IMG/VR virus record: IMGVR_UViG_3300044765_000092
Location: 62,001 to 126,000 of that record
Strand: one strand, 5' to 3'
DNA from: a virus
Length of the DNA: 64,000 bases
Part shown: piece by piece, positions 1 through 64,000 of the stretch
Position numbering within the stretch: the stretch's first letter is position 1
Layout of the letters: the number at the start of each line of letters is the position of its first letter
The notes under the pieces: model-generated
What the model saw: only the letters and a program-made list of their open reading frames with translations
Told to the model about the DNA's origin: nothing
The model's database searches: none
Made by a program: the position numbers and the translations under genes

Positions 1-647
1 ACACGAAAGGCATTGAGTGTTGCCTTGCCCATGTATCTGGCATACAGGTGATCGAACGACACACCCATCGAGTCAGCAAGACACAACACTTCGTAGACTG
101 AACCTTGACCAGAAGCCACTGCGATCATGGTATACCGCAGTTGTTCACGAACAGATCGCTGGTCTTCGTTAGACCGATCTTCGTGGGTTAGGACAATGTC
201 CTCGGCCACGGAATCCATCATACATTCCGTGGTTTCTTCGGAGAGCTCTCCAATAGGCTCATCGCCGATGCTACTTTCCACCACATCGGTGTACGACAGA
301 ACCATGCCGACGCGGCTCGGAGGAAGATCCATCTCGTTCGAAACCCACAGCACCATTTCCTGACTCAGAACAAAGTGCAGTGTGTCCACCAGCTCGGTAA
401 TGCAATTACTGCGATCGGTTTCCTTAGCGGTCCACCATTCGTAGCCCAGGCTGCCCATGAATTCGCCGAGTTCACCAAGAGCAGCCGCCGTGTAGTCGAT
501 TGGCTTTTTGCCATCGATCAACTCATCGCTGAGGATCTCTCCGGCCACGCCTCGAAGGATCCATTCGTTTGAGTACGAACCCTTGTTCAACGCAGCCTGC
601 ACACGTAGCAGGTCAGCAACTCGTTCTTTCGTCAGATTTTGGATCAT
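1..647 (-). CDS. Dimeric all-alpha dUTPase (partial, runs off left edge)
   Basis: The reading frame starts at ATG 647 and is still open at base 1, so the C-terminus is missing; 215 residues are visible. A MazG/dUTPase-2 signature sits near residues 57-100: ELGEFMGSLGYEWW, then ITELVDTLHFVLSQEM, which matches the E..E...D.LHF metal-binding helices of dimeric dUTPases. The last visible residues, KATLNAFR, match the conserved KN.LN.FR segment near the family C-terminus. The enzyme would convert dUTP to dUMP, keeping uracil out of phage DNA and supplying dTMP precursor. It lies 11 bases from the MmcB-like gene. Family assignment is from motif recognition only. Confidence 0.8.
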   Translation of the reverse strand, partial: MIQNLTKERVADLLRVQAALNKGSYSNEWILRGVAGEILSDELIDGKKPIDYTAAALGELGEFMGSLGYEWWTAKETDRSNCITELVDTLHFVLSQEMVLWVSNEMDLPPSRVGMVLSYTDVVESSIGDEPIGELSEETTECMMDSVAEDIVLTHEDRSNEDQRSVREQLRYTMIAVASGQGSVYEVLCLADSMGVSFDHLYARYMGKATLNAFR

Positions 648-658
648 GTTGGTTTGGT

Positions 659-1261
659 TCAATCGTTGATGAAAATGCGCTTTCTAGCGCGTATTGTTCG
701 ACGGGAGAAATCCCCGGCCCGCCACCCGAGTCTAGCTAGGATGGCAATGCGGTTAGCATCGGTCATCCGTGTGTTCTTCGACGGTCGCACGATTCGTGCG
801 TAGCCAGTGCTGCGCTGTACTATGATGATCCCAACTTGTGGACCTAGTCGGTTCATCAACTCAGCCGTTTGTTTGATCTTCGACCACGTCTTCTCCGTAA
901 AACAGAAATAGAAGCGGTCGCACAGGTTAAGATACGAATTCCACTTATCGTCGGTACGGAAGTCAGCCACACAGCTCTTCACTTCGACGATCACCACATC
1001 ACCGTTTATACGGTTGCCTATCAGATCGGCTCGCCTATTACCCCAGGTCAATACTCCGAGCTCTTCTGTGCAGCTATACCCACCCTTTACAAACAGATGA
1101 GTGGCAGCCTCTTTGAGAGCAGCCGCCACTTCCTTGCGTGTAAACTTTGGACCTGACAACGCTTGTTCGGATCGCGCAGCGATCTTAGCTCGTTGTTCTG
1201 CCTCGCGTTTCAGTCTGGTGGCCGAACTACGTGCCTTTGGTCTACGTTTACGGCGTGACAT
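659..1261 (-). CDS. MmcB-like PD-(D/E)XK DNA repair nuclease
   Basis: A 200-residue protein with a basic N-terminus. The region around residues 60-115 reads TWGNRRADLIGNR, then DVVIVEVKSCVADFRTD, then YLNLCDRFYFCF. This is the pattern of MmcB (DUF1052), a repair-linked protein of the PD-(D/E)XK nuclease fold; the ADL aspartate and the EVK dyad supply the expected D..ExK active site. MmcB is best known from alphaproteobacteria, which is only a weak hint about the host. The start codon overlaps the end of the upstream gene by 14 bases, so the two are probably co-transcribed. A role in phage DNA repair or nucleotide scavenging is inferred. Confidence 0.7.
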   Translation of the reverse strand: MSRRKRRPKARSSATRLKREAEQRAKIAARSEQALSGPKFTRKEVAAALKEAATHLFVKGGYSCTEELGVLTWGNRRADLIGNRINGDVVIVEVKSCVADFRTDDKWNSYLNLCDRFYFCFTEKTWSKIKQTAELMNRLGPQVGIIIVQRSTGYARIVRPSKNTRMTDANRIAILARLGWRAGDFSRRTIRARKRIFIND

Positions 1262-1628
1262 TCCACCCAGACTCGAGACCCTGAACGATCACACCGTTTG
1301 TGTACTGCAGATAGTTGCCTGGGGCGCCAGACGCCGAGCTCCATTGGACACCAGGAATTGCTTGGTTCACGTCCATGTACTCGGCTTGCCCCTTGTAGTC
1401 GCCAGACACCGCTTGAGCGTGGCTCAGCAAGCACGCCATCATCGCCGGATTCTGCTTGCCTGTGATAATCTTGTCGGGCGTCCACAGCTGAACTGGCACA
1501 GTGCCGGCTGTCAGCGTGATGGCCGTTTCAGAACCGTTGAACGTGGTCTCGACCGCCAGCGTGTAGTAGCCGAGAACCTTTTTCGTTTCCACCTCGATGA
1601 TGGGAACGAACTTTTGCTTGTACGACAT
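1248..1628 (-). CDS. Unknown protein, possibly virion-associated
   Basis: A 126-residue protein rich in Thr, Ala, Gly and Val with no charged clusters, no signal peptide and no membrane segment. The composition resembles small beta-rich virion proteins, but no family was recognised. It is the first gene after a 60-base gap that carries a 21-base motif (1655-1675) also found in front of the virion-type gene at 46406. That shared motif is the main reason to suspect late, structural expression. The function is unknown. Confidence 0.6.
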   Translation of the reverse strand: MSYKQKFVPIIEVETKKVLGYYTLAVETTFNGSETAITLTAGTVPVQLWTPDKIITGKQNPAMMACLLSHAQAVSGDYKGQAEYMDVNQAIPGVQWSSASGAPGNYLQYTNGVIVQGLESGWNVTP

Positions 1629-1654
1629 TTGGGTCTCCGTATTTGACCACCAAA

Positions 1655-1675
1655 GATGGTATCAAATTAACCGGA
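1655..1675 (-). promoter_or_regulatory. Candidate phage promoter motif
   Basis: On the minus strand this reads TCCGGTTAATTTGAT, two variable bases, then CATCT. The same 21-base block with only two differing bases occurs at 46445-46465 in front of another minus-strand gene. It ends 27 bases before the start codon at 1628. The core TAATTTGA recurs before other genes. Promoter function is inferred from position and repetition. Confidence 0.45.
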
Positions 1676-1688
1676 GATGCACCTGATG

Positions 1689-1985
1689 TCACTTAGGAGC
1701 GCCATACTTGTCAAACAAGCGCTTCAGCTCAGCACGTTCTTTTGCCTCGATGCTAGCCGACTTTTCTACATGCTCGTAGTACGGGATCCACGTTGACGGA
1801 ATCTTTCCTTGGCGTCCTGCGTTCCACGCCCTGACCTGATTTTCGAGATCAGTTGCACCACCGTCTCCAAACGACCCGTTGTGGGCTGCTGTCTCTCGAC
1901 GATTGGCTGCTTCCTGCAACACCATGTTGGCTGTTGCTTCGAGCAAGGCAGGATCAAAAAACATTCTCGTCTTGTTCATGTTCAT
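1689..1985 (-). CDS. Unknown 98-residue protein
   Basis: The start at 1985 is chosen because its ATG overlaps the Nudix stop as ATGA and is preceded by TTGGAGGG, a good ribosome binding site. A longer open frame to 2024 exists but would run into the Nudix gene without its own site. The protein is mostly helical by composition, with an acidic and Ala-rich middle and a lysine-rich end. No family was recognised. Confidence 0.6.
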   Translation of the reverse strand: MNMNKTRMFFDPALLEATANMVLQEAANRRETAAHNGSFGDGGATDLENQVRAWNAGRQGKIPSTWIPYYEHVEKSASIEAKERAELKRLFDKYGAPK

Positions 1986-2428
1986 CCCTCCAAGAATCTG
2001 TGCTCTGGGTGTTGCAGATAGCACATTGCCATTGGCACCAGATACGACAGGTTGTACATCGTACTAGAAAACGCCATCCGGGACGGATCGTAGATCTCCA
2101 ACTGTTCGTCTGTCGTCGATCGCGCTGCATCAAACAGAAAGCCTTGCAGTTTGGCCGCAAAGAAGTATAGACACGTACCACTCGGATGGCGTTCGTAATG
2201 GAACTGGTACCAGTGATCTGCGATGGTCATCGCTCCGGTTTCTTCGAAGAACTCCCGGATCATGCAACCGATTGGTGACTCGCCCAATTCGATCTTGCCA
2301 CCAATACCATTGAGCCTACCCTTTTGGCTCTCGGGTCTGTTCTTGCGAATGAGAATCACTCGACTCAGATTCTGGTTGAACGCAAACCCAACGGTGTAGC
2401 GCTTGAGATTGGTTAGATCAATGTTCAT
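1982..2428 (-). CDS. Nudix hydrolase
   Basis: A 148-residue protein with a canonical Nudix box near residues 43-65: GKIELGE followed seven residues later by REFFEETGA, which fits GX5EX7REUXEEXGU exactly. The box glutamates bind the divalent metal used to hydrolyse nucleoside diphosphates linked to another group. Substrate cannot be told from sequence; damaged dNTPs, NAD or mRNA caps are all possible in this family. It overlaps both neighbours by four bases and so sits inside a tightly coupled operon. A second, different Nudix gene lies at 26825-27286. Confidence 0.88.
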   Translation of the reverse strand: MNIDLTNLKRYTVGFAFNQNLSRVILIRKNRPESQKGRLNGIGGKIELGESPIGCMIREFFEETGAMTIADHWYQFHYERHPSGTCLYFFAAKLQGFLFDAARSTTDEQLEIYDPSRMAFSSTMYNLSYLVPMAMCYLQHPEHRFLEG

Positions 2429-2799
2429 TTGACTTTCCTTCGTGCCACCAAGTTGTCGAGTGCTGTTTCAAGTTCACGTTTCGTTTGCTCTAACTCACTG
2501 CTGACGAGTGTATGATTACCTGTCTTCTCGTCGGCCTTCCGTATGGCTTTCTCTTTAGCCACAATCTTGGTGCGTAGTTCGATAATCCAGCCAACTAGCA
2601 GGAGATCTGGTGCGCCAAGCGGCTTGGCCGCAAAGTCAAGTTCTACATATTCAGCACAACACGCGACAGGCACCTTTACTTTGAAGGACCCGCAGCGATC
2701 AGTTGCCGTTCCGTGATAGTGGCCATCGCGTTCGACTACGTCATGCAGCACGGATCCAACCGCTAACGTCTCAAAGTCTTGTATGAGCTTAACCTTCAT
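2425..2799 (-). CDS. Unknown protein with C-terminal coiled-coil segment
   Basis: A 124-residue protein. The first 60 residues look like a compact beta-rich domain containing a paired Cys (VACCAEY). The last 55 residues are strongly charged and heptad-like (ELRTKIVAKEKAIRKADEK, then ELEQTKRELETALDNL), suggesting a coiled coil. Its start overlaps the end of the upstream gene by 11 bases and its end overlaps the Nudix start by four. No family was recognised. Confidence 0.6.
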   Translation of the reverse strand: MKVKLIQDFETLAVGSVLHDVVERDGHYHGTATDRCGSFKVKVPVACCAEYVELDFAAKPLGAPDLLLVGWIIELRTKIVAKEKAIRKADEKTGNHTLVSSELEQTKRELETALDNLVARRKVK

Positions 2800-3301
2800 T
2801 GGATATCAACTCCCGCAGACTCGCAGTTAACCATTTCGGAGGTCCTCGTCGGCCCCAAGACCATAAGTGGGATTTGCTGTACAGATAGTAGAGTCTATAT
2901 GATTCGACAGCATCCGGTCGTCTGTAGGGACCGGGCATCGCCTGCGCAAACGGTGTCAACCCAAGATCTGGCAAATCAGGCACAGGTAATCTGCGCATGA
3001 TCGCCACCGACTTGTGCTCGTTGTTATGTGACCAGCGGAACCTTCGTTCAGCATCCAGCGCAAACGTCAGATCACGCAGATAACGCCAGTTTGCAACCGA
3101 CTCGCGTACCCACTTGGCACACGGGTGATTGACATGAGTTGATCGGTAGATATCTTGTGGGTTGTCGCGTCTACGATTTGGATGCAGGTGGCACGCCGTG
3201 CTCAGCAACTGAACGTGCTCGAGAATCATCTTGACGCAGTGGGCGTTGCAATGATACTCAGCACACAGGTCAATGTCGAGGTCGAGCACAAAGATGTTCA
3301 T
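2789..3301 (-). CDS. Conserved phage protein of unknown function
   Basis: A 170-residue protein resembling a family seen in many phages: an N-terminal block with His and Cys (AEYHCNAHCVKMILEHVQLL), a middle block THVNHPCAKWVRESVANW, and a late block LTPFAQAMPGPYRR followed by YRLYYLYSKSHLWSW and a P.W motif. The spaced His, Asp and Arg residues suggest a catalytic or nucleic-acid role, but no function assigned to this family can be stated with confidence. It overlaps both neighbours, consistent with an operon. Confidence 0.6.
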   Translation of the reverse strand: MNIFVLDLDIDLCAEYHCNAHCVKMILEHVQLLSTACHLHPNRRRDNPQDIYRSTHVNHPCAKWVRESVANWRYLRDLTFALDAERRFRWSHNNEHKSVAIMRRLPVPDLPDLGLTPFAQAMPGPYRRPDAVESYRLYYLYSKSHLWSWGRRGPPKWLTASLRELISNEG

Positions 3302-3738
3302 GCAAGGCGTGTACCGGAGTAGTCACACTTGTGACAGACGATCCTCTTCTTTGGCGGGTTCGACAGCAGAGTGATTCCCTGTACGTCGTTCAGCTCCGCA
3401 CCACACGAAGGGCACGCAATCCCATTTCCTACAAATCCAGTTTCGGCCATCCTACGCTGTTCGGCCGCCTCGTAGGCTGCTCTCCGTTCAGCATCGGCTT
3501 GCTCTAGCGTCTTGAGCACCTTGGGCTTGACTTCCAGCTCGACCCCGACATCGTTATTGATATCCGTATGGGTAAACGGTGCGTGTGTCACCCGTAGAGC
3601 AGAACTGGCACCAATCTTGACATACTTCTCCAGACTGTAGAACATATTGCTTTCTTGGTGAGACAACATGCAATCACGTGAGAAGAACTCCGCCCCAATG
3701 GGCAGACTGCCAAAAGTCACAGTAGTGAACTGCTTCAT
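3298..3738 (-). CDS. Protein with C-terminal zinc ribbon
   Basis: A 146-residue protein. The C-terminal third carries two Cys pairs, ACPSCGAE and VCHKCDYS, about 25 residues apart, which is a typical zinc ribbon. The N-terminal part (FGSLPIGAEFF) resembles a small phage domain often found alone (TFGDLPVGAxF-like); a helical linker rich in Glu, Ala and Arg joins them. It overlaps its neighbours by four bases on each side. The role is unknown; nucleic-acid or protein binding is inferred. Confidence 0.6.
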   Translation of the reverse strand: MKQFTTVTFGSLPIGAEFFSRDCMLSHQESNMFYSLEKYVKIGASSALRVTHAPFTHTDINNDVGVELEVKPKVLKTLEQADAERRAAYEAAEQRRMAETGFVGNGIACPSCGAELNDVQGITLLSNPPKKRIVCHKCDYSGTRLA

Positions 3739-4439
3739 TTAGTTGCTTTCATTACGAATCGTATGTCGAAGGGTGTGACCCCATGCGTACGAGCTACTAC
3801 ATCGATCTTGGCTTCGCCCTTGGCTTGTATGATATTTACAGCCAGCTTAAGACGCTTGACCTCACGAGTTGTCATTAGCACGCAAATCTCCTCACCGCGA
3901 GGACCCAGTCGTTGTAGCTTAGATCTAACTCGTTCAGCACTCATTTCAGAGCGTAGCCACTTATAGACTAGACGCCCGACTTCTATTTCCGGGTCTACGC
4001 GTTTAGCCTTGTGGATCGCTGTCTGTAGCTGTGACATGCAGCTCTGCTTGAACTTGGACAGGACCTCGGCTACCGGACTGTATGCTTGCCTGCATATCAA
4101 CTTCTCATCCCGATGGGTTTGAGCTTTTCGAACCAAGACTCTCAGTGTTTGCAACGTCAGATTGGTATTTGGCACCAGCTCCAGACCAAGCTCTCGCTGC
4201 AGCACCGTCTCTTGATCAACGACCAAGGCTAGGACTCTGCTCTTGAACCGTTTCTGTGTAGTACACAGTAGAGTACCCGATGCAAAGACGACTGGAGTGA
4301 CAGCCAACACCTGCTGGTCGGCGTTCTGTTTCACAAGCCCCTGGCGATTGACAATACCGTAGGCGCAGCCTAATTGGCTTAATAGGTGAGAGAGTTCCAG
4401 CACCGACAACCAGGGTATGCCGTATGCTTCTACAATCAT
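3735..4439 (-). CDS. Unknown 234-residue protein
   Basis: No family was recognised. The N-terminal half is hydrophobic and beta-like; the C-terminal half is basic and helical, ending in GEAKIDVVARTHGVTPFDIR, which looks like a short helix-turn-helix. It sits directly downstream of the Rad50-type ATPase with a four-base overlap, so a role in the same recombination complex is possible but is only inference from position. Confidence 0.55.
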   Translation of the reverse strand: MIVEAYGIPWLSVLELSHLLSQLGCAYGIVNRQGLVKQNADQQVLAVTPVVFASGTLLCTTQKRFKSRVLALVVDQETVLQRELGLELVPNTNLTLQTLRVLVRKAQTHRDEKLICRQAYSPVAEVLSKFKQSCMSQLQTAIHKAKRVDPEIEVGRLVYKWLRSEMSAERVRSKLQRLGPRGEEICVLMTTREVKRLKLAVNIIQAKGEAKIDVVARTHGVTPFDIRFVMKATK

Positions 4440-6652
4440 TTCGGTCTACCTTCGATTAGTGTGGCCTTTCCTCCACGTTTCACCACTGTGACTATTCGAG
4501 CCCCTGGAACCTCCAGGTCTGGGCGTGGTGTTAGGATTACGATCTTTGGGAACAGCTTGTTGAGCACTGGCAACGCCTTGATGAACGCGTCGAGTGCCGC
4601 TGGACCCAAGTTCGACTCGGGCTCGTCCAAGATCAGGGTATCTATCCGCTTGGTATTCGGCTTGAGTACCACATCGGCGATGACCAGCAGCAGAGTAAAC
4701 ATGCGTTTTTCGGCACCTGATAGTCGCTTGACGTCTGAAGTTAGTCCCATCTTACGATGGACCAGTATGTCTAGCCTCTTGTTGTATCTGAATTCAAACG
4801 TGTACGGTTCAGCGAAGAACAGACGCCTGAACTTGTTGACTTGTTCTTCCAACAATGCTGCGTACCTCTTGATCATGTACTGACGAAGACCTGTTTTGGA
4901 ATACACGTCGGCAAATGCCTTGAGGATAGGTAGGTCCTCGCATTGGGCACTCAGAGTCTTGACCCGCTGCTTTAGGTTCTTTATCTGTGACCGTGCTTCG
5001 CGCTGGTGGACCAACTTTGATTCTACCTGGGCCAGCTCGCTGCTAATGGCTGTCAGCTTTGGCGCCAAGTCTCTGAACTCCTGTGCCTGAGCTTTTTGTT
5101 CTTTGGAGAGGGCCAGCACTTCGCGTATCCTGTTGACCAGTGGTTCGCACTGGCGGAAGCGCTCGATCGACGACCTTAGTTTGTCGCGCTGTTCGTTGAG
5201 TTCTTCTTCTGTATGCTTTGGTTGTTCACCCTCAGGCGCATCAGGCTTACTAGGTATTTGTGCCTTTAGCAAAGATGCCGCTTCTAGATCTTTGATCCGA
5301 CCTTGTTCGTCCACATCACCTAACGCCGCTAGATCCGAAGACAGTGCGTCGTACAGAGCCTGCCATTCTTCACGCTGTCTGATGACAGTGTCCGCCCGCT
5401 CGGCTTCGATCGCCTTGTCGTGCAGGGTGCGCCACTTTGTTAGTTCCTGCTCGATATCCTCGGGTGGTCTATGCTTGGCCGGCGCCCCACACGTAGGGCA
5501 TTTGCCAGTCTTGAACTGCTTGGCGTGGGCTCGTTCTTCAAGCAGCTTCTCGATTTGCACCGAACACTTAACCTTGGAGTATTTGACCTCTATTGGCTTG
5601 ACCTTCTCCACAGTCGATAGTTGTGCCGTCAGTTCATCGAGCTTGGCACCAAGCTCTTCATACTTGCGTTTTGTCGCTTTGGCTGCCGCCAAATGGCGAT
5701 CCACATGCTTGTAGTCGAGCTGACGCTCGGCACAAAAATCCTTGAACCTCCGTGCCGCTTTCTTCCACACTCGGAGCTCGGTGGCGTGCTCGCGCCACTC
5801 ACCAAGCGACGCCAGTTCTGTGTTTACTGACTTGAGAACTTGCCGTTCTTTCCTGTACTGGTCATCGAACTCAAGACCAAAGGCGGCTACGTGTTTGACA
5901 TACCACTTGATGAGGTCACTCTGCGCTTCAGCAAACACCAGTAGCTCAGAGATGCGTTGAGACTCCTGAACCTGGGACGCCAACTTCTTCTGCTTGGCTT
6001 TTAGCTTTGCTGCCCGCTCTTCGAGCTCAGCGTATTCAGTGTCTGACACCACATCGGCGCTTGCCGCATCGTATTGCGCTTTGACCTCAGCTAACACGGC
6101 TGCCGTTCGCTGCATTTCAGCGATCTCGGCCAAAAGCAGCTTACGCACGTGATTGATGTCGTCGAGATTGAACATCCCGACCAGGAAAGCTTCACGTTGG
6201 GCGGCAGTCCCCCGGATCAGCGGGTGTGGGATCGTGCTGTCGATGAAGAAGCGGGTGTAGAACTCCTGCTCGGTCATCCCGAACAGACGTTGCAGCTTCT
6301 CCTTCGAATATGCAATGGTGCGGATGTGCGAGTCACGGTCGTTGCGTTCTATCTTGTACGACTTGCGACTGCCCATCGTCTTGGACACACGATAGCGATT
6401 GCCGTCGTTGACCAATTGTATGCCCAGCACTGACTTGATCTTTGATTTGACCGAGTCTTTACCGCTTGGGCTCTCGTCCAGCACGATCTCTGGAATAGCG
6501 CTGATCAGCGCGCTTTTACCAGCCGCGTTTGTCGATCCAGACGCTGCGTCTTTGTTTAGGCCAAGGATCGTTGTGATCCCTGGCGTAAATCGAAAGTCGA
6601 CCTTGTCGAAGACAACATACCGACGAAGGTGCAGGCTTTCTAGTTGTCTCAT
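4436..6652 (-). CDS. Rad50/SbcC/gp46-type recombination ATPase
   Basis: A 738-residue SMC-like ATPase. The Walker A segment lies near residues 31-50 (TNAAGKSALI, after an unusually long GLNKDAASGS loop). Long coiled-coil arms flank a zinc hook near residue 385 (KCPTCGAPAK). The C-terminal half carries the ABC signature RLSGAEKRMF and Walker B TLILDEPESNLGP. The size and order match phage gp46 and bacterial SbcC. With the Mre11-type nuclease at 8062-9892 it would form the complex that resects double-strand ends for recombination-dependent replication. The two genes are separated by the clamp loader and two small genes on the same strand. Confidence 0.9.
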   Translation of the reverse strand: MRQLESLHLRRYVVFDKVDFRFTPGITTILGLNKDAASGSTNAAGKSALISAIPEIVLDESPSGKDSVKSKIKSVLGIQLVNDGNRYRVSKTMGSRKSYKIERNDRDSHIRTIAYSKEKLQRLFGMTEQEFYTRFFIDSTIPHPLIRGTAAQREAFLVGMFNLDDINHVRKLLLAEIAEMQRTAAVLAEVKAQYDAASADVVSDTEYAELEERAAKLKAKQKKLASQVQESQRISELLVFAEAQSDLIKWYVKHVAAFGLEFDDQYRKERQVLKSVNTELASLGEWREHATELRVWKKAARRFKDFCAERQLDYKHVDRHLAAAKATKRKYEELGAKLDELTAQLSTVEKVKPIEVKYSKVKCSVQIEKLLEERAHAKQFKTGKCPTCGAPAKHRPPEDIEQELTKWRTLHDKAIEAERADTVIRQREEWQALYDALSSDLAALGDVDEQGRIKDLEAASLLKAQIPSKPDAPEGEQPKHTEEELNEQRDKLRSSIERFRQCEPLVNRIREVLALSKEQKAQAQEFRDLAPKLTAISSELAQVESKLVHQREARSQIKNLKQRVKTLSAQCEDLPILKAFADVYSKTGLRQYMIKRYAALLEEQVNKFRRLFFAEPYTFEFRYNKRLDILVHRKMGLTSDVKRLSGAEKRMFTLLLVIADVVLKPNTKRIDTLILDEPESNLGPAALDAFIKALPVLNKLFPKIVILTPRPDLEVPGARIVTVVKRGGKATLIEGRPK

Positions 6653-6807
6653 AGGACACGTTCTTTTGTTCTACCGCACTTTAGGCACTTTCGTACCTCG
6701 TACTCAGTGCTAAAGCTATAAGGCTTTAACCATTCGAGATGATGCCGTCGTTCCGTGGTTATATGGTCCTGGTGCCAGCACATCAGTTCACGAAGCCATT
6801 TGATCAT
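6649..6807 (-). CDS. Small Cys/His protein
   Basis: A 52-residue protein starting at 6807, where ATG overlaps the upstream stop as ATGA. The longer frame up to 6915 lies inside the neighbouring membrane-protein gene and is rejected. It contains CWHQDH near the N-terminus and KCLKCGRTK near the C-terminus, compatible with one zinc site. Function unknown. Confidence 0.5.
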   Translation of the reverse strand: MIKWLRELMCWHQDHITTERRHHLEWLKPYSFSTEYEVRKCLKCGRTKERVL

Positions 6808-7004
6808 GTGTAGTGCTTTATGGCGATGAACACAAAGTCGATCAGGACGCTGAGACCAATGACCACGGCAATACCCATGTCTTTGTGCTCCGGGGTCTTG
6901 ATCTTGCCGGACCACAGCATGATGAACAGGACCACCATGCCAAAGATAGGCAACGCAGGAGCTGGCCAGTCTAGGAACCAGACTGCGAAATCATGAGCGT
7001 TCAT
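6804..7004 (-). CDS. Small two-helix membrane protein
   Basis: A 66-residue protein with two predicted membrane segments: LPIFGMVVLFIMLW and MGIAVVIGLSVLIDFVFIAI. The short charged linker between them contains KIKTPEHKD. It overlaps the clamp-loader gene upstream and the Cys/His gene downstream by four bases each. Holin or inner-membrane accessory roles are possible, but nothing in the sequence decides between them. Confidence 0.6.
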   Translation of the reverse strand: MNAHDFAVWFLDWPAPALPIFGMVVLFIMLWSGKIKTPEHKDMGIAVVIGLSVLIDFVFIAIKHYT

Positions 7005-8065
7005 TTGACAAGCAACCCCAGAACGAACTGCTGAACAAGCGCAATGTCTGGCACGCCGGAAAACGCACCGATCTGTGCCTTGAGCTGGACTACCCGCTGA
7101 TGAATCGCGCCGATCTTGTTCAGATCCTGCTTACCTACGGCCGATATCAGGTCTCGGTGTGACTGCGACCACCAGACAGCAGAGTGCTTCTCACCTTCGA
7201 GTACAGCAGTGTTTAGCAAGAACGAATTGAGGGTCAACAACTTGGTGGCAAACCCAAAGCCATTGCTGATGTCGAGCGCACAGCGAAGTGCGGCCTTGAG
7301 CTTGCCAGTATAGACGGCTACTAGCGTACGGACCGCCAATTTCTCGTCTGACATATCCGAGTCGGCAATCGCACCCTCAACATCATCGACCGTGACCTTC
7401 CCTCCATTGGTTGCCGCCATCTGGGCCAAACCTTCGAGGATTGTGGCTGCAGTCCGCATCTCGCCCATCGAGTTTTCGACCACTTGAGCAGCAATCTGCT
7501 TGGTCAAGAACGTCATTTGTTCGCCCTTGGCCACGCGCTTGACATACTTGAGGATATTGTCTCGTGACGGCGTTGACAACGCGAACACCGATGTCCGATT
7601 GCGCACCGCCCGATCGATCTTCTCCGGTTCCATCGTGCACAAGATCCACATAGTCTTGGGTGCAGGACGTTCCAATGGCTTGAGCAGCAATTGCTTGGAC
7701 GGTCCGGTCAGTTGCTGCGCTTCGTCGATGATGAACACACGACGAGGAGCCATACGTGGTTGCAGTGCCGCCATCTTCAACAGGTCACGTAGATCGTCGA
7801 TGCCCCGATTGTCTGCCGCATTGATGATGTGGCAATCCATGTGGCCCTCGATCGACTTGATCGGCTTTTCGCGCCCCTTGTTGAACAAGTCGGCTACCAG
7901 AGCCATTGCCAGCGTGGTCTTGCCCACGCTGGTTGGGCCTGTGAACATCAAGGTCGAGGGAATCTTGCCGGTCTGCACAATACCCTTGAGTCGGGCTACC
8001 TGTTTTTCGTGGCCGATCACTCGGTCTAGGGTGCGGGGCTGGTACTTGATGTAGAGGTTGCTCAT
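7001..8065 (-). CDS. AAA+ clamp loader subunit
   Basis: A 354-residue AAA+ ATPase starting SNLYIKYQPRTLDRVIGHE, the classic clamp-loader opening (KYRP..f..viGq). Walker A is GPTSVGKTT at residues 43-51 and Walker B is FIIDEAQQLT near residues 111-120. The sensor 1 region reads WILCTMEPEKID, and the position of the arginine-finger SRC motif is VRNRTSVF, so the Cys is not kept. The C-terminal 150 residues are helical and match the collar domain. It would open and load a sliding clamp for the family A polymerase. No clamp gene was recognised in this window. Confidence 0.88.
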   Translation of the reverse strand: MSNLYIKYQPRTLDRVIGHEKQVARLKGIVQTGKIPSTLMFTGPTSVGKTTLAMALVADLFNKGREKPIKSIEGHMDCHIINAADNRGIDDLRDLLKMAALQPRMAPRRVFIIDEAQQLTGPSKQLLLKPLERPAPKTMWILCTMEPEKIDRAVRNRTSVFALSTPSRDNILKYVKRVAKGEQMTFLTKQIAAQVVENSMGEMRTAATILEGLAQMAATNGGKVTVDDVEGAIADSDMSDEKLAVRTLVAVYTGKLKAALRCALDISNGFGFATKLLTLNSFLLNTAVLEGEKHSAVWWSQSHRDLISAVGKQDLNKIGAIHQRVVQLKAQIGAFSGVPDIALVQQFVLGLLVK

Positions 8066-9892
8066 TTGGACGTTAGTTGTTTGATGCGCTTGAATCCGCG
8101 CTCGATCTGTTCGGGTGTCAGTTTGTGCTTCTGGATCAGCAAGTCTTGGACTACAGCCTGCTGCTCCGACTCATTTACACCAGCCTCGACATCATCGAAC
8201 TCCCACTCCATGGCAATCAGTTCTTTGAGGTCGTTCTTGTCCTTGAATTTGTTGTGGCGGACCACATTGGTGTGCGTGGTCAGTATGTCGTTGATGTCCA
8301 GGTCTAGTCCATCGATGACAAACAGCTTGTAGAGCTTGCGTGGATCCTCGTCGATACTGTCGAGATCGGACTCACGTTCGACTGTCAAGTTGATGAGTTC
8401 CCACGGCGGCTTGAACGGAATGTTCTGAACCTCTAGGTGTCCGTCTTCCCACTTGCAGTGGTGGAAAAACTTGGGCATCGATTCGCCAAAGGTGGTCTGA
8501 TAAAGTGTACCACTGTACCATGTGTTACGGACCCAATGACAGGTATGGAGATGCCCCATAACTGTATGGTGCTTGGTCCGGATCTCAGAGTCACGTTCTT
8601 CGATCTTACGCCCATTATCTCGAACGGCACCTGCGACTTCAAAGTGTCCGACATTGAGAGCCTCTTTCTTGGTCTTGACATGAGGGTACGGCATCAGGTG
8701 GAATGGTTCACCTTCCAGCTCGATGTCACAGCGATTGGTATGAATGGACAGCGATGGATGCAGGTGCTTACCCACATGCTCTAGCACCTGAAGACTATGC
8801 GTGCCGTCCTCAGCAAAATCGTGATTCGAAATGTTCAGCCCGTTTCGCTACGACGGGCCCGCCTTTCGGCTGCTGCATGTCACCATGCAGACCAGACTAT
8901 ATCACCCTCCAAGTTGGAGGCTCTCCATTTCGAGCGCCAATAGCTTGCGCCCTACGTCTTTCGACTAGTCGTTGCACCTTACTCAACTCGCACGCGGTTT
9001 CCACAAATGTTTCCAAGTACGCTCCGTCCATACGTTAATGACAGAGGTCTCGGTCACGTCATGCAGCGCAGCAATCTGTCTAGCCGCATCTCTGCGTGCA
9101 AAATTCCGACTGCCGTCTGTTGTAGAGCCAGGGTCTAGCTTCTTGATCCTGCGTACATCCCTTTCAGTCAGTACTGAACGACCATTGCTTTCACCCACAA
9201 CGTCAAGCAACTTAGTACGATGTGCATGCGCAGCGTTTCCCGCTCGTGTGACGTACTCAAGATTCTTGACCTTGTTATTGTGCTTGTTACCATCGATGTG
9301 GTTCACATGACGTGAGCGCTGCGGCCCAATGAACAGATTTGCAACTGCTCTATGGATAGCGACACTATACGTCTTAGTGCCTCGACCAAGACCTCGCCCA
9401 CCGGCATGAATCTTGACTTTTCGGCACGCTATTAGATAACCGTTATGAACTCTCATGTGCGTGTATCCACGGACACCGCCCTTATCAGAGAATTCCACAC
9501 CGGACTTCTTGTGAAGTTTCCACATAATCACCACCTTTCTATCAGGCGGCGAGTCGAGTCTTGGCTCAGGATTGTCTCTTGCGAGAGTTCCCCTGAATTA
9601 GAAGAGTTTGCTTGCCGCATTACTACGACAAGGGGCTAATTCAACCCAGTATGAATCGGATGTCTAGCTCGCGGTATTTCTTTCTCGTCAGTGCTCGGTA
9701 CAGCGCGATCTGCGCACCGTACGAGAGCCTCGGCTTTTCGGCCACGTCTCCATATTGAATGACAGTCTTGACCCCATGTTCCAACGCGTAGTCGAAGACC
9801 CTGCACATGGACTGTGCGATCAACGTACTGGCCTCCGGGATCAGGCTGTCTAGCTTATCGAAGTGGAGATCTCCAAACCCAACAAAGTCCAT
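8062..9892 (-). CDS. Mre11/SbcD/gp47-type nuclease, split by a group I intron
   Basis: The coding sequence is join(9892-9644, 8826-8062) on the minus strand, 337 residues. Exon 1 holds metallophosphatase motifs DLHFDK and YGDVAEK and stops at ILG, right before an in-frame TGA. Exon 2 resumes with NHDFAEDG, completing the GNHD motif; GHF and the GHLH motif follow (residues about 143-177). Both exons are exact multiples of three bases. Reading exon 2 alone from the ATG at 8787 would give a protein without its metal ligands. With Rad50 (4436-6652) it would process DNA ends. Exact splice sites come from motif continuity and group I rules. Confidence 0.88.
8827..9643 (-). mobile_element. Group I intron in the Mre11-type gene
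   Basis: The intron is 817 bases long. The 5' exon ends GGGT and the intron contains GCCC seven bases later, giving a P1 helix with the required U-G wobble at the splice site. The last intron base is G at 8827. Conserved core pieces are present on the minus strand: AATCCTGAGCC (9573-9563, the Q element), TGCAACGACTAGTCG (8976-8962, R) and GATATAGTCTGG (8903-8892, S). GACTA in R pairs with TAGTC in S to form P7. The insertion lies between Gly and Asn of the catalytic GNHD motif. Confidence 0.87.
8983..9525 (-). CDS. HNH homing endonuclease encoded in the intron
   Basis: A 180-residue protein. Start 9525 is chosen because AGAAAGGTGG precedes its ATG; the in-frame GTG at 9534 would lie inside that site. 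The HNH core reads HRAVANLFIGPQRS, then HVNHIDGNKHNNKVKNLEYV, then NAAHAHRT, as in I-HmuI-like phage enzymes. The C-terminal part contains VLTERDVRRIKKLDPG and ARQIAALHDVTETSVINVW, which looks like a NUMOD-type helix-turn-helix for target recognition. It lies wholly inside the intron and should cut intronless alleles of the Mre11 gene to spread the intron. Confidence 0.87.
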   Translation of the reverse strand: MWKLHKKSGVEFSDKGGVRGYTHMRVHNGYLIACRKVKIHAGGRGLGRGTKTYSVAIHRAVANLFIGPQRSRHVNHIDGNKHNNKVKNLEYVTRAGNAAHAHRTKLLDVVGESNGRSVLTERDVRRIKKLDPGSTTDGSRNFARRDAARQIAALHDVTETSVINVWTERTWKHLWKPRAS

Positions 9893-9895
9893 CCA

Positions 9896-10543
9896 TCAAC
9901 CCTTATCCGTGTATCGGCCAGTCCAATTCTTGTGGTGTGGACGGTGCCCGGAGCACACTATGTGCATACATCCCTGATGGAGTCCATGTTCATCGCAGAA
10001 CTCCTTAAGATTCCTACCTGAATAGGTTTGACCATCTGGTGACTTCACTTTGAACAATCGACTCTGGCGCTCAGCTTTCTTTGCGATATACTCGTGAGTA
10101 CGTTTGTTGCGATTGCGATATTCTTCCGCCATTGCTGCCATAGCTGGTCGCGTATCTTTGTTGTAATCTGCACGCTTCTCAATAGACCGCTCACGACCAC
10201 CGTTTGAGACCCATTCTTCGTAGTTCTGTTCAAACGTTATGAAGCGACAGTTTCCCACTTCGTAGTCTCCATTATCACCTATGCGTCCTAGCTGATACTT
10301 CCCGGGGCGGTTTCCTATCTGATTGGGTGAAGTCAAGCCAGCTCTTAACGCCAGCTTTAGGTATTGCTGAAACGACAGCTTAAGATCGCCACGATCTTCG
10401 TGCTTGGAGTTTCGCCTCAACGTGAGGTACTTGCTGTACCATAGCTCGGCTAGTCTGTTTGAAAAGCCCGCAGACTTGGCAAACTCTATTGCGGCTTCGC
10501 GGCGTTTGCGAGCCTTCTTCCTGTCAAAGACGCCCTTTGGCAT
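9896..10543 (-). CDS. Free-standing HNH-type homing endonuclease
   Basis: A 215-residue basic protein. The core reads YQLGRIGDNGDYEVGNCRF then ITFEQN, a common shape for phage HNH-like endonucleases (GRIDN.GNY..GNCRW). The C-terminal part, SPDGQTYSGRNLKEFCDEHG, resembles the NUMOD1/IENR repeat used for DNA binding. Start 10543 is the first ATG; an in-frame GTG at 10576 would extend it by 11 residues and overlap nothing. Its stop lies four bases from the Mre11-type start, so it is wedged between two genes without breaking either. It may target a site in the neighbouring region. Confidence 0.72.
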   Translation of the reverse strand: MPKGVFDRKKARKRREAAIEFAKSAGFSNRLAELWYSKYLTLRRNSKHEDRGDLKLSFQQYLKLALRAGLTSPNQIGNRPGKYQLGRIGDNGDYEVGNCRFITFEQNYEEWVSNGGRERSIEKRADYNKDTRPAMAAMAEEYRNRNKRTHEYIAKKAERQSRLFKVKSPDGQTYSGRNLKEFCDEHGLHQGCMHIVCSGHRPHHKNWTGRYTDKG

Positions 10544-10576
10544 TTGTATCACCAACGAACTCGATTTTGTCCTCAC

Positions 10577-11122
10577 TCAGATGTCGGTACTGACTATCGT
10601 ACATTCACACCCAACGGACGGTGAGAATGTTCCAGCGGCCATGATCGCGTGCTTCAACGCTTTCACGTACTCATCGGCGTTACCGTTTTTGAATGCAGTA
10701 TTGACTGACGTGTGTAGCGAGCCCAACGCATACTCGTAACCAGAGCCACAAGCGTCATAGCCCTTGACTGACCGTAGGACCGAGAAGTCGTCTTGCATTT
10801 GCCACAGTTGACCACGCACGCCTATCAAGCAAGTTCCGCCCTTTTCATAGTCGGCGTCTTTGAGGGTCTTCTTGATGTCTCGCACAAAGACTGAGATCAA
10901 CCACCTATAAACCTCGTCTTCCTCTTTGGGAATAACGGGGTCCGGTAGCCCGTGTTCAAGCAGTTGTCCGAACCTGTAGCTCGTGGTGTACCCGACCACG
11001 AGTCCGTTCTTTTTGAAGACCTTGGGTTGGGTGTGGACTACCTTATTGTTCCAACCCGTACCCTGCAGATCACCTGCAAGATACACACGTCCACTGTGCT
11101 CGATTCCTACGATACAGGTCAT
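10577..11122 (-). CDS. Proteasome/HslV-like Ntn hydrolase (first of two)
   Basis: A 181-residue protein starting at ATG 11122 with MTCIVGIEHSGRVYLAGD. After removal of the Met, Thr1, Asp17 and Lys33 fall exactly at the catalytic positions used by HslV and proteasome beta subunits. A glycine-rich strand (LVVGYTTSYRFGQLLE) follows, as does YDACGSGYEYALGSL, similar to the conserved SGS region. The longer frame to 11191 is rejected because it overlaps the next gene and would bury the Thr. A peptidase or amidase activity is inferred from these residues. A second, distinct member lies at 36293-36712. Confidence 0.7.
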   Translation of the reverse strand: MTCIVGIEHSGRVYLAGDLQGTGWNNKVVHTQPKVFKKNGLVVGYTTSYRFGQLLEHGLPDPVIPKEEDEVYRWLISVFVRDIKKTLKDADYEKGGTCLIGVRGQLWQMQDDFSVLRSVKGYDACGSGYEYALGSLHTSVNTAFKNGNADEYVKALKHAIMAAGTFSPSVGCECTIVSTDI

Positions 11123-11132
11123 TACCTGGCCC

Positions 11133-11399
11133 TCAGGCTGTTTGTGTGAGACGAATAACCACCGAAGGTCCGTTTGTGACGACAATAGCAACCTTTGAGC
11201 TACCCTGCCGATGGATCACATGGACGTGGGCAGACTCCAAAGGATGGACCTCAACAAAGTGCGCCAGTGACTTGACGATGTAGGTATCTATTTGCTGTAT
11301 TTCTACTGACTCAGGTGGGTGAAATCCAGTGTTCAACATGTCTCGCACGTAGAACGTATCGGTCTCGGTCAAATAGCTGTGAGTGATTCGCATGTTCAT
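11133..11399 (-). CDS. Unknown 88-residue protein
   Basis: The ATG at 11399 overlaps the stop of the upstream mini-gene as ATGA, which supports this start; another ATG lies two codons in. The sequence contains HVHVIHRQGSSKVAIVVTNG, suggesting a small alpha-beta fold. It lies 10 bases upstream of the Ntn hydrolase start and is probably co-translated. No family was recognised. Confidence 0.55.
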   Translation of the reverse strand: MNMRITHSYLTETDTFYVRDMLNTGFHPPESVEIQQIDTYIVKSLAHFVEVHPLESAHVHVIHRQGSSKVAIVVTNGPSVVIRLTQTA

Positions 11400-11575
11400 G
11401 CGGCCTTTCTTGCGTCTTCGTCTTGTTCGTCCTGGTAGTGGGCCTGCCCCTCTTCCCAGGCCTCGTATTCAGCGAACTGCCGCTCGGATTCATACGGGTT
11501 ATGAGTTCGCCCGAGCTTGGCGTCATTCTTACCCCGGTTGAATGCAATGTCGATCTCAGTAGTTCGCTTGTCCAT
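11396..11575 (-). CDS. Ribosome modulation factor (RMF)-like mini-protein
   Basis: A 59-residue protein read directly from the minus strand between the genes ending at 11579 and starting at 11399. It contains AFNRGKNDAKLGRTHNPY, then EAWEEGQAHYQ, which follows the RMF pattern of a G..A..G..NPY block and an aW..G...A block. RMF binds 70S ribosomes and drives dimerisation into inactive 100S particles. The acidic tail DEQDEDARK is not typical of RMF. Coupling by ATGA to the next gene and a three-base gap to the previous one support it being real. The family call is tentative because the match is short. Confidence 0.5.
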   Translation of the reverse strand: MDKRTTEIDIAFNRGKNDAKLGRTHNPYESERQFAEYEAWEEGQAHYQDEQDEDARKAA

Positions 11576-11578
11576 GTG

Positions 11579-11824
11579 TTACTCCTTGGCAGGCTTGCTG
11601 ATCAGATGCTCAAGACCAATTGTGTCGAACTCTGGTGGCGGGCCTAGCGTCGTATCCGAGCCCGCGTCCTTGAGACGCTTCTGAATCTCAGCGAGCTCTT
11701 CTTTGGTAGGTGTGTACGATCGCGACGGCTTTTGTTCACCGCCCTTGATCACCTGGTAGCCAGGACCAGATTCCAACACTTCGACCGGTAACCAGCTTTT
11801 TCGCGGGAGTTCGGGTTCACTCAT
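11579..11824 (-). CDS. Unknown 81-residue protein
   Basis: Start 11824 lies inside the last codons of the recombinase gene, giving an eight-base overlap (ATGAGTGA). A longer frame to 11950 lies within the recombinase and is rejected. The protein has a Pro-rich start and a helical charged middle (KEELAEIQKRLKDAG). No family was recognised. Position suggests co-expression with the recombinase. Confidence 0.5.
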   Translation of the reverse strand: MSEPELPRKSWLPVEVLESGPGYQVIKGGEQKPSRSYTPTKEELAEIQKRLKDAGSDTTLGPPPEFDTIGLEHLISKPAKE

Positions 11825-13433
11825 CGCTTTCTCCTTCGCCGTCATCAGACGAATCGCCTTCCGAGTCAACATCTTCCACCTTCTTGTCGTTCTGCGCGTG
11901 GAACAGCTCCATGCCCCTGCCCTTGGCCATTTGCTTGAAGCAGTGATCACGCAGTACCATTGGCTTGCACCCCATCTTCAGGCAAATGCCCTTGATGGTC
12001 TCGCGATCGCCCAGGATCAAGCGCTTGAAGTCCAACCACTCGATAGGTTTCTTGGCCTCGTTGTTCTCGAACTTGAGCAACATCTTCTTGCGCTTGCCAA
12101 CCACTTGACCAGTGGCCTTGAGATACTCGTACACGTCAAACACAGGATCGAAACCGCGAGCGTTACCTCCAGCATCCTCTTTCCAGAGCCGGATCCAGCC
12201 CTTCTTGGCCCCCGTACCTAGCTTGTTCTTGATGCTCTTGAGGAAGATATACGTGTACTCGTCCGACCCGTTCTTCAGTTCGACGCTCGGTTCCTTCTCA
12301 ATCGGCTCCTTGAACCCCGACTTGGCGTCCACATACTGCTTAGCCTCAGGGGCACTGCTGATGGCTCGCACCTCGAATTGGGTCCGGCAGTCTGAGTAGA
12401 ACTTGACAGCATTACCTGCTGGCTCGTACAGAGGGCTGCCGTAGCGGACCATCGGCCTTTCCCGTAGCTGATTGATGCCCTTGATGATGATGCGCTTCTT
12501 ACGCATCTTGCCCTTGACCCGTGGAATCTGTTCGGAGAACATACGGGCTACCGCACCAAGACCTGCACCCTGACTGTCATCGTCCAGGCGTTCTGGCAGC
12601 ATCGCCGGATACGAGTCCAGTACGATCAGTGCTTGCGCACTACCGTCTTGGGCCTCGACATAGAACTTGTTGTGGGTCGAGAATTTGGTCTTGTCGTATT
12701 CAACACCATCGTCTGCCAGTGCCTTACGATTGGCCTTGGTGTTCTCGTACACATACCACCATTTACCACCCTCGTAGATCTTGTCTGGCAGATGTCGTTC
12801 GAGCATGGCCACGAAATCGAAGAACGTCTCGGCCACCGCTTCAGGGTAGTATCGAATACGTGGCTTGATCAGATACTTGCCCTTGCTATCGCGCTTGCCA
12901 AATACCTCATCGATGCTGGCCTTGATGTTGAGTGTGCGCAGAATGTTTTCCATGTACTGCGCGCTAGACCCAGTCGAACCTTCGTAATCGAATAGTGCGA
13001 TGATTGGAACGCCCTGCGAGACCGCGCTACCGATCGTAGTCATGGCGTCGGTGGTCTTACACGACTGCTCCATACCGCGATTCGTGTACCAGCCGGGGCT
13101 CAGACCACCACCCAAAAGCAGGTCGTGCGCCAAGTTTCCGGTGCTAAGGCGCACCTCGTTCTTGTTCATGCCGACAGAGTTACTGCCAACCTTGCGCTCG
13201 ATGTCGCCGAGTACCGTGTCTACATCCAGGCCGTAGATCTTGAGCGGTACTTTGAGTCCCTTGCCGAACATGTCGCCCGGTGTCACCTTGTCTTCCTTGG
13301 TGACTCGGTGCTTCGAGTTTTCCTTCTCTTTGGCAGCACGACGCTTAGCCCGTGCTTCTACTCGCGCTTCCAACCCCTTGGCCTTGGTGGCTGTCTGCTT
13401 CGCAGTTTTGGTTGCTGCTACCTTACGTGGCAT
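11817..13433 (-). CDS. RecA/UvsX-type recombinase
   Basis: A 538-residue protein. The first 50 residues are Lys/Ala-rich and are an extension not found in RecA. The core has Walker A at residues 120-128, GMEQSCKTT, where the glycine before Lys is replaced by Cys125 (TGT codon). Walker B-like ALIVLDSYPAM follows. The L2/KxR region, INQLRERPMVRYGSP, then AGNAVKFYSDCRTQFEV, matches RecA closely (GGNALKFYAS.R). The C-terminus is very acidic (DVDSEGDSSDDGEGESDE). It would form filaments on ssDNA for strand exchange. It ends after a hairpin terminator that separates it from the SSB gene. Confidence 0.85.
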   Translation of the reverse strand: MPRKVAATKTAKQTATKAKGLEARVEARAKRRAAKEKENSKHRVTKEDKVTPGDMFGKGLKVPLKIYGLDVDTVLGDIERKVGSNSVGMNKNEVRLSTGNLAHDLLLGGGLSPGWYTNRGMEQSCKTTDAMTTIGSAVSQGVPIIALFDYEGSTGSSAQYMENILRTLNIKASIDEVFGKRDSKGKYLIKPRIRYYPEAVAETFFDFVAMLERHLPDKIYEGGKWWYVYENTKANRKALADDGVEYDKTKFSTHNKFYVEAQDGSAQALIVLDSYPAMLPERLDDDSQGAGLGAVARMFSEQIPRVKGKMRKKRIIIKGINQLRERPMVRYGSPLYEPAGNAVKFYSDCRTQFEVRAISSAPEAKQYVDAKSGFKEPIEKEPSVELKNGSDEYTYIFLKSIKNKLGTGAKKGWIRLWKEDAGGNARGFDPVFDVYEYLKATGQVVGKRKKMLLKFENNEAKKPIEWLDFKRLILGDRETIKGICLKMGCKPMVLRDHCFKQMAKGRGMELFHAQNDKKVEDVDSEGDSSDDGEGESDE

Positions 13434-13452
13434 TGAAGATCTCCAAATAACA

Positions 13453-13486
13453 CAAAAAGGCTGGTGAACTCGTGGTCCACCAGCCT
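13453..13486 (-). terminator. Rho-independent terminator after the SSB gene
   Basis: On the minus strand the stem GGCTGGTG (13485-13478) pairs with CACCAGCC (13466-13459), with an A-T pair closing the base, followed by TTTTTGTG. It lies 23 bases downstream of the SSB stop and 20 bases upstream of the recombinase start. It would limit SSB transcription into the recombinase operon. Confidence 0.8.
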
Positions 13487-13508
13487 AGTCAGTCCGATGG
13501 TCTAACGA

Positions 13509-14978
13509 TTAGAACGGAACATCGTCGTCATCATCGTCATCATCGTCGTCGGAGCGCTTCTTTCCGCCCTTCTTGGCCGACTTTGCGACAGGCTTGGAAC
13601 CCTTCTTGCCACTCTTGGCAGGCGGTTCATCCTCGTCGTCGTCCTCGTCGTCATCCTCATCGAGGTCGTCATCGTCCTCGTCATCGACGGGTTTGGATTT
13701 GCCTTTCTTCGCCGTGGGCTGCTGCTTGGCCTTTCCTTTGTTGCCCTTTTTCGGTGGAGGATCGTCGTCTTCCTCGTCATCGTCTTCGTCGAGATCGTCG
13801 TCATCCTCATCTTCGTCCTCGTCGTCCTCGTCTACGACGCGTGAACTCTTCTTGGCTGGAGGTTTTGCCTTACCCTTCTTGACACCCTTAACTGGAGGCT
13901 CGTCCTCGTCATCGTCGTCCTCATCGAGATCATCGTCATCGAGATCGTCGTCCTCATCCTCATCCTCGTCTTCGTCGACGGGCTTTTTCTTTCCGCCCTT
14001 CTTTGGTGCTGGCTCGTCATCCTCGTCTTCGTCGAGGTCGTCGTCATCGAGGTCGTCATCGTCCTCGTCATCGTCGTCGACTGGTTTCTTACCCTTCTTG
14101 GCGGTAGTCGCGGCCTTGCCCTTCTTACCCTTGGGTGCCGCCTCATCGTCCTCGTCATCGTCGAGGTCGTCGTCTTCATCCTCGTCTTTGCGGCCCTTGC
14201 CTTTCTTCTTGTTGGAGCCGCTTTCGTCGCCGTCCTCGTTACGCTTGGCCCACGATTCGAACTCGCGTTGTGCGTCCTTGAGCTTCAGCGGGGTCAGCAG
14301 CTTTTCGATATTCCACAGCAGGTAGTCCTGCTCTTCTTCAGTCAGCGGGCTCTTGTCTGCCTTCTGCACCGTGTACTTCTTGGACGCCACCTTTTCGTTC
14401 GGGTCGTACATGATGTTCACGTCACAACCAAAACGCTCGTCCGACAACGGGTAAGCCTTTTGCTCACCAGTCTTCTTGCTCTTGTGGCGGTTCAGGCTAC
14501 CGAGCTTCTTCAGCTCACGAACCAGACTCTGAGTCAAACGGACAACACGCACAGGTGTCCACGCCTTGCTGCCCTTTTTCTTGAAGCCAGACTCTTCTTC
14601 GTCTGGAGTTGGCTTACCCTTCTTGGCTGGTTCGTCTTCTTGAACCGAGCGAATGATGGCATTGACGTAGAAGTCCTTGCTGGAACGGATCTTCTCGGAC
14701 TCGGCCTCGCACCACGGACATTCCTTGGTGCTGTCAATCTCTTCGGTTTCCTGATCAAAGGCCAAGCACGTGACCGGGAATTGGGTTGTGCCCCCGGCCT
14801 TTTTCTTGGTCGTCACCCAATGGCGACCGTAGGCCACGATCGGGCCAACAAATCGCATCTGCACCCATTCGTTGGCTGGGAACGTTGCCATGTCCACGAT
14901 GTCTTCGACTCGTGGCTCTTTGTCCGCAGATACCTTTGCATCCTCAAAGGTACGGTTGCTCTTAAATTTTGCTTTCAC
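13509..14978 (-). CDS. Single-stranded DNA-binding protein with long charged tail
   Basis: A 489-residue protein started by GTG 14978 with GGAG ten bases before. Residues 1-250 hold the likely ssDNA-binding core, with a CPWCEAE motif near residue 84 that may be half of a zinc site as in T4 gp32. Residues 255-480 are a low-complexity tail alternating acidic runs (DDDEDDDDLDDDDL) with basic KKGKK and KPV blocks, about seven cycles. The final residues, DDDDDDVPF, match the SSB acidic tip (DDDIPF) that recruits partner proteins. It lies next to the recombinase, as expected for a recombination mediator. The tail is far longer than in known SSBs. Confidence 0.78.
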   Translation of the reverse strand: MKAKFKSNRTFEDAKVSADKEPRVEDIVDMATFPANEWVQMRFVGPIVAYGRHWVTTKKKAGGTTQFPVTCLAFDQETEEIDSTKECPWCEAESEKIRSSKDFYVNAIIRSVQEDEPAKKGKPTPDEEESGFKKKGSKAWTPVRVVRLTQSLVRELKKLGSLNRHKSKKTGEQKAYPLSDERFGCDVNIMYDPNEKVASKKYTVQKADKSPLTEEEQDYLLWNIEKLLTPLKLKDAQREFESWAKRNEDGDESGSNKKKGKGRKDEDEDDDLDDDEDDEAAPKGKKGKAATTAKKGKKPVDDDDEDDDDLDDDDLDEDEDDEPAPKKGGKKKPVDEDEDEDEDDDLDDDDLDEDDDDEDEPPVKGVKKGKAKPPAKKSSRVVDEDDEDEDEDDDDLDEDDDEEDDDPPPKKGNKGKAKQQPTAKKGKSKPVDDEDDDDLDEDDDEDDDEDEPPAKSGKKGSKPVAKSAKKGGKKRSDDDDDDDDDDVPF

Positions 14979-15006
14979 TGTGTTGAAACTCCGTTGTTTG
15001 CCCTAG

Positions 15007-15363
15007 CTAGGAACGGGCTTTAGTATTTACAAGGGTGCCGTGTTCGTGGCCTTGGTGCTCGACACGCTTGCGAAACTGAATGACGTTGGGTTCTATACGC
15101 GAGGCTGATACTGCTACCAGCGGTGTGCAGAACAACACCGGGCCGTTGTCAGTCTGTTGTACAGCCGACTTGACTTCCGAATCGGTTGTCAGCAACGAGT
15201 TCAGTGTTGTGTCATCGATTAGCATGCACAAACTCGGTACCTTCTCTTCAGCCAGCAGATCGAACATCGTCTGCTTGATAGTCGGAATCAACTCCACTTC
15301 TGGACTGATTCGCACTTCAGCCAGCACTGGTTCATCGATCAACATTGCAGTCAAATCAATCAT
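15007..15363 (-). CDS. Unknown 118-residue protein
   Basis: Start 15363 is the ATG that overlaps the upstream stop by eight bases; the longer frame to 15423 lies inside the neighbour. The sequence is alternating hydrophobic and charged (VLAEVRISPEVELIPTIKQ), consistent with an alpha-beta fold. No family was recognised. It sits between the polymerase and SSB genes, so a replication role is possible. Confidence 0.5.
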   Translation of the reverse strand: MIDLTAMLIDEPVLAEVRISPEVELIPTIKQTMFDLLAEEKVPSLCMLIDDTTLNSLLTTDSEVKSAVQQTDNGPVLFCTPLVAVSASRIEPNVIQFRKRVEHQGHEHGTLVNTKARS

Positions 15364-16069
15364 GGGTATTACGCGCTCCACCAGTATGTAGGGTTTTACG
15401 TTGAAGCCAGGACTCCAACGCATTCATCAACTTCAGTTTATCGTGGCGATCGGCTGTCCACCGCCTAATCGACGACCGAAGAAATCTAGTCTGAATCAAC
15501 AGTGTGCCGTTCAGCAGTGTGGGCATACGATAGTAGTAGAGTCGAGTGCCATTCTGTTCACGCATTCGGTCTATCAACCCAGGATCGTTGGACCATGTTA
15601 TGCCCAACACTTCTTGCGAACTAAAACCACAAAGGTAGATCGGCATGTCAGATGACAGCAGCGCCAACTTAGGCTGACTACTGGTCACGCTGATCGACGT
15701 ACAGAATCGACCTACAGGACTAAAGATCTTTGAGTGTAGAACCTGCAGATAGGTAGCACCTTCGCTATCGATGCTATCGTTGATGTTGAGCAGTGAGTGG
15801 ACTAGCTGTGTGCTAGTCATGCTCGGATCCCCCACCTGGAACACGCTTATGGTCGTGCCACGATTCGGCACATAGACCTTGTGAAAGTCGGTGGAATGGG
15901 CTCCGTGCAGGAAGTCCAGATTGTTTAGCGTACCTCCTGAGGGTAGCATCTGATGGTTGCCGATTTCCATCCGGTCAGACGGGAACATCGGAAAGTTGAA
16001 CGGGTGAGCCTGATGTGCGTCCAACACTAGATAACCGTACAGCCCACCTGTCACACTATTGGAGTCCAT
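15356..16069 (-). CDS. Unknown 237-residue protein next to DNA polymerase
   Basis: The start overlaps the polymerase stop by 14 bases, and the end overlaps the next gene, so it belongs to the replication operon. The sequence is beta-rich and could be a sliding-clamp-like fold (several strands with LHSKIFSPVGRFCTSISV and KLALLSSDMPIYLCGF), but no motif proves this. If there is a phage clamp to match the clamp loader at 7001-8065, this gene is one candidate by position and size. That is inference only. Confidence 0.5.
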   Translation of the reverse strand: MDSNSVTGGLYGYLVLDAHQAHPFNFPMFPSDRMEIGNHQMLPSGGTLNNLDFLHGAHSTDFHKVYVPNRGTTISVFQVGDPSMTSTQLVHSLLNINDSIDSEGATYLQVLHSKIFSPVGRFCTSISVTSSQPKLALLSSDMPIYLCGFSSQEVLGITWSNDPGLIDRMREQNGTRLYYYRMPTLLNGTLLIQTRFLRSSIRRWTADRHDKLKLMNALESWLQRKTLHTGGARNTHD

Positions 16070-19000
16070 CGAGTGTCACCTTATCCCCAGGTTTCACACC
16101 CAGGATCGGATACTTGGTATCGAGATACTTCTTGAGTTTCTTATTCCGATACGGGGCCCAGATCTTGTCGAGTGCGCGCTTCACCTCCTTATCGTTCTTC
16201 AACTGACCGATCTCCTTTTGCTTGTCAACGACCTTGGTTATGATCTGCTCTAGCTGCGGGTGCGAGAAGTCCCACTTGAGCGCGTCAGCTTCGGTGGCAC
16301 CGAACTCCATCTCGATTTCAGGCTCGATCGTGAACTCGAATCCATAGACCTTCTTATAGTGGTCTGTCACGCCATAGGTCGCGATCCACTGAAGCACGTG
16401 AACGTAGATGAGCACTATATCATACGGGACCTCGGCGTATAGCGCATCATGCACCATCTTCATAATGGCCGTTGGCAACTCCTTGGTCTTGTTATCGATA
16501 TAATGCCATTCGGTTAGCACATCATATAGTGCGAGCTCGACTAGTCGAGCGGCTGTCACCCCGATCTGGCTTGCTAGACCCTGGATTGGACTGTTCTTGG
16601 CCTTGCGGTCCATGCTGCTGATGATGCTGCCGATACCAGTGAGCATGGCGAACAGATTACGCCGCATACCAATCGGGCTGTAGGTATAGCAGTGCTCACG
16701 AGCGTGGTTGACCGACCACTCCAGCCATTTGGAGGCTTTGGGAAACGCCTTGTACAGACGGGCCATAAGATCCTTGGCAAACTCGACAGTGTTCTTGACG
16801 TCGCGTGCCAGGGTCTGCGCGCCCTTGCCGTAAATCACACCGAAGATCACCTTCTTCACCGCGTCGCGCAGCGGATCAGACTTGTCCACCACCTTGTTGA
16901 AGAAGAACTTGACGTTGATGATGTGCACGTCACCATCGGTCTTGATCTTCTTAGCGTACTCCTCCGTTGGATTGAGCCGGAATATTTGTCTCAAGCGTTG
17001 GCCAACTCTGAACACGTTGGCGAGCTTGGTGTCGTTACCCACGTAAGACCAGACGCGTACCTCGTGCGCCGAGTAGTCGAACTTGACGTGGATTGTGCCG
17101 CGTGGGCTAACGAACATCCGCTTGATGTACTTGGCCTCGTCTCCGTGAGCCGGCACCTGATGCAGCGACGGATTGCTAGAATTCAAGCGACCGGTTACGA
17201 CGTCAAAGAATCCATAGTCAGGTCGCAGCCGAAAGTCCTCGCGACTATCCGGATTCTTGACCATCTTGGCATACCAGCCCTTGACATAGGTTCCCCAGAG
17301 CTTCTGCAGCTTAGAGTACCGTGTGAACAGGGCTACCACTGGATTCTCTTTGTACGCAGCGAGGAAGTGCTTGTCCAACATAGGACGCTGCGTCTTCTTG
17401 CTGTGCATCAACGGTTTGAGCTGTAGGACGCCCAGGAACAGAATGGCCTTGTGTTCCCACTTGCCGAGGTTCAGGACTGTCGGCACCTTGCTGAACAGAC
17501 CTTTCTTCATAGTCTGATTCGCAGACTGCTTGAGCACTGTCCTGTTTGCACGCTGAGCTTCAGGCGTAGCCAAGATCTGCTTCTTGGTCTCATCCATCAG
17601 CTTTAGAAGTGGGCTCTTTTCACCCTTTAGGTACTTGAGGTACTCAATGTCGATGTGCATGCCACGCTGGCGCGTGTGCGACAAGACGTGACACGTATCA
17701 GAGAACTGCGTGAGAACCAATCGCTTGAAGTACGGAGCATAGGGCTTGCCACCAATTTCCAGGTCACCAGCCTGCTTGATCTGCATCAAGTGGATGCCGA
17801 CAATCGACTGCACGTCCATTGCACCGTAGGCCAAGAAATCCTTGTTGTCGATCTTTGTGAGCGCCGCGTTAGCTCGATCGTCCTTGCCAAACACTGCCCG
17901 CATGTAATGGTCATTGCCATAGCTCAGGAAGATTTGGTTCAAACCCCCGTGCGGCGTGTTGTACGGAGCACTGGACAGGAATCTCATGTTCTCATCCAGG
18001 CAGTATAGCCCCGCCATGATCTCCCACACAGGCAAGAAGATCAATGCCAGACCGAATTCTTTACGCAGGATCCGCAGGTCGAACAGCGAATACTGGATGA
18101 TCAGGTATTTGACCTTTGTGTCGCCCAGTCGCTGGCCGAAGAACTTGCGCATTCTCTTACGCATGTGCTTAAGGTCTTCCTGTGTCCACACAGGATACGG
18201 TGGATCACCCTTACCCGTCCACGGTTCTGCTCCTGTTGCCTGAGGATGTCTGTATGGCAGAACATAACCGACCTTGGTACTGGTCGCAAACTGAATGGTG
18301 TGGATTGCGTTGTGGTTGACCGAGGTATTGCGGGTCTCTGTGTCGACCGCAACGTACTCACTGGACTCCAGGTGGTCCATCATCTTGTCGAACATCGCGA
18401 TCGACGTGATGAGCTTAGGATTAGCCTTGATGTACGACAGATCGTACAACTGCTTCTGCGCCAACGCATTGGCCAGATTACGAACTACATAGAAGAGGAG
18501 GTTGGCCTTGCTAAAGACGTCCGAGTTATCATCGTCGTCATCATCAGCTTTCTTGGCCAGTTCTGCCTTGCGCGCCGAGTACATCGGGAAGATGTCGAGC
18601 GTGCTAACGACATTGCGCGTGTGCCCACCGAGCTTTGCTTGGTGTACCCATCCACGCTTCATTGGCACGTCCGAGACCTCGGGCAGGAGAGTAGACGCGG
18701 CGTAATCGCCAAAGACGATCACGTCGGTAGGATTGAACTGACGAGCTATCACATGGATGCGCTTTGCAAAGCGCTTGCGATAACCCGGCCACGTCTCCAT
18801 GGGTTGATCCATGAATTTGTGGTTGTTGAAGTTCACAGCCATGAATGCCACTCCCTTTGGACTGTATCCAAACTTGGCGGCGGCCCATTCCTGGGCCTTG
18901 TTCATGACGTTCACAAAAACAGTGCGAGACCGATTGAACAGAAGAGCTTGTTCGGCAAGATCCTCTGAGTCAATGGTCTCGACAATCAGCATGATACGGC

Positions 19001-19097
19001 GCTTGGCCTTATCCCAATTGCTGCTGATAGGCAATGCCAGATTGTAGTCGCCCTCAATGCGCTTGACTTGAGGACGGATTCGTTTATCCAACTGCAC
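16056..19097 (-). CDS. Family A DNA polymerase with UDG-like N-terminal domain
   Basis: A 1013-residue protein. Residues about 90-180 carry DVIVFGDYAASTLLP and MKRGWVHQ then VVSTLDIFPMYS, resembling family 4 uracil-DNA glycosylases, a family historically named after phage SPO1 DNA polymerase. The 3'-5' exonuclease has DTE near residue 250, FDLRIL and YGAMDVQ. The polymerase has motif A VKFDYSAHEVR near 674, motif B RDAVKKVIFGVIYGKG near 750, and motif C MVHDALYAEV near 882, where the usual HDE is HDA. An acidic linker, DDDDDDN, sits near residue 190. It is the replicative polymerase. Confidence 0.92.
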   Translation of the reverse strand: MQLDKRIRPQVKRIEGDYNLALPISSNWDKAKRRIMLIVETIDSEDLAEQALLFNRSRTVFVNVMNKAQEWAAAKFGYSPKGVAFMAVNFNNHKFMDQPMETWPGYRKRFAKRIHVIARQFNPTDVIVFGDYAASTLLPEVSDVPMKRGWVHQAKLGGHTRNVVSTLDIFPMYSARKAELAKKADDDDDDNSDVFSKANLLFYVVRNLANALAQKQLYDLSYIKANPKLITSIAMFDKMMDHLESSEYVAVDTETRNTSVNHNAIHTIQFATSTKVGYVLPYRHPQATGAEPWTGKGDPPYPVWTQEDLKHMRKRMRKFFGQRLGDTKVKYLIIQYSLFDLRILRKEFGLALIFLPVWEIMAGLYCLDENMRFLSSAPYNTPHGGLNQIFLSYGNDHYMRAVFGKDDRANAALTKIDNKDFLAYGAMDVQSIVGIHLMQIKQAGDLEIGGKPYAPYFKRLVLTQFSDTCHVLSHTRQRGMHIDIEYLKYLKGEKSPLLKLMDETKKQILATPEAQRANRTVLKQSANQTMKKGLFSKVPTVLNLGKWEHKAILFLGVLQLKPLMHSKKTQRPMLDKHFLAAYKENPVVALFTRYSKLQKLWGTYVKGWYAKMVKNPDSREDFRLRPDYGFFDVVTGRLNSSNPSLHQVPAHGDEAKYIKRMFVSPRGTIHVKFDYSAHEVRVWSYVGNDTKLANVFRVGQRLRQIFRLNPTEEYAKKIKTDGDVHIINVKFFFNKVVDKSDPLRDAVKKVIFGVIYGKGAQTLARDVKNTVEFAKDLMARLYKAFPKASKWLEWSVNHAREHCYTYSPIGMRRNLFAMLTGIGSIISSMDRKAKNSPIQGLASQIGVTAARLVELALYDVLTEWHYIDNKTKELPTAIMKMVHDALYAEVPYDIVLIYVHVLQWIATYGVTDHYKKVYGFEFTIEPEIEMEFGATEADALKWDFSHPQLEQIITKVVDKQKEIGQLKNDKEVKRALDKIWAPYRNKKLKKYLDTKYPILGVKPGDKVTLDGLQ

Positions 19098-19137
19098 GAG
19101 CGGCTACCCCGTAATTCTTTGAGCTCATGTTTGGCAT

Positions 19138-19476
19138 TTACAAGGCAGGTGGCACCCACAAGCACCCTGCGTTTCGTTTCACAGCTATCGCACGGTCGTC
19201 GACGAAGAACTTGAATTTTCTGTGCTTGATGTTGGTGACTTCTAGTGCAGTACCCAGATGTTTGATACACCACGCTTGGATGGCCAACACCGCTTCCGGG
19301 TACGCGGCTCGTGTGGTGAAGATCGCAACACCGAATCCACGGGACAACCATGTGAGAACTGCGTCACGCATTGCTGGGATAGGATCACCCAGAACTGTAG
19401 GACCCTTCCACCCATCGTAGTAGGCGAGGGTCCCATCAAAGTCTACAGCGATCCAGACGTCGTTATTGTTGGTCAT
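19138..19476 (-). CDS. HAD-superfamily phosphatase
   Basis: A 112-residue protein with HAD motif I VDFDGTLAYYDG near residues 10-20, motif II IFTTRAA near 49-55 and motif IV FFVDDRAI near 90. The size fits the small phosphatases seen in phages, including the 3'-phosphatase part of polynucleotide kinases, though no kinase domain is attached. It is the gene just upstream of the polymerase, 40 bases away. Substrate unknown. Confidence 0.8.
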   Translation of the reverse strand: MTNNNDVWIAVDFDGTLAYYDGWKGPTVLGDPIPAMRDAVLTWLSRGFGVAIFTTRAAYPEAVLAIQAWCIKHLGTALEVTNIKHRKFKFFVDDRAIAVKRNAGCLWVPPAL

Positions 19477-19481
19477 CGCAG

Positions 19482-19952
19482 TTAGTTGGACAGGACCACA
19501 GCGCTACCAGGAGTGTTGGCTGCAAACACGATGCGCATCAACGAGTAGACTGCCTGACCAGTGCTGACAACATCTCCCGCGGCTACCGCAGTACCAATCT
19601 GTTTCCATCGAGTAGACATGTACGTGACTTGGGCCGCAGTAGGACCGTTGTTCGCCCATTCCCGTGGACCATTCGATACGTAGATGTCGAGTGTTGTAGT
19701 TCCCATATTCTGAACGGTGAGGCCCAGATTGGTGCCTTCTTGCAGCAGGTTCGAGATGTCGATCCAGCACTCGTTAGCTGGAACTGTGGTTGGCAACCCC
19801 TGCTGTCCGGCTGTGCCATCATAGATGGCTTCGAAGTAATGGGCCGAACTTGTGATCCGACCCTTCATGCGGAATCCACCTTTCGGTGTCCGGTCGGCAC
19901 TATCACCGACCGGAACGAGGTGGGCCGCGTCAGTGAAAACGCGAACACCCAT
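19482..19952 (-). CDS. Unknown, possibly virion-type beta protein
   Basis: A 156-residue protein rich in Gly, Thr, Val and Ala, with ECWIDISNLLQEGTNLGLTV and TLDIYVSNGP, typical of jelly-roll or fibre-associated folds. No signal peptide. No family was recognised. It lies among replication genes, so its structural look may mislead. Confidence 0.55.
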   Translation of the reverse strand: MGVRVFTDAAHLVPVGDSADRTPKGGFRMKGRITSSAHYFEAIYDGTAGQQGLPTTVPANECWIDISNLLQEGTNLGLTVQNMGTTTLDIYVSNGPREWANNGPTAAQVTYMSTRWKQIGTAVAAGDVVSTGQAVYSLMRIVFAANTPGSAVVLSN

Positions 19953-19954
19953 GA

Positions 19955-20560
19955 TTAACCTTTGGTGGCAGTAGTATCAGGCGCAGCAGCAGCGGCGGGC
20001 GTCTGAGCCGGAGCCGGAGCCGCCGCTTGAGCAGCATCCGCCGTCGCAGCTGGTGCAGGGGCAGGAGCAGCCGGAGCTGGTGCCTGAACTGCAGGAGCAG
20101 GAGCAGGGACTGGGGCAGGCGGTGTGACCGTCACTTCCTTCACTGGTGCTGGAGCCGGAGCCGGTGCTGCTTGCTGCGGCGGCTGTACCGTCGGAGCAGT
20201 TTGGCCGCTCGGAATCTTGGCCAAAGCCGCAGCCTTGAGTGCCGCAGCTTCGGCACTGGCCTTGGCAGCGAGCGCCTTGGCCTCGGCTTCCGCTTCGAGA
20301 GCCAATTGAGCAGCAGTCTTCTCGCCCTTTTGCACAAGAGACCATGCTTCGTCCTTAAGAATTGCAGAATGAACTTGCTCGAGCGAGGTTGGAACTTCAG
20401 CGTTGACAACGCCATGCACTTCGTACATATAGTCCCGATATGCAGCATGCACTGCACGCGACCAGACACCTTCGCCAGCCTGTTCCACACGGTGGACCAG
20501 ATTCTTGGCCTTGAGAAAGGCGGCGAGCGCCGAGTGAATTACGTCTTGAGTCATACTCAT
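19955..20560 (-). CDS. Protein with Pro/Ala-rich C-terminal tail
   Basis: A 201-residue protein. Start 20560 is chosen because TAGGAACCCAA precedes it. Residues 1-75 form a helical domain (ALAAFLKAKNLVHRVEQAG). Residues 75-110 are Ala/Glu-rich helix. The last 90 residues are a low-complexity tail of Pro-Ala repeats (APAPAPAP), likely an extended linker. No family was recognised. A linker of this type often tethers a globular part to a surface or membrane, but no second domain or membrane segment is present. Confidence 0.6.
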   Translation of the reverse strand: MSMTQDVIHSALAAFLKAKNLVHRVEQAGEGVWSRAVHAAYRDYMYEVHGVVNAEVPTSLEQVHSAILKDEAWSLVQKGEKTAAQLALEAEAEAKALAAKASAEAAALKAAALAKIPSGQTAPTVQPPQQAAPAPAPAPVKEVTVTPPAPVPAPAPAVQAPAPAAPAPAPAATADAAQAAAPAPAQTPAAAAAPDTTATKG

Positions 20561-20576
20561 TTGGGTTCCTATCAAA

Positions 20577-23500
20577 TCAATGGTTGTTGTTCATGCGGAG
20601 AGACTTGTACTGTTTCTCCAGCTCCTTGATGTTGGACAACGTGATACCGCCATCGCGCATCGTCTTGAGCAATTGAACTGCTTCAGCCTTAGTGCTGAAG
20701 AAGCGAACTACTTCGTCCTGCCCACCGCCATCGTGCCATTGCACCTTGAACGATTGAACACGGGCTGCCTTTTGGTTTGCCGATTGCCCCTTGGTTGGCA
20801 GAATGATGTAGAACACACCGTTCTCCATCAGTGGGTACACTTTGATCTTATGCGGATCGGCCGATGGTTTGATCTGTTCGCGGTAGAACAGGTTCATCTG
20901 CATCTTGGTCGCAAACCCGAATTCACGCATCTGGTTCTTCTTAGCCTTGATCGCAGTGTAGATGAACTTGAACATCTCGTTCGTCTTGCTATCGATCTCG
21001 AACCCCTTCTTTTTCCAGGTGCGGAACAGCTCGATCAGTGCAATCGGGCCTGGGATCTTGGTGTATCGGTACTCAGGGCTGGTACGGAAGCCAAAGTTTT
21101 GCAGTGCGGCCAGCACATCGTCACGACCATCAGCACGATAACGCAGGGCCAGCATGTCGTTGATGATCGCAAAGTCAAATTCAGCCGTTAACGTGTTTTC
21201 TTCCAGCACCTCAGGCTGTTCTTTGGCTGCTTTACCCTTAGCCTGCCGCTTCTTGTCCTGAGCTCCAGATTCGACCGGCACATCCAACGGCTTGTCGATC
21301 GGAATATCACCAACCATCTTCAGCAGTTGATTCCGCATGTCCTTGCTGCTGGTGGTGCTGCGTGTAATCACATAGGCTTGTAGCTTACGCACTAGCACAC
21401 GCTGACCATCACCGAGCAGAACACGAATACGCTTTGGCCCCATCACCTGAATGATTGTGCCATCGCCAAACTCAGTGTGAACAGCACGGTTGACCATCAA
21501 GGCGCGCTCGCGTTCGAGCTTGACCTTGAGTTCCTTCTGCTTATCGGTCAACGTATCATCGTCATCCGTATCGTCATCGTTATCAGCGTCGTCATCGTCA
21601 GACTCAAGCGCAGCCAAGTCCTGATGAATGTATTCGTCGTAACGGATGAGGCCCAATTGCGACGCGCCATACAGATCCATTTCTGGAACGTAGGGTACAC
21701 GACTCATCAACTTCGAACCTTGGAGCATCCCACCCTGCGGCACGGCCACAGGCTGGAGCTTATCTCCGTGTTCTTCACGGTATGCAGCATAGTCGGCGTG
21801 CAGTACCTCGTGGTACTCGCGATAACCCTGCAGATAGGGCATCAGCTCGTCGTTGAAGTCGTTGTTTGCCTGGATGCTTTCCAGACTCATGCCCACTTGT
21901 GGCAGATCCGGGAGTGTTTGGTACTGTGGATTGTCGTGCTCGTCGAACTTAGCCTTGCTGATCAGCTTGCTGACCAATCGGGCAGCCTTGGTGATGTCGA
22001 CACTCCGATTCACCAGAATCCAGTCCAAGTACACGTTGGTCCGTGTTTCCTTGCTCTTTAGCTGGGGGCGGTAGATTCGGCTGTTACCTTGTTCCAACAC
22101 GCCTGGGGTCCACACCGTTTCCATACGGATAAGACGACTCACGTGCTGGAAGTTCAGGCCTGTATCCATCGATGAACTAACGCCCACCATGATTCGCTTG
22201 GTGTCGTCAGTCTCAAACTGAACACGCGCTTCGATCTTCTCGTCGGCCGTGTAGTGAACCATCAACGGTTTGAGATCGGGTGGCGCCAGATTGTAGACCG
22301 CCTCAGCGCTAGGAATGTACTGCGTGAAGATCAGAATCTTGCCCGGCAGATTTTGCTTCAGGTGTTCGCGGCAGAGCTCAAATACCTTGGCAACCTTTGG
22401 TGACACTGCATCTTCAGTGTTCTTCAGGAACTTGGACGCATACGGGTCTTCAGCCGGCGCCGACAAGAACCGCTCCATGCGGATCATGTAAGGCTTGAGC
22501 AACTGCTCAAGCTGTTCGGCTGTAGCTTCGTCGTCACTATCCTCCATCGCCTGTTTGAGCTCTGGCTTCTTGGCCAACGCCGCCTTGATCAGCTCAGTAG
22601 TCTCTTCCAGGATGGTCTGGTACAGGATCTGTTGGTTCTCAGTCAGGTCAACCGCATAGAACTTCTCGATCGGGTCTGGCAGTAGCGCAGCCCATTCCTT
22701 GCGTTTCGCAACTGCAAACACGCAATGCTCTTTCAAGCGTTGCATGACCATGCGTTCGGTTCCTGGCTTCCAGGCGATGACCTTAGACCCGCGCATCTCG
22801 TCTGCATATTCACGCTTGAAGTTCTCGACAGTACCAAACACCGTCGGGTCAAGCAGTGCTACCTGGGACACGATGTCAACGATGGTATCGGCAATCAGAG
22901 TACCTGAGCCAACCCGCTTCATCGGAATGTCCTGCATGAACCGTGCAGCGGCGTTACGACGTGCCGACTTGAGGTTCTTGAGGTAGTGAACTTCGTCCAC
23001 GGCCACCAGATCGAACATGAACTGGCGCATGAACTCGGCGTTCTTGTAGACGATTACCGACTTGTTGCCGTAGGCCACAGGCTTGCCCCGCGCCTTGATG
23101 AAGTTAAAGTCGGATACCACCACCGTGTTGGGTGGCGCCATCTCGATCATCTTGGCGATCTTTTCTTCGCCATGCATCTTCATCGTCACGTTCGTGATCG
23201 GCAGAACGTTGAGTCGGCCTTCGGTCACAAACACCACTTCCTTGACATACTGATGCACCAGATGGCTAGGGCACAGAACGATCGGACGTTTGCAATTGCC
23301 GTTCTTGAGTTCACGCAGAATGTTCGTCAAGAAGATGATGGTCTTACCACCGCCAGCCTGAACTGCGTACATTGCAAACTTAGGACCACGACCCATCTTC
23401 TTGTCGACACGCGCTTGGTGTGGCAAGAACGACAGATCCTTCTTGATCAGCGGAATCGGCTTGATCGGTTCATCCTGGTCGATCTCGTCCTGCTTGAGGT

Positions 23501-25157
23501 AAGCACTGCGCTCAGTCTCGTCCTGGATCTTCAGAACGTGGTAGCTAGGACCATGATCGAGGAACACCTTTAGCGAGGCCATGCGCGCCAGTGTGTTAAC
23601 CACACTGTAACTCTTGTAGATCGCTTCGATATTCGTGTTGTAGACTTCAAGCGCACGTTGGACCATGCGGCCAATGAATCTAAAGGCCGGGAGACCGGTC
23701 CTCGGATGCATCTGCCACAGACGAGGACCAAAGTACCCGTTGTACTCGAACAAGTCTTCACGCTGACCTTTGAAACCATGAAACGCGGTCAGTGCAAACT
23801 TCATGATCTCGTCGGGTGACACAATCTTGGTCGTCCCGTTCAAGAATTTGTGCTGCTGGTCGGTCAGCACACTGTTGCCACCGATCGTGCCGTCTGACGT
23901 TTCGAACAATTCTTCGGCCGTCGGGCGTTCGTTCAGCACTTCCGGATTTGCGGCTGCCGCTGCCGCGATTGCAGCCAAGAGGGTCGAGAACTCAGGGCTC
24001 TGTACCGCCGTATTAGCTGCGGCGATAGCCGTTCCTTCGAGGAAGGAACGAATGTGGAACGCACGAACTGGAGTAGTATCCCCAAGGTCGTAGATTGACA
24101 GGTTGCCCACGCTATTGCTGTAGACGAACTTGTCGTTCAGCCAGTCTGTGAAGATAGGCAGATTGGACGGCAGCTTCTTCTGCAGCGGTATGGTCTTGAT
24201 GTCGATACCCCCATCAGCCGACGCTTGTGGCAATGGTGCCTGGAACGTGTACGAGCCGTCGTCCTGCAGACCGTAGTCCATCAGTTGCTGTTCGTACATC
24301 TGCGACTGATCAACTTCCGGTAGGAGCAGGAAGTTCTTGTCGATGTCGATGATCATACCATCGATGCCAGTTCGAGGCACGATCGGCTTCGCCTGCAGAG
24401 TGGCCTTGACTTCACCGGCAATACGCGCGATCGGTGCAATGGTCTCCGGCACATTACCGAACTCACCAAACATCGTGCCGATCCACTGGAGCAGTGTCGG
24501 GTAGAAGTTGCCCAGCTTGATTTCGGCAAACGGCGTGTTGTTCAGGTACTCGGCTTCTTTCTGGCTGATGACAAACGTTGCCCAGATCTGGACGTAGTCG
24601 TCGCCCTTGACTTCGAGTCGCAGCTCCTTGATCGCATTGCTGATCACCGTGCCGGTACGCATTGGCACTGGAATACGGGTGGCGATTGCCTTGCCTGTTT
24701 GTGGACCAGTGGCGAACAGAGACTGTTCAACCGTCTTGACCTGCTCGACCAAGGCGTTGAACATACCCGGATTTGTTGGGTCGTTCGGGAACATGCCCTT
24801 GAGCACATTGTACAAGAAGCCCGAGATCGCTAGCGGTGAACCGCTGAGACCCTGCATCGAATAGATCGGGGCATCGAACTCAAATCGCTTGCCAAGCATA
24901 TCCTTACGCAGGACACACGAACGAAGGAACACACCAAGGCGGTCCTTCTGATTCCTCATAAAGGCGGCAGCTTCTTTCTTGTCGATGTCTTTGCCGATGT
25001 TGGCCCACGGATAAATGGAGCCAGCGATCAAGCGCGTGTAGAACTCAGGCATCGGCATACCGACCCGCCCGTTGTAGAGAGCGACGAATCCTTCTTGTGC
25101 CTTTGCCTTCTCGAGCTTGAACTGAGTGTTCGGTTTGAGATTGGAAAGAGGACGCAC
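20577..25157 (-). CDS. Giant SNF2/superfamily 2 helicase
   Basis: A 1526-residue protein with GTG start 25157 after AGGAG. The first 570 residues are a large domain of unknown function. The helicase core begins near residue 580 with LSFLPHQARVD (a Q-like motif), Walker A VQAGGGKTIIF near 600, motif II DLVAVDEVHYLKN near 720 (DEVH), motif III VGSGTLI, and the C-terminal lobe with motif V SSSMDTGLNFQHVS and motif VI LEQGNSRIYRP. An acidic stretch (DDDDADNDDDTDDDD) and about 300 further residues follow. Such phage helicases remodel replication or recombination intermediates or act on host DNA; which one applies here is unknown. Confidence 0.85.
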   Translation of the reverse strand: MRPLSNLKPNTQFKLEKAKAQEGFVALYNGRVGMPMPEFYTRLIAGSIYPWANIGKDIDKKEAAAFMRNQKDRLGVFLRSCVLRKDMLGKRFEFDAPIYSMQGLSGSPLAISGFLYNVLKGMFPNDPTNPGMFNALVEQVKTVEQSLFATGPQTGKAIATRIPVPMRTGTVISNAIKELRLEVKGDDYVQIWATFVISQKEAEYLNNTPFAEIKLGNFYPTLLQWIGTMFGEFGNVPETIAPIARIAGEVKATLQAKPIVPRTGIDGMIIDIDKNFLLLPEVDQSQMYEQQLMDYGLQDDGSYTFQAPLPQASADGGIDIKTIPLQKKLPSNLPIFTDWLNDKFVYSNSVGNLSIYDLGDTTPVRAFHIRSFLEGTAIAAANTAVQSPEFSTLLAAIAAAAAANPEVLNERPTAEELFETSDGTIGGNSVLTDQQHKFLNGTTKIVSPDEIMKFALTAFHGFKGQREDLFEYNGYFGPRLWQMHPRTGLPAFRFIGRMVQRALEVYNTNIEAIYKSYSVVNTLARMASLKVFLDHGPSYHVLKIQDETERSAYLKQDEIDQDEPIKPIPLIKKDLSFLPHQARVDKKMGRGPKFAMYAVQAGGGKTIIFLTNILRELKNGNCKRPIVLCPSHLVHQYVKEVVFVTEGRLNVLPITNVTMKMHGEEKIAKMIEMAPPNTVVVSDFNFIKARGKPVAYGNKSVIVYKNAEFMRQFMFDLVAVDEVHYLKNLKSARRNAAARFMQDIPMKRVGSGTLIADTIVDIVSQVALLDPTVFGTVENFKREYADEMRGSKVIAWKPGTERMVMQRLKEHCVFAVAKRKEWAALLPDPIEKFYAVDLTENQQILYQTILEETTELIKAALAKKPELKQAMEDSDDEATAEQLEQLLKPYMIRMERFLSAPAEDPYASKFLKNTEDAVSPKVAKVFELCREHLKQNLPGKILIFTQYIPSAEAVYNLAPPDLKPLMVHYTADEKIEARVQFETDDTKRIMVGVSSSMDTGLNFQHVSRLIRMETVWTPGVLEQGNSRIYRPQLKSKETRTNVYLDWILVNRSVDITKAARLVSKLISKAKFDEHDNPQYQTLPDLPQVGMSLESIQANNDFNDELMPYLQGYREYHEVLHADYAAYREEHGDKLQPVAVPQGGMLQGSKLMSRVPYVPEMDLYGASQLGLIRYDEYIHQDLAALESDDDDADNDDDTDDDDTLTDKQKELKVKLERERALMVNRAVHTEFGDGTIIQVMGPKRIRVLLGDGQRVLVRKLQAYVITRSTTSSKDMRNQLLKMVGDIPIDKPLDVPVESGAQDKKRQAKGKAAKEQPEVLEENTLTAEFDFAIINDMLALRYRADGRDDVLAALQNFGFRTSPEYRYTKIPGPIALIELFRTWKKKGFEIDSKTNEMFKFIYTAIKAKKNQMREFGFATKMQMNLFYREQIKPSADPHKIKVYPLMENGVFYIILPTKGQSANQKAARVQSFKVQWHDGGGQDEVVRFFSTKAEAVQLLKTMRDGGITLSNIKELEKQYKSLRMNNNH

Positions 25158-25211
25158 GTCCTTACTCCTAGGGTTTAACTAGCTCATTTACATTTCCGAT
25201 GCAGTTCAACA

Positions 25212-25256
25212 TCAGAACAGACGGTTCGTCACGTCGCGGAGACGTGCAGCACGGAT
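25212..25256 (-). pseudogene. Relict original 3' end of the gene at 26043-26828
   Basis: On the minus strand these bases encode IRAARLRDVTNRLF and a stop. The intact gene upstream ends IRAARLRDVSNRLF and a stop. Thirteen of fourteen residues match, yet twelve of the fourteen codons differ, nearly all synonymously. The simplest reading is that this is the original end of the gene, cut off when the GIY-YIG element inserted and brought its own recoded copy. It has no start signal of its own apart from an adjacent in-frame ATG at 25259. Confidence 0.85.
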
Positions 25257-26065
25257 CATATTCTTCCTTGTAGCTTGGCAATCCGTTTCTTGTTGGCTTT
25301 TGATTTTGCCATACCCTCACGAATTCTCTGTCGATGCTCGTCACTAAGTGTTCTCCCAGAAAGTGCTTTAGAGATCGCTTCACGGTGTGAGTCCGAAGCT
25401 TTTCTACCCTTCAGTGCCGCAGCAATTCGCTTGCCTGTTTCTGGTGGCCGCTTCATTCCACGGTGTTTCGCAGCGCGCTTAGCTTTTGTTTCTTCGGATT
25501 GCTTGTGCCCCATATGCGATAGAGAAAGCAACACCCTAGTATCGATTGAGGCTTTTCTGCCTTTCATCCGCTCCGATATAGCTTCACACTGTTCTGGTGT
25601 GCGTTTCTTACCACGCAGTTTAGCTACACGTTTAGCTACAACCCCAGGATCTTGTTTCTTGCCTATCTTCTGCTGTCGAAGGCGCTCTACAACTTCACGA
25701 TCAAACTTGTAGCCACTAACGCCGTCTCCACCATCTGTCAAATTTGCTAGAGGTCCTTTGTCGAGGTTTCGCCGTCCTATCTTAGCAATCCATTTGCGTT
25801 CTAATTCGAAGGCGTCAGCTTCAGTCAAGTTAGTGCGAACGAAGCGACCACGTACCTTCAAGCCAAGAGCGTGTATCTTGGCGATGATACGGGCCTTAAT
25901 GGTGTTACCATCGCTATATTTTGTGGTGAATCTACGAGCACCTCGACCTTTACCTATATAGAATGGTTCGAAGTCAAAGACCTCCGAACCATACTTATAA
26001 GTACCAGGTTTTCTAGTGTCCATCAGAACGTATACGTAGAATTCAGAAGAGTCGATTGGAGACAT
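25256..26065 (-). CDS. GIY-YIG homing endonuclease with NUMOD3 repeats
   Basis: A 269-residue protein. The catalytic domain has YVYVLMD near residue 10 and PFYIGKGRGARRF near residue 35, then an Arg/Glu pair (FELERKWIAKIG) and NLTDGGDG. The C-terminal half consists of NUMOD3-type basic repeats (ERMKGRKAS, ALKGRKASDSHREAISKAL, GRTLSDEHRQRIREG) used for DNA binding. The start ATG at 26065 lies inside the recoded tail of the host gene, and the recoding (GAT GTC for GAC GTG) is what creates it. The open frame continues upstream to 26164, inside the host gene, and that part is rejected. Confidence 0.88.
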   Translation of the reverse strand: MSPIDSSEFYVYVLMDTRKPGTYKYGSEVFDFEPFYIGKGRGARRFTTKYSDGNTIKARIIAKIHALGLKVRGRFVRTNLTEADAFELERKWIAKIGRRNLDKGPLANLTDGGDGVSGYKFDREVVERLRQQKIGKKQDPGVVAKRVAKLRGKKRTPEQCEAISERMKGRKASIDTRVLLSLSHMGHKQSEETKAKRAAKHRGMKRPPETGKRIAAALKGRKASDSHREAISKALSGRTLSDEHRQRIREGMAKSKANKKRIAKLQGRI

Positions 26066-26087
26066 CACGAAGTCTGGCTGCACGAAT
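25257..26087 (-). mobile_element. GIY-YIG element carrying a recoded 3' end of its host gene
   Basis: The element consists of a 45-base recoded copy of the host gene's end (26087-26043) joined to the endonuclease gene. It lies exactly between the upstream body of the gene and its displaced original end (25256-25212). Boundaries are inferred from the duplicated coding sequence and could be a few bases off. The arrangement lets the endonuclease destroy its target site while the host protein keeps its sequence. A similar layout is known for mitochondrial atp6 in the fungus Allomyces. Confidence 0.8.
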
Positions 26088-26828
26088 GACAGGTAACACC
26101 AATTGTTGATCGAGCCAGCGATCCACTTCCTTGCGCTTCGGTGTCCGTTTGCCCGGCACAACAATAGTGCCTGGAACCTTGATCGAATAGCCGACGACCG
26201 CGTGGTTTTCGTTCACGTAGCGGACCCACACTGTGATGTTTGGTGCCAGCACCTTGGACCAGCGATTGTCGACCCCTCGCAGGAATCGTGGGCTCGGTAC
26301 TTGATTCAACCACTTTTCAAACGTGGGGTCCTTCACCCTGTAGAGTTCGGCCCACGATTCAAAGGTCAGCCCGGTGTCACCACGCTTGTATTCACGGAAC
26401 GCCTTGCGCACACGCACACGCTGAAAGAACCCGGTCTCGTCGAAGAATTTGACGATCGTGAGTCGGGCGCTGCGCAGATACTCACGCACATAGTCGTTCT
26501 TGGCGCTGTCGGTGTCGTCCTTAAAGGGCGAAACACCTTCGGCTTCGCAACGACGCAGGAACTCAATGATCGCGTTGTGCCACGCCAAATCCAAAGAACC
26601 CCAGGCACGAAGCTGCTTCTTGAACTCCGGGTCCGAGACCATGGAGATCCACACCTTCTGTGACTGGGGACTGAATCGTTGAGGAAAGCCAGCAACACCG
26701 GGCCACCGGCTAAACTGCGAGCTCGGCACCCCGATGATCGATAGGTCTGTCAAGCTTTCGCTACCGCTGGATCCAGCGGCAGTGATCACCAGCACTCCGG
26801 TGTCGACCGCAATCTGGTTCATACTCAT
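26043..26828 (-). CDS. Unknown protein with 3' end rebuilt by a homing element
   Basis: A 261-residue protein. Start 26828 overlaps the Nudix stop as ATGA and has GGAG six bases before. The last 14 residues (IRAARLRDVSNRLF) come from the inserted GIY-YIG element, as a near-identical peptide in different codons lies just past the endonuclease. The first part has a glycine-rich segment ITAAGSSGSESLTDL with a Nudix- or UDG-like look (IIGVPSSQFSRWPGVAG, KVWISMVSDPEFKKQL), and the end is basic. No family could be assigned. Conservation of the C-terminus through the insertion suggests that end is needed. Confidence 0.65.
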   Translation of the reverse strand: MSMNQIAVDTGVLVITAAGSSGSESLTDLSIIGVPSSQFSRWPGVAGFPQRFSPQSQKVWISMVSDPEFKKQLRAWGSLDLAWHNAIIEFLRRCEAEGVSPFKDDTDSAKNDYVREYLRSARLTIVKFFDETGFFQRVRVRKAFREYKRGDTGLTFESWAELYRVKDPTFEKWLNQVPSPRFLRGVDNRWSKVLAPNITVWVRYVNENHAVVGYSIKVPGTIVVPGKRTPKRKEVDRWLDQQLVLPVIRAARLRDVSNRLF

Positions 26829-27286
26829 AGGTTGCTCCATTCCTTCATAGACTCGCGAATGGTTTCCTCGGTGTGTGGGTCGGCCAGCAGCATCTTCACC
26901 TTTGGGTGCAGTGGTTTAGGCCAATGCCCATAGTCGACCCAACGACTGGCTGTCGACTCCCAGCTGATCTTTGGCTTGTACTGAGTTGGGACCACAACCA
27001 AGTGATTGTGGTAGTGGACATCCGGGCTCTTACTGATCCAAAGGGGCTTGACACCCAAGATCCGACCACGATATCCAGTCTCTTCCCACAATTCACGATG
27101 TAGTGCCTGCGTCAGAGTCTCGCCCTCGTCGACGCCACCACCGAACGTGCCCCAAACAGCCGGCTCTTCGACCGCGTAACTTCGCAGGTCAAACAGGAAT
27201 CGATGCGTGTCTGACGACATGAGCAACGCACCTACTGCCACATGAACGCTGCCTGTACGTGCTTGCTCGATCAAAATTCGTTTCAT
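26825..27286 (-). CDS. Nudix hydrolase (second)
   Basis: A 153-residue protein with a complete Nudix box: GGVDEGETLTQALHRELWEE followed by TGYR. The N-terminal strand reads HVAVGALLMSSDTHRFLFDL and the box lies near residues 49-71, as in small MutT-like enzymes. It differs clearly from the Nudix gene at 1982-2428, so they are not recent duplicates. Metal-dependent hydrolysis of a nucleotide derivative is expected; the substrate is unknown. Confidence 0.87.
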   Translation of the reverse strand: MKRILIEQARTGSVHVAVGALLMSSDTHRFLFDLRSYAVEEPAVWGTFGGGVDEGETLTQALHRELWEETGYRGRILGVKPLWISKSPDVHYHNHLVVVPTQYKPKISWESTASRWVDYGHWPKPLHPKVKMLLADPHTEETIRESMKEWSNL

Positions 27287-27295
27287 GGTCTCCCT

Positions 27296-27502
27296 TTAGA
27301 CATGAGCCAGAATCCATGTAGCCATGTCCCACAGACCAATCATCATACCTACAGCGGCAATCGCTGCACCCAATGGTACAAGGGTCGCGTATTTACCGCC
27401 ACGACCCTCAGGGTCAGCACAGGCGATGACGCCAAAGCCGAAGACAACAATGCCAACGGCGATCATAATTGGGGACAGAAGCCACATCAGGTTGGTTCTC
27501 AC
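27296..27502 (-). CDS. Small two-helix membrane protein
   Basis: A 68-residue protein with two membrane segments, LSPIMIAVGIVVFGFGVIACA and LVPLGAAIAAVGMMIGLW, joined by a polar loop with DPEGRGGKY. It overlaps the upstream gene by four bases. It may act at the inner membrane; a holin is possible but unproven. Confidence 0.6.
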   Translation of the reverse strand: MRTNLMWLLSPIMIAVGIVVFGFGVIACADPEGRGGKYATLVPLGAAIAAVGMMIGLWDMATWILAHV

Positions 27503-28230
27503 TTCAGAGCGTTAAACACTTTGGTCTCGACCTCCAAATACTTGGTGGTCATATCTTGCGCAAGACTCTTGGCCAGCTCTCGAAGCTCGTTGCTGTATGG
27601 CTGCAATTGATCGGGCTTGAGCATATGCTCGGTGCTCTTACGCAGACCGTGGTGCTGCGTAATCAGGTTCTGCGCTATGTCCATGAACGCGGGTCTCAGT
27701 ACTTCTTCGCAGATGTTGCGAGCAATGTGCCTGCGATCGTGGTCAGATTGAATGTCAGTTATCAGCTCTCGAATCTGGCTGATCAGCGTGACAAACGCAT
27801 AGGTGCCTTTGGCACCACCGCTATCGCGCAGGAACTTCTCTGCGTCGGGCAGTACGTCGATCACAGTCTGAAGCAGTCGCTTCTTCAAGAGAGTGAGCGC
27901 ACCATCATTGTCGTTGGACTCCAACATGTCAATGATGACCTGCGCATTGGCCCCAAAATTGGCAACGATCGATCGTTGTTCGCGCACGCTCAATGTGGTC
28001 GCGTTCTGGCCCGCGGCGGCTGGCAACACCGCCACAGCCCTGGATTTTACCACAGGCGCGGGTTGCTTGGTAGATTCCCTATCAGTTTGTAGGGGTTTCT
28101 GCTTCTTGGTCTTGGAGGTGACCTCGAACTCGCTGTCCTTAGACCGCTTCTTCTTGTTCAGTTTGGACCTGGGTGTCGAACTATCCACGAACGACACTTT
28201 GGGACCTGGACGAGGTTTCTTGTTCAGCAT
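27499..28230 (-). CDS. Unknown protein with basic N-terminal region
   Basis: A 243-residue protein. The first 70 residues are Lys/Arg/Pro/Ser-rich and probably disordered. Residues 75-243 are helical and include QVIIDMLESNDNDGALTLLK and HIARNICEEVLRPAF. No family was recognised. The basic leader may bind DNA or RNA. Confidence 0.55.
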   Translation of the reverse strand: MLNKKPRPGPKVSFVDSSTPRSKLNKKKRSKDSEFEVTSKTKKQKPLQTDRESTKQPAPVVKSRAVAVLPAAAGQNATTLSVREQRSIVANFGANAQVIIDMLESNDNDGALTLLKKRLLQTVIDVLPDAEKFLRDSGGAKGTYAFVTLISQIRELITDIQSDHDRRHIARNICEEVLRPAFMDIAQNLITQHHGLRKSTEHMLKPDQLQPYSNELRELAKSLAQDMTTKYLEVETKVFNALK

Positions 28231-28243
28231 GCTGGTTAGCTGG

Positions 28244-28675
28244 TCAGTCGTTGTTTAGTACGATGGTGACGAATCCACCCGGTCCCTGGTAACAGAGAGC
28301 AGTTTCATAGTCACCCATCGGCCGCATTTTCCCGGAGCCCCCAACGTGGCTGAAGATCGCAGGTGCAGCGGCCAGTAAGCCCCGCATACTGTCAAACTTT
28401 TTGATCAGCTTTGGAACTTCGTCCACCCAGACGAACACGCCGCTATCACCTTTCACGTTGTATCCACGGGCTATAGCCAGTGCCGGCTTTCCGTTGAACG
28501 TGTACGGATCTTCGCCACGCTTTTTCTTGAGTTCAACAAAGTCATCAAACCCCGTTTCGCTGTACGCGAGCGGCTCCTCGCGTCCAAAATAGGCGCCGTA
28601 CTCTAGTTCAATCACCTTACTAGGGTTTGCAGCACTGACTTTTAGTCGCGCTAGAGCTTGAGTTTTGGTCTTCAT
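28244..28675 (-). CDS. Protein with shared N-terminal peptide MKTKTQALARL
   Basis: A 143-residue protein. Start 28675 is set by the shared N-terminal peptide, which also opens the proteins at 28961, 29205 and 35044. The rest (YGREEPLAY-like start, VFVWVDEVPKLIKKFD, then PAIFSHVGGSGKM) is not recognised. It is the third gene of a cluster of three with the same opening. The shared peptide may be a targeting or cleavable leader; the body has no repeated features in common with the others. Confidence 0.6.
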   Translation of the reverse strand: MKTKTQALARLKVSAANPSKVIELEYGAYFGREEPLAYSETGFDDFVELKKKRGEDPYTFNGKPALAIARGYNVKGDSGVFVWVDEVPKLIKKFDSMRGLLAAAPAIFSHVGGSGKMRPMGDYETALCYQGPGGFVTIVLNND

Positions 28676-28679
28676 CAGA

Positions 28680-28961
28680 TCACCATTCCTTGAGAAGGAC
28701 ACGGACGTTCAACATTCCACCGCCACTGCGGAGAAACAGGATCAATTTGTGCTGAGCTAGTGCCTGATACTGAGCTACATTGAGTTGCAGCGAGTCGCAC
28801 TCAAACTGCAAAGACTCAGATGTCGCGGTCAGATATTCGTAGCCAGAGGCGCGAGGCTTGAGGATCGTCAGCGCCTGTTGATGCCAGGGCAGTAGTTCAA
28901 CCTTTCGTGCTGGCGGTCTAGCCGTTTCGCTGCTCAGTCGAGCTAGAGCCTGTGTCCTCAT
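28680..28961 (-). CDS. Protein with shared N-terminal peptide MRTQALARL
   Basis: A 93-residue protein starting at 28961. It opens with MRTQALARLSSE, matching three other proteins of this window, using different codons. The rest is helical and polar (EYLTATSESLQFECDSLQLN). The longer frame up to 29021 lies inside the upstream gene and is rejected. Function unknown. Confidence 0.6.
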   Translation of the reverse strand: MRTQALARLSSETARPPARKVELLPWHQQALTILKPRASGYEYLTATSESLQFECDSLQLNVAQYQALAQHKLILFLRSGGGMLNVRVLLKEW

Positions 28962-28965
28962 CAGG

Positions 28966-29205
28966 TCAACCTTTCTTCCACTTACGTGCGTTGAGCGCGT
29001 AGTTGAGCATCTTGCGCACATGCGCGTTCTTGCTGGTCTTGAGCTTTTCCTTGATCAAGCTGACCGGAATTTTCTGTCCTTCCGGAACGCCCAGATACTT
29101 GTGCAACCGACCTTTATGCGACGGAGCGATCGATACGTCGGCCTGCTCCGTTTTTGGGTAGTCGCGCACTTCGAGGCGCAACCTCGCTAATGCTTGGGTC
29201 TTCAT
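28966..29205 (-). CDS. Protein with shared N-terminal peptide MKTQALARL
   Basis: A 79-residue protein starting at 29205, where ATG overlaps the stop of the upstream exported protein. It opens MKTQALARLRLEV. The C-terminal half is basic (KEKLKTSKNAHVRKML, NARKWKKG), suggesting nucleic-acid binding or tight packing with DNA. Function unknown. Confidence 0.62.
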   Translation of the reverse strand: MKTQALARLRLEVRDYPKTEQADVSIAPSHKGRLHKYLGVPEGQKIPVSLIKEKLKTSKNAHVRKMLNYALNARKWKKG

Positions 29206-29660
29206 CGGAGATCCCACTCTAGAGTTAAATGAACTACAACCATTGGTTTGCCCTTGCTCCACGCTGGGAGTAAAAGCAAACGAGTGGATGCACGATCAGT
29301 TATGTGAATCTTCCAGCTGGGAGCAATCATCGGCATAACCCACGAGTTGTACCCGGTCGCCACTCCGTAGATCACATCGACATGTTGATAGTGAGCAAGA
29401 TACGCAGCGTACAAGCTGTTCTTGCGCACTGAGTTGCGGTATGCACCGACTACGTAGTCGTTGTCAACTATAGCATACGCACCTGGGTTGAAATCGTTGA
29501 AGTGATGCGGTGGTACATGGATACTACCCACGTGGACACCCACCTCAGTGACTTCTGCACCAGTAAGATCGACGTTGGCTCGTGCTGGAACGGAGAACAT
29601 GAGGCCAATGGCTAACGTCGCGCCTAAGATCAAAGCACGGGAAACCTTTGCCAGATTCAT
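29202..29660 (-). CDS. Exported protein with signal peptide
   Basis: A 152-residue protein with an N-terminal signal: MNLAKVSRALILGATLAIGL then MFSVPARA, ending in an ARA cleavage site near residue 28. The mature part contains HVPPHHFNDFNPGAYAIVD and ends VVVHLTLEWDLR. It would be exported to the periplasm of a Gram-negative host. It overlaps the lipoprotein gene upstream by four bases, so the two are probably made together; a role at the cell envelope during lysis or exclusion is inferred. Confidence 0.65.
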   Translation of the reverse strand: MNLAKVSRALILGATLAIGLMFSVPARANVDLTGAEVTEVGVHVGSIHVPPHHFNDFNPGAYAIVDNDYVVGAYRNSVRKNSLYAAYLAHYQHVDVIYGVATGYNSWVMPMIAPSWKIHITDRASTRLLLLPAWSKGKPMVVVHLTLEWDLR

Positions 29661-29986
29661 GATTCAGTCCGATCATGACACTTATCCAGCGCTTTGTCCA
29701 GTTCCTGGATGTGCTGGCGCATTCCCTCACTGATTTGGATCAAACTTTCGAGCCCCACCTTTGGCAGAATCACGACCTTACCTTTGACCAGGACCGGAAC
29801 CTTTGTTCCGTCAGGCAAAGTGAAGAAGCCGACGGTAGTCGGCTCCTCCGCATCTAGCTTCTGTTGATCAGTCTGTGTCGACTGGGAATCGTTGTCGGGA
29901 CTGGCGGTCGTAGCGTTACGCGAACAAGAGACTAGGGCACAGCAAACCACCAAGGCCAATGCCAGTCTCGACAGAACGATTCTCAT
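29657..29986 (-). CDS. Lipoprotein
   Basis: A 109-residue protein with a lipobox: RLALALVVCCALVSCSRNAT, where Cys near residue 21 would carry the lipid. The mature part is polar and acidic, with a short beta segment (TVGFFTLPDGTKVPVLVKG) and a C-terminal helix. Paired with the exported protein downstream, it could be an outer-membrane spanin-like or exclusion protein, but no membrane-anchored partner of the i-spanin type is visible. Role uncertain. Confidence 0.65.
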   Translation of the reverse strand: MRIVLSRLALALVVCCALVSCSRNATTASPDNDSQSTQTDQQKLDAEEPTTVGFFTLPDGTKVPVLVKGKVVILPKVGLESLIQISEGMRQHIQELDKALDKCHDRTES

Positions 29987-30004
29987 ACAACAGCCTTACT
30001 CAGT

Positions 30005-30283
30005 TCAGGCTGGAACGCTAGCGACCAGATCACTGATCACTGCGGTTTCGAGCACATTGGTCAGGACAATGGCTTGAATGCCATTGTCCTCACGTTCGTG
30101 CGTCATGTAATACTGCAGATTGCCAGAGCTATCGTAGTCCCCTTGGGAGATGAAACGCAGAGTATGCGTGTGGATCCCAACGGTGACACGCGGCCACACT
30201 TGCGTGGCGACCACTTGGCTAACAGTGCGCGAGTCACTGTTGTTGACTGCAGGCTTGGTGTTGTCAACGTATTGAACAGGCAT
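30005..30283 (-). CDS. Unknown 92-residue protein, possibly virion
   Basis: The start at 30283 opens MPVQYVDNTKPAVNNSDSR; a longer frame to 30460 runs inside the upstream gene and is rejected. The sequence is beta-like with WPRVTVGIHTHTLRFISQGD and ends LVASVPA. It lies 16 bases from the upstream gene, which looks like a virion protein. No family was recognised. Confidence 0.5.
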   Translation of the reverse strand: MPVQYVDNTKPAVNNSDSRTVSQVVATQVWPRVTVGIHTHTLRFISQGDYDSSGNLQYYMTHEREDNGIQAIVLTNVLETAVISDLVASVPA

Positions 30284-30299
30284 CTTGGTACTCCTCTGA

Positions 30300-31109
30300 T
30301 TAGGCGAACGACATCGAGTTGATGATATCGATGACCTTTTGCAGATAGTCCGGAGCGTAGCTGCCATAGAGCTTGGTGTAATACTCGACGAGAGCTTCAC
30401 GACCCATGCCCGGAACGGCGGCCACTTCGGCACCCATGGCCTTGACATCATCACCGTCAAAGTTCATGACGTGCACGACTTGATCGGGGGTAACGTCCAC
30501 AGGTGTATCAGCGCCCATAGCCAGAACGGAGAACGTTTCGCCATTGTCGGTTTGACCAGCGACCACGTAACCGAATTCAACTTCCTCGCTATCCTTGCCG
30601 ACAAAGGCAGCGAACTCGCGTTCGAGCACACGCTCAGACGCCACTTGCGCCAACTGTGGATCACCAGCGCGACGGGCCGACGCCAGATGCACCAGCTGCG
30701 ACAGGTCTTCATTGCCGTGCTTGACCAGATACTTGGCACCAGCGTTTTCACGCACATCCCACATGGACTTGTCGGTGTCGTCCATCAGGAGATTGCTGGC
30801 CATCACACGCTTACCCTTGAGGGCTTCCTCCGAGTACTCCACCACTTCAGCGTTGGCACGCACGAAACCGATGGCTGAGCTGATCTCGCCGTTGCGGAAC
30901 AGGGTGCGGAACGAGTCGGCAACCGGACTACCCAAGCTCTTCAGACGCTTGCTGATAGCCGCACGCGCTTCTTCCTTGGACTTGGGTTGGCCGCTATAGG
31001 TGACAACCACCCGAGCCAGAGTCGGGGTCACCATCTTGTAGTCGGCAATGGACACAGCAAACGTGCTGATGCTGTTGAGGCTAGAAAGGTCGAAATTGCG
31101 AATCTGCAT
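30300..31109 (-). CDS. Unknown 269-residue protein
   Basis: The start MQIRNFDLSSLNSISTFAV is clear. The middle is helical and charged and contains repeated Val/Ala-rich helices (QLAQVASERVLEREFAAFVG). A short segment DVTPDQVVHVMNFDGDDVKA suggests an acidic loop. Nothing identifies a family. Position among small virion-like genes hints at a structural or internal protein. Confidence 0.5.
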   Translation of the reverse strand: MQIRNFDLSSLNSISTFAVSIADYKMVTPTLARVVVTYSGQPKSKEEARAAISKRLKSLGSPVADSFRTLFRNGEISSAIGFVRANAEVVEYSEEALKGKRVMASNLLMDDTDKSMWDVRENAGAKYLVKHGNEDLSQLVHLASARRAGDPQLAQVASERVLEREFAAFVGKDSEEVEFGYVVAGQTDNGETFSVLAMGADTPVDVTPDQVVHVMNFDGDDVKAMGAEVAAVPGMGREALVEYYTKLYGSYAPDYLQKVIDIINSMSFA

Positions 31110-31119
31110 GATCGTGCTC

Positions 31120-31617
31120 TTACAGGTAGATGTCCTCGGGGTCGATCTCTTTTTCGACCTCCTCGACAGATGGATAGTCAGCGACAGTCGCTTCGTCTTG
31201 AAGCTCGGCCATCATACGATAGACGCGCTCTTCAAACTGTTGCGGCGATTCACCAACCACGGCCGCAAGCATGTGAACTTGCGCTTCGGTAGGTTGTGGG
31301 CAGTAGAGGAAGAAAGCGAGAACGAAGTCGTCGATCGGGTCTTGCGGTTCTAGGTCTTGAACATCGCTCAGCGTTTCGCCGTCGTACAGTTGGATCTCGG
31401 GATCTTCTTCAACTGCTTGATCGACATCAGAGCCGAACATGCGGAACACGATTTCCTCGAGTTGAGGAACAGTCATGTTCATCGACTGTGCAAGCATGTG
31501 GACTTGTTCGTCGGATGGCGTATCAAACGCTTCCAGGAACTTGTCGATCACTTGCTCAACCACAAACTCCGGATCAACGACATCTGCGAGAGCAGGAGTC
31601 GGATTGGAGGTAGACAT
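31120..31617 (-). CDS. Protein with two-fold internal repeat
   Basis: A 165-residue acidic protein containing two related blocks: DEQVHMLAQSMNMTVPQLEE then IVFRMFG, and EAQVHMLAAVVGESPQQFEE then RVYRMMAE. The blocks are about 65 residues apart, each preceded by an LEAF or LAFF segment. This indicates an internal duplication of a small helical domain. Similar small domains occur in phage proteins without known role. The acidic C-terminus (EEVEKEIDPEDIYL) is exposed. Confidence 0.6.
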   Translation of the reverse strand: MSTSNPTPALADVVDPEFVVEQVIDKFLEAFDTPSDEQVHMLAQSMNMTVPQLEEIVFRMFGSDVDQAVEEDPEIQLYDGETLSDVQDLEPQDPIDDFVLAFFLYCPQPTEAQVHMLAAVVGESPQQFEERVYRMMAELQDEATVADYPSVEEVEKEIDPEDIYL

Positions 31618-31667
31618 ATCAGTCTTTCAGGGATTAGGGAAAGCGGCCTCAGATGGGCGAGATTAAA

Positions 31668-31970
31668 TTAGCTGCTTCGGCTACGTCCAGAAAGATGCGG
31701 ATGGCGCCGATCATGGCAGGCTTTGCAGAGCGTTATGAGGTTTGCTTTTGTCGTGGTACCACCGCGAGACAAGGGTTTGATATGATGCACTTCGTGGTAA
31801 ACACCGAGCTTCGGTTTCTCCGGTGTCTTGCACGACACACAGCAATACATGTCGCGGACCTTGACGGCCTTACTAATCTCGTACCACGATGTTCCAGCAT
31901 TCTTGTTCGAATAGGAGTCACGGACAATACGCGTGACCCCACTCTTATTTCGTCGGAAGATCGGTTTCAC
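31668..31970 (-). CDS. HNH endonuclease
   Basis: A 100-residue McrA-like HNH protein: RDMYCCVSCKTPEKPK, then VYHEVHHIKPLSRGG, then NLITLCKACHDRRHP. The two CxxC pairs bind structural zinc and the HH...N...H residues form the nuclease site. The start overlaps the upstream stop as ATGA. It may be a homing-type or packaging-associated nuclease. Small HNH proteins next to terminase are common in phages, but no terminase is visible here. Confidence 0.82.
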   Translation of the reverse strand: MKPIFRRNKSGVTRIVRDSYSNKNAGTSWYEISKAVKVRDMYCCVSCKTPEKPKLGVYHEVHHIKPLSRGGTTTKANLITLCKACHDRRHPHLSGRSRSS

Positions 31971-32461
31971 TGCATCGACCTCAGATATCGTCCAATAGTG
32001 TCCAGTGCATTTTCGTATGTTGCGACAGATACCCCATCAAGTTCCTTTATGGCCAAGTAGTGAGCTTCACCACCTAGATCTTCGTCTTTCTCCGCCATCA
32101 CGAAAGGATTCTTGTCTGGGTACTTCTTCCTAGCTAGATTGATCGATAATCTAGCTTCAACGTACTCGTGTTGCAAGGTGTGAACAATTTCCCATTCTAA
32201 GCCAGCCTTGATCAACTTATCCCAGTACGACTGTTGAAAGTAGATTGTGATAGCTCCAGTGAAATCGATCGTCCAAGTTGCTACCCAATCACCGACTGAA
32301 TTGTTCTCAGTTCTATCCTTGGGGTGTCTTTCAGTTAACGAAAGACTAGTCCGCGGAAATGGCACAGTTCTAGATTTTATGAATGGTGCGTACTTAGGTA
32401 CTTGCGCTAACGAGCGCTTAAGCCACGGCGGGTAAGGTGACAGTATTTGAATACGTTTCAT
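31967..32461 (-). CDS. Unknown 164-residue protein
   Basis: It has an LQHEYVEARLS segment that resembles a metallopeptidase helix but lacks the second His of HExxH, so no enzyme is claimed. The start and end overlap both neighbours by four bases. No family was recognised. Confidence 0.5.
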   Translation of the reverse strand: MKRIQILSPYPPWLKRSLAQVPKYAPFIKSRTVPFPRTSLSLTERHPKDRTENNSVGDWVATWTIDFTGAITIYFQQSYWDKLIKAGLEWEIVHTLQHEYVEARLSINLARKKYPDKNPFVMAEKDEDLGGEAHYLAIKELDGVSVATYENALDTIGRYLRSMQ

Positions 32462-32982
32462 TGCTCTGGGTCTTTCGGCATGATCTCAGACATGGGCATA
32501 TCACGTGTCATGAACGGATACTCATCGCCGTCTAGCCCTTGATGTTGATGCGATTCGGCTTGCTGTTCGTGACGGTTCTTACGTTCGAGCATCACTGTTT
32601 GACCAGCCCGCTTCTGTTGTTGAGCCTGCTGCATCACCTGTTCAGCAGGCTTGGACCACGGGATGCGAATCAACCGCGAGTCTGTGTGGCGAGGCTCTTT
32701 GATCAACACGTCGATCCATACCTTGCGCATATTGTCAGGCGATGCAACGACCGTATGAGCAAGGTATTCTGATCTATCTGGTAACTGCGTTGGGTACGCG
32801 TAGCCAAGAGTCTGTGCCAAGAACACGAACGAGAACAGAGCACCAGCCAACAGAACAGGAATCAAAGCGAACTTGAGTTTGTACCGATTATCTGTCTGCA
32901 CAAAGACGTAGAGTGTCAAGGCCGATAGCAGACCAAACACAACGATAAGCGGCAGCATCAGCAGGAAAGACTGGATCCACAT
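32458..32982 (-). CDS. Membrane protein of the TolQ/TolR-like module
   Basis: A 174-residue protein with two N-terminal membrane segments (LLMLPLIVVFGLLSALTLYV and FALIPVLLAGALFSFVFLA), followed by a soluble domain and a Gln-rich tail (EQVMQQAQQQKRAGQ). The gene is two bases downstream of the TolR-like gene and probably belongs with it. It could be a third subunit of a proton-driven complex or an assembly factor. No family was recognised. Confidence 0.6.
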   Translation of the reverse strand: MWIQSFLLMLPLIVVFGLLSALTLYVFVQTDNRYKLKFALIPVLLAGALFSFVFLAQTLGYAYPTQLPDRSEYLAHTVVASPDNMRKVWIDVLIKEPRHTDSRLIRIPWSKPAEQVMQQAQQQKRAGQTVMLERKNRHEQQAESHQHQGLDGDEYPFMTRDMPMSEIMPKDPEQ

Positions 32983-32984
32983 GA

Positions 32985-33617
32985 TCAGTTCCCTCCAACC
33001 TTTGGGGCCACGAACGGGACATCAGCTTCTTGGTCGATATTGGTAATCGTACCATCAGCGTCGACGTCGAATGCAAACGCAGTTACTTGTTGTCCAGAAT
33101 CCTGTAGCTCGACATTCTTCGACACAAGATCGCGTACATCAGGGTTCAAAGCAATGATCTTGACTGTGGCAGTCACTGGCCCATCACTGTTTGGCAACCC
33201 AAACTGCTCGCCTGCGAAACGATTGTAGAAGAAGACGTTAACAACGTAGTGACCAGGATAGATAGCGCGAACGGCGATCACTTCCTTGTTCGATGCAATG
33301 ATCTGTGTCTTTCCGTCCGGCGTGCGGAACACATCACCAAACGCTCCACGATCATCACGATCTAGGGTCGCAATCCCTGCGTCTTTATGGTTGAACCCTA
33401 CGGTCTGCCCGTTGGGTAGCAACATCCACAGGTCTAGGTCGTGCGGACTCTGATCTGGCCACGTGAGCTCGACCAGGAACTCGGCTTTCCGCTCGACCCC
33501 CTTGTGGTGTTCGGCTACTGGTCTCATCTGTACGACGGCCAGGGCATAGAGCAGGAGGAACACCAGCAGTAGGTTCAACAGCATGTCGATGTATGCTGTG
33601 CTCGTGCTCTTATTCAT
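32985..33617 (-). CDS. TolR/ExbD/MotB-like membrane protein with beta-domain
   Basis: A 210-residue protein. The N-terminus STAYIDMLLNLLLVFLLLYA has an Asp at the start of the membrane helix, as the proton-binding Asp of TolR, ExbD and MotB. The periplasmic part resembles DUF2135/YfaP-like beta domains (DLDLWMLLPNGQTVGF, LDRDDRGAFGD, YPGHYVVNVFFYN). It overlaps the TolQ-like gene upstream by eight bases. Together they would form a proton channel pair, with the beta domain reaching into the periplasm or to a partner. This pairing is inferred from order and topology. Confidence 0.65.
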   Translation of the reverse strand: MNKSTSTAYIDMLLNLLLVFLLLYALAVVQMRPVAEHHKGVERKAEFLVELTWPDQSPHDLDLWMLLPNGQTVGFNHKDAGIATLDRDDRGAFGDVFRTPDGKTQIIASNKEVIAVRAIYPGHYVVNVFFYNRFAGEQFGLPNSDGPVTATVKIIALNPDVRDLVSKNVELQDSGQQVTAFAFDVDADGTITNIDQEADVPFVAPKVGGN

Positions 33618-34113
33618 GTTCTTGGACCCCAGCTCCGGTCCCAGCTCCAGCCTTGGTCGCTAGCGCGTTTAGATTCAGTACCTGAATGTTGAGCAGAATG
33701 TTGCAGACAAGACCCAACAGAGTATTGACCAGCGCGATTGACACACTCGACGTGATCTTTTGCATGGTGTTAGTGGCGGCTGCAACATCAGCGGCCCCGG
33801 CGTGGGACACTGCGCCCAACAGCAACATGAAACCAACCACTGTGCCGATCAGGCCTAGTTGAGTCATGAGGTTGACTGAGAAGTCCGCGGCTTGTGATTT
33901 GAACAGTTTCCACTGTTCGTATTCGGAGTGCGTGACCTGATAGGTTAGTCGGCCAATATAGGTGCTCAGCACCAAGTAGACGCCGATGATCACGAATCCG
34001 ATTTTGAATCGGTCGATATCCCACAGCAGAGTCATCGTACCCGACAGTGCGCAGCCCACAAGAGTAGCGACACTGCACACAAACACAAACCACCATTTCA
34101 ACATTCCGACCAT
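33610..34113 (-). CDS. TolQ/ExbB/MotA-like proton channel subunit
   Basis: A 167-residue protein with three to four membrane segments: LKWWFVFVCSVATLVGC, IGFVIIGVYLVLSTYIG, then LMTQLGLIGTVVGFMLLLGA and ITSSVSIALVNTLLGLVCNIL. The LGLIGTVVGF and IALVNTLLGL pieces are the two conserved helices of the TolQ/ExbB/MotA family. Start 34113 has AGGAGTATCAA before it. The large cytoplasmic domain of MotA or ZorA is absent. The protein would supply the channel of a proton-driven envelope machine with the TolR-like protein. Confidence 0.68.
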   Translation of the reverse strand: MVGMLKWWFVFVCSVATLVGCALSGTMTLLWDIDRFKIGFVIIGVYLVLSTYIGRLTYQVTHSEYEQWKLFKSQAADFSVNLMTQLGLIGTVVGFMLLLGAVSHAGAADVAAATNTMQKITSSVSIALVNTLLGLVCNILLNIQVLNLNALATKAGAGTGAGVQEHE

Positions 34114-34143
34114 TTGATACTCCTAGTCAACCACAGTCGTTGT

Positions 34144-34371
34144 TCAACCGTTCAGCGCGTCAATTCGATTCCGGATATTGTCAATCTGCTTCTCTATAGC
34201 CTCCGTATCAGTTCCCGCGTTCTTACGCTTTTGCATCTCGACTTCCAGTTGTTTGATCTGAAGTTCGAGTTGACCTTTGAGCGTCTCCCGATCCTTCTTC
34301 AACTGGTCCTCGGCGTGTTCGTCAGCCAACTCGATTCGCTTCATTTCACACTCGCCGTGTATGCGTTTCAT
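34144..34371 (-). CDS. Small coiled-coil protein
   Basis: A 75-residue protein that is nearly all charged heptads (KDRETLKGQLELQIKQLEVE, IEKQIDNIRNRIDAL). Two in-frame starts exist, at 34371 and 34344; neither has a strong ribosome binding site. It lies between the GNAT-like gene and the TolQ-like gene. Function unknown. Confidence 0.55.
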   Translation of the reverse strand: MKRIHGECEMKRIELADEHAEDQLKKDRETLKGQLELQIKQLEVEMQKRKNAGTDTEAIEKQIDNIRNRIDALNG

Positions 34372-34384
34372 GATCTATCAGTTC

Positions 34385-35044
34385 TCACTTTGCGTATGCT
34401 ACGTAGTAGCCGTCGGACGCAGCAGTCGGAGAATCCCCGGACCGATCAGGGTCCCACTTCAACAACTGCTTCAGCGTCTTTGTACTCCCGTCTTGCATCT
34501 TGAACACCGGGTACGTCATCTTTCCGATCTTTTCCCAGCCTACGATCTTCACGTCCATCGCCTTTCCATTAGGGCCAAGACCCTTGGGAAAGTGATAGAC
34601 AACACGATAGGTCTTGGCCAGAGACGCCCAAAGACTGGACGAGAACTGGCTGAGATTCATGTCGGACGCCAGCTTGCCCATGTCTTTGATGGCCGCATCA
34701 TACAGCATACGCCCAAGACCTAGACCCTGGAATTTGGGCGCCACGTATGTTCCAGTCACAGTCAGTTCACCATACTCGTTCCGTTGTAGAGCCAAGAATC
34801 CAGTTGGAAACATTGAACGAGTTGGCGAGCACACCCAATACGTTCTGTCGTACTTAGGGTTCTGACCTTCTACCCATACGTGAGAGTCGCTCTTCGAAAG
34901 AACAATCTTGGCTCGACCCGGGTTGTCGATCAGGACCTCTACGCGATCGTGGATCGCGTCAACGACCGCCATGAACGAACCGGACTTGTCTACACTAGTC
35001 GGGTCCCATGCCAATTCAAGTCTAGCTTGTGCTTCGGTCTTCAT
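34385..35044 (-). CDS. GNAT-like acetyltransferase with shared N-terminal peptide
   Basis: A 219-residue protein opening MKTEAQARLELAWDP, matching the opening of three small proteins at 28244-29205. The middle has the acetyl-CoA loop of GNAT enzymes: TGTYVAPKFQGLGLGRMLYD (Q.LG.G). The flanking strands and helix fit a GNAT core; the C-terminus is unusual (KTLKQLLKWDPDRSGDSP). The substrate is unknown. The shared opening suggests a common destination with the small proteins. Confidence 0.68.
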   Translation of the reverse strand: MKTEAQARLELAWDPTSVDKSGSFMAVVDAIHDRVEVLIDNPGRAKIVLSKSDSHVWVEGQNPKYDRTYWVCSPTRSMFPTGFLALQRNEYGELTVTGTYVAPKFQGLGLGRMLYDAAIKDMGKLASDMNLSQFSSSLWASLAKTYRVVYHFPKGLGPNGKAMDVKIVGWEKIGKMTYPVFKMQDGSTKTLKQLLKWDPDRSGDSPTAASDGYYVAYAK

Positions 35045-35053
35045 ACAATCCGC

Positions 35054-36286
35054 TCAATAAGGTGTGCGCGGTGCCATAGTCACGTCCTCGTGATGCGACC
35101 AGCGACCCGAGCCATAGTGTTCACGATTGAAGAAGCGCATCATGTCGACCGTACAACGTGTGATGGCCCCGGTATCCGGATCTTGTACGAGACGGGTAAT
35201 GCCACCGCCCACGTGGAAGTCCAGCCGCTTCTTACGACCAAACGGGGTTTGATCTTGCGTGCAACCTGTCTGGATAACCCACACGTTGCGGATGTTGATG
35301 CACTCCATCTTGTGCCAGTGACCCAACAGAACGACAGCCGGTTTCTCACCCCCGTCCAAGCTCTCGATGTACTTTTGCGGAGCATAGGACGTTGCGTAGC
35401 TAGAACCACCACCAGGGTGAGCGACCCGCAATCGGGTCTTGACACCAGACTCTGCGTGGGTCAATGCAATGTCGGCTTCCATATAGCCAAGGTCGACCCA
35501 ATCACGTCGTTCCACATCACGGAACTTCATTTCGGCGTAGCGACCAATATCTACACCTTCACGCTGGCTATACCATCCTTCGTGATCGTCTCCAGTCACG
35601 GCGTAGGTAGTGATGCCATCACGTTTCGGCCAGTTTTCAGCCAGATAGCGACACTGCGCGTCCATCCCGTGGACCAGCAAGTCGTGTTTATTGAAGTGAG
35701 CTTCACCGTCAATCCAGTTGCCGGCGTGAAACACACGATCGACGCCCACTTCAGCAAACGCGTCGAACAACTTGTTGAGCACATCCAGCCGAGAATACTT
35801 GGACCCAAGGTGCGTGTCCGACAGCCAGCCAAACACGTAGGAGCCATCGGCACGCGATTTGTATTCGTGCTTATGACCCAGATCGGTCCCGGATTGCGGC
35901 CGAGTGATCAGCCAGTACGAGTCGCCACTCTCTTGAATGGCAAAACCCTCGGCTCTCATTTGCTGAATGGCAGTTACGACTTCAGCCGGGGTAGTTTTGA
36001 ATGTCTGCGCCAATGATTCGACGGTAGTATGGCCCATGCGCAAGATACGGCGCATCGCCAGTCCATCGATCAGAGGTTTGTCATCCGCTTTTGCAGCCGT
36101 CGGTGCTGGAATGGACATATCGAGCCCAAGCCGACGAGCCTTTTCTATACGCGAAGACGCGGCTGTCCGACTGAGACCCATGATTCGAGCCATTTCAGAG
36201 ACATTGCCGCCAACCGTCTTCCATACGTTGACTGTTTCTTCGATCTGTTTCGGAGTAAGATCGGTGCTACGCTTAAAGTGTACCAT
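35054..36286 (-). CDS. HTH-containing calcineurin-like phosphoesterase
   Basis: A 410-residue protein. The first 55 residues carry an HTH (NVSEMARIMGLSRTAASSRI), and a second winged-helix-like segment follows near 80-130. The metallophosphatase part has WLSDTHLGS near 155, HAGNWIDG where GD is expected (GN here), TGDDHEGW where GNHE/D is expected, and LLGHWHKME near 320. Two ligands are therefore altered in context (GD to GN, GNH to GDDH), so activity is uncertain. Fusion of DNA-binding modules suggests a DNA-directed enzyme or regulator. Confidence 0.7.
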   Translation of the reverse strand: MVHFKRSTDLTPKQIEETVNVWKTVGGNVSEMARIMGLSRTAASSRIEKARRLGLDMSIPAPTAAKADDKPLIDGLAMRRILRMGHTTVESLAQTFKTTPAEVVTAIQQMRAEGFAIQESGDSYWLITRPQSGTDLGHKHEYKSRADGSYVFGWLSDTHLGSKYSRLDVLNKLFDAFAEVGVDRVFHAGNWIDGEAHFNKHDLLVHGMDAQCRYLAENWPKRDGITTYAVTGDDHEGWYSQREGVDIGRYAEMKFRDVERRDWVDLGYMEADIALTHAESGVKTRLRVAHPGGGSSYATSYAPQKYIESLDGGEKPAVVLLGHWHKMECINIRNVWVIQTGCTQDQTPFGRKKRLDFHVGGGITRLVQDPDTGAITRCTVDMMRFFNREHYGSGRWSHHEDVTMAPRTPY

Positions 36287-36292
36287 TTGTGA

Positions 36293-36712
36293 TCAAGCCT
36301 TGAGTTTTTCGATTTGGAGCTCACCGCCTGATTGAGCATCAACCAAGCACGTGATTCGCACTGCTTCAGCCGCATCGTGTCCAGCTTCCATCAGTGCCAT
36401 TGCCGCTATGCTACCTGTACCGATAGCATACCAGTCACGTTCAATAGGAACTTCGCCATCAGTTGCGGTCCAATAGGACACGCCTTCGGCGCTCAAAATC
36501 AGAACGATGCACTCTCCTTTCGGGGCTTTCCCACGTCGATTGTTCAGAAACCACTTACGGACCGCCGTCAGGGGGCCCATGTCCCCTGCGAATCCATAAA
36601 GTGACCCTCCGATTCGTTCAATCTTCTTCATTGGGTGCCACACAGTTCCATCACTACAGCGACTGTCACTCACCATAGTGCCGGACCGTGCGTCGGCCAC
36701 AATAGTCGTCAT
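36293..36712 (-). CDS. Proteasome/HslV-like Ntn hydrolase (second)
   Basis: A 139-residue protein starting MTTIVADARSGTMVSDSRCS, as in HslV (TTIV...). Removing Met leaves Thr1; the SDSR Asp at position 15 and the KKIERIGGSLYGFAGD Lys near position 28 match the catalytic Asp17 and Lys33 pattern with two to five residues missing between them. A later segment WYAIGTGSIAAMALMEAGHD matches the IGSGG..A...l..g.~d region of the family. It is shorter than HslV by about 35 residues. It is clearly distinct from the gene at 10577-11122. Peptidase or autoprocessing activity is inferred. Confidence 0.75.
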   Translation of the reverse strand: MTTIVADARSGTMVSDSRCSDGTVWHPMKKIERIGGSLYGFAGDMGPLTAVRKWFLNNRRGKAPKGECIVLILSAEGVSYWTATDGEVPIERDWYAIGTGSIAAMALMEAGHDAAEAVRITCLVDAQSGGELQIEKLKA

Positions 36713-36734
36713 GAACTACTCACTTGATCAAGAG

Positions 36735-37925
36735 CTACTTGATGAGACCAAACTTGGCGCTGTAACGACCCCAATTTGTAGCTGGGCTGATAGTGATACC
36801 CAACGAACCAGCGGCTCCATAAGCCTGCTGAGTTGGATCCACATTGCCGTCACCGCCAAGAAGGCCCCGCTTGACCAGGATCGTTTTGAACGCCTTGCAT
36901 TCGTTGTCCATAACGGCCTGGAGGCTATCTGCCAATCCCTGGAAGTATTGAGTGCGGTCCACATCGAGACTGACGCTTTGACCGCTGAAGTTGAAGACAC
37001 GCTCACCTTCCATAAGGAACTGAGCCCGCAACGCTACGATCTCAGAGAATCGCAGCCAATACTCGCGTACTGGACCAGTAGCATTGAGCATCGTGAAATT
37101 GGTCGGTACGCCATACGCACCGTTGAACATATCACGACCACGACGTAGATAGGCCAGCAGCAGAGGGTCTGTGAAATCGATCTCAGACAACCCGTCGATC
37201 GACGCGCTCATCTTATCGATGAGGGCACGCATGTCGGCCAACGCGCTCAAAATGCTTGGGTTGACGACAAACAGTCGACCAGTCTGCCGACTGATATTCG
37301 ACGGTGTAGCCAAGTTCCAACCACTCCACACAACCGTGTACGATTCAAGCGCCGCGCTCAGTGGTGGATTCGGGTTCTGTGTCGTGCTGTAGTACCATCC
37401 ATCAGCCGTCTGTTGTGGATTCGGAACAATGACCTGAGGCATTGCCGTGTCGTTCTGGCTGTAGATCGTGACTGCCACGTTATCGTACTTGGTGGGTGTC
37501 ACGTAGTTGAGATTCAGCGGATCAAACGCCAATTCAACTGCGTCCTGTACGCCCTGAGGAACAGAGTACGGTGCAACAACTCGCAGCTGTTCAAAACTGT
37601 AGAACGATTGACTGCCAATCAGCAACGTCCACCGGATTTGATACGATTGACCGTTCAGTGTTTGAATCGCATCCGATGGAACGTTGACAATCGCGTGGGA
37701 CTCGATACGCACCGAGTCCACGGTGTTGTAGATCGCGTAGTCGAAAGCGTCGCCGCTCGACAACGTTGCACCATCCTGATTAAGAAGCGCCCAGCTCACA
37801 GTTCCGGCGCTGGCGTCAAAACCAGCAGGGAACGTAAAGACGGCAGTGCCGGTTGCACTGTCACCGGCCTGAAGCTCTCCGACTAGCGCCTGAAACGCAT
37901 CAGGATTGTTGGTCATATAAGTCAT
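36735..37925 (-). CDS. Virion-type protein
   Basis: A 396-residue protein with an N-terminal half of beta segments (GTAVFTFPAGFDASAGTVSW, SYQIRWTLLIGSQSFYSFEQ) and a C-terminal helical half (LADMRALIDKMSASIDGLSE, DPLLLAYLRRGRDMFNGAYG). The build resembles phage adaptor or tail-associated proteins with an Ig-like start. It lies directly downstream of the 974-residue repeat protein. The precise role is unknown. Confidence 0.6.
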   Translation of the reverse strand: MTYMTNNPDAFQALVGELQAGDSATGTAVFTFPAGFDASAGTVSWALLNQDGATLSSGDAFDYAIYNTVDSVRIESHAIVNVPSDAIQTLNGQSYQIRWTLLIGSQSFYSFEQLRVVAPYSVPQGVQDAVELAFDPLNLNYVTPTKYDNVAVTIYSQNDTAMPQVIVPNPQQTADGWYYSTTQNPNPPLSAALESYTVVWSGWNLATPSNISRQTGRLFVVNPSILSALADMRALIDKMSASIDGLSEIDFTDPLLLAYLRRGRDMFNGAYGVPTNFTMLNATGPVREYWLRFSEIVALRAQFLMEGERVFNFSGQSVSLDVDRTQYFQGLADSLQAVMDNECKAFKTILVKRGLLGGDGNVDPTQQAYGAAGSLGITISPATNWGRYSAKFGLIK

Positions 37926-37930
37926 TTACC

Positions 37931-40855
37931 TTACCCATGCTGATTTTGATTGATGAGGAATTCTCCAGGTTGGAGAACACGTACCTCATCACCATCCACT
38001 ACTACTGCTGTACCTGGAACGGTGGTCTGGCCACGGCGTTGCCACAACGCCAGTGTCGAAGGATCCAACACCAACGGATACAGACCGGAACTGAACTCGG
38101 CATCCGACAGTTCACGCCACGAACCATCGATCCGAACACATACGCCACGAACTGAGTGAGCAACGCCGACGGTGGACCCGACTATGTCTCGTCCCTCAGT
38201 CAGCGCAGTATCACTGTGTAGACCCAGGGTAACGCTGCCGCTGGTCACCACGTCATTGTTCTCAGTGGGTGTAGCCACAAGATTTATGTATGTGGTCAGA
38301 CCACTGCCGCCACCCATAGTGTCATTGAGCTCGATAAACGGACCAGTTCGAGCATGCAACGACACAGAAGCTGATGACGCCAGCGTGTCTCGGCCTTCTA
38401 TAGGTTGGGCCACGCCACTGATCTTCGGACTGGCATTGGCCGTTGCTCGATCCCGACCTTCTGTCGGTAGGGCCGTCCCACTAATCTTGGGGCTACCACT
38501 CATCGAGTACGGAACATCGTTACCCTCAGCCTGCGATAGAACGATGTTGCCTTCGGATGCTGCGCTGAAGATTGTTGTATCGTTCCGTTCCCGTGGTGAT
38601 CCTTGGGCATGCAACGACACTGAGCCGGCAGCCGACACATTGTCGGCTGCACCATGAATCGAGGCGTTAGCGTGCCCCTTCCACGATGCCGAAGACACCG
38701 ATGTGTCAGCCCCCTCAATGGGCTGAACCACAATACTGATCTTCGTTGTGTCAGTTACAGCAAGTGTGTCCGGTCCTTCGGTTGCCGACAGCACTGCCTG
38801 AACGATCGAATGGGCTTGCGCTACAATCTGATCGTTCGCTACCTGCAACAGTGCCGAGATTCCAATGTATGTGGTGCCTGACGACGCTACCGTGTCGTCG
38901 GGCAGCAGATTGTTGGACACCGCGTCAACAGTCACTGACCCGTTGACGATCGAACTATCGCCCGTATCGGTGACCGAAACAACAAAGATCGAACCATCAT
39001 CCAGACGAGAACCGACAAAGTCGCCGAGTTCAGTCAGTGTGGCGATGCCGTCCAGTGTTTCGGACGAACCACCAGACAGCGTATCGGGCGCGCCTACCAG
39101 ATTGGCAATCGCGTGTACAGACCAATGAGCAGTAGCACTACCGATGAAGTCTGAAGCTTCCTGCACCGAGGTGGTCAGGTTCGTCGTTATTGTGCCTGAC
39201 GCAGTATCGGTGTCCGGCGCTTCGACCACTGAGAGACTTGCACTTGGCGACGCCGAACTACCCGACGACTCAGTGTCTGATGCTTCGGTCATCGAGACCG
39301 CTGCATCGATAAGAGTGCTGACCAACACCCCGACAGTATCACCGTCGTCAGTCTTGGTAAGCGTTGCGTCGAGTGGTGAGTGACTTGTGGTCGAAAGAGT
39401 GTCAGGGCCTTCGGTTGGCGAGGCCGCTGCGTGGATACCATCCCACGAAGTGGTGCTCACCACCGTATCGTTAGGTCCAATCAGAGTGGCAACCGCATCA
39501 ACCACTAGGCTGGCGGCCGACACATCAGTGTCGTTTGCCTCCAGGATCACCGCGCCGATTAGGATCGCGGTCCCAGCAGCTGACAGAGTGTCGTTACCCT
39601 CGATGACCGACAAATCTGTCGACGTCGGCAGCGAGGCTTCAGCTGCTAGTACGTCGCTGGGCTCGATAGGCGCACCCACTGCCTTGTTCACATCGAAGAA
39701 GTAGGCATCAACGATCAACAGATCGCTGGCAGTGCCAACCGTCTCGGATGGGAATTCTACGTAAGGTGCTGTTGTCGTTACCTTGAACTCTTGACCGTGG
39801 TATTGAGCACCAGTCGGATCATCGTTCAGCGTAACGAGATAGTCAGAGTTGCCTGTGTACGAAGTCTGGGCCGCAAGACTGGCAAACGAAGCGACCACAA
39901 TACCAGTGCCGAGAATAGGCAAGCTATCGGTCGATGCAGTGGTCGCCGATTCCGCTGTACCCCAATTCTCGGACGCAAACGGCAGTGTCAAATCCAAGCC
40001 CGAAAGCTCGGTCGACATGATGCTCGCACGATTGACCGGACTGCCGAAATTGACAGTCACAATGTCAGCCGAGTTACCTACGATGTCCTTGACGTAGAAC
40101 ATCTGCAGATGTAGGGTGTTGACACTCGTGCTACGCTGAGTTAGCGACGTCCAAGTATTGCCTGCCGTGTCGCTAATCGTAAGCGTAGTGGGCGAACCCT
40201 CGTACCGAACGCTCACAACCATCAGATTGTGGTCGAGCGTCAATTGACCATCAGTGCTGATAGTCGACACAGGACCGACAGCCCATCCATTGGAGGTGGA
40301 TTGGATACGGTCTTGTGGGTGAGCGAACGACGATACAATATCGTTCGCTTCAGTTATCGAGGTAGTGGCATCCAGCGCCACTGAACCCGATGCAGTTCGG
40401 CCGTCGTTAGCTTCCTGTTTGGAGAACGTGGCGTCGAGCGCCACTGAACCCAAAGACGAGAGCGTTGTGTTGGCTTCGACGATCGACGTGTTGGCGTGCA
40501 ACGCACTTGACGCCGAGGCCGATACGCTGTCGGACCCTTCGGTTTTCGATACCGTCGCGTGCCCGGTCCACGACACAGTGGACGAGCCTGTGGCCCCAGC
40601 TTCAGTGATAGACGCCAATGCGTCGATCTTTACGGAACCGGACGCAGCTCGTGTGTCGGACGACTCAACCACCGTGACGGTAGCACCGTCGGTGGCCGAC
40701 ACGGTAGCCGACACGGTATCCGAACTTGATACAAGAGAGCCCGCCAGCGCATCGATCTTCACGCTGGAAGTCGACGCTACCTGATCGCCAGCCTCCGTAA
40801 CAGACAGAGAACCAAGGACGACAAGGCTTTGTAGATTACTGAAGTAAAGAAGCAT
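37931..40855 (-). CDS. Large repeat protein, probable tail fibre or adhesin
   Basis: A 974-residue protein made of many imperfect repeats of about 21-24 residues, each with an E..D core and Ser/Ala/Thr-rich strands, for example GSVALDATFSKQEANDGRTA and GSVALDATTSITEANDIVSS. Between residues about 190 and 400 the repeats are broken by a beta-sandwich-like domain (LTISDTAGNTWTSLTQ, NFGSPVNRASIMSTELSG). The last 80 residues form a non-repeat cap (CVRIDGSWRELSDAEFSSG). No signal peptide. The layout fits a fibrous virion protein. It follows AAGGGACGGCG before the ATG. Confidence 0.68.
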   Translation of the reverse strand: MLLYFSNLQSLVVLGSLSVTEAGDQVASTSSVKIDALAGSLVSSSDTVSATVSATDGATVTVVESSDTRAASGSVKIDALASITEAGATGSSTVSWTGHATVSKTEGSDSVSASASSALHANTSIVEANTTLSSLGSVALDATFSKQEANDGRTASGSVALDATTSITEANDIVSSFAHPQDRIQSTSNGWAVGPVSTISTDGQLTLDHNLMVVSVRYEGSPTTLTISDTAGNTWTSLTQRSTSVNTLHLQMFYVKDIVGNSADIVTVNFGSPVNRASIMSTELSGLDLTLPFASENWGTAESATTASTDSLPILGTGIVVASFASLAAQTSYTGNSDYLVTLNDDPTGAQYHGQEFKVTTTAPYVEFPSETVGTASDLLIVDAYFFDVNKAVGAPIEPSDVLAAEASLPTSTDLSVIEGNDTLSAAGTAILIGAVILEANDTDVSAASLVVDAVATLIGPNDTVVSTTSWDGIHAAASPTEGPDTLSTTSHSPLDATLTKTDDGDTVGVLVSTLIDAAVSMTEASDTESSGSSASPSASLSVVEAPDTDTASGTITTNLTTSVQEASDFIGSATAHWSVHAIANLVGAPDTLSGGSSETLDGIATLTELGDFVGSRLDDGSIFVVSVTDTGDSSIVNGSVTVDAVSNNLLPDDTVASSGTTYIGISALLQVANDQIVAQAHSIVQAVLSATEGPDTLAVTDTTKISIVVQPIEGADTSVSSASWKGHANASIHGAADNVSAAGSVSLHAQGSPRERNDTTIFSAASEGNIVLSQAEGNDVPYSMSGSPKISGTALPTEGRDRATANASPKISGVAQPIEGRDTLASSASVSLHARTGPFIELNDTMGGGSGLTTYINLVATPTENNDVVTSGSVTLGLHSDTALTEGRDIVGSTVGVAHSVRGVCVRIDGSWRELSDAEFSSGLYPLVLDPSTLALWQRRGQTTVPGTAVVVDGDEVRVLQPGEFLINQNQHG
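37931..40855 (-). repeat. Protein-level tandem repeats in the 974-residue gene
   Basis: The repeats are visible in the protein but only loosely in the DNA, so they are old and diverged. Their period is about 21-24 residues, and the E (or EG/EA), N and D positions are best kept. At least 25 units can be traced on both sides of the central domain. Confidence 0.6.
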
Positions 40856-40872
40856 CGCCGTCCCTTATGTGA

Positions 40873-42252
40873 TTAGCGGTACGAGATCGTGATGTTTGGC
40901 GCTGTGCCCGACGATGTTACCACTGCGAACAACCCGTTCGCGAACCAGGTATTGAACTGGAACGAACGAGCAGCACTGCAGTCGATGATCGCAATTGGAG
41001 TCGTAGCTGCCGACGGATTATCGTACAGGCTCAACAGGGAACCAGCGGCACCCCCGTTTGTCACGTTCACAGCATGCAACATTCCCTTGTTGCCTTTGAT
41101 CGCCGTACCCGCGGTCGTCGCACTTATTGCAAAGTACGTGAATTCCAGCGTCACCTTCATGTAGCCGAACAGATCGGTCAGCACATAACAGATCGATCCG
41201 TCGGATACACCAAGAGGATAGTTCAGCGCGTCTTTTGCACGACCGCTGACCATCACTGGGTTGCCAGTTGGCGTACCCCCGTGACTGTTTTGGCCGTTGA
41301 TACCCAGATTGACACCTGAGTGAATATCGGCTAGAAATCCAGCGCGACTGGCACTACCAACGATAGTCCAAGGTCCAGTTCCAGCGGTCGAAACCCGAGC
41401 GCGGAAATAGCGCAGACGCCGAGGAAACACCAGAGGGATGGCCGTAGTCGATGTGCCGACCGTGGCGTTTGTGCCGCTACCGGGATTCCAGCCCAGAGCA
41501 TTGTCCCATGTCGTTTGGTCTTCAGACCATTCGTATGAGATAGTGCTTGTGCTGCCGGCCGACGTAACACGCAGACCAACCGATTCGTAGCCACCGGCTA
41601 GATCGATCATGAACAGGACGTTTGCAGTACCTGTATGACCGCCTGACCCTGCGCTCGTTGTGGCGATAGCCGATCCGCCCTTGGTGAACGCGATGTTGAA
41701 ATTGTTGGAATCGACCACCGACTGCACATAGACCGTGTTACCGGCAATCAACGGCGATGGCAGTGTGCCGGCCGTGGTCAAGACTACAGAGTCACCAACC
41801 GAGAGTCCATGTGACGGCCAGTTGACAACCGCAGGACTCGCTTGCGAAATCGTGACCGTCGATGTGCGACTGGAGGTCAAGCTACCGCTAGCCGACAGCC
41901 CGTCGCGCAGATCGACCGGCATACGGGACGAATCGGTAGTCGCAGTGGTAGTCCATTTAGACAACAGGGACGTCCAGTTCTGTAGCGCGCGTTTGATCAA
42001 CGCGACCACGCTGAATGTCCCTGTGTCAGTTGTTGCAGCCGAGTCACTGGCTTGACCCACAACCCCGTCCGATGATAGAACCACCGGCACGGAGTTAGCC
42101 ATCGTCTGCTGACCAGCCGAAATCAGATGCTCGGTTGAACCTGCACCACCGAGATCGAGCTGAACAACTTGGGTCTTGACACCGCTTCCGCGGTCAATAT
42201 CCCGGATTTGGTCACCGCCGGTGCCCGCGTTTAGAACGGTGTTATCGGACAT
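40873..42252 (-). CDS. Virion-type protein
   Basis: A 459-residue protein opening SDNTVLNAGTGGDQIRDIDR then KTQVVQLDLGG, a start seen in phage tail-region proteins. The rest is Thr/Ser/Gly-rich beta structure (IDLAGGYESVGLRVTSAG, FRARVSTAGTGPWTIVG). AGAGGATCCT precedes the ATG. The protein is probably part of the particle; the exact role is unknown. Confidence 0.65.
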   Translation of the reverse strand: MSDNTVLNAGTGGDQIRDIDRGSGVKTQVVQLDLGGAGSTEHLISAGQQTMANSVPVVLSSDGVVGQASDSAATTDTGTFSVVALIKRALQNWTSLLSKWTTTATTDSSRMPVDLRDGLSASGSLTSSRTSTVTISQASPAVVNWPSHGLSVGDSVVLTTAGTLPSPLIAGNTVYVQSVVDSNNFNIAFTKGGSAIATTSAGSGGHTGTANVLFMIDLAGGYESVGLRVTSAGSTSTISYEWSEDQTTWDNALGWNPGSGTNATVGTSTTAIPLVFPRRLRYFRARVSTAGTGPWTIVGSASRAGFLADIHSGVNLGINGQNSHGGTPTGNPVMVSGRAKDALNYPLGVSDGSICYVLTDLFGYMKVTLEFTYFAISATTAGTAIKGNKGMLHAVNVTNGGAAGSLLSLYDNPSAATTPIAIIDCSAARSFQFNTWFANGLFAVVTSSGTAPNITISYR

Positions 42253-42264
42253 AGGATCCTCTTA

Positions 42265-42495
42265 TCAGAAAGGGCCGCTGCTCGTGGTCATGGTATCGTC
42301 GCCACTGGTAGACGGGTCTGTCCCAGTTGCAGTTTCGGCCGATGTGGGCTCGTTTTCAATCCGGTTGATTTCGTTCTCGATAAAGACCAGAACAGCCTTT
42401 AGCTGGTCAACACGCATCGCCACCGGCTGGTCACGATGCGTGCTGATAGAACGGACTGACTGTTGAAGATGTTGAAGTTTACGTCCGAGATCCAT
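42265..42495 (-). CDS. Small helical protein in the virion cluster
   Basis: A 76-residue protein with a helical first half (RKLQHLQQSVRSISTHRDQ, AVLVFIENEINRIENE) and a Ser/Thr/Asp-rich disordered end. It lies 12 bases upstream of the virion-type gene at 40873-42252 in transcription order. No family was recognised. A chaperone or minor structural role is possible. Confidence 0.55.
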   Translation of the reverse strand: MDLGRKLQHLQQSVRSISTHRDQPVAMRVDQLKAVLVFIENEINRIENEPTSAETATGTDPSTSGDDTMTTSSGPF

Positions 42496-42500
42496 AGTCG

Positions 42501-42917
42501 TTAGTTACCAGCAGTGATGGAGAAGGTGTCGACCGTCAGGGTTTGGCCCGTGGCAATGCTATTGTTGTTCAACGTCATGTCACCGCCACCACCAGTAGCC
42601 GTCACTGTACCTTGGATGTGGCAGTTCGTGCCCGTCGAATCGTAGATTCGGAAGAACGTGGCAGCCGTGCCGGTGCTGGCACCTGCTTGACCAGTCAAAG
42701 TCCAAGTACCCGACTTGGCTTTAGAACCAGACGAAGCGTTGGCCATCCAGTCGCTCGGCAGAGTGCCTTGTGCGAGCAGCGTGTTGCTCGACAGAGCAGT
42801 GTCGGCGTTGGCCGGAGCCGTGCCGTTGTACAGATTCAGAATCGGACTCGTGCCGATTGTGGTTTCCGTCTGGTCCAGACGGGCGTTCTTGACGGTGACG
42901 CTGTAGCTAAGAGTCAT
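42501..42917 (-). CDS. Virion-type beta protein
   Basis: A 138-residue protein starting MTLSYSVTVKNARLDQTETT, with SPILNLYNGTAPANADTALS and ATFFRIYDSTGTNCHIQG. This opening and the IYDSTGT segment are seen in small phage tail-region proteins. It is rich in Gly, Thr, Ser and Ala. The function is unknown; it is probably structural. Confidence 0.62.
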   Translation of the reverse strand: MTLSYSVTVKNARLDQTETTIGTSPILNLYNGTAPANADTALSSNTLLAQGTLPSDWMANASSGSKAKSGTWTLTGQAGASTGTAATFFRIYDSTGTNCHIQGTVTATGGGGDMTLNNNSIATGQTLTVDTFSITAGN

Positions 42918-42932
42918 TTGGTACTCCGTGGA

Positions 42933-43415
42933 TTATGCTAGGAAGACGACTGGCATCGGTGACACCAGGATCTGAGTTGCGGTGATAGCTACCGCGAGTT
43001 GTTTGAGGAACAAAGCCCCGAGTGGAAGCGATTGTGTGAGCGTGCCGTTGGCGCCGACCACAACTGGAAGACCTGGAGCCCAGGCCCAATTCGAACTGGT
43101 CATCAGACTGAGTAGCCTGACCGACACAGGTGACCCAGCGGTAACAGTGTTGACTGCGATACCGATCGAGGTGTATCCGTGAGCCTGTGTCGTACAACTG
43201 GCGGGCACCACTCCACCAGCGACCACCGCGATTGGCTGACCGGCAGTGATTGGTGATAGCGCCGTGAACTGCTGAACGACACCAGATTCACCCGGAGCAC
43301 CGACGGCTGAGGTCTCGATCACCGATGGTGCAGCCACTGACGTAACAATCACCGAGTTCGAGGTCTGGACTACGACAGTGCTTTGAACGCTGGTTACTGT
43401 TGTGTCGTTACTCAT
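42933..43415 (-). CDS. Virion-type beta protein
   Basis: A 160-residue protein almost without charge, rich in Val, Thr, Ser and Ala. The middle contains ALSPITAGQPIAVVAGGVVP, SIGIAVNTVTAGSPVSVRLL and GLPVVVGANGTLTQ, a pattern like the DUF2190-type or capsid-decoration beta barrels. It overlaps the upstream gene by four bases. A structural role is inferred from composition and neighbours. Confidence 0.58.
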   Translation of the reverse strand: MSNDTTVTSVQSTVVVQTSNSVIVTSVAAPSVIETSAVGAPGESGVVQQFTALSPITAGQPIAVVAGGVVPASCTTQAHGYTSIGIAVNTVTAGSPVSVRLLSLMTSSNWAWAPGLPVVVGANGTLTQSLPLGALFLKQLAVAITATQILVSPMPVVFLA

Positions 43416-43783
43416 GGTGATGGAACATAGCTCAAGTTGGTGACTGCCGGACTGACGGTCACTGTGCCACTCATGATGCGTGTCACGTCACCTGACGGAG
43501 CAACCAAATCTACGTCGTACACCAGCGTAGGTGCTACGATCGCCGCTGATTGCGTTGACGTGATGACCAACGTAAACGTGCCACTCGGCCCGTCGATCAA
43601 CACACCACCATTTGCAGTAGTCAGATCAAGCAGAGGCACCGTGTCGGTGATAAGCGCTTTGAACTGACTACGTGCCGTGTAGTTGGTCAGGTCGACGATC
43701 GAACCATTGAGTTTCCAGGTGAACGCTTGTCGTAGCGTTGCTCCCTGATAGAGCGTGAAGTTGAAGGTTCCTGGACTAGTCAT
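43412..43783 (-). CDS. Baseplate/tail BppU-like protein
   Basis: A 123-residue protein reading FNFTLYQGATLRQAFTWKLN then VDLTNYTARSQFK and PSGTFTLVITSTQSAAI. This pattern (a strand, F.W..ng..dLtg.tar.q.r, then G.i.l.l.~~.ta.l) is common in phage baseplate or fibre-attachment domains. It probably links fibres or the baseplate. The match is to the general pattern only. Confidence 0.62.
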   Translation of the reverse strand: MTSPGTFNFTLYQGATLRQAFTWKLNGSIVDLTNYTARSQFKALITDTVPLLDLTTANGGVLIDGPSGTFTLVITSTQSAAIVAPTLVYDVDLVAPSGDVTRIMSGTVTVSPAVTNLSYVPSP

Positions 43784-43821
43784 GGTAGATCTCTGTTGTG
43801 GTTAGATTAGATCAGATCGGA

Positions 43822-45084
43822 TCAGCCGTTGATGATCCTCGTGACTTGACGCAGCTTCTGGTCGTCAAGGCCATATTGCTGCTTCAGGAACTCCAGCTCG
43901 TGAACATTGATTTGGTTGTCCTTAGCCAGATTAGCGAGCAGGAAGGTGACGGCCGGTTGTCCATCCACTGTCTTCTGTCGCATCTTGAGCTTGACCTTTG
44001 GTGCAGTCTTACGACCATCTGGTCCAACATCGGAGATGCCTGGCACATCGTTCATCAAGCTGCGCACTTCAAGGTACAGGGCTTTGAACGTGTTCTCGAC
44101 CACTGCTTCAGTCAGGTTCGGCATAAGCACGAAAGTCAGACTGCCCTCGTCAACTTGGATCTTGTTGATGCGCTTCGCCACACTGAACTTGCTCTTGGTG
44201 ATTGCCGCCGGATCCAGGTTATGAGGCAGCGTACCGATGTCGTTTGCCACGTTCTCCAGACTGAGCAACGCGCCAATTGCGTTGCTTGCCTGAGTCGCGT
44301 TCTTGACGTTCTTACCAGGACTGAACTTACCCGGAGTCGCGAACTCGTGCAGCACCGTCACATAGTACGCAGCATCAAGTTGAGCTTTGGTCTCGCCTGG
44401 ACGCAGGATACAGGTGAACACCAAGAAGAATTCCGGATGCACGTTACCTGCTTCGTCACGCAGATTCTTCAACTGAACCCACACCGTGAACGTCATGTGA
44501 CCTTCGATGTTTGTGGATGCAGCCGCTCGTGTCGTATAGCTGTCGTATTGCAGTTGATCACCAAGCAGTTCAAGCGTTTGGACAATCAGCTTCTTGAACG
44601 GCTTAGGTGCGTATTCCTTACCCACCTTTTCCAGGAAGTCGAGCGCCTTGCTGATCTGATCCTGAACACGCTTCTGCATGTCCTGGATGTTCTTTAGCAT
44701 CTGTTCGCTACCCTTGACGCCACGGAAGTTGACCGTCACAGAGTTGGACAGCGCTCGTAGCTGATCAAGCTTATCCCACAGACTGTTGACTACGTCAAAG
44801 TTGCGTTTCAACAGATCAAGGTTTGGTACCGAGAAGCTGTCGATGGTCGTCAGCTTGATCTTTGGATTGGCTGCCCGTGGAGTTATCTCAAACTCAAGCG
44901 ACGCAGCCTTCTGAAATGATTTTCCTGCCAGTCGTGCAAACTGCTTCTCGTACGATTGAAGCAAGCTCTCGTCCTGGTCCAGGTCCTCACCAATCGCATT
45001 GAGCATCTTCTCAACATCAACTAGCGAACGGAAGTTCGTTTCACTGATGGCAGAAGTGCTGATCACCAACCGTTTGAGTGCCAT
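43822..45084 (-). CDS. Unknown 420-residue protein in virion cluster
   Basis: A long helical protein with many leucines (LLKRNFDVVNSLWDKLDQLR, KNIQDMQKRVQDQISKALDF) and a beta middle (GHMTFTVWVQLKNLRDEAGN). The C-terminus resembles an EF-type helical tail (NQINVHELEFLKQQYGLDDQ). No family was recognised. The motif TAATTTGA lies 52 bases upstream of its start. Confidence 0.55.
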   Translation of the reverse strand: MALKRLVISTSAISETNFRSLVDVEKMLNAIGEDLDQDESLLQSYEKQFARLAGKSFQKAASLEFEITPRAANPKIKLTTIDSFSVPNLDLLKRNFDVVNSLWDKLDQLRALSNSVTVNFRGVKGSEQMLKNIQDMQKRVQDQISKALDFLEKVGKEYAPKPFKKLIVQTLELLGDQLQYDSYTTRAAASTNIEGHMTFTVWVQLKNLRDEAGNVHPEFFLVFTCILRPGETKAQLDAAYYVTVLHEFATPGKFSPGKNVKNATQASNAIGALLSLENVANDIGTLPHNLDPAAITKSKFSVAKRINKIQVDEGSLTFVLMPNLTEAVVENTFKALYLEVRSLMNDVPGISDVGPDGRKTAPKVKLKMRQKTVDGQPAVTFLLANLAKDNQINVHELEFLKQQYGLDDQKLRQVTRIING

Positions 45085-45135
45085 GATGGATCTGTAGTAT
45101 GTGTTGTAGTAGGATTGACCGTTTGGTCTACCCGT

Positions 45136-45143
45136 TCAAATTA
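45136..45143 (-). promoter_or_regulatory. TAATTTGA motif
   Basis: The motif lies 52 bases upstream of the start at 45084, on the same strand. Its first three bases overlap the stop codon of the upstream gene. Promoter function is inferred from recurrence. Confidence 0.35.
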
Positions 45144-46406
45144 TGCTGACTCTGGAGGTACGGCGTTGGACCGTGCAGGATTACTCGACTGTTGGGCTGT
45201 CCGATGTCGACGCGGAAGCACATTCGCCCATTCTTCTGGTTGAACAACGTGAGCGTTGCATTCCCAACCGTAGAAATTGCGATTACGATCCGACCACGGA
45301 GTTACGTCTTCAACCGAGAAGGCTTTGCCGAATACTGATTCGATGATCACGTCGCGTGCTTGAAGCACAGGCACCCGCGAACTGCAAACCAGCTGAACCG
45401 AGTTGGTCTTGTCGAGTTTTGCCCCATCCGCTGACTGCGCGAGCTTCGGAATGTCGACACGAATCGGATTGTTTGTCAAGTTGATCTGCAGTTCCAAGTG
45501 AGTGAAATACGTCAGCTCATCGAATTGCACACTAATAGTGTGCGACCGACCATCACACACAGAACGTAGCACATCCCACGAGTACGGAACTTGATCGACA
45601 AGCAATGTCTGTGGCGCAACCACATCCATGTTGTTCCACAGACGAATCGTGTCGATGTTGACACACCCAGAGGGCATCACTACGTTGAAATCAACTTGTG
45701 TGGCAAAGAATGCGTGTGGAACTTGATTTGCTTCGACCGTGCCATTGAGGACTGATATGTTGGCCCACTGAGTGGACAGACATTGACGCCACGCACCGAC
45801 CGGCGAGTAACCTCCGACAAAGCCGGTGCCCAAGCAGATCATGCAGCGACTGTCTGACAGATCGATGTTGTCAAACTGTTCGGTAATGTCGTCGAGCGAT
45901 ACAGCAGTTCCGGGTCCGTTTGCAGAATCAGAAATCGAGGTCTCGATATCCTTTGCATACGTGTCGGTAATGTCGGGACTTGCGTTGTCGAACACAAGCA
46001 CATCCTCGTCGTCGACTTCACCCCACTGCTGATCAGGTTGAATTGGTTCGGGGATGTTTCGCACGCCACGTAGATCCTCACGGGGTGGCACGCGCTCGGC
46101 ATACGGAGTAACGGTGAATTCCATGCCACCGGTCAACAGTTCGTTGATCTTACCGATGGGCAGCTTTCCGTCTTCGCCGAGTTGCGAAGTCAAGACCGAA
46201 CGGTGAGCTTGACAAGAACACGGGATACCGTGCGCAAGCCGCTTGTACAGAATCACTTCGTACCCGTTGGTCTGAATCGCATTGTCGTTCTTACGCTGCT
46301 GATACGCAGCGAGTTGACCGATCATGCGCTGAGCGATCGTTGTTGTACGATTGTTCTGCGGCAGGATCTGGTTGTTTGTCCGGCTAGGTGTCGTCTTGAT
46401 ACCCAT
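45141..46406 (-). CDS. Virion-type protein with Cys motifs
   Basis: A 421-residue protein. Start 46406 has GGAGGCACATCGC before it; an in-frame start at 46451 would overlap the shared motif and is rejected. It contains IPCSCQAHRS near residue 60 and RCMICLGTGFVGGYSPV near residue 190, a CxC and CxxC pair that may bind zinc. The second half has beta segments (SWDVLRSVCDGRSHTISVQF, THLELQINLTNNPIRVDIPK). It is the first gene of the virion cluster after the divergent region. The exact role is unknown. Confidence 0.6.
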   Translation of the reverse strand: MGIKTTPSRTNNQILPQNNRTTTIAQRMIGQLAAYQQRKNDNAIQTNGYEVILYKRLAHGIPCSCQAHRSVLTSQLGEDGKLPIGKINELLTGGMEFTVTPYAERVPPREDLRGVRNIPEPIQPDQQWGEVDDEDVLVFDNASPDITDTYAKDIETSISDSANGPGTAVSLDDITEQFDNIDLSDSRCMICLGTGFVGGYSPVGAWRQCLSTQWANISVLNGTVEANQVPHAFFATQVDFNVVMPSGCVNIDTIRLWNNMDVVAPQTLLVDQVPYSWDVLRSVCDGRSHTISVQFDELTYFTHLELQINLTNNPIRVDIPKLAQSADGAKLDKTNSVQLVCSSRVPVLQARDVIIESVFGKAFSVEDVTPWSDRNRNFYGWECNAHVVQPEEWANVLPRRHRTAQQSSNPARSNAVPPESA

Positions 46407-46428
46407 GCGATGTGCCTCCACACGCGAG

Positions 46429-46436
46429 TAATTTGA
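46429..46436 (+). promoter_or_regulatory. TAATTTGA motif facing the plus-strand block
   Basis: This copy lies on the plus strand 45 bases upstream of the start at 46481 and forms an inverted pair with the copy at 46452-46459. The two could drive divergent transcription. Confidence 0.4.
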
Positions 46437-46444
46437 GTGCGATA

Positions 46445-46465
46445 GATGCAATCAAATTAACCGGA
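46445..46465 (-). promoter_or_regulatory. Candidate phage promoter motif
   Basis: The same 21-base block as at 1655-1675, with two different bases. It ends 39 bases upstream of the minus-strand start at 46406. The shared 15-base core is identical. Confidence 0.5.
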
Positions 46466-46480
46466 CAGGATGTAAATTCA

Positions 46481-47083
46481 ATGGTGAGAAAGACAATCTT
46501 CGCCCATGATCCAGGCACCAGATCGTACGGATACGCGATCGTGGTGATAGAACGTGATGGTCGAGGCAAGCTCCGGGCTCAGGTAGTTGAGAACGGGCTG
46601 TGTCCGTCGACTATCGTGAACCTCAAGAACCCAAAGGTAATGACGGCCGAACACCGAGCTTACGGTCAGTGGTTGTATCAAGTAATGTCGCGCCATAAGA
46701 TTGACGCGATCTCAGCTGAACGATACATGACACGTGGGATCAAAGGCCCGACAGTCGAGGCCGTGAACATGATGATCGGAACACTATTGTGTGCCGGAGC
46801 AACGTTTGGAATCCCAGTCAAGGTTATGCCCGCGGCTACGTGGAAGAACGCAGTGCGTCGTAGCGGAATTGAATTGGCTACGATGTACAAAGCAGTGAGA
46901 GTAACGCCTCACCAACTAGATAGTTCACTTCAGGGGATTTATACCGGCTGCTCAGGATTCCGCGTGAAAGACTACGGTGACCTAAACTTGCGGTCGATCG
47001 CACGATCGCTAGTGAAGCAGATCGATGCGAGTTCAACCAACCGATTGATTAACAGAAAGACGATTGATGTTCTGTCCTCTTGA
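46481..47083 (+). CDS. RuvC-like Holliday junction resolvase
   Basis: A 200-residue protein on the plus strand. Start 46481 has AGGA nine bases before it; a longer frame from 46412 lies over the divergent promoter region and is rejected. The N-terminus TIFAHDPGTRSYGYAIVVIE matches RuvC (GIDPGSRVTGYG), and AISAERYMTRG matches the second catalytic segment. KDYGDLNLRSIARSLVK near the end is the likely third acid region. It would cut junctions or branched DNA during recombination and before packaging. It heads a three-gene plus-strand operon. Confidence 0.8.
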   Translation: MVRKTIFAHDPGTRSYGYAIVVIERDGRGKLRAQVVENGLCPSTIVNLKNPKVMTAEHRAYGQWLYQVMSRHKIDAISAERYMTRGIKGPTVEAVNMMIGTLLCAGATFGIPVKVMPAATWKNAVRRSGIELATMYKAVRVTPHQLDSSLQGIYTGCSGFRVKDYGDLNLRSIARSLVKQIDASSTNRLINRKTIDVLSS

Positions 47084-47531
47084 GCTCATAGAACTGAAGA
47101 CTGAACTGTGTCCGGCACGGAGCTGCATGTACAAGACATCCGTCGGTCAGTGCGCGCACGACCAATTGACAGATCCTGGTGTCGATGTGCAAGACATTGC
47201 GACTGCACGTGGACAGAAAGTGTACATCATCCGTCAGTTAGCTGCACAAGCGAAACAGAGTGTGCAGGCCGGAATTGTGATCGACAAGTATTCGTCGTTC
47301 GTACGAGAGAGCTGGCCAACAAAGACAGGTCAAACTGTAAATGCGAAGGCAACAACGGTCGATGAGAAAGAACAACACGAGTCAACCGTTCTCCGCAAAG
47401 TTTTTGGACTGTCTGCCGAACAACAAGCTCTCTTCTGGGATACCGAACGGTACGAAGGGTGGCGGACCAGAAACTCAGTAAGTCTGTCGTTGACGGAACT
47501 GCGACAGGCGCTATTGACAGCCAAACTCTGA
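47067..47531 (+). CDS. Cys-containing protein
   Basis: A 154-residue protein. The ATG at 47067 overlaps the end of the RuvC-like gene by 17 bases. The first 35 residues hold Cys residues (MFCPLELIEL, ELCPARSCMYKTSVGQCAHD), suggesting a metal site. The rest is helical and polar. No family was recognised. Confidence 0.55.
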   Translation: MFCPLELIELKTELCPARSCMYKTSVGQCAHDQLTDPGVDVQDIATARGQKVYIIRQLAAQAKQSVQAGIVIDKYSSFVRESWPTKTGQTVNAKATTVDEKEQHESTVLRKVFGLSAEQQALFWDTERYEGWRTRNSVSLSLTELRQALLTAKL

Positions 47532-47554
47532 ACCGGAAAAGTATTCACTACATC

Positions 47555-48247
47555 ATGGCAACTGTTAGCAAAACTCATTCGTCGGCCACAGCCACACGTC
47601 GGATTCGCAAGTGGACAACCCTTGACGAGCTGGAACAAGAAGACAAGGGTCGTGTCTTCGTCATCAATAACTCTGAAGGCGCGCAGCGCGGGATGATCCT
47701 GATCCCGGTGCAGAAGCAGAACGGCAAGTCCGAGCTGGTGCGCGTTCCAAAGACCTACATTCCTGTTGACCTGACTCAACAGATCACCAAGAAAGCTCTG
47801 CTCGAGAGCTCGGAGTTTCGACGCACGGTCATGCGTGGTCTCATTCAGCTGGTGAGCAGCGAATACGCGACCTATGTGCTGTCGACCGAGGAAGGCAAAG
47901 CTGAGAAGCAGCGCATCGACAACGAGATGAAGGCTGCTCAACAAAGCGTGTTGGCCGCAACCACAATGGAAACGGATGGCAAGCCAGCGAAAGACGACGA
48001 TGACGGATTTGTCGAAGTCGAGGACGTCAAGGCCGAACTCAAGACCAAGGCGGTGCAGACAGCTACTGCAGACCAGAAGGTCAAGCAAATGTGTGCTGAC
48101 GCAGTCCACGAAGAGTGGGATCAGCTCAAGATTGTCAACTGGATGCGCAGCTATGGCAAGATGACAACGGCTGATCTCAGGTACGTGAATCAGCGTCTAG
48201 GCGACAAACCCAAGGTTGCCAAGTTCATGAAGAGCTTGGCTCAGTAA
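47555..48247 (+). CDS. Phage protein of unknown function
   Basis: A 230-residue protein starting MATVSKTHSSATATRRIRKW then TTLDELEQEDKGRVFVIN. The start at 47555 is chosen because the upstream open part to 47459 lies within the preceding gene. The N-terminal domain looks beta-rich; the end is helical with an acidic linker (KPAKDDDDGFVEVEDVKAEL). No family name can be given. It ends 17 bases before a strong terminator. Confidence 0.6.
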   Translation: MATVSKTHSSATATRRIRKWTTLDELEQEDKGRVFVINNSEGAQRGMILIPVQKQNGKSELVRVPKTYIPVDLTQQITKKALLESSEFRRTVMRGLIQLVSSEYATYVLSTEEGKAEKQRIDNEMKAAQQSVLAATTMETDGKPAKDDDDGFVEVEDVKAELKTKAVQTATADQKVKQMCADAVHEEWDQLKIVNWMRSYGKMTTADLRYVNQRLGDKPKVAKFMKSLAQ

Positions 48248-48264
48248 GCGAATCCACCAAGTCA

Positions 48265-48303
48265 AAAGGGGGCGTGTCCGCAAGGACACGCCCCCTTTCT
48301 TTT
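48265..48303. terminator. Strong bidirectional terminator
   Basis: The stem GGGGGCGTGTCC (48268-48279) pairs with GGACACGCCCCC (48284-48295) around a GCAA tetraloop. It is followed by TTTCTTTT on the plus strand and TTTTGAC on the minus strand. It ends the plus-strand block and faces the minus-strand gene at 48325-48594, so it serves converging transcripts. Confidence 0.88.
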
Positions 48304-48324
48304 GGGCTGACGAATTGTTCGTGC

Positions 48325-48594
48325 TCAGTTGGTGAGGTCAGTGAGGTTGCGGCGCTGAGCTTCAGCCCGAACCATCGCCAGATGTGCTCGAAGCTGTTCA
48401 TCGGACATGGACGCTGTGTCAGCACCATTGATCGTTGCCTGGGCAAAGCCAAGCATGTACGCTCCGTTGAGCGCAGCGCAATAGAACGCGGCGTTCTCGG
48501 TCGATTCGGTCTCGAAATCGACCGCAGGTCCCTTGACCTGATAGTTTTTGTGCACGATGTATGGCTGATGATCAGTCAACTTAATGGTTGGCAT
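48325..48594 (-). CDS. Unknown 89-residue protein
   Basis: Start 48594 opens MPTIKLTDHQPYIVHKNYQV; the longer frame to 48672 lies within the upstream gene. It contains a helical end (SMSDEQLRAHLAMVRAEAQR). No family was recognised. It overlaps the upstream gene by 14 bases. Confidence 0.5.
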   Translation of the reverse strand: MPTIKLTDHQPYIVHKNYQVKGPAVDFETESTENAAFYCAALNGAYMLGFAQATINGADTASMSDEQLRAHLAMVRAEAQRRNLTDLTN

Positions 48595-48811
48595 GGTCTT
48601 GGTTCTCCTGTTGTTTGACCCTGGTCTTCTGCACTTGCACTTGAATCTTCTCCAAGAAACGCCGTTGCACATATACTACCCGACCGCCCGTCAGGCCATT
48701 TCTGGGATCAGGCACAAGTTCCACGACTGGGACCAACGGTTCTAGATACGTGGTCGGCACTCCTATGTCGCATAGTGGACACAGTTTAACGGGTGGTCGA
48801 TCAGTCTTCAC
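48581..48811 (-). CDS. Small Cys protein
   Basis: A 76-residue protein with KLCPLCDIGVP near the N-terminus, one CxxC pair, and a basic Gln-rich end (RRFLEKIQVQVQKTRVKQQ). It overlaps both neighbours. Function unknown. Confidence 0.5.
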   Translation of the reverse strand: MKTDRPPVKLCPLCDIGVPTTYLEPLVPVVELVPDPRNGLTGGRVVYVQRRFLEKIQVQVQKTRVKQQENQDHANH

Positions 48812-49103
48812 GCTCTACTCCATCGTCTTCGGCGTCCACAACTTCGGGGCGCGGACGACGTTCAGCATCATTGACCTCCACAGAACGTAGTTTGGTTCGC
48901 AGCAGATGACGCGCCGAGTACGCCGACTCGATGTATCCGCGACGAAACGGGAAGTTCCGCCCGTACTTTGCACGCAATGACTTGCATGCTGCTCGATACA
49001 CTTTGATCATCTGCGTGGCTGCGGACACCGCACCGTCAACACCGTCACGCTGACGGTAGAATTCAAGACGCTGAGCTTCATAGTCAGGGTTCAGCATTGT
49101 CAA
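48801..49103 (-). CDS. Unknown basic/acidic protein
   Basis: A 100-residue protein with an aromatic/basic middle (KSLRAKYGRNFPFRRGYIES) and an acidic tail (EVVDAEDDGVERED). It overlaps the upstream gene by four bases. No family was recognised. Confidence 0.5.
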   Translation of the reverse strand: MTMLNPDYEAQRLEFYRQRDGVDGAVSAATQMIKVYRAACKSLRAKYGRNFPFRRGYIESAYSARHLLRTKLRSVEVNDAERRPRPEVVDAEDDGVERED

Positions 49104-49678
49104 GCTCCCATCAGTGGACCCGCAATCGCCAACACTGGATCTGGCATGTCGTCCGCTAGGTCAAGAACCAAATGAGCAGGCCACTTGACGGGCCGACCGA
49201 TGGTCTTTCCTTCGTTGAGCGCCTTGTAGTTGCGATATCGCACCCACGACCAGTAGTTATCGGCGTAGCCTTTGTGATCGCGTTCACGACGGGCCTTGTC
49301 CTCACGTTCCGACCTAAGCCACCACTTGTGATGGCCAAAGGCCCATGCCAGCTTGCGGCTGGACACGTTGATGTTTCGCCGGGCCCGAAGAAAGAGGTTC
49401 TGCCTGCCGTTGCTGGTCTTCAGGTCGTAAGGTATGTTGGGCATCCGCATACACTTGCGATACAGGTAGCCAGCCTTGATCTCCAGTGGTGGTCGACCTA
49501 ACGACTCCCACACATAGTAGGAAGGTTCGTCCTCGTCCAGGAGTTCGACCTTCACGTACTTGTTGCCGTCGTACCCAACGACTTTGACGTGACGAATCGG
49601 TGCCAGTTGACCCGGCACGTCACCGAGCTCGTCGAACGGATAGTCGGTCCACCCGGTGACGCGTTTGCACTTTTTCAT
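49100..49678 (-). CDS. Unknown 192-residue protein
   Basis: Start 49678 opens MKKCKRVTGWTDYPFDELGD. The longer frame to 49750 lies in the neighbour and is rejected. The protein is rich in Trp, Arg and Tyr (HHKWWLRSEREDKARRER, ADNYWSWVRYRNYKALNEGK), suggestive of nucleic-acid binding. No family was recognised. Confidence 0.5.
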   Translation of the reverse strand: MKKCKRVTGWTDYPFDELGDVPGQLAPIRHVKVVGYDGNKYVKVELLDEDEPSYYVWESLGRPPLEIKAGYLYRKCMRMPNIPYDLKTSNGRQNLFLRARRNINVSSRKLAWAFGHHKWWLRSEREDKARRERDHKGYADNYWSWVRYRNYKALNEGKTIGRPVKWPAHLVLDLADDMPDPVLAIAGPLMGA

Positions 49679-49679
49679 C

Positions 49680-50264
49680 TCAGTCCTCCAGGTCCACGAC
49701 ATCAGCCAGCTTGGCCGCGTAGGCCACGAGCAGCTTCTTGACCGAATCACGGTTCAGGCATTCGTTGCCGCACACCCAGCCCGTGCCATCGTCCTTCGGA
49801 CGAACACTCAGCTGACCAAAGCCGACGCCCGACCAACTCCAGCTGAAGTGGATTTTCGCGGCCATGACGTCGTGGGCTGTAACCTGCGGCTCAAACTTCA
49901 TTGGTTCGGGCGTCAGGCCAGCCCGATGGACTTCGAGTTGGATGGCCCAACGGTAGAAGGCCTGACAGTAGTCTTCCACCTGTTGACGCGACCAGACTGG
50001 GGTTTTGGCCCCAAGGCCACGCGCTACGTCTGTTACTTCGAACACCGGCTCCGGCATCCGCGGCTTGAGCAACGGACCACGCTGCTCTTCCATGTTGTGG
50101 GCTGCCAACGCGATCTCCTGAAGATTGCGCATCTGCTGTGCCAGCTCTTCCAGCCAGATCTGGCATTCGGTCGTCAGGGCTTCGGCCCCGACCACTTCGA
50201 CAAAGCGTTCGACCAGACGAGGCAGAATGAACTTCGTGTGGGAAGTGGATTGATCGTTGTTCAT
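49680..50264 (-). CDS. Unknown 194-residue protein
   Basis: The N-terminal half is helical (TECQIWLEELAQQMRNLQEI); the C-terminal half has beta segments and GWVCGNECLNRDSV. The stop lies one base before the start of the next gene. No family was recognised. Confidence 0.5.
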   Translation of the reverse strand: MNNDQSTSHTKFILPRLVERFVEVVGAEALTTECQIWLEELAQQMRNLQEIALAAHNMEEQRGPLLKPRMPEPVFEVTDVARGLGAKTPVWSRQQVEDYCQAFYRWAIQLEVHRAGLTPEPMKFEPQVTAHDVMAAKIHFSWSWSGVGFGQLSVRPKDDGTGWVCGNECLNRDSVKKLLVAYAAKLADVVDLED

Positions 50265-50291
50265 ACGTTTCTCCTTGAGGGCGGAGTTGAG

Positions 50292-50498
50292 TTAGTCGGG
50301 TGAGGGCCCGATGTCAACGGTTTCGAGCTTGATAACCTCGATCGGCGTAGGGTCGTCCCAATCTGTTCTAGCAGTCATCACTTCGGGTTCGAGCCTTATT
50401 TCATAGAGCTCATTGAAGTGACCGACGACGCCAACAGGTTTCCTGAGATCGTTTGGATTCTGTGACCGGAGCCAGCGAAGCAAGTCGTATCCAGTCAT
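50292..50498 (-). CDS. Unknown 68-residue protein
   Basis: Start 50498 opens MTGYDLLRWLRSQNPNDLRK. A longer frame exists but is not needed. It ends in a run of acidic residues and VDIGPSPD. No family was recognised. Confidence 0.45.
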   Translation of the reverse strand: MTGYDLLRWLRSQNPNDLRKPVGVVGHFNELYEIRLEPEVMTARTDWDDPTPIEVIKLETVDIGPSPD

Positions 50499-50505
50499 AC
50501 GGACC

Positions 50506-50631
50506 TCAGTCGTCCAGATCGAACAGGAGGAAGGCCAGAAAACCAAGGACGGTACGTACTCCGTAGACGAGGCCTTCGCCAAGGAGGACAATACTGTCGC
50601 TCCACTCCTCAGCCGTTGGAAGCAGTTTCAT
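50506..50631 (-). CDS. 41-residue membrane peptide
   Basis: Start 50631 opens MKLLPTAEEWSDSIVLLGEG and is followed by a hydrophobic helix (LVYGVRTVLGFLAFLLFDLD). It overlaps the upstream gene by 23 bases. It may be a small membrane protein; evidence is slim. Confidence 0.4.
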   Translation of the reverse strand: MKLLPTAEEWSDSIVLLGEGLVYGVRTVLGFLAFLLFDLDD

Positions 50632-51577
50632 CGTTTGCTCCTTGTTCGTTGACGTAGTGTGGCAGCAACAAGGTTGCGAGCTTGGCGAGTGCGAACTCGT
50701 TGAAGTAGGCCGAACCATCGGTTGCACACGTGACGCCACAGTCTTTCAGGGCCCATCGCAGTGCGTCGCCCGGTCCTGGACACTGGTTCCTGGTCTTGGC
50801 CTCGGTAGCTTTGATCTCGTCGGGTGTCGGCGTATGCACTCGTACGTGCTTCGGGTTGTTTCCCAAGTCACAGCCGGGTTCCCATTTGCCAGGACACTTG
50901 TCAGCTGGTCGGTCCTTGCAGGCGCACAGCGCCTGTAGATCGGCTGTAGGTTGAGCGTCCGAGTAAACTGGAATGTGCTTGATACCCTGTTCCTCCCAGC
51001 GCCGCCTCGTTTCCGCCTTGCGGGTCAGGGTGTCTTGGCCACGAACCCAGCCGAATGGTATGCGGTTCGGGGTTTGCACCGGGTGACCGATGGGGAAGGC
51101 GGCACGAAACGCTTCACGCGCTGCTTCAATTCCTTGCAGTCCGTCATGAGCGCGTCCGTAGGCCATCACCGCGCGGTCGATCTGCTCATCCGTCAGTCCC
51201 TGCGCCACCGCCTCTGCTGCCCCCTGCTGCGCCACGGGAGGGCGGGCGGCGAGAAGGTCGTGGACAGCGCCGAACGCTCGGCGAGCCGACACATGCCTCG
51301 GTCTGCGATCTTCCGGCAGGTCGTCGGAACATTGAATCTCGCCACGGATCAAGGCCCGTATCGCATCAGCGAGCAATTCCTCACGGTCGGCCGCCACCGG
51401 CTCGGCCTGCGGCTGGGCTGTGTGAACAGTGTATAGAGCTTCTCGCGTGAGGTTGTCCGCTAACTCGTAGAGCCTGACCTGAAGTGGGTCACAGTCGGCT
51501 ACGTTTGGCATGCGATCCGCGATCTTTTTCAACTCAGCCGCCAGCGCCTCGGCCGTCTTGGTGGTGGTGTCGGTCAC
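50609..51577 (-). CDS. Mosaic host-like protein
   Basis: A 322-residue protein. The region EAVAQGLTDEQIDRAVMAYG and the repeated QAEPVA blocks are typical of mosaic proteins in phages and prophages of beta- and gammaproteobacteria. The C-terminal part contains Cys residues (ALCACKDRPADKCPGKWEPGC). A 22-base DNA block (51187-51208) is repeated exactly in the neighbouring gene at 51744-51765 and encodes the same VAQGLTD peptide. The function is unknown. Confidence 0.55.
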   Translation of the reverse strand: MTDTTTKTAEALAAELKKIADRMPNVADCDPLQVRLYELADNLTREALYTVHTAQPQAEPVAADREELLADAIRALIRGEIQCSDDLPEDRRPRHVSARRAFGAVHDLLAARPPVAQQGAAEAVAQGLTDEQIDRAVMAYGRAHDGLQGIEAAREAFRAAFPIGHPVQTPNRIPFGWVRGQDTLTRKAETRRRWEEQGIKHIPVYSDAQPTADLQALCACKDRPADKCPGKWEPGCDLGNNPKHVRVHTPTPDEIKATEAKTRNQCPGPGDALRWALKDCGVTCATDGSAYFNEFALAKLATLLLPHYVNEQGANDETASNG

Positions 51578-51990
51578 TTGTGTTCTCCGGTTGAGAGGGC
51601 GGCACGGACAGCAGCCCGAAGGCTTTCGTGCTCACTGATGATCGGTTGATCGCCGAAGATCGCCACGACCTCCGTCGTCTCGTCTGCTCTATTTCGACCG
51701 ATGGTTACTGAGTCGGCGAGTTCGAGCCAGTCAAGGACCGCCGCATCCGTCAGTCCCTGCGCCACTGGCTCGGCCTGCGTCTGTGCCATTGTCGCTGCCG
51801 CCGTCGCTGCAGCGACAACCGCAAAGATCTCAGGCGCGAGAGTTTCGCGGATATGGATCGCGAAGTAACCGGCCTCAGTCTTCACAGTAGCCATGCGACC
51901 GAAGAGCGCTTCGTGCTTTTGAAGCACGGTCCGTAGGGCCTGAGTCAGGGCCTCGGCAGTCGTAGTGCGAGGTTGTTGAGCGTTGTCCAT
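51574..51990 (-). CDS. Mosaic host-like protein
   Basis: A 138-residue protein with QAEPVAQGLTDAAVLDWLEL, sharing the VAQGLTD block with its neighbour. The N-terminal half has an Ala-rich helix. It overlaps the neighbour by four bases. The function is unknown. Confidence 0.5.
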   Translation of the reverse strand: MDNAQQPRTTTAEALTQALRTVLQKHEALFGRMATVKTEAGYFAIHIRETLAPEIFAVVAAATAAATMAQTQAEPVAQGLTDAAVLDWLELADSVTIGRNRADETTEVVAIFGDQPIISEHESLRAAVRAALSTGEHK

Positions 51991-52020
51991 CGTTCGTTGC
52001 TCCGTTGGGTTGGACAGTGA

Positions 52021-53139
52021 TTACTGCTGAGTGAAGTGGGACAGCTCGGCCTTTAGCCGGCTGATGAACTTGCGCGCCTTGTCCACAGGGATGCCCATGA
52101 ACTCACGCACCTTGTTGGCATATTCGTAGCGCTCCATCCTGTCTGATGCTTCGTCGTTAGGTTGTCCCAGCCATTCGCTGAATTCCTCATCGAAGTTGCC
52201 CATCAGAAGGTGGAGGAATCGAAGGGATCGTGGATTGTGTTTCAGTCGGTTCTCGATCTGTAGCACAACCATCTGCAGATCACGACTCCTGTCAACGTCA
52301 GACAATCGCTCGCCGTCGATTGTCCGACCGTCCAGTCCGGTCATCAGGTTGTTACCCACCTGACAGTTATCGTCGCTAAACAGCGCCGCAGGGTCCGACC
52401 CCGCAGGATTGAAGTTGAGGCTCAGGACCGTACCGCTGAACGTACCGTCCTCGTTGGCGATCACTCGATTACGCGATTGAGTGGTCTCGCTCTTGATCTT
52501 GTTGACTCCTCGGTTATGTAGCGTGGTGATCGCGATGTTGCGAAGGTGCATCGCGTTCTGAATCTCAGGGTACGCCCGGTACATGGCGTAGAGGCTAGCC
52601 TCGTAGAGTTCCTGCGCCTCGTCGTTGGCGTTGAGCTGTGAGCTCTGGGTCAGGAATTGGAACTTTACGGCCACCATCTTGCGACATGAAGCCAGCACGT
52701 CAGGCGTGACCTTGGCGATGATGTAGTCAAACGCAGCAAGCGATCGAGGTGGAAACCCACGTCGGTTGAATCGCTTGCAATGCTTGATGAATGCAAGAAC
52801 CTCTCGGTTAGTAGTCCTGGTCAAGAACCCGCGAACAAATGCTTGATCTTCGCGGCTAATCGTTGGGTCTACATGCGGCGTACCCATCACAGCCGCATAC
52901 ACGTAGAACTTCAAATGCTTTTGGATGTATCCGGTCTTGATGACCTTACGGAATTCGATGCAGTCCTGGCCCGTCCATTCCAGGATTTCTTTAAACTTGT
53001 CTCCGAGGTCTGCCGATTCGATGTCTCGAAAGACGTACCTAAGTACGGCAAACGAGAGCTCGAATCGCTGCTCTCTGTTGAGCAGTAGGAAGTCTGGATC
53101 AAACTCTGCGACCTTTGCGGCTATCGTGTGCATGGTCAC
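52021..53139 (-). CDS. Possible RNA polymerase sigma factor
   Basis: A 372-residue helical protein. The segment NDEAQELYEASLYAMYRAYP followed by HLRNIAITTLHNRGVNKIKS and TTQSRNRV has the look of a sigma region 2, with conserved aromatic and basic positions, and the C-terminal segment MGIPVDKARKFISRLKAEL could be a region 4-like HTH. Nothing else in the protein is diagnostic, so this is a tentative reading. A phage sigma factor would explain the recurring TAATTTGA motif. A structure prediction would test it. Confidence 0.4.
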   Translation of the reverse strand: MTMHTIAAKVAEFDPDFLLLNREQRFELSFAVLRYVFRDIESADLGDKFKEILEWTGQDCIEFRKVIKTGYIQKHLKFYVYAAVMGTPHVDPTISREDQAFVRGFLTRTTNREVLAFIKHCKRFNRRGFPPRSLAAFDYIIAKVTPDVLASCRKMVAVKFQFLTQSSQLNANDEAQELYEASLYAMYRAYPEIQNAMHLRNIAITTLHNRGVNKIKSETTQSRNRVIANEDGTFSGTVLSLNFNPAGSDPAALFSDDNCQVGNNLMTGLDGRTIDGERLSDVDRSRDLQMVVLQIENRLKHNPRSLRFLHLLMGNFDEEFSEWLGQPNDEASDRMERYEYANKVREFMGIPVDKARKFISRLKAELSHFTQQ

Positions 53140-53188
53140 AACTCCTAGTCTTCTTGTCTAGCGGGACGGTGGGTCTACTCGTTCGGGT

Positions 53189-53959
53189 CTAGCGTCCTTT
53201 GGCCTTCCCACCTTGACCGCGGACGGTGAATTCACTGGCCTTGGCCTTGCCCTTGTTGGCCTTTGGCTTGAGCTTGACCTTGGGGTCGAACATCTCGCTC
53301 ACCTTCTTGGGCTTGCGACCACGTTCGGCCTTGGACTCGAACCACTCGGCCGGCACCGTCTCCATCGAGGGCGGTTCATAAGCCAGAGGGTCGTCGATCT
53401 TGGGTTGAGCAGTCCACAACGGCTTGGGGTCGTTGACCTTCTTGGCCTTTGCCAGTTGTGAACGCTTCTTCTTGAATGCAGTGATTGTGAACACCGAGTC
53501 GCGCATCAACGTCGCGATCAGTGGGCGCTTGCGCTGCGTACCATTAAGATCGGATGTGATGTAAATCTCGTCCTCGTGCAGACTGACGCCTGCGACAAAG
53601 CCACGGAAGTAGTTGGACAGGAAATCTGTGTTGCCGACACGGAAGTAAACCGGCTGGCCGAAGTCCAGGTCCGATTTCTTGCGTGCGTGAGCCGTCTGTC
53701 GAATGGTAGCCAGCAGGATGCGCGCTTCGCTGGGCGTGAAGTCGTGGAGCATCAGGCCAATCTGGTGAAACGCGTGAGGATTCTTCTTCGACAGGGCGAA
53801 TACGTTGGGTGTGAAGCAGTCGGGTGCATCGGCGAACGTCTTGGTGCCGAGCTCGGCACAGGGCTTCTCGAACTTGGCATGCCCTTTGAAGTGCATGCAG
53901 TCGCCGCATTTGAGGTTGAGTGTGTGACGCTGACGGGTTGAAGCGTCTTTTTTCAGCAT
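53189..53959 (-). CDS. Zinc-binding basic protein
   Basis: A 256-residue protein. The N-terminus has four Cys (LKCGDCMHFKGHAKFEKPC, APDCFTPN), a pattern seen in phage DNA-associated proteins. The C-terminus is Lys/Arg/Pro-rich (KKVSEMFDPKVKLKPKANKG) and probably disordered. It may bind DNA. Function unknown. Confidence 0.6.
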   Translation of the reverse strand: MLKKDASTRQRHTLNLKCGDCMHFKGHAKFEKPCAELGTKTFADAPDCFTPNVFALSKKNPHAFHQIGLMLHDFTPSEARILLATIRQTAHARKKSDLDFGQPVYFRVGNTDFLSNYFRGFVAGVSLHEDEIYITSDLNGTQRKRPLIATLMRDSVFTITAFKKKRSQLAKAKKVNDPKPLWTAQPKIDDPLAYEPPSMETVPAEWFESKAERGRKPKKVSEMFDPKVKLKPKANKGKAKASEFTVRGQGGKAKGR

Positions 53960-53969
53960 GTTGTTTCTC

Positions 53970-54473
53970 CTAACGACTGAATATCCGTTGATAGAGTTGC
54001 TTGAGCGCGAGCTTTACGATAGCCTCTCGCGACAGCCGTGAGTGCGCTGATTTGAGCTTGCGGAGTTGCTGGTCTTCTTCTCCTGTTAGGTTGAGTACTA
54101 GGACTACCCGCCTATTGGGATCGTTCTGCACCAGGATACGTGCGTTGCACGCCACGGTCGCCAAGTACAGAATCTTCTTGTCCTTCTCCCGATCACCCGT
54201 CATTAGCTCGCCGTATGGCTTTCTCTTGAACAGGCGAAGGGAAACGTGGTGGACAGTAGTGTGATGCGAGTCACAAATACTGACCTGAGGACCATCAACA
54301 CCACCATAGGCTCTAGGAATGATGTGATGGTCCTCACGGCGATTGCTCGGGTTAAAGGCTTCGCCACAGATCCAGCAGTGATCAGAGAGGCAGTGCTGAA
54401 CCTGTCCCGACTTGACCTGGATCGTGGGTTGCGAACTCCCCGATGAGGTGGAAGGTCTCTTTGTTGTGGACAA
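53970..54473 (-). CDS. HNH endonuclease with TTG start
   Basis: A 167-residue protein with CWICGEAFNPSNRREDHHII, then PRAYGGVDGPQVSICDSHHT, and THH: zinc CxxC pair, HH, N and H as in HNH nucleases. The C-terminal half is helical and basic (REAIVKLALKQLYQRI). No ATG occurs before the core; TTG at 54473 has GGAG seven bases before it. It overlaps the upstream gene by 92 bases, which is long for this genome and leaves the start uncertain. Confidence 0.72.
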   Translation of the reverse strand: MSTTKRPSTSSGSSQPTIQVKSGQVQHCLSDHCWICGEAFNPSNRREDHHIIPRAYGGVDGPQVSICDSHHTTVHHVSLRLFKRKPYGELMTGDREKDKKILYLATVACNARILVQNDPNRRVVLVLNLTGEEDQQLRKLKSAHSRLSREAIVKLALKQLYQRIFSR

Positions 54474-54858
54474 GAGTGTGCTCCAGGTTGGCCAGGAAGT
54501 TCCTGATCGCCGAGCTGAGCGGTGGCATGTCGTTGATGGCGACCATGATGGGCAGGAACTCTCGTGGGTCCGTCCCTGTTTTGGTCGCCAGTTCTTGGCC
54601 GCGCGCCATCACCATAGGCGCTTCGAGTACCGCCAGCCATCGAGTCGCTTGGACTGTCGGATCGTACACGTATTTGCAGTCGCCGAACTGGAATGGGATG
54701 GGGCTTCCCCATTGGGTCAAAAGCGAGGGGTCGGCGTTGCCTGCCAACGGCACCCAGGCGTGCTCCCAATGGATGTAGATAGGTGCCGACATACAGGCTT
54801 GCCTGAGGCGGGCCACGCTATCGGGATGAAGCTTGAGGATGATGTCGACAGTGTCCAT
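54382..54858 (-). CDS. Unknown 158-residue protein
   Basis: It starts MDTVDIILKLHPDSVARLRQ. The middle contains WVPLAGNADPSLLTQWGSP and the end LIGEFATHDPGQVGTG. Its start is six bases from the next upstream gene; its end overlaps the HNH gene. No family was recognised. Confidence 0.5.
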   Translation of the reverse strand: MDTVDIILKLHPDSVARLRQACMSAPIYIHWEHAWVPLAGNADPSLLTQWGSPIPFQFGDCKYVYDPTVQATRWLAVLEAPMVMARGQELATKTGTDPREFLPIMVAINDMPPLSSAIRNFLANLEHTLVHNKETFHLIGEFATHDPGQVGTGSALPL

Positions 54859-54864
54859 GGCAGA

Positions 54865-55806
54865 TCAACCTTCTCGGGCTTGTCTACGGATGTCTTCGAG
54901 CGCACGCGTCTTGCCCGGCCGAACGTCCGACTGGAATGGGAAGGACCAGCGCTCGATGTGCAGATGACCGCCTGGACACGCATCGCGGATCTTCTTTAGA
55001 TCGCGGTTCGGCACAAGCCAGACCCAGAACATGCGTCCACGCTTGAACGCATTGCCCATGACCGTGAAGTTGCGGCCACTGCGCTCGTTCAGCTCAGAGA
55101 CGGCAAAGTCAACGGCGTACCCAAGCGCCTGAACGATGTTGTCAGGCGCGCCCTTTTTGGTGTCACGCTCGAACTCGGGGTCCTCGGCCATCCGTTCAAC
55201 CCACGTCTGGTTGATGCCCAGAACGTTCTGGTTCTCGAGGATAGGATAGCCAAACACCGAGTTCTGTGCCAGACCATAGCGGCTGAGCTTGTCCATGAAC
55301 ATCGGTGGATTGGAGATCGGAACGATTGGGATGCGCAGTCCCACGAACTTCTTGTTCGTCTGTGCCGGGACTAGAGCGTTGAACTTGTTGTACTTGAGGA
55401 AAATGCGCTGAGCGTCGTCGCTGAGGTCAGCGACCTGCACGTCAACACGGGTCATCGTCGATGTGCGCTGTTTTCGTGCTTCTCGGTCGATGGCGGCCGC
55501 TGCCTTGTCCTTGAGTGCAGCGTGGATCGCCTGCATCTCGGTCATGAAGCCACGCACATCGTCTTTCGATGCTTCGTTGGTCTTGAGGCCCTCGGCCAAC
55601 GAACGTGTGGAGTTGAAGGCGATCTCAACCGATCGCTTCTGCACAGGTGGCGTGACCTTCGCCAGTTTGGCGAGCGCTGCCTGCATCGAGGACAGTGCTT
55701 TGATCTGTGTCTTGGGTGGAACGGACTGGAGCTTTCGGCTCACAGCCACGAACTTGCTGAACTCGTCGATGACGGTGGACGGATTCGCTTTCTGCGTGGT
55801 TGCCAT
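54865..55806 (-). CDS. Unknown 313-residue protein
   Basis: Start 55806 opens MATTQKANPSTVIDEFSKFV. The first 100 residues are helical; the remainder is mixed, with KKFVGLRIPIVPISNPPMFM and HLHIERWSFPFQSDV. It follows a hairpin terminator, so it may have its own promoter. No family was recognised. Confidence 0.5.
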   Translation of the reverse strand: MATTQKANPSTVIDEFSKFVAVSRKLQSVPPKTQIKALSSMQAALAKLAKVTPPVQKRSVEIAFNSTRSLAEGLKTNEASKDDVRGFMTEMQAIHAALKDKAAAAIDREARKQRTSTMTRVDVQVADLSDDAQRIFLKYNKFNALVPAQTNKKFVGLRIPIVPISNPPMFMDKLSRYGLAQNSVFGYPILENQNVLGINQTWVERMAEDPEFERDTKKGAPDNIVQALGYAVDFAVSELNERSGRNFTVMGNAFKRGRMFWVWLVPNRDLKKIRDACPGGHLHIERWSFPFQSDVRPGKTRALEDIRRQAREG

Positions 55807-55846
55807 CTGTTCGTGCCTCTGTGCGAGCGAACGCATAAACGTGGAA

Positions 55847-55874
55847 ACCCCGGGTAACCGAAGCTACCCGGGGT
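55847..55874 (-). terminator. Terminator after the H1-like gene
   Basis: On the minus strand ACCCCGGGTA (55874-55865) pairs with TACCCGGGGT (55856-55847) around a loop containing cTTCGg, a very stable tetraloop. The base run after the stem is TTTCC, so the U-tract is short. It lies 21 bases downstream of the gene at 55896-56378. Confidence 0.65.
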
Positions 55875-55895
55875 CGAATCAGACTGATTTCAGGC

Positions 55896-56378
55896 TCAGT
55901 CGTCGAGCCATGCGTCGTCGGCCTTCTTGCTCTTCTTGGCGGGAGCGGCGGAAGCCGCTTCCTTCTTCGGAGTCTTCTTGGCCGCGGCGGCGGCGGAGCC
56001 CGCTTTCTTGGCCGCCGGCCCCTTCTTGGCCAAAGCTGCCTTCTTGGCCGCCGGACCCGTCTTGCCGGCGCCGGCCTTGGCCTTGCGACCGCGCTGGACC
56101 GGGGTCTCGTCCGCGTCGTCCTCGGACGGACGTTGCTTGCGACCCTGGAGCTTCGCTTGCTTGGTCTTGGGACCCTTCTTGGCCGCGGGACCGGCCTTCT
56201 CGGCGCGGATCTTGCGACGACCCGCCGCCCCGTTGCCAGCCGCCTTTTTGGCCGCAGGCTTGGTGGCGCCGCCGCTCAGGCGTGCGTTCTGCTTCGTCAG
56301 CTTCGCGTTCTCACGCTCGAGACGGTTGACTTGGCGCACGAGGGTACGCATTTGACTCGCGATGGTGGCAGTTGCCAT
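55896..56378 (-). CDS. Histone H1-like DNA-binding protein
   Basis: A 160-residue basic protein. The first 35 residues have a leucine-zipper-like helix (QMRTLVRQVNRLERENAKLT). The rest is Lys/Ala/Pro-rich with repeated KKA and AAKK blocks (GPAAKKGPKTK, KKAALAKKGPAAKKAG), as in H1-like or nucleoid proteins. It ends DDAWLDD. AAAGGAACCGATC precedes the ATG. It could condense phage or host DNA. Three TGTAACA repeats lie upstream. Confidence 0.7.
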   Translation of the reverse strand: MATATIASQMRTLVRQVNRLERENAKLTKQNARLSGGATKPAAKKAAGNGAAGRRKIRAEKAGPAAKKGPKTKQAKLQGRKQRPSEDDADETPVQRGRKAKAGAGKTGPAAKKAALAKKGPAAKKAGSAAAAAKKTPKKEAASAAPAKKSKKADDAWLDD

Positions 56379-56502
56379 GATCGGTTCCTTTCGTTGAGGT
56401 TGCTGGTTGAACTACGGTCAGGCATCCGCATGTTGGTTTGGGTCGCGCTACTTGCAATGGTGATCGGACCTCTACCGCGACGGAGCTTTGCCCGTAGTTT
56501 AT

Positions 56503-56553
56503 TGTAACACACTTTTGGTGTCACGCGGTAAGAAATTGTAACAAAGTGTAACA
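56503..56553. repeat. Three TGTAACA repeats upstream of the H1-like gene
   Basis: TGTAACA occurs at 56503-56509, 56537-56543 and 56547-56553. The gap between 56378 and 56624 holds no gene; it also has a small hairpin, TGCCTC/GAGGCA, at 56563-56579. Direct repeats in an upstream region fit an operator or promoter for the H1-like gene. Confidence 0.45.
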
Positions 56554-56623
56554 GCCCGTTTTGCCTCATTTTGAGGCAGATGTCACGGACTAGCGTCACA
56601 CACCCACAGAACTCGTTCTGGTC

Positions 56624-56869
56624 TTACTTCTTGGCTGCGGAAAACTTCCGATCTTCGTTCACGGCTTTTTGCACCGTAGCAATGTTCGACCTGACGACGA
56701 CGATGCCGTCATCAAGACCTGGTTGTTCCGAGTCGAGCACGATGCTCTCGCTATCGAACTCGATCACGCGGCCGATGAGCCGCACGCCGTTGAACAGATA
56801 GACAGCTGCCTTTGTGCCGTCCGCCTTGTATTTGGTCAGACGCTCGGTCATGATTTGCGAGGTTGCCAC
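56624..56869 (-). CDS. Hfq-like Sm-fold RNA-binding protein
   Basis: An 81-residue protein starting with GTG 56869 after AAAGGAGA. The middle, KAAVYLFNGVRLIGRVIEFD, matches the Sm1 motif of Hfq (VSIYLVNGIKLQGQIESFD), and GIVVVRSNIATVQ takes the place of the Sm2 YKHAISTV. The predicted strands and length fit one Sm domain, which makes a hexameric ring. A phage Hfq could alter host or phage sRNA pairing. It would be best tested by structure prediction. Confidence 0.65.
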   Translation of the reverse strand: MATSQIMTERLTKYKADGTKAAVYLFNGVRLIGRVIEFDSESIVLDSEQPGLDDGIVVVRSNIATVQKAVNEDRKFSAAKK

Positions 56870-56896
56870 TGGAATTCTCCTTTGTTAGAGGCAGCC

Positions 56897-56904
56897 TCAA
56901 ATTA
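56897..56904 (-). promoter_or_regulatory. TAATTTGA motif before the Hfq-like gene
   Basis: This copy lies 28 bases upstream of the GTG at 56869. Its first three bases overlap the nrdB stop. Promoter function is inferred. Confidence 0.35.
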
Positions 56905-58062
56905 CTGGCTGTCGGCCGAATCTGTAGCCGGAGCAGCTACAGTGTCCTTTCGGACCGGCAGTGACACCGTAGGAATCTTGTACGGCTCGCCGTTGTTCCC
57001 CATCGCCGCCCAGGCACGCAGATCTGGAATGGGCAACGGAGTCGGGCCAAACACCAGACTGTTGTGCTGGTAGGTCACGGGTTTGCCCTCGAAGAAATTC
57101 TTCTGGCTACCGTTGATGTTCGAGTACTCGTCAAACCACGGGAACGGATTCTTATCGCGTTCGTGCACACCGGTGATGCCCAGGGCTTCGGCTCTCTTGT
57201 TACCCAGACTGCGAATGAACTGAGTCATCGTCCGCTTGTCGGTGCCGGTCACGCCTTCTTCGATCACGTAATGACCCCACGCGATCTCCCTTTCCACTGC
57301 ATCGAGGATGATTTCTCGACACTCGCGGATCAACTGCTGAGTAAACACCTCCGGCATTTCGGCCCTAAGACTGTGCCACATATTCGTGAACAGCTTGAGG
57401 TGGGTCAACTCGTCGCGCTGGATGTACTTGATCTGATCGACTGTGCCAATGATGTAACCACCGGCGCGGGCAATCGCGTAGAAGGTAAGAAACCCCGAGA
57501 AGAAGTAGATGCCCTCCAGCACCACATTGGACACTATGGCCTTGACAAAGGCTTCGGGGCTGAAGTTGACCCGAACCTGCTCACCCTGAGAGATGATGAA
57601 GTCATTCTTGCTCGCCAGTTGCGGAACATGGCGATACATATCGTAGATGTCCAGTGGGTCTTCCAACACTGTCTCGACGATATGCGAATAGGCTTCAACG
57701 TGGATCCACTCTTCAGCCGTCTGCTGTGCCACCACCTGTTGGATCGTCGGATCGGTGATGAACTGGTAGATGTTGCCACTCAGATTGTCGACCTGAATGG
57801 CATCCAGGTTGGAAAGGAATGCGAGCGCTCGACGATACGCAGTTTGCTGACCTTTTGGAAGTCTGCTGAACCCGGCTTTATCGGTGTTCATCGCCACCTG
57901 ATTGGGTTCCCAACGATTGTTGATCATGTCACGGTACACTTCCCGGGTCCACGGGTAGCGCGTGGCACTCACGGCCCTGAGCTTGTCACTCGGCCCCATG
58001 ATTACCCGCCGTGCATTGACGATGTCTTGGACTGTCCGTTGATTGTCACTACTGCTTGGCAT
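56902..58062 (-). CDS. nrdB: Ribonucleotide reductase small subunit (class I NrdB)
   Basis: A 386-residue protein. The diiron ligands are visible: Asp in LSNLDAIQVDNLSG, EEWIHVEAY, Glu in VLEGIYFF, and RDELTHL. The Tyr in EEWIHVEAY lies four residues past the His, the place of the stable tyrosyl radical. The C-terminus is the expected flexible tail that docks with NrdA. The product reduces ribonucleotides with NrdA to make dNTPs for phage DNA. It is separated from nrdA by four small genes and read from the same strand. Confidence 0.93.
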   Translation of the reverse strand: MPSSSDNQRTVQDIVNARRVIMGPSDKLRAVSATRYPWTREVYRDMINNRWEPNQVAMNTDKAGFSRLPKGQQTAYRRALAFLSNLDAIQVDNLSGNIYQFITDPTIQQVVAQQTAEEWIHVEAYSHIVETVLEDPLDIYDMYRHVPQLASKNDFIISQGEQVRVNFSPEAFVKAIVSNVVLEGIYFFSGFLTFYAIARAGGYIIGTVDQIKYIQRDELTHLKLFTNMWHSLRAEMPEVFTQQLIRECREIILDAVEREIAWGHYVIEEGVTGTDKRTMTQFIRSLGNKRAEALGITGVHERDKNPFPWFDEYSNINGSQKNFFEGKPVTYQHNSLVFGPTPLPIPDLRAWAAMGNNGEPYKIPTVSLPVRKDTVAAPATDSADSQ

Positions 58063-58137
58063 AAACGAATTGTGTTAGACAACCGTGATGTGGCCCACGG
58101 TCAGGCACTTGTCTCACTTGAATTTACAGCATAGTGG

Positions 58138-58311
58138 TCAGCTGAAGGTCGGTGGCCTGAACACCTGTTCCAAAACTCCACGTAGTTTGGACCGTTCTTC
58201 AGGCGTCCAGGGTTGGATCACATCTCCAGTGCTGATCTCGATGCCTTGTTCACGCATCGACTCCAGCAGAAACTGCCTGAACCACGGATCGGTTTGTATT
58301 GGATTGTCCAT
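58138..58311 (-). CDS. Small protein between RNR genes
   Basis: A 57-residue protein. Start 58311 opens MDNPIQTDPWFRQFLLESMR; the longer frame to 58380 is rejected because it lies deeper in the neighbour. The end reads IQPWTPEERSKLRGVLEQVF. It overlaps the upstream gene by 62 bases, so one of the two starts or stops may be wrong. Confidence 0.45.
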   Translation of the reverse strand: MDNPIQTDPWFRQFLLESMREQGIEISTGDVIQPWTPEERSKLRGVLEQVFRPPTFS

Positions 58312-58567
58312 TTCGGATCTCTTCCTGATGCACGCCGCGCCACCATGGTCGGACCTTGAGGCGCTTGACCGGCTTGACACGGGCGATCGTCACCCATTGA
58401 GTGTCGTGTGGATGATCAGTATCAGTGAATTTGACGATGCAACGATTCGGTCTACGGCTGTCGTGCTTGAACACGGTGGCTGGTCGTCCATAGACTATGA
58501 CCTCCGATCCAAGCGGCATCGTCATGTGTTTCCAGCACGCAAACTTACGACGTTGGTGAGCGTTCAT
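58250..58567 (-). CDS. Small basic protein between RNR genes
   Basis: A 105-residue protein with an ATGA overlap at its start. The beta-rich part GSEVIVYGRPATVFKHDS and CIVKFTDTDHPHDTQWVTIA resembles a small SH3-like domain. The end is basic and Gln-rich. No family was recognised. Confidence 0.5.
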   Translation of the reverse strand: MNAHQRRKFACWKHMTMPLGSEVIVYGRPATVFKHDSRRPNRCIVKFTDTDHPHDTQWVTIARVKPVKRLKVRPWWRGVHQEEIRNGQSNTNRSVVQAVSAGVDA

Positions 58568-58791
58568 CGTTCGTTCCTTTCACGCTGATCTACACGTATG
58601 TTCCACAACTCAGCTATAGATGCGTACAGACCGACTAACGGCGGCACTGCAAATAGCAGAACCAAGGTCAGGGTCAGCCGATCTAGTTTGTTGTGGTAGA
58701 CTGCAGTGGTCTGATACACCGCCCAGGCCAGAACTGCGAGTATCAGCAACTCGATCGTAGCAATTGCGAGCTGTCCCTTAGCTGCTCTCAT
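58564..58791 (-). CDS. Small two-helix membrane protein
   Basis: A 75-residue protein with start 58791 (MRAAKGQLAIATIELLILAV). Two membrane segments: AIATIELLILAVLAWAVY and LTLTLVLLFAVPPLVGLYAS. The end is charged (WNIRVDQRERNER). It overlaps the upstream gene by four bases. Function unknown. Confidence 0.55.
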   Translation of the reverse strand: MRAAKGQLAIATIELLILAVLAWAVYQTTAVYHNKLDRLTLTLVLLFAVPPLVGLYASIAELWNIRVDQRERNER

Positions 58792-58997
58792 GATTTCTGC
58801 CCTGGAATCGGATTTACATACAAAGTGCAGGCACAAGTCGGGCACTTGATGTATCGTAGAACGCCGTTACTTATGCCGTTCGACGCTTGCGTATCCGATT
58901 GCAGACACTCGACCTCCGTCTTACAATTGGTGCAGCGTCCGTTGTATTTGAGGTCTTCGGGCTTGATGCCTTGCTTTGTGATCTTAATCGCCATCAT
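58788..58997 (-). CDS. Small zinc-ribbon protein
   Basis: A 69-residue protein with two CxxC pairs, NGRCTNCKTEVECLQSD and YIKCPTCACTLYV, typical of a zinc ribbon. Start 58997 has AAAGGACTGA before it; a second ATG follows immediately. A possible nucleic-acid or protein-binding role. Confidence 0.6.
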   Translation of the reverse strand: MMAIKITKQGIKPEDLKYNGRCTNCKTEVECLQSDTQASNGISNGVLRYIKCPTCACTLYVNPIPGQKS

Positions 58998-59045
58998 TCA
59001 GTCCTTTCTAGTTAAGCGAAAACCTACCCACCACAGGTCTAGGCG

Positions 59046-59100
59046 GAAGAACCAGCGACCACCGTGTAGACCAAAGCCTACACGCAGCATCCGGTTCTTC
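59046..59100. other. Nested RNA hairpin downstream of nrdA
   Basis: GAAGAACC (59046-59053) pairs with GGTTCTTC (59093-59100), and inside it CGTGTAG (59063-59069) pairs with CTACACG (59078-59084). The region 58998-59122 has no gene. There is no U-tract, so it is not a simple terminator. It could be an RNA processing or stability element between nrdA and the small genes. Confidence 0.5.
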
Positions 59101-59122
59101 GCGTCCAGCGGGAGTCGGGTAA

Positions 59123-61498
59123 TCACTGACAAGCCTCGCAGTCGGGCCCCGCATCAATCGAGCACACTCGACCACCAGTCCAGTTCTCGCCACCGAGCTG
59201 TTCCTCCTGGGTAGGGGCATCGGTCGGTGCTTTCTCGTCGCGTTCTACCCGCTTGTTCAACGTCTGAGGCTCGGATTCCGACGCACGTGAGTACAGATAG
59301 TAGTTGGTCTTGACCCCACAACGCCACGATTCAAAGTAGTTGGCACTGATGCGATCGCCAAGCGAGTCGAAGTCCTCGTTCGGATCGTAGAACGAATTGA
59401 GCGACTGGCTCTGGTCGATCCACACCTGACGGGCGGCTGCACACCAGATAGACCATCGTTGGTCTACGTCCTTGGCACATGGGGTTGGCAGACCATACGG
59501 GTTGTCAACCACCGTCGGCGCAATGACCTTGAAGATGCCGCTCAGGTTTTCCTTGTGCGACACAAGTTCCCACGGCAGTTCGTGTGACTGCAAGACACCT
59601 GTGATGTTCGCAATCGTTGCCGTAGGAGCAATGGCCATGAGCTCGCTATTGCGCATCCCACCCTTGACCAGGTCACGCAGCTCGCTCTCTGTGGCAAACG
59701 GAGTATCAAGCTCGATCGCGAGTCCAAAGTCGAGGATACGCTTGGTCGTCAACGTGTCGGGTGGCAACACACCATCAGCCCACAGCGACTCGCTGAACTT
59801 GGGATAAGTTCCACGTTCTCGTGCCAGCAGCGCACTTTCGTGAATGGCGGTCAGGCTGATCTGGCGCCAGACTTCGAACGCATACTTGACGTGGTCGACC
59901 GAGTCGTATGGGATGCCAAGCATTTGAATGGCCTGTGCTTCGCCCATCGCCCCGAGGCCGATTGCCCGATCCTCGTTTTGGAACTTAGTTCCACGTTCGT
60001 GCGGCACGAACCCAACACTGATCACGCTGTCTAGGTTGCGGACCTTGAGGCGAACTGCCTTTTCGAGATCAGAGTTCCACTCGTATCCGCCTTTCTGATT
60101 CGGCGTCAGCAAGTGTCGCTGGTGCGCCAAATTGATGGACCCAAGGTTGCAGACGAAACTGATATCGGGCCCGTCTCGCAATAGGATCTCAGTACAGAGA
60201 TTTGAGTGATGGACCGTGCCCGAGCGCTTCTGCATATAGCGAGCGTTGCTCGTGTCCTTGAAGCAAGGCCACCATGTTCCGTGCTGAAACGCGCGGGTCA
60301 GGATCTTTTGCCAGAGCTTGACAGCCGGCATCGTGCGCTTGGCCAAGCCAGCTTCTTCGTATTGCTTGTAGAGTTGCGTGAACTTCTTGTTGCCCGGCTC
60401 GTCATAGACTTCGTGCAACATTGGCACGTCTTTGGGGTCGAACAACGACCAGTCGGCCTTGGCTTCGACTCGACGCATGAACTCGTCAGGAATCCACAGC
60501 GCTGGGAACAGATCGTGAGCACGTCCACGCTCGTCGCCGGGTTCCCGTAGATCGAGGAACGCCTCGATATCAGCGTGCCACGGCTCCATGTACACGGCGC
60601 CGCTGCCCTTGCGCTTACCACTCTGGTCAAAGCCGATCAGAGTGTCGTTGTACATCTTGAGGTATGGGATCGGGCCACCAGCTCGACCACCAGTGCTGCT
60701 GATCTTACTGCCGTGTGCGCGAATGGGAGTGACCGAAATCGAATCGCCCCCAGCGAACTTGGAGTAGTTCGCGGTCTCGCGCAGGCAATCGAAGATGGCA
60801 TCAGTGTCATCGTCCATGAAGTGGCCGAAGCACGAGCTCAGTTGCGGGAACACGGTTCCAGAATTGAACAGCGTTGGCGTGCTGTTCATGTCACGAAAAT
60901 CAGAGTATTGGTTGTAGTATTCGAGTGCGTAATGGGTACGCATCTCTTTTGTCGGCTCGTCGAGCGCGACGCCCATTGCTACTCGCATCCAGAAGAACTG
61001 CGGCAACTCGATGACCGTGCCTTCTTTGTTGCGGATAAAGTAACGATCGGCCAAGGTCTGGAGACCTAGATACTGAAACTTGAGATCGCGGGACGGGTCG
61101 ATAGCCTTGTTGATGGCATCCAGGTCAAACTGGTCAGGGTCCATCAACTGTGACGAAAGCCGACCAGCATCGATACCGCGTTGTAGATAAGTTGAGATGT
61201 GAGGGTACTTGACGGACCCTTCGTTGGCGAACTTGTAGATCATCTGCAGAAGCAGACGAGCTGACATGTACGACCATTCTGGTTCTGTGGCTGAGATCCG
61301 CTCGGCAGCGCTGACGATAGTCAGTCGTTGAACTTCTGCCGTCGGCATTTCTTCATACATTGGAATCTGCTCGAGAGCCTCAAGGCTGGCCTCCGGCAGA
61401 TTAAGCCCGTGAGCAGCCCACCGGATTGCCCGGCGATGCTTCTCTCCATTAAAGGGCTCGATGGTACCGTCTCTTTTGGTTACGCGGGTAACAGACAT
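59123..61498 (-). CDS. nrdA: Ribonucleotide reductase large subunit (class I NrdA)
   Basis: A 791-residue protein. Start 61498 opens MSVTRVTKRDGTIEPFNGEK, an ATP-cone start; an in-frame ATG at 61537 is rejected because it lies in the structured leader. The middle carries the NrdA barrel segments (SSCFGHFMDD, SVTPIRAHGSKISS then GGRAGGPIPYLKM, SNLCTEIL, SLGAMG-type GLGAMGEAQ). The end CSIDAGPDCEACQ has the CxxC pair that accepts electrons from thioredoxin or glutaredoxin. It works with NrdB at 56902-58062. Confidence 0.93.
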   Translation of the reverse strand: MSVTRVTKRDGTIEPFNGEKHRRAIRWAAHGLNLPEASLEALEQIPMYEEMPTAEVQRLTIVSAAERISATEPEWSYMSARLLLQMIYKFANEGSVKYPHISTYLQRGIDAGRLSSQLMDPDQFDLDAINKAIDPSRDLKFQYLGLQTLADRYFIRNKEGTVIELPQFFWMRVAMGVALDEPTKEMRTHYALEYYNQYSDFRDMNSTPTLFNSGTVFPQLSSCFGHFMDDDTDAIFDCLRETANYSKFAGGDSISVTPIRAHGSKISSTGGRAGGPIPYLKMYNDTLIGFDQSGKRKGSGAVYMEPWHADIEAFLDLREPGDERGRAHDLFPALWIPDEFMRRVEAKADWSLFDPKDVPMLHEVYDEPGNKKFTQLYKQYEEAGLAKRTMPAVKLWQKILTRAFQHGTWWPCFKDTSNARYMQKRSGTVHHSNLCTEILLRDGPDISFVCNLGSINLAHQRHLLTPNQKGGYEWNSDLEKAVRLKVRNLDSVISVGFVPHERGTKFQNEDRAIGLGAMGEAQAIQMLGIPYDSVDHVKYAFEVWRQISLTAIHESALLARERGTYPKFSESLWADGVLPPDTLTTKRILDFGLAIELDTPFATESELRDLVKGGMRNSELMAIAPTATIANITGVLQSHELPWELVSHKENLSGIFKVIAPTVVDNPYGLPTPCAKDVDQRWSIWCAAARQVWIDQSQSLNSFYDPNEDFDSLGDRISANYFESWRCGVKTNYYLYSRASESEPQTLNKRVERDEKAPTDAPTQEEQLGGENWTGGRVCSIDAGPDCEACQ

Positions 61499-61539
61499 CT
61501 GTGTTTGCCTTGGCTTGTTAGGAAGTACAGAACGCACAG

Positions 61540-61567
61540 CGCCACTGACTTAGCCTATCCAGTGGCG
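61540..61567 (-). promoter_or_regulatory. Hairpin in the nrdA leader
   Basis: CGCCACTG (61540-61547) pairs with CAGTGGCG (61560-61567) with a 12-base loop. It lies 42 bases upstream of the nrdA start in a 110-base leader. No U-tract follows on either strand, so it is not a terminator. It could regulate translation. Confidence 0.4.
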
Positions 61568-61573
61568 GAGCGC

Positions 61574-61581
61574 TCAAATTA
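61574..61581 (-). promoter_or_regulatory. TAATTTGA motif before nrdA
   Basis: This copy lies 76 bases upstream of the nrdA start, just before the leader hairpin. Promoter function is inferred. Confidence 0.35.
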
Positions 61582-61608
61582 AACTTCCGATTTTCCGTTG
61601 TTTGCCGT

Positions 61609-62910
61609 CTAATTTACAGGCTTATCAGGGTCTACCGGCGTAGAGTCGGTACTCGGCTGTGCGTAGAGCTTGGTGACCTTGTCCTTGAGTTGATCGATGA
61701 GCACGCCGATCTGGCCAGCAGTGTCCAACGCCAACCAAGCTTCCTCTATCAGCTTGTTCTCGGTGAGCATGCGCCAGCGTTGAACGTAGTCCTCACCGTA
61801 GAGATGAAGGAATGACACGAAGTCAGGCTTGGCGATCTGACCTCCGAGCATTGCAACGTGAACCTTCTCAGGGTCTTGCAAGTAGTCCTTGTACTCCTTG
61901 AGCTGTCTGGTCAGCGACACGCGCTCAAGCCTCTCTTTCATCGCAGCTTCAGGCCACGGCACTCCATCAGGCCCCTTGAGTTTGTCTTCCAGCAGATGGA
62001 TCCTGGCCCACAGCTCAGCTTCGGTGGTCGATACACAGAATGTGTTGAGCGCCTCTCGCAACTCGGCAGGAAACTCAGTGTTCGATTCTTCAAGGAAGAA
62101 GGTGTTGCTGAATTTCCTGAGCTTGAACTCAGGACTTGGTCCACGGATTCGGCCGGCATAGCACACACGACCGCTTGGACTGATGCTGATCGACAGCATA
62201 GACCCTGTCTGGACGTCCGCCCAATCGAATCCGATATCACCGTCGTCCTCGATACAGGCTTCTGGTTCCTTGGTCTTTGTGTAGCGACCCGGCAGCTCAC
62301 CTCGACGAATGTTTTGCGCAGCCTGACGGAGACGACCACCCGGTTCGGGTTCACCGGCGCCGCGCTGCATAATGTGAGCTAGGTCCTCGCAGAGTTGCGC
62401 ACATCGCTCGCGTTCTTGCAGAAACGAGGGCGACACTCGCAGCTTTGAAGCCGATATCAGGCGCAGGACCACGGCGTAATGGTCCGTTGCTTCGCAATGG
62501 TCGACCAGAGCATTGATCTCTTCGTCCGTTGGCATCTGCTTGGCGTCTTCAGCCTTGACCACCTCGATGTCGTACAGGCCGAGCCCTTGAGCATGGGCTG
62601 TCATCTGTTCGAGTGCCATCAGTTGATCACGCGATGGCCGCATCCCAGGCTCACGGTCGGCGTGCGGTTCACCTTCGCAGGGTTGATCGGCAAGCGTGGT
62701 GGCCGCATCGATGATGGCGATGCTTTGAGCCCAGCTCGGGGCTCCGCGCTGCTGGCCGACCCAAGTCTGGAGGAGTTCACTGCGTTCGAACATCCAGTCA
62801 CGACAAGTATCTTCGGGTGGACACTTGCCGGTCAGGAGTTCAATTGCGTGCCGGAATCGAGAAAGCCACGTCGTGCTATTGTTAGGATGTTCAGTCTTCG
62901 GATAGCTCAC
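61609..62910 (-). CDS. Mosaic accessory protein
   Basis: A 433-residue protein. The middle, CIEDDGDIGFDWADVQTGSM then LSISISPSGRVCYAGRIRG, resembles a module found in bacterial and phage mosaic proteins. The rest is helical and polar, with a coiled segment (KERLERVSLTRQLKEYKDYL). No function is known. The stop lies 111 bases upstream of the nrdA start. Confidence 0.5.
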   Translation of the reverse strand: MSYPKTEHPNNSTTWLSRFRHAIELLTGKCPPEDTCRDWMFERSELLQTWVGQQRGAPSWAQSIAIIDAATTLADQPCEGEPHADREPGMRPSRDQLMALEQMTAHAQGLGLYDIEVVKAEDAKQMPTDEEINALVDHCEATDHYAVVLRLISASKLRVSPSFLQERERCAQLCEDLAHIMQRGAGEPEPGGRLRQAAQNIRRGELPGRYTKTKEPEACIEDDGDIGFDWADVQTGSMLSISISPSGRVCYAGRIRGPSPEFKLRKFSNTFFLEESNTEFPAELREALNTFCVSTTEAELWARIHLLEDKLKGPDGVPWPEAAMKERLERVSLTRQLKEYKDYLQDPEKVHVAMLGGQIAKPDFVSFLHLYGEDYVQRWRMLTENKLIEEAWLALDTAGQIGVLIDQLKDKVTKLYAQPSTDSTPVDPDKPVN

Positions 62911-63440
62911 TTGTGTTCCTTCAGATCAAGCGCGGCGTTGAAGCCAATCCAACTACTGTGCGTGCGACTGTCCGCGTAGGTGTGTGGCTCGTACGGCGGA
63001 GAACGCAGTGTCGCAATCGACAGATTCTCGGATTTACACCACCGTTCGAACAGCACGCGACGCGAGGGCCCAACACGGTTCCAAGTCTTAGCTTGAACCC
63101 GTAGGCCGCAGCAGTCGCAATAGACCGTAGGGCGCCCATCCTTGTAAACGGTGGTCAGGATCGCCAGTCGGTCGTTGTCACACTCTGGGCAGTTCTGTAG
63201 GTGAGCCCATGGATCAGATTCTGTTTCTGGTGCTGCAGACTGGTTCTCTGCCAGACTTTGCATGAGTTCCTGGCCCTGGTGACGATCAGCCTTCACCAGA
63301 CTGACCCATCGCTTCAACTGCTTGATATGCTCCTGTACGACAGGCGCATCTCGACAGACCGAAGCTTCGTGGTTTTCGGTCTGCTCGTTCAGCCAGTTGA
63401 TCAACGCTTCCCGGTCTTTGGTTAGATCAGCGTCGGCCAT
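62907..63440 (-). CDS. Zinc-ribbon protein, Lar-like module
   Basis: A 177-residue protein. Start 63440 opens MADADLTKDREALINWLNEQ. It contains LQNCPECDNDRLAILTTVY and VYCDCCGLRVQAK, a double CxxC pattern like restriction-alleviation (Lar) and zinc-ribbon proteins. The remainder is helical. Anti-restriction activity is only a guess from the Lar-like pattern. Confidence 0.5.
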   Translation of the reverse strand: MADADLTKDREALINWLNEQTENHEASVCRDAPVVQEHIKQLKRWVSLVKADRHQGQELMQSLAENQSAAPETESDPWAHLQNCPECDNDRLAILTTVYKDGRPTVYCDCCGLRVQAKTWNRVGPSRRVLFERWCKSENLSIATLRSPPYEPHTYADSRTHSSWIGFNAALDLKEHK

Positions 63441-63633
63441 TGTTGTTCCCCTTGTTGTAGTACGGGCTGCCGGGCAGCGGAGCACCCGGACCGCTAGGCT
63501 CATAACCGTGGGCGCGCATGCGTTCCAACGTGCGCCGATAGTCGCTGTGGCTGCCGATCTCGTCGTAGTGAGCGAGCAGCGCCTCGTCCATCGACGGGTT
63601 GTACGGTCGGTTATTGTCGGTGGTGCTGTTCAT
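63427..63633 (-). CDS. Unknown 68-residue protein
   Basis: It starts MNSTTDNNRPYNPSMDEALL. The middle (HSDYRRTLERMRAHGYEPSG) is basic and helical, and the end is Gly/Asn-rich. It overlaps the next gene by 14 bases. No family was recognised. Confidence 0.5.
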   Translation of the reverse strand: MNSTTDNNRPYNPSMDEALLAHYDEIGSHSDYRRTLERMRAHGYEPSGPGAPLPGSPYYNKGNNNGRR

Positions 63634-63953
63634 CGTGACGCTGCCTTGAACACCCAGAAAGCCTCGTAAGTCTCGTTGTATCCAGGTTTGTCGTATTCGA
63701 CCTTCCAGCCCTGCTCACGGTACATAGACTCGAAGTTCAGCCAGTTAGGGTCGATGCTCCCACCATCGATACGACCAGCCATACGGATGGCCGCTTCTAC
63801 TTCGCTACGGGTGAAGCGAACTGCTGGATACAATCCGATGCCAACCTTCTGCGCTAGCAGCGTGTTGACCGCCTTAACCACAAAGCCCGGGATCACGTCG
63901 GCGACGGCAGCTTGCGCTTCTGCTGGGGTGAAGGGTTTGACCTTGTCGCTCAT
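63630..63953 (-). CDS. Unknown 107-residue protein
   Basis: Start 63953 overlaps the upstream stop as ATGA; a longer frame to 63965 is rejected. The C-terminal half (NWLNFESMYREQGWKVEYDK, NETYEAFWVFKA) is an alpha-beta pattern found in small phage proteins. It contains a helical segment VRFTRSEVEAAIRMAG. Function unknown. Confidence 0.5.
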   Translation of the reverse strand: MSDKVKPFTPAEAQAAVADVIPGFVVKAVNTLLAQKVGIGLYPAVRFTRSEVEAAIRMAGRIDGGSIDPNWLNFESMYREQGWKVEYDKPGYNETYEAFWVFKAASR

Positions 63954-64000
63954 TGCTGCCCCCACGACCGCATCTCGTTGCGCAAGGCCTCACGTGAGGC
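63950..64000 (-). CDS. C-terminal fragment of an unknown gene
   Basis: The last 16 codons of a minus-strand gene that continues past the right edge: ASREALRNEMRSWGQQ and a stop that overlaps the next start as ATGA. Nothing more can be said. Confidence 0.5.
   Translation of the reverse strand, partial: ASREALRNEMRSWGQQ

Follow-up and report, generated by a model that had tools for sequence, protein, structure and literature searches.

A putatively mobile subgroup IA group I intron with an HNH endonuclease gene interrupts the catalytic GNHD motif of mre11 in a tailed phage of about 238 kb

In this study, we analysed a window of 64,000 nucleotides (positions 62001-126000 of the 238,018-base virus record IMGVR_UViG_3300044765_000092), in which an mre11 gene is divided by an insert that we identify as a group I intron. 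The locus is composed as follows.

4436..6652, minus strand: Rad50/SbcC/gp46-like partner of Mre11 (AAA_23/SMC_N matches; synteny)
7001..8065, minus strand: clamp-loader AAA+ gene, the conserved downstream neighbour (Pfam DNA_pol3_delta2, 1.9e-19; synteny)
8062..8826, minus strand: mre11 exon 2, 254 codons plus stop, starting AAT CAC GAT (N84-H85-D86)
8827..9643, minus strand: group I intron of 817 nt, beginning TGAATTAGCCCC and ending GAACATTTCG, terminal G at 8827
8983..9525, minus strand: intron-encoded HNH endonuclease, predicted to act in homing, 180 aa from ATG, in the P6 loop, with ribosome-binding site AAGGTGG
9644..9892, minus strand: mre11 (SbcD/gp47-like) exon 1, 83 codons ending ATA CTG GGT (I-L-G)
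9896..10576, minus strand: free-standing HNH-like endonuclease gene (PHROG 2081 HNH endonuclease, 5.9e-16)

Joined, the two exons (9892-9644 and 8826-8062, minus strand) give 337 codons free of stops, which read RFILG-NHDFAEDG through the exon-exon junction ATACTGGGT|AATCACGAT. This bears out the uninterrupted ILG-NHDFAEDG motif of the preliminary description, and the splice junctions that it placed at 9644|9643 and 8827|8826 are, as read from the sequence, correct to the base. Unspliced exon 1 halts immediately at GGT TGA as an 83-aa ORF, and the exon 2 frame 5' of NHD extends seven codons back to a TAG with no ATG, GTG or TTG on the way; a GTG at 8787 opens an exon 2 ORF, and NHD lies outside it. 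The spliced protein matches the SbcD-like nuclease family PHROG 100 with E=7.4e-22, while the exon parts taken singly match far more weakly (3.5e-4 and 8.8e-11). The metallophosphoesterase motifs D-x-H, GD, GNHD, H and GHxH are all present in it, and D8, H10, D49 and G83 in exon 1 together with N84, H85, H144, H175 and H177 in exon 2 show no variation across seven aligned relatives, whose profile aligns with the solved Mre11 structure 1ii7 over the first ~100 residues including GNHD. Identity to an uninterrupted gene in IMGVR_UViG_3300037042_002125 (relative L002) is 53% over residues 1-334, being 60% for exon 1 and 53% for exon 2. These matches support the assignment of the predicted spliced product to the Mre11/SbcD/gp47-type nucleases. 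The earlier claim that the protein read from exon 2 by itself has no metal ligands stands only in part: D8, H10, D49, N84 and H85 are indeed absent, and with them the first three motifs (N84 and H85 when reading starts from the GTG at 8787), but the conserved H144, H175 and H177 are kept.

The helices assigned to the insert are listed below, with the evidence for each.

9633..9647, minus strand: P1, in which GGGU of the exon (9647-9644) pairs with GCCC of the intron (9636-9633), the pair U9644.G9636 at the 5' splice site being a wobble (sequence, fold; GGGT junction also in phi18-2 nrdE and T4 td)
9611..9632, minus strand: P2 hairpin (fold)
9601..9606, minus strand: P3 5' strand CUCUUC, pairing with 3' strand GGAGAG at 8926-8921 (Rfam alignment)
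9563..9597, minus strand: P4/P5 helix (Rfam alignment, fold)
8966..8970, minus strand: P7 5' strand GACUA, pairing with 3' strand UAGUC at 8899-8895 (invariant in 11/11 introns)
8932..8965, minus strand: P7.1 (8965-8956) and P7.2 (8952-8932) (covariation; typical of subgroup IA)
8906..8920, minus strand: P8 (covariation)
8838..8890, minus strand: P9 (8890-8873), P9.1 (8870-8861) and P9.2 (8858-8838) (covariation)

Rfam model RF00028 matches 9652-8873 (minus strand) over its full length (1-253) with E=4e-7 and 35.4 bits. Because this falls below the gathering score of 50, a default Rfam scan returns nothing, and the intron is seen only in a permissive scan, where it is the sole match in the whole window (E=2.3e-5). 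The alignment loops out 578 nt in P6, which is the site of the HNH gene. The 238,018-base record contains the insert once, and a second group I intron was not detected in it. P1, P7 and the terminal G, described at the outset as visible, were all found (GGGU/GCCC, GACUA/UAGUC and G8827), while P10 is short at best (AAU with AUU, 3 bp, by reading of the sequence). In the RNA fold proposed there as a check, the P1, P2 and P4/P5 helices formed; the folding energy is unremarkable, minimum free energy alone not being significant (z -1.7 and -1.05).

Covariation was examined in the 3' half of this intron and ten other phage introns (11 rows). The pairs of P7, P7.1, P7.2, P8, P9, P9.1 and P9.2 are formed in 92.9% of cells, and 21 of the 35 pairs show changes on both sides against a shuffled mean of 12.7. 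None of 500 shuffles attained the pairing or the number of double changes seen, this test being somewhat inflated by related rows. When partners were slid by 1-3 columns, a control that keeps the relatedness, pairing fell to 37-43%. P7 is invariant, and P7.1, P7.2, P8, P9 and P9.2 covary across the 11 phage introns. Together with the full-length RF00028 match, these results support a group I intron with a conserved P3-P8 core and a predicted guanosine site in P7, and the presence of P7.1 and P7.2, along with sequence similarity to td, nrdB and bnrdE, supports its placement in subgroup IA (T4/SPbeta type). The central proposal of the preliminary description, a group I intron at the Gly/Asn step of the Mre11 GNHD motif, is thus upheld by the in-frame junction, the RF00028 match, the covariation and the alignment with an intron of Bacillus phage phi18-2 described below.

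The nearest intron found lies in nrdE of phage phi18-2. Its alignment with the present intron starts at intron position 1 (80% over 61 columns) and resumes over 8980 to 8844 (77% over 137 bases). It shares the 5' junction GGGT|TGAATT (ATGGGT|TGAATT in phi18-2), and likewise has an HNH gene inside. On the other hand, the host gene of the phi18-2 intron and of the SPbeta bnrdE intron is ribonucleotide reductase, whereas here it is mre11, and the 3' ends of both are unlike this intron beyond P9.2. The T-even introns offer further likenesses. The exon of T4 td also ends in GGGT (junction TTGGGT|TAATT), and the 3' half of the T-even nrdB intron is 76% identical, with the GAACAT..G end common to both; the RB3 nrdB intron also encodes an HNH enzyme. 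However, td and nrdB (I-TevI, I-TevIII) are different host genes, and the td enzyme is of the GIY-YIG type. The 3' half aligns as well with the RB3 nrdB and SPbeta bnrdE introns, and with introns that other phages carry in polymerase and terminase genes. When viral contigs were scanned for GGGTTGAATTNGCCCC, 40 loci came up, only three of them with the intron core (nrdE-type introns); the others look like chance. Megablast to phages found nothing beyond a match of 36 bp, which falls outside any annotation in phiKZ-like phages: at 2001-2036 of locus L004 (phiKZ 65587-65622), in the gap between PHIKZ073 and PHIKZ072.1, the P7-P9 core of the intron is matched at 97%, possibly marking an unannotated intron or a remnant. 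Separately, a group I ribozyme-like sequence of ~400 nt (RF00028, 43.8 bits, E 3.9e-9) was seen at 1501-1898, minus strand, of locus L016 (77198-77595 of the record that holds L002); it lies between ORFs with its 3' end adjoining the ATG of a 114-aa ORF, and has no endonuclease gene inside and no evident coding exon upstream.

That the intron contains an HNH gene, as first noted, was confirmed at 9525-8983 by Pfam HNH_3 (4.4e-8, 33.1 bits over a cut-off of 24.8) and by PHROG 59 HNH endonuclease (2e-24). The SPO1 intron endonuclease I-HmuI (PDB 1u3e) matches at 6e-4, the HNH core residues and their spacing aligning, while the overall similarity is weak and the target gene different. Relatives of the protein are widespread at ~30-40% identity. 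The phi18-2 enzyme is 40% identical over 66% only, and since the two enzymes are not close, intron and enzyme have probably been reshuffled, as far as these comparisons indicate. The free-standing HNH-like gene at 9896..10576 has its stop codon 3 bp ahead of the mre11 ATG, and no match to it was found upstream of mre11 in L002 and L026-L028; it is possibly a second mobile gene at the locus and a collaborative-homing partner.

A Mre11 profile scan of viral contigs gave 28 loci, all of them uninterrupted through GNHD, and the motif is read straight through in six of six GenBank relatives; no intron in this gene was present among these relatives. All 60 GenBank phage records sampled in a spread from 1,205 matching ones match across the site in one piece, and a scan of genome contigs with the same profile found no relative. 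The intronless relatives that had been proposed as a check therefore exist, and they encode one continuous Mre11 protein, not the two separate proteins that had been named as speaking against an intron. The order recA, mre11, clamp loader, rad50 is kept where flanks are present (L002, L026, L029, L030 and L032). Since the relatives examined have a continuous mre11 and the gene order is kept, the insertion would most simply be a gain in this lineage. No near alleles of the same phage lineage, with or without the intron, were found, the known intronless relatives being at most 53% identical.

Some neighbouring genes deserve mention in their own right. In L029 (104-2494), what looks like an intein, inserted in frame, interrupts the recA-like gene beside mre11; it follows MVMFG and ends VVHN|SPEYEP. 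The recA-like ORF opens with a sequence that resembles the end of another intein (GIVTHN|SASPEYY). Upstream of the recA-like gene of the window, at 13509-14978 (minus strand), lies a 489-aa protein with a long repetitive Asp/Glu/Lys-rich C-terminal tail, perhaps a single-stranded DNA-binding protein. A 204-aa protein at 10577-11191 (minus strand) has no convincing family match and starts MTCIVGIEHSGRVYLAGDLQG, a start that we take to look like that of a proteasome-type hydrolase.

Could the intron instead be degenerate and no longer splice, the gene parts being expressed as separate fragments or the gene being dead? The RF00028 score under gathering and the exon 2 ORF with its GTG start would fit such a state, but nothing is broken in the core helices, in P7, in the wobble of P1 or at the terminal G. 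Neither exon contains a stop, and the two are conserved to a similar degree in comparison with L002; the HNH ORF, too, is undamaged and has a good ribosome-binding site. As for separate fragments, the exon 2 ORF cannot include NHD for want of a start codon after the TAG, and exon 1 alone is without N84 and H85; a split gene was dropped for the former reason, and we regard a non-splicing intron as quite improbable.

It is hardly conceivable that we are dealing with an HNH gene standing by itself or with an insertion of the intein type, even though an HNH gene is present and the relative L029 has an apparent intein in the neighbouring recA: the frames are closed, TGA being the first intron codon and TAG standing in the exon 2 frame, the insert is without intein ends, and its parts outside the HNH ORF align with phage group I introns that have been characterised. 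An intein was dropped on the closed frames. The viral record is metagenome-derived and the insert single-copy, as might be expected if the intron of another phage had been misjoined into the contig; yet both junctions are base-precise and in frame, P1 is formed with mre11 exon bases, and nothing similar occurs elsewhere in the 238-kb record. An assembly chimera was dropped on the precise in-frame junctions and appears exceedingly improbable.

Thus it is very probable that a mobile subgroup IA group I intron interrupts mre11 of this ~238-kb tailed phage, an intron predicted to splice and to home by means of its HNH enzyme. The sequences show the restored frame, the fold (through homology and covariation), the HNH domain and the intronless relatives, and from there splicing, cutting and homing are inferred. 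Group I intron RNA is expected to splice with guanosine. With the intron placed between the G83 and N84 codons of the catalytic GNHD motif, the pre-mRNA would fold into P1-P9, exogenous guanosine would attack after U9644, and the exons would be ligated after G8827, which would give back the complete nuclease. Encoded in the P6 loop, the HNH protein probably cuts, or only nicks, the intronless mre11 of co-infecting relatives near the GNHD codons, and recombination would then copy the intron in, with phage gp46/47-type nucleases themselves as candidates for this recombination. According to a review, active-site codons are favoured by such elements since no loss other than a precise one is tolerated, and gp46/gp47 are listed there among possible contributors to T4 homing (PMC2988022). 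In the jumbo phage PhiPA3, the gp210 intron, likewise a group I intron coupled to an HNH enzyme, lies beside conserved residues of an essential gene, and experiments showed that the allele without the intron is nicked in a co-infecting phage (PMC11620839); its host gene is RNA polymerase beta, and the function established by experiment there would apply to the mre11 intron by analogy. Mre11, with Rad50 nearby, is a candidate processor of the breaks made in homing, and a second HNH gene lies 3 bp upstream; splicing efficiency could set the amount of the recombination nuclease and so feed back on homing, or the HNH enzymes could be weapons against the repair nuclease of intronless competitors, though we consider either idea speculative and rather unlikely.

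It is well known that phage genes of DNA metabolism can carry, at conserved sites, group I introns with HNH genes. The open-access literature searched yielded no report of a group I intron in gp47, sbcD or mre11, an absence that is not proof, and the present case appears to be a known kind of element in a new host gene. In some huge phages, essential genes frequently contain group I introns (PMC12363816). Our results would extend the host genes of such phage introns to a nuclease of recombination and repair, Mre11/gp47, with the insertion exactly at its active-site codons. They also indicate that an intron of this sort, with a homing gene inside it, escapes the curated Rfam cut-off, and therefore such genes will be annotated as two fragments. 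Finally, the GGGT junction common to nrdE, td and mre11 may provide a concrete case of one intron lineage reaching unrelated genes with the same short P1 target.

Follow-up and report, generated by a model that had tools for sequence, protein, structure and literature searches.

A Predicted Proteasome-type Ntn Hydrolase Encoded among Phage DNA Replication Genes Fits the AAH Type or a Sister Group

Results

The Ntn Hydrolase Gene Lies among Replication and Recombination Genes

The window (the whole 64,000-nucleotide stretch of DNA analysed, which comes from a 238-kb virus record that may be a fragment) encodes on its minus strand a 181-residue proteasome-like Ntn hydrolase that fits the AAH type (10577..11122, read from 11122 down to 10577); the plus strand of 10577-11122 is full of stops. 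The protein is M-TCIVGIEHSGRVYLAGD, and removal of the Met would leave Thr1 (codon 2), Asp17, and Lys33, together with Ser126 and Gly43, the likely oxyanion residue. Among the 1247 start codons of the window, on both strands, that are followed by at least 100 sense codons, that of the Ntn gene is the only one to place Thr, Asp, and Lys at positions 1, 17, and 33.

All of the neighboring genes described here are likewise on the minus strand. Upstream, an ORF for 88 amino acids with no family in Pfam or PHROGs (11133..11399) has its stop codon 10 nt before the Ntn start codon, and beyond it lie a UvsX/RecA-like recombinase gene (11817..13433; Pfam RecA, 3.3e-17; phrog_97, 2.6e-35) and a DNA polymerase gene (16056..19097; 38.5% over 99% to Achromobacter phage Motura, and annotated as DNA polymerase in Burkholderia phages). 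On its downstream side, the Ntn gene directly adjoins an HNH-endonuclease-like ORF (9896..10576; phrog_2081, E 5.9e-16; no Pfam match above the cut-off). This is followed by an SbcD/gp47-like gene in two parts, N-terminal (9641..9892; phrog_100, E 3.5e-4) and C-terminal (8062..8787; phrog_100, E 8.8e-11), split by a probable group I intron (8873..9652) that contains an HNH endonuclease ORF of its own (8983..9534; Pfam HNH_3, 4.4e-8; phrog_59, 2e-24). The intron candidate has no Rfam match at the gathering threshold, RF00028 reaching 35.4 bits (E 1.8e-6) against a gathering score of 50. Further downstream are an ORF that, from the look of its sequence, we take to be a clamp-loader-like AAA+ protein (7001..8065), weakly similar ORFs flanking the gene in relatives, and an SbcC/gp46-like ORF (4436..6652) with 21% identity (E 8.7e-5) to the SbcC of the related viral locus L004, which itself matches phrog_77 at 7.3e-84. 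The gene had been proposed to sit in a DNA replication operon beside a homing endonuclease, and the UvsX/RecA-like, split SbcD, SbcC-like, and DNA polymerase genes together with the HNH-type ORF bear this out.

Searches of the 238-kb record found neither AAA_2 above the cut-off nor ClpB_D2-small, and an unfoldase could have been missed there because the record may be a fragment; a second Ntn copy was likewise not found in this possibly partial record. After the polymerase genes, a 489-residue protein (13509-14978, minus strand) is marked in its C-terminal half by very long repeats rich in Asp and in Lys; it has no Pfam family at E 0.01 and may be a single-strand-binding protein ending in an extreme acidic tail.

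Profiles and Structure Prediction Point to a Proteasome-type Fold

The window protein is matched by the HMM of PHROG 1040, "peptidase HslV family" (E 6.8e-23), a label also borne by records in T5-like, Vibrio, Geobacillus, and Aeromonas phages. The Pfam Proteasome family reaches E 0.087, below the cut-off, and matches 13 of 94 relatives at E 0.01. A phmmer search with the single window protein found no relative in the PDB; a profile of the 94 relatives finds HslV (1m4y, E 4.7e-8), BPH (5ovu, E 1.5e-5), and proteasome beta subunits.

AlphaFold2 with the 94-sequence alignment gave a single-chain model with a pLDDT of 96.0 and a pTM of 0.91; a single-sequence model (pLDDT 38.5) was meaningless and was set aside. 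The model has helices at 49-58, 68-89, 129-143, and 149-166 and a last strand at 174-178, without a C-terminal helix. In a Foldseek search against the PDB, BPH (5ovs) is the top match (E 1.1e-10, TM 0.79) and HslV is next; VIA-align comparison with the top 1000 Foldseek matches gives BPH 5ovt a Z of 21.3 (rmsd 2.2, 168 residues aligned) and HslV 3ty6 a Z of 20.3. Structure prediction hence yields the proteasome-type fold, with BPH and HslV as the best matches and no confident match to another fold. As modeled, the protein has the core of the proteasome-like family, namely the S1-S11 fold with an N-terminal Thr/Ser1, Asp17, and Lys33, and on this model it is confirmed as a proteasome-type Ntn hydrolase. 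Among predicted viral structures, the first match, presumably the protein of Salicola phage SCTP-2 (188 aa), has E 4.1e-25 and 42% identity, and 35 viral proteins pass E 0.001, which argues that the fold is common in phages.

The Catalytic Residues Are Invariant and Thr1 Directly Follows the Start Codon

Seeds at residues 45-52 (viral) or 43-51 (bacterial) led to the relatives, and we kept the 80 best loci of each kind, out of 374 confirmed viral and 206 confirmed bacterial ones. From 176 loci, we removed L008, where the window's own gene runs on the reverse strand, and four Rhizobium loci (L108-L111) because of an in-frame stop after codon 38, and merging identical copies reduced 172 rows (window included) to 148, of which 80 are viral (the window and annotated phages among them) and 68 bacterial. 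T1, D17, K33, and G43 are invariant in 148/148 distinct relatives, a count that is free of seed bias for T1, D17, and K33, as they lie outside the seeded stretch, and biased for residues 43-52 (for G43 in the bacterial rows), as the seeds came through that stretch. Retention of Thr, Asp, and Lys in homologs, on which the original prediction depended, is thus complete in this sample. The profile places T1, D17, and K33 on T1, D17, and K33 of HslV, in agreement with the predicted HslV/proteasome beta spacing, and G43 on HslV G45. We take HslV G45 to be the equivalent of proteasome G47, and the invariant Gly43, judged by its sequence position, is likely the oxyanion Gly; Ser47 as a substitute for the oxyanion Gly47 was dropped, as the HslV alignment makes Gly43 the equivalent. 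Residue 126 corresponds to a supporting Ser of BPH and of the proteasome; the window protein and 17 of the 18 rows of the clade described below have Ser there, and 96/148 overall have Cys. A distant relative in Tenacibaculum phage Larrie, a weak match (E 3e-3), has Ser in place of Thr1.

Thr immediately follows the start codon in 175/175 forward-strand loci, some near-duplicates among them. In 11 of the 175, an in-frame stop lies immediately 5′ of the start codon, so that a propeptide is impossible there. The Rhizobium loci L108-L111 have one in-frame stop after codon 38, just beyond Lys33, common to the four records; it may reflect a decaying copy or an error common to all.

The Protein Fits AAH Better than HslV

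In their survey, Fuchs, Alva, and Lupas (2021) describe 22 proteasome homologs, PPH and AAH among them, with AAH as a group I homolog that many phages carry and PPH as a protein of ∼140 residues without helix H2 that also occurs in phages (PMC8665760). The window protein shares with AAH its size, T1/D17/K33, the lack of a propeptide, the four flanking helices, the host range of the bacterial relatives, and the occurrence in phages. Like the AAH subunit, the modeled protein is compact, with helices H1-H4, and has neither an insertion nor a C-terminal S12/H5 nor a propeptide, and the AAH distribution (Alphaproteobacteria and Actinobacteria, phages) is also that of its relatives: 35 Alphaproteobacteria and 33 Actinomycetes make up 68 of the 80 bacterial loci (the best 80 of 206 confirmed). 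The clade to which the window protein belongs differs, however, from AAH as described in being phage-only in our sample, in a pore loop shorter by ∼7 residues, and in signature residues of its own.

HslV has a similar fold (Z 20.3), the same T1/D17/K33 spacing, and a short pore loop, but at ∼15-20% identity it is a separate family, and no HslU-like gene was found in the window record, possibly a fragment. Most HslV members have a propeptide, according to the survey (PMC8665760), in contrast to the start codon abutting Thr here. BPH (5ovs, 5ovt, 5ovu; PMC5777263) is alike in fold, active-site set, lack of a propeptide, and lack of a known partner unfoldase; it is 18% identical to the window protein, and its pore loop is long and acidic, whereas that of the window clade is short (9 residues in the window protein, DADYEKGGT). 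PPH (phages and their hosts) and RPC (with a C-terminal extension) are likewise phage-borne proteasome-like proteins, but the window protein, with 181 residues and a 22-residue helix at 68-89, lacks their traits of ∼140 residues and no helix H2. Length, helices, missing propeptide, and kinship together place the protein not in HslV but in or beside AAH. By the published description it fits AAH, or else a group that is sister to it, with CPH also possible.

HslV as a family label therefore gives way to AAH as the better fit, and the name of PHROG 1040, which implies HslV, is misleading. Nor are such peptidases rarely noted in phages, as had been stated: 181 of 50,697 phage records match by tblastn, none at more than 60% identity, a PHROGs family exists, and PPH and AAH are both reported from phages in the survey (PMC8665760). 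With AAH reported in many phages and 181 phage records matching, the family is an already known one.

The Window Protein Belongs to a Phage-only Clade

In a tree of 33 rows, the window protein, 16 viral loci, and Salicola phage SCTP-2 share one branch (support 100/99, length 1.4), with the bacterial rows outside it; several outgroup branches are long and many inner forks weak, and the window-clade branch alone is used here. The clade is phage-only in this sample, given that the best 80 bacterial loci are all ≤42% identical to the window protein. Its signature residues are Gln19, Tyr48, Phe50, and Ser113, and its pore-loop segment has 9 residues in 17 of 18 rows and 12 in the remaining one, whereas 124 of the 130 rows outside the clade have 16; two of these outside rows, L043 and L099, also have a short pore loop.

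Neighbors Vary around Replication, Nucleotide, and Packaging Genes

The window clade has 17 loci with neighborhoods (the window and 16 others), for which neighbor counts are purely descriptive. Counting up to two co-directional genes from the Ntn gene, 13 of the 17 have a neighbor with a role in replication or recombination, the neighbors having been family-scanned in part. SbcD and/or SbcC lie within two genes in 4/17 (the window, L017, L004, and L019), flanking the Ntn gene exactly in L017 and almost so in L004; the window is counted because SbcD is its second gene downstream. The four are not independent, since SbcD of L004, L017, and L019 cluster; the window SbcC, by contrast, is just 21% identical to that of L004. 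Elsewhere in the clade, the Ntn gene is preceded by a DNA polymerase and followed by a clamp-like gene (L002), accompanied by the phrog_11778 DNA polymerase family (L020, L001, L005, and L024, the last two by clustering), or near a DNA ligase (L032-L035, with L033-L035 by clustering). L030 has a tRNA nucleotidyltransferase, and L031 has the terminase large subunit directly after Ntn; among the neighbors scanned, those of L007 and L026 gave no family match.

Among 20 annotated phage records, dCMP deaminase, ThyA/ThyX, DHFR, or ribonucleotide reductase is encoded within three genes of the homolog in seven (SCTP-2, XacN1, Geobacillus E3, Yersinia R2-01, TrudiRoth, Pumpernickel, and Larrie), of which Pumpernickel and Larrie are weak matches and R2-01 and TrudiRoth represent one lineage. 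On the other viral branch, terminase, portal, head protease, and major head protein are common (87 upstream and 132 downstream proteins). Taken together, these neighborhoods point to expression alongside genes for phage DNA metabolism or packaging rather than to a single fixed partner.

The idea of a two-gene alpha/beta-like pair, suggested by two adjacent genes listed in Vibrio phage R16F and in Aeromonas phages, was rejected: the second gene is not Ntn-looking in R16F and is PPH/RPC-like in Aeromonas phage 4L372D, and the window record is single-copy. Two kinds of proteasome homolog thus adjoin in one phage, 4L372D (L182 737-2190), where the gene directly after an AAH-like one is PPH/RPC-like and has a C-terminal extension.

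The Gene Is Optional in T5-like Phages and under Purifying Selection

The Ntn proteins of TrudiRoth and Yersinia phage R2-01 are 94% identical (dS 0.62, dN 0.027), and L032 and L033 of the window clade have a dS of 1.23 and a dN of 0.067, giving dN/dS of ∼0.04 between the two Epseptimavirus copies and ∼0.05 for L032/L033. The tested copies are under strong purifying selection. TrudiRoth and R2-01 hold the Ntn gene in the stretch between thy and rnh; in T5 these two genes are separated by 133 nt, and a search of T5 segments (40-70 kb of AY543070 and 50-70 kb of AY692264) turned up no Ntn relative. The gene is therefore optional for T5-like phages, and selection maintains it in the genomes that carry it. 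Movement of thyA and Ntn as one cassette was rejected, since ThyA is 32% and Ntn 94% identical between R2-01 and TrudiRoth.

Discussion

Phage genes of this family were catalogued in 2021, and the window protein adds a member of a phage-only clade. Such genes are named in genome papers on Salmonella phage pSal-SNUABM-04, Alteromonas phage V22, and Citromicrobium phage RXM. In the literature searched, which covers few subscription journals, we recognized no functional study of phage proteasome-like proteins, and the accessible part of a T5 gene-fitness paper does not mention HslV or the proteasome (PMC11879866). The 2021 survey reports that neither genomic context nor an AAA+ partner suggested a function for these homologs (PMC8665760).

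The account that we consider probable, with some reservation, is that the protein is an active threonine peptidase of the AAH type or a sister group, made with phage DNA-metabolism genes, assembled into a ring, independent of an unfoldase, and directed at one or a few targets. Building on the computed fold, residues, absence of a propeptide, selection, and neighborhood, we infer how it might work. The host would supply the deformylase and methionine aminopeptidase that expose Thr1, and this residue would attack peptide bonds assisted by Lys33 and Asp17, with Gly43 in the oxyanion hole. Most likely, the protein would self-assemble into a ring that encloses the active sites and act without a dedicated phage unfoldase, and its targets might be one or a few proteins, host or phage, important during phage DNA synthesis, a timing read solely from gene order. 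The behavior of BPH, the lack of an HslU-type unfoldase in the record, and the single Ntn copy favor such an unfoldase-independent, target-specific peptidase. The description of BPH reports that the start Met is lost (mass spectrometry), that epoxomicin binds at Thr1, that double rings of 14 form, that standard peptides and casein are not cleaved, and that HslU is not bound in pull-downs (PMC5777263). Several points count against the account: no AAH activity is known and BPH is inert on standard peptides and casein (PMC5777263); the clade shares its short pore loop with HslV, an enzyme dependent on HslU; an unfoldase could have escaped notice in a record that may be a fragment; there is no conserved partner gene, and other branches lie beside terminase and head genes; and residue 126 is Cys in 96/148.

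The main rival is a replacement HslV: the protein would recruit an unfoldase of the host, either HslU or some other AAA+ protein, and so redirect host proteolysis. We regard this as unlikely. HslV position 35, which is basic in the HslV chains compared and may contact HslU, although a literature search gave no confirmation of such a contact, is Phe in 142/148 relatives. The short pore loop of the clade and the lack of an unfoldase among the genes found in its own 238-kb record speak for borrowing, the short HslV loop being tied to gating by HslU in the survey (Fuchs 2021, PMC8665760), whereas BPH, the nearest solved fold, bound no HslU in pull-downs (PMC5777263). That the enzyme is instead a non-specific peptidase turning host protein into amino acids seems quite unlikely: the proteasome fold and the listing of the V22 gene under protein catabolism suit such a role, but BPH was inert on casein and many peptides (PMC5777263), no partner unfoldase was found, and the neighbors are DNA-metabolism or packaging genes.

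The fold itself does not dictate the reaction, in that connectase is a proteasome-like protein ligase (PMC8665760). A specific transpeptidase or protein ligase of this kind, rather than a hydrolase, is nevertheless highly improbable, as connectase is described there as lacking the first helix pair (PMC8665760) and the window model has helices 49-58 and 68-89. A head-assembly or packaging protease has equally little probability; terminase, portal, head protease, and major head protein near many relatives outside the window clade, and the terminase large gene of L031, would suit it, but the same neighborhoods also contain ordinary head maturation proteases, and the window and most close relatives neighbor replication genes. 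Another reading, which we rate as very unlikely, is that the phage-only branch works with the Mre11-Rad50-type nuclease (SbcCD, gp46/47) and the replisome, removing or trimming proteins that are attached to DNA ends and forks by binding or crosslinking, or else destroying a host end-binding defense such as RecBCD. Either action would allow recombination-dependent phage replication to proceed, and if true this would be a virus-encoded proteasome-like enzyme devoted to DNA ends.

Phage proteasome-like proteins are widespread, and Epseptimavirus phages growing on E. coli K-12 (such as TrudiRoth, bas30_0067, with the relative near thymidylate synthase and RNase H) offer a tractable system. Should the peptidase act during phage DNA synthesis, its target would reveal what has to be cleared away for the phage to replicate, and the enzyme might yield a tool in the form of a small, regulator-free threonine protease.

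Some relatives have further features. In Vibrio and Pseudoalteromonas relatives, C-terminal extensions of ∼100-200 residues follow the Ntn domain (L183 4001-4867, L184 4001-5167, and L193 4001-4984), and in Vibrio phage R16F a stretch similar to these extensions is a separate gene; their identification as DNA-binding domains was rejected, with no credible Pfam match up to E 10 where scanned. Peptide deformylase is encoded two genes upstream of Ntn, or nearly so, in Vibrio phages 2.058 (L180 3498-5531) and V6Aob (L191 3283-4528); deformylation must precede the removal of the start Met that would expose Thr1. In Escherichia phage 121Q (L189 3065-4597), the HslV-like gene has a Sir2-like gene downstream and, two genes upstream, a gene annotated as a ClpP-like protease.

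What the first reader, a model, noticed from the sequence alone, without database searches (positions are those of the whole stretch)
25212..26828. GIY-YIG element that rebuilds the end of its host gene with recoded codons
The gene at 26043-26828 ends IRAARLRDVSNRLF. Just past the endonuclease, 25256-25212 encodes IRAARLRDVTNRLF and a stop. Thirteen of fourteen residues match but twelve of fourteen codons differ, almost all synonymously (for example GAT GTC versus GAC GTG, AGA versus CGT). The copy fused to the gene therefore arrived with the endonuclease, replacing the original end, which remains as a relict. Recoding would protect the element from its own cut while keeping the protein. Recoding GAC GTG to GAT GTC also creates the ATG (26065) used to start the endonuclease. 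The only precedent known to me is fungal mitochondrial atp6 in Allomyces.
Basis: partly seen in the sequence, partly recalled or inferred. Interest (0 to 1): 0.92.

Follow-up and report, generated by a model that had tools for sequence, protein, structure and literature searches.

The report
Phage homing endonuclease rebuilds gene end
A selfish DNA-cutting gene in a giant phage sits inside the tail end of another phage gene, brings its own differently spelled copy of the lost protein end, and leaves the original end stranded behind it; sister elements show that such elements insert repeatedly in other phages.

Summary
The gene at 26043-26828(-) ends IRAARLRDVSNRLF. A GIY-YIG/NUMOD3 endonuclease follows (26065-25256). 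Then 25256-25212 encodes IRAARLRDVTNRLF*, with 13/14 residues the same and 12/14 codons different. No close relative of this phage without the element exists in the collections searched. Three results still support the core reading. (1) The 14-residue stretch is the true C-terminus of a gene family found in about 40 jumbo-phage loci; none has a GIY-YIG there. (2) The relict is spelled like the phage (94th percentile, GC3 0.64), while the gene's last 24 codons (0.6th percentile) and the endonuclease (0.8th) look foreign. (3) A survey of 321 GIY-YIG ORFs found a second case (L292) whose host gene has 80 relatives. There, 75 of 75 element-free phages lack the fused end. Each of three carrier types keeps a native end as a relict (97-100% nucleotide identity to element-free phages), and the fused end travels with the endonuclease. 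Fungal mitochondrial mobile ORFs do the same (Allomyces, Glomus, Rhizopus, Mortierella); I found no phage report. Protection by recoding is plausible but untested: 12/14 changed codons is about what saturated synonymous divergence gives (P=0.11).

The parts
26043..26828 (-). Host gene (261 aa, conserved jumbo-phage protein of unknown function); its 3' end is the rebuilt one
   Evidence: Homologues in Motura, BcepSauron/Saruman and about 40 IMG/VR loci, just upstream of the SNF2-type helicase; no Pfam/PHROG/NCBIfam family; AlphaFold pLDDT 87, no PDB match at E<1e-3, homologous phage hypotheticals in BFVD
26043..26087 (-). Fused (imported) end: 14 codons IRAARLRDVSNRLF plus stop
   Evidence: Codon adaptation at the 3.5th percentile of the phage's 14-codon windows, GC3 0.36 against 0.70 for the gene body
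26088..26117 (-). Probable further imported codons (about 238-247): co-conversion upstream of the insertion point
   Evidence: Last 24 codons at the 0.6th percentile of windows; best change point codon 245, broad maximum 238-245, P=0.047. Left edge not resolved.
25256..26065 (-). GIY-YIG homing endonuclease ORF (269 aa), start overlapping the host gene by 23 bp
   Evidence: phrog_314 homing endonuclease 2.9e-19; LEM-3-like GIY-YIG and NUMOD3 motifs just under cut-off; Y12, Y36-I-G, R44, E89, N108 intact and invariant in relatives; GC3 0.41, codon usage at the 0.8th percentile of genes
25212..25256 (-). Relict: displaced native end IRAARLRDVTNRLF plus stop; its first A completes the endonuclease stop codon
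   Evidence: Codon adaptation at the 94th percentile of phage windows, GC3 0.64; sister relicts match element-free relatives at 97-100%
20577..25157 (-). Downstream SNF2-type helicase gene, the conserved neighbour
   Evidence: PF00176, phrog_21391; follows the host gene with no GIY-YIG between in all relatives examined
26825..27286 (-). Upstream NUDIX hydrolase gene (context)
   Evidence: PF00293 6.4e-15

Best explanation
A free-standing GIY-YIG homing element has inserted into the 3' end of a conserved phage gene, between the codons for V247 and I248. The element consists of a diverged copy of the gene's last codons with their stop, plus the endonuclease ORF. After insertion the gene reads into the element's copy, so the full-length protein is still made; the recipient's own last 14 codons are stranded behind the endonuclease and supply the last base of its stop codon. 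Shown here: the anatomy, the foreign composition of the fused end and the native composition of the relict. Shown in a sister element (L325/L332/L375): several insertions at the same codon, native ends left as relicts, fused ends co-travelling with the endonuclease. Inferred: the enzyme cuts the native gene end of a co-infecting phage; break repair uses homology upstream of the cut to copy in the element's end plus ORF, with the other side joined at the cut; the element-bearing gene resists cleavage because its rebuilt end differs in DNA. That last point follows from the design. Unlike an intron, this element restores an uninterrupted gene sequence across the insertion point, so the restored sequence must be diverged if an active enzyme targets it.
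For: Family C-terminus in about 40 loci, none with a GIY-YIG at this position. Codon usage: relict 94th percentile, fused end 3.5th, last 24 codons 0.6th, endonuclease 0.8th; relict minus fused difference P=0.007. Sister family: 75/75 element-free relatives have Cys where all three fused-end types have Ala; relicts match element-free phages at 0.97, 1.00 and 1.00, fused ends at no more than 0.75; fused ends form their own clade. L331 (empty) against L325 and L332 (occupied): about 99-100% identical upstream, breaking at -97/-99 nt from the gene end; the native sequence resumes at about -67 in L332. In all carriers the endonuclease stop is completed by relict sequence. The two endonucleases are related (37% over 164 aa, 1e-18). 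No group I/II intron or other RNA family in the window locus or the sister leader.
Against: No element-free close relative of this phage was found, so the empty site is not seen in this gene family. Codon evidence rests on 14-24 codons. Whether the enzyme is active, and where it cuts, is unknown. Among 321 GIY-YIG ORFs only two clear cases were found, so the layout is uncommon in this sample.
Confidence: 0.87

Rival explanations
1. The fused end is native and the downstream copy was carried in, attached to the endonuclease, from a donor in which the same gene was already split.
For: The anatomy at one locus is symmetrical; the endonuclease touches both copies.
Against: The relict is spelled like the phage and the fused end like the endonuclease. 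In the sister family the downstream copy is a native end found in element-free phages in all three types.
Confidence: 0.05
2. A simple duplication of the 3' end accompanied the insertion, and the two copies drifted apart afterwards.
For: Some GIY-YIG ORFs are flanked by near-identical direct repeats (L124).
Against: A dead copy would not drift almost only at synonymous sites (11 synonymous, 1 nonsynonymous, no stops). In the sister family the relict stays 97-100% identical to element-free phages while the fused copy is the divergent one.
Confidence: 0.03
3. The endonuclease lies in a self-splicing intron or intein; splicing joins V247 to the downstream IRAARLRDVTNRLF, and the fused end is an intron-internal alternative C-terminus.
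For: The relict could serve as an exon continuation, and group I intron endonucleases are often GIY-YIG (own knowledge).
Against: No intron RNA in Rfam even at E<=10. The ORF fills the whole insert, leaving no room for a ribozyme core. The fused end has its own stop, which excludes an intein.
Confidence: 0.04
4. Same anatomy and history, but the codon differences are only phylogenetic distance between donor and recipient phages; there is no selection for resistance. (This competes only with the protection step, not with the rest of the best explanation.)
For: 12/14 changed codons agrees with saturated synonymous divergence (P=0.11). Sister fused ends also differ in amino acids, as expected of a distant homologue.
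Against: An active enzyme would recut a restored, undiverged target; all sister fused ends share the Cys-to-Ala change at a position invariant in 75 free relatives, though they also share ancestry.
Confidence: 0.45

Closest known systems
Fungal mitochondrial mobile ORFs that replace gene C-termini (Allomyces macrogynus atp6; Glomus sp. atp6, atp9, cox2, nad3; Rhizopus atp9; Mortierella cox2), PMC3630166
   Same: An imported C-terminus and an endonuclease ORF are inserted in the gene; the native end is left downstream; nucleotide divergence is high with protein conserved. Glomus atp9 is the nearest match: GIY-YIG, 51-nt imported end, ORF at 334-1119 abutting a native end at 1120-1171.
   Different: Phage instead of organelle; here the ORF starts inside the imported end and ends on the relict's first base. 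Transcription of the hybrid was shown in Glomus, not here.
T4 free-standing GIY-YIG seg endonucleases and HNH mob endonucleases (PMC2988022)
   Same: Free-standing phage homing endonuclease; start overlaps the upstream gene (segC 20 bp, mobA 23 bp, mobC 24 bp; here 23 bp); co-conversion of flanks during homing.
   Different: The cited review, searched for these terms, describes no rebuilt gene end or relict.
Sister elements found here in IMG/VR: L325 (same element as L292/L324), L332, L375/L376
   Same: GIY-YIG/NUMOD3 endonuclease, imported end, relict that completes the endonuclease stop codon.
   Different: Different host gene (about 128 aa), about 120 nt structured leader before the ORF, fused end also diverged in amino acids.
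Integrases of phages and islands that rebuild the 3' end of a tRNA gene (own knowledge)
   Same: Same logic: insertion in a gene's 3' end is made harmless by carrying a copy of that end.
   Different: Recombinase and short att identity block there; endonuclease-driven repair and a diverged copy here.

Membership tests
GIY-YIG homing endonucleases | GIY-YIG catalytic core with conserved Tyr, Arg, Glu, Asn | tested here: met
   phrog_314 2.9e-19; residues Y12, Y36, R44, E89, N108 invariant in 8 relatives. Pfam hits just below cut-off.
GIY-YIG homing endonucleases | DNA-binding tail of NUMOD3-type repeats | tested here: met
   NUMOD3 E 0.0011, 19.3 bits against cut-off 20.4 (just under), two stretches; phrog_655/32884 over the same region
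GIY-YIG homing endonucleases | Site-specific cleavage of the element-free allele | not testable with these tools
   Needs biochemistry; site specificity inferred from same-codon insertions in the sister family
C-terminus-replacing mobile endonuclease elements (fungal mitochondrial type) | Host gene fused in frame to an imported end, native end retained downstream of the endonuclease | tested here: met
C-terminus-replacing mobile endonuclease elements (fungal mitochondrial type) | Downstream end matches close element-free relatives; fused end does not | tested here: inconclusive
   No close relative for this phage; indirect support from codon usage; met in the sister element
C-terminus-replacing mobile endonuclease elements (fungal mitochondrial type) | Hybrid gene transcribed, native end not required | not testable with these tools
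   Needs RNA
Group I intron with encoded endonuclease | Ribozyme core around the ORF | tested here: not met
   No Rfam match; the ORF occupies the insert

The most novel reading that the evidence does not exclude
Phages carry a class of intron-free, intein-free homing elements that target protein gene 3' ends and restore the protein with a cleavage-resistant copy of the end. They serve different genes through related endonucleases, move repeatedly between phages, and reshuffle gene ends as they spread.
Probability: 0.6. Interest if true: 0.75.

Novelty: new variant of a known kind. Interest (0 to 1): 0.64.

Why it matters
It shows a third way, besides introns and inteins, for an endonuclease gene to sit inside a coding sequence without harming it, here in bacterial viruses. 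It predicts which sequences the enzyme must cut and which it must spare. It also shows that phage gene 3' ends can be imported independently of the rest of the gene. The relict gives a built-in empty-site control, so enzyme, target and resistant allele can be tested directly.

Tried and rejected
Direct search for element-free close relatives: single-protein, profile and 26-base peptide-pattern scans of viral contigs, plus phages and genome contigs, gave only relatives at about 47% (helicase) and 38% (host gene) identity or below; the four peptide-pattern hits were unrelated. Intron hypothesis rejected. Other high scorers in the survey were not the same thing: L124 near-identical noncoding direct repeats, L097 tandem GIY-YIG paralogues, L161 short repeat, L202 chance or antisense similarity, L491 and L488 repeats in bacterial contigs. 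Function of the host gene by structure: no PDB match at E<1e-3. The PDB sequence hit to TAL repeats is compositional. Annotated phage records hold no match to the sister host gene.

Full report
Observation. The window is bases 62001-126000 of a 238,018-base phage contig. On the minus strand lie a NUDIX gene, the host gene (26043-26828), a GIY-YIG ORF (26065-25256), the relict (25256-25212) and a 1526-aa SNF2-type helicase. The endonuclease start overlaps the host gene by 23 bp, as in several T4 free-standing endonucleases (PMC2988022). Its stop TGA takes its last base from the relict's first codon.

Is the short repeat a real gene end? Yes. Homologues of the host gene occur in Achromobacter phage Motura, Burkholderia phages BcepSauron and BcepSaruman and about 40 IMG/VR loci found through the adjacent helicase. 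Their last residues align with both copies (for example LPIVRSIRFDFVTNRIF, MPLVRSIKYDDIPNRLF), and nearly all end there. In none does a relative of the GIY-YIG ORF lie between gene and helicase; the gap runs from 1 nt to about 630 nt with other content.

Which copy is native? Close element-free relatives would decide, but none was found in viral contigs, phages or genome contigs. Codon usage from 242 ORFs of the same genome (66,806 codons) gives an independent answer. The relict lies at the 94th percentile of all 14-codon windows and has GC3 0.64. The fused end lies at the 3.5th percentile with GC3 0.36. The last 24 codons of the gene lie at the 0.6th percentile, and the endonuclease at the 0.8th percentile of genes (GC3 0.41). 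The gene body has GC3 0.70. The relict-minus-fused difference has P=0.007. A change-point test puts the start of foreign spelling around codons 238-245 (P=0.047), a little upstream of the insertion point, as co-conversion would.

Second case and empty sites. I scored 218 GIY-YIG ORFs in 207 phage and IMG/VR loci, and 103 in bacterial contigs, for similarity between a gene end upstream and a stop-terminated peptide downstream. Besides the window one true case appeared, L292: a gene ending ELTLAIEAAISIGEKNFNMNLR, a GIY-YIG ORF, then ELMLAIEACIQIGREQFNLNLG. The last viral scan returned 80 relatives of that host gene. Of these, 75 are element-free; all have Cys at the position where every fused end has Ala. 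The carriers fall into three types: L324/L325 (the L292 element, in two contigs), L332 (endonuclease 68% identical) and L375/L376 (64%). Each keeps a relict: L325's is 97% identical to L349-L353, L332's is identical to L331's end, L375's is identical to L398's. Fused ends reach at most 75% to any free relative and form their own clade. L331 (empty), L325 and L332 are about 99-100% identical upstream until -99/-97 nt from the native gene end; native sequence resumes at about -67 in L332. The right junction lies at about the same codon in the carriers, within a short GTAAA/AAAG microhomology. In every carrier the endonuclease reads out of frame into the relict to find its stop. So the relict is native and the fused end travels with the endonuclease. 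The same anatomy in different contigs and metagenomes argues against an assembly artefact. L325 is a mosaic: its upstream matches L331 while its relict matches the L349 lineage, so recombination has also acted since or during insertion. The window and L325 endonucleases are related (37% over 164 aa).

Mechanism. Shown: anatomy, foreign fused end, native relict, and repeated same-site insertion in the sister family. Inferred: cleavage of the uninterrupted native end, repair copying the element's end plus ORF by homology upstream, and joining at the cut on the other side. The layout restores an uninterrupted gene, so an active enzyme would recut it unless the rebuilt end is diverged. This gives a reason for divergence, but the observed 12/14 codon changes are no more than saturated synonymous divergence gives (P=0.11), so deliberate recoding is not demonstrated.

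Known relatives. Fungal mitochondrial mobile ORFs do this: Allomyces atp6, four Glomus genes, Rhizopus atp9, Mortierella cox2 (PMC3630166). Glomus atp9 is the closest, with a GIY-YIG ORF abutting a 52-nt native end. Searches of the held paper library found no phage example; that library lacks most subscription journals. I therefore file it as a new variant, in phages, of a known kind.

Noticed in passing
L325:547-668, L332:3351-3471, L375:445-574: The sister elements carry about 120 nt between fused-end stop and endonuclease start with conserved nested helices (ACCCATTA/TAATGGGT, TATATTG/CAATATA) and an overlapping TGCTTATCCAC/GTGGATAAGC pairing, pseudoknot-like; no Rfam match for the L325 leader. 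Possibly a control of endonuclease translation.
   Followed up: partly
window 25259-25212: Endonuclease stop and an ATG overlap as ATGA; the ATG opens a 15-codon ORF (M-IRAARLRDVTNRLF), so the relict could be translated by reinitiation.
   Followed up: no
L491 (Serpentinimonas barnesii): Repeats flanking a GIY-YIG ORF encode, on the opposite strand, two similar protein starts (MVRRVTGPWNAAALPEIMAG / MARRETGPWNAAAMPEIMAG): a possible N-terminal counterpart.
   Followed up: no
L124:1240-1300 and 2115-2165: Nearly identical direct repeats of about 30 nt flank a GIY-YIG ORF, noncoding: resembles a target-site duplication.
   Followed up: partly
window 26043-26828 and L018-L069: The host gene is a well-folded (pLDDT 87) protein of unknown function, consistently next to a SNF2-type helicase in jumbo phages, with no PDB match.
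   Followed up: partly
L059 and L067: The helicase homologue spans about 5950-6230 nt instead of about 4600, suggesting an insertion (intron, intein or extra domain) inside it.
   Followed up: no
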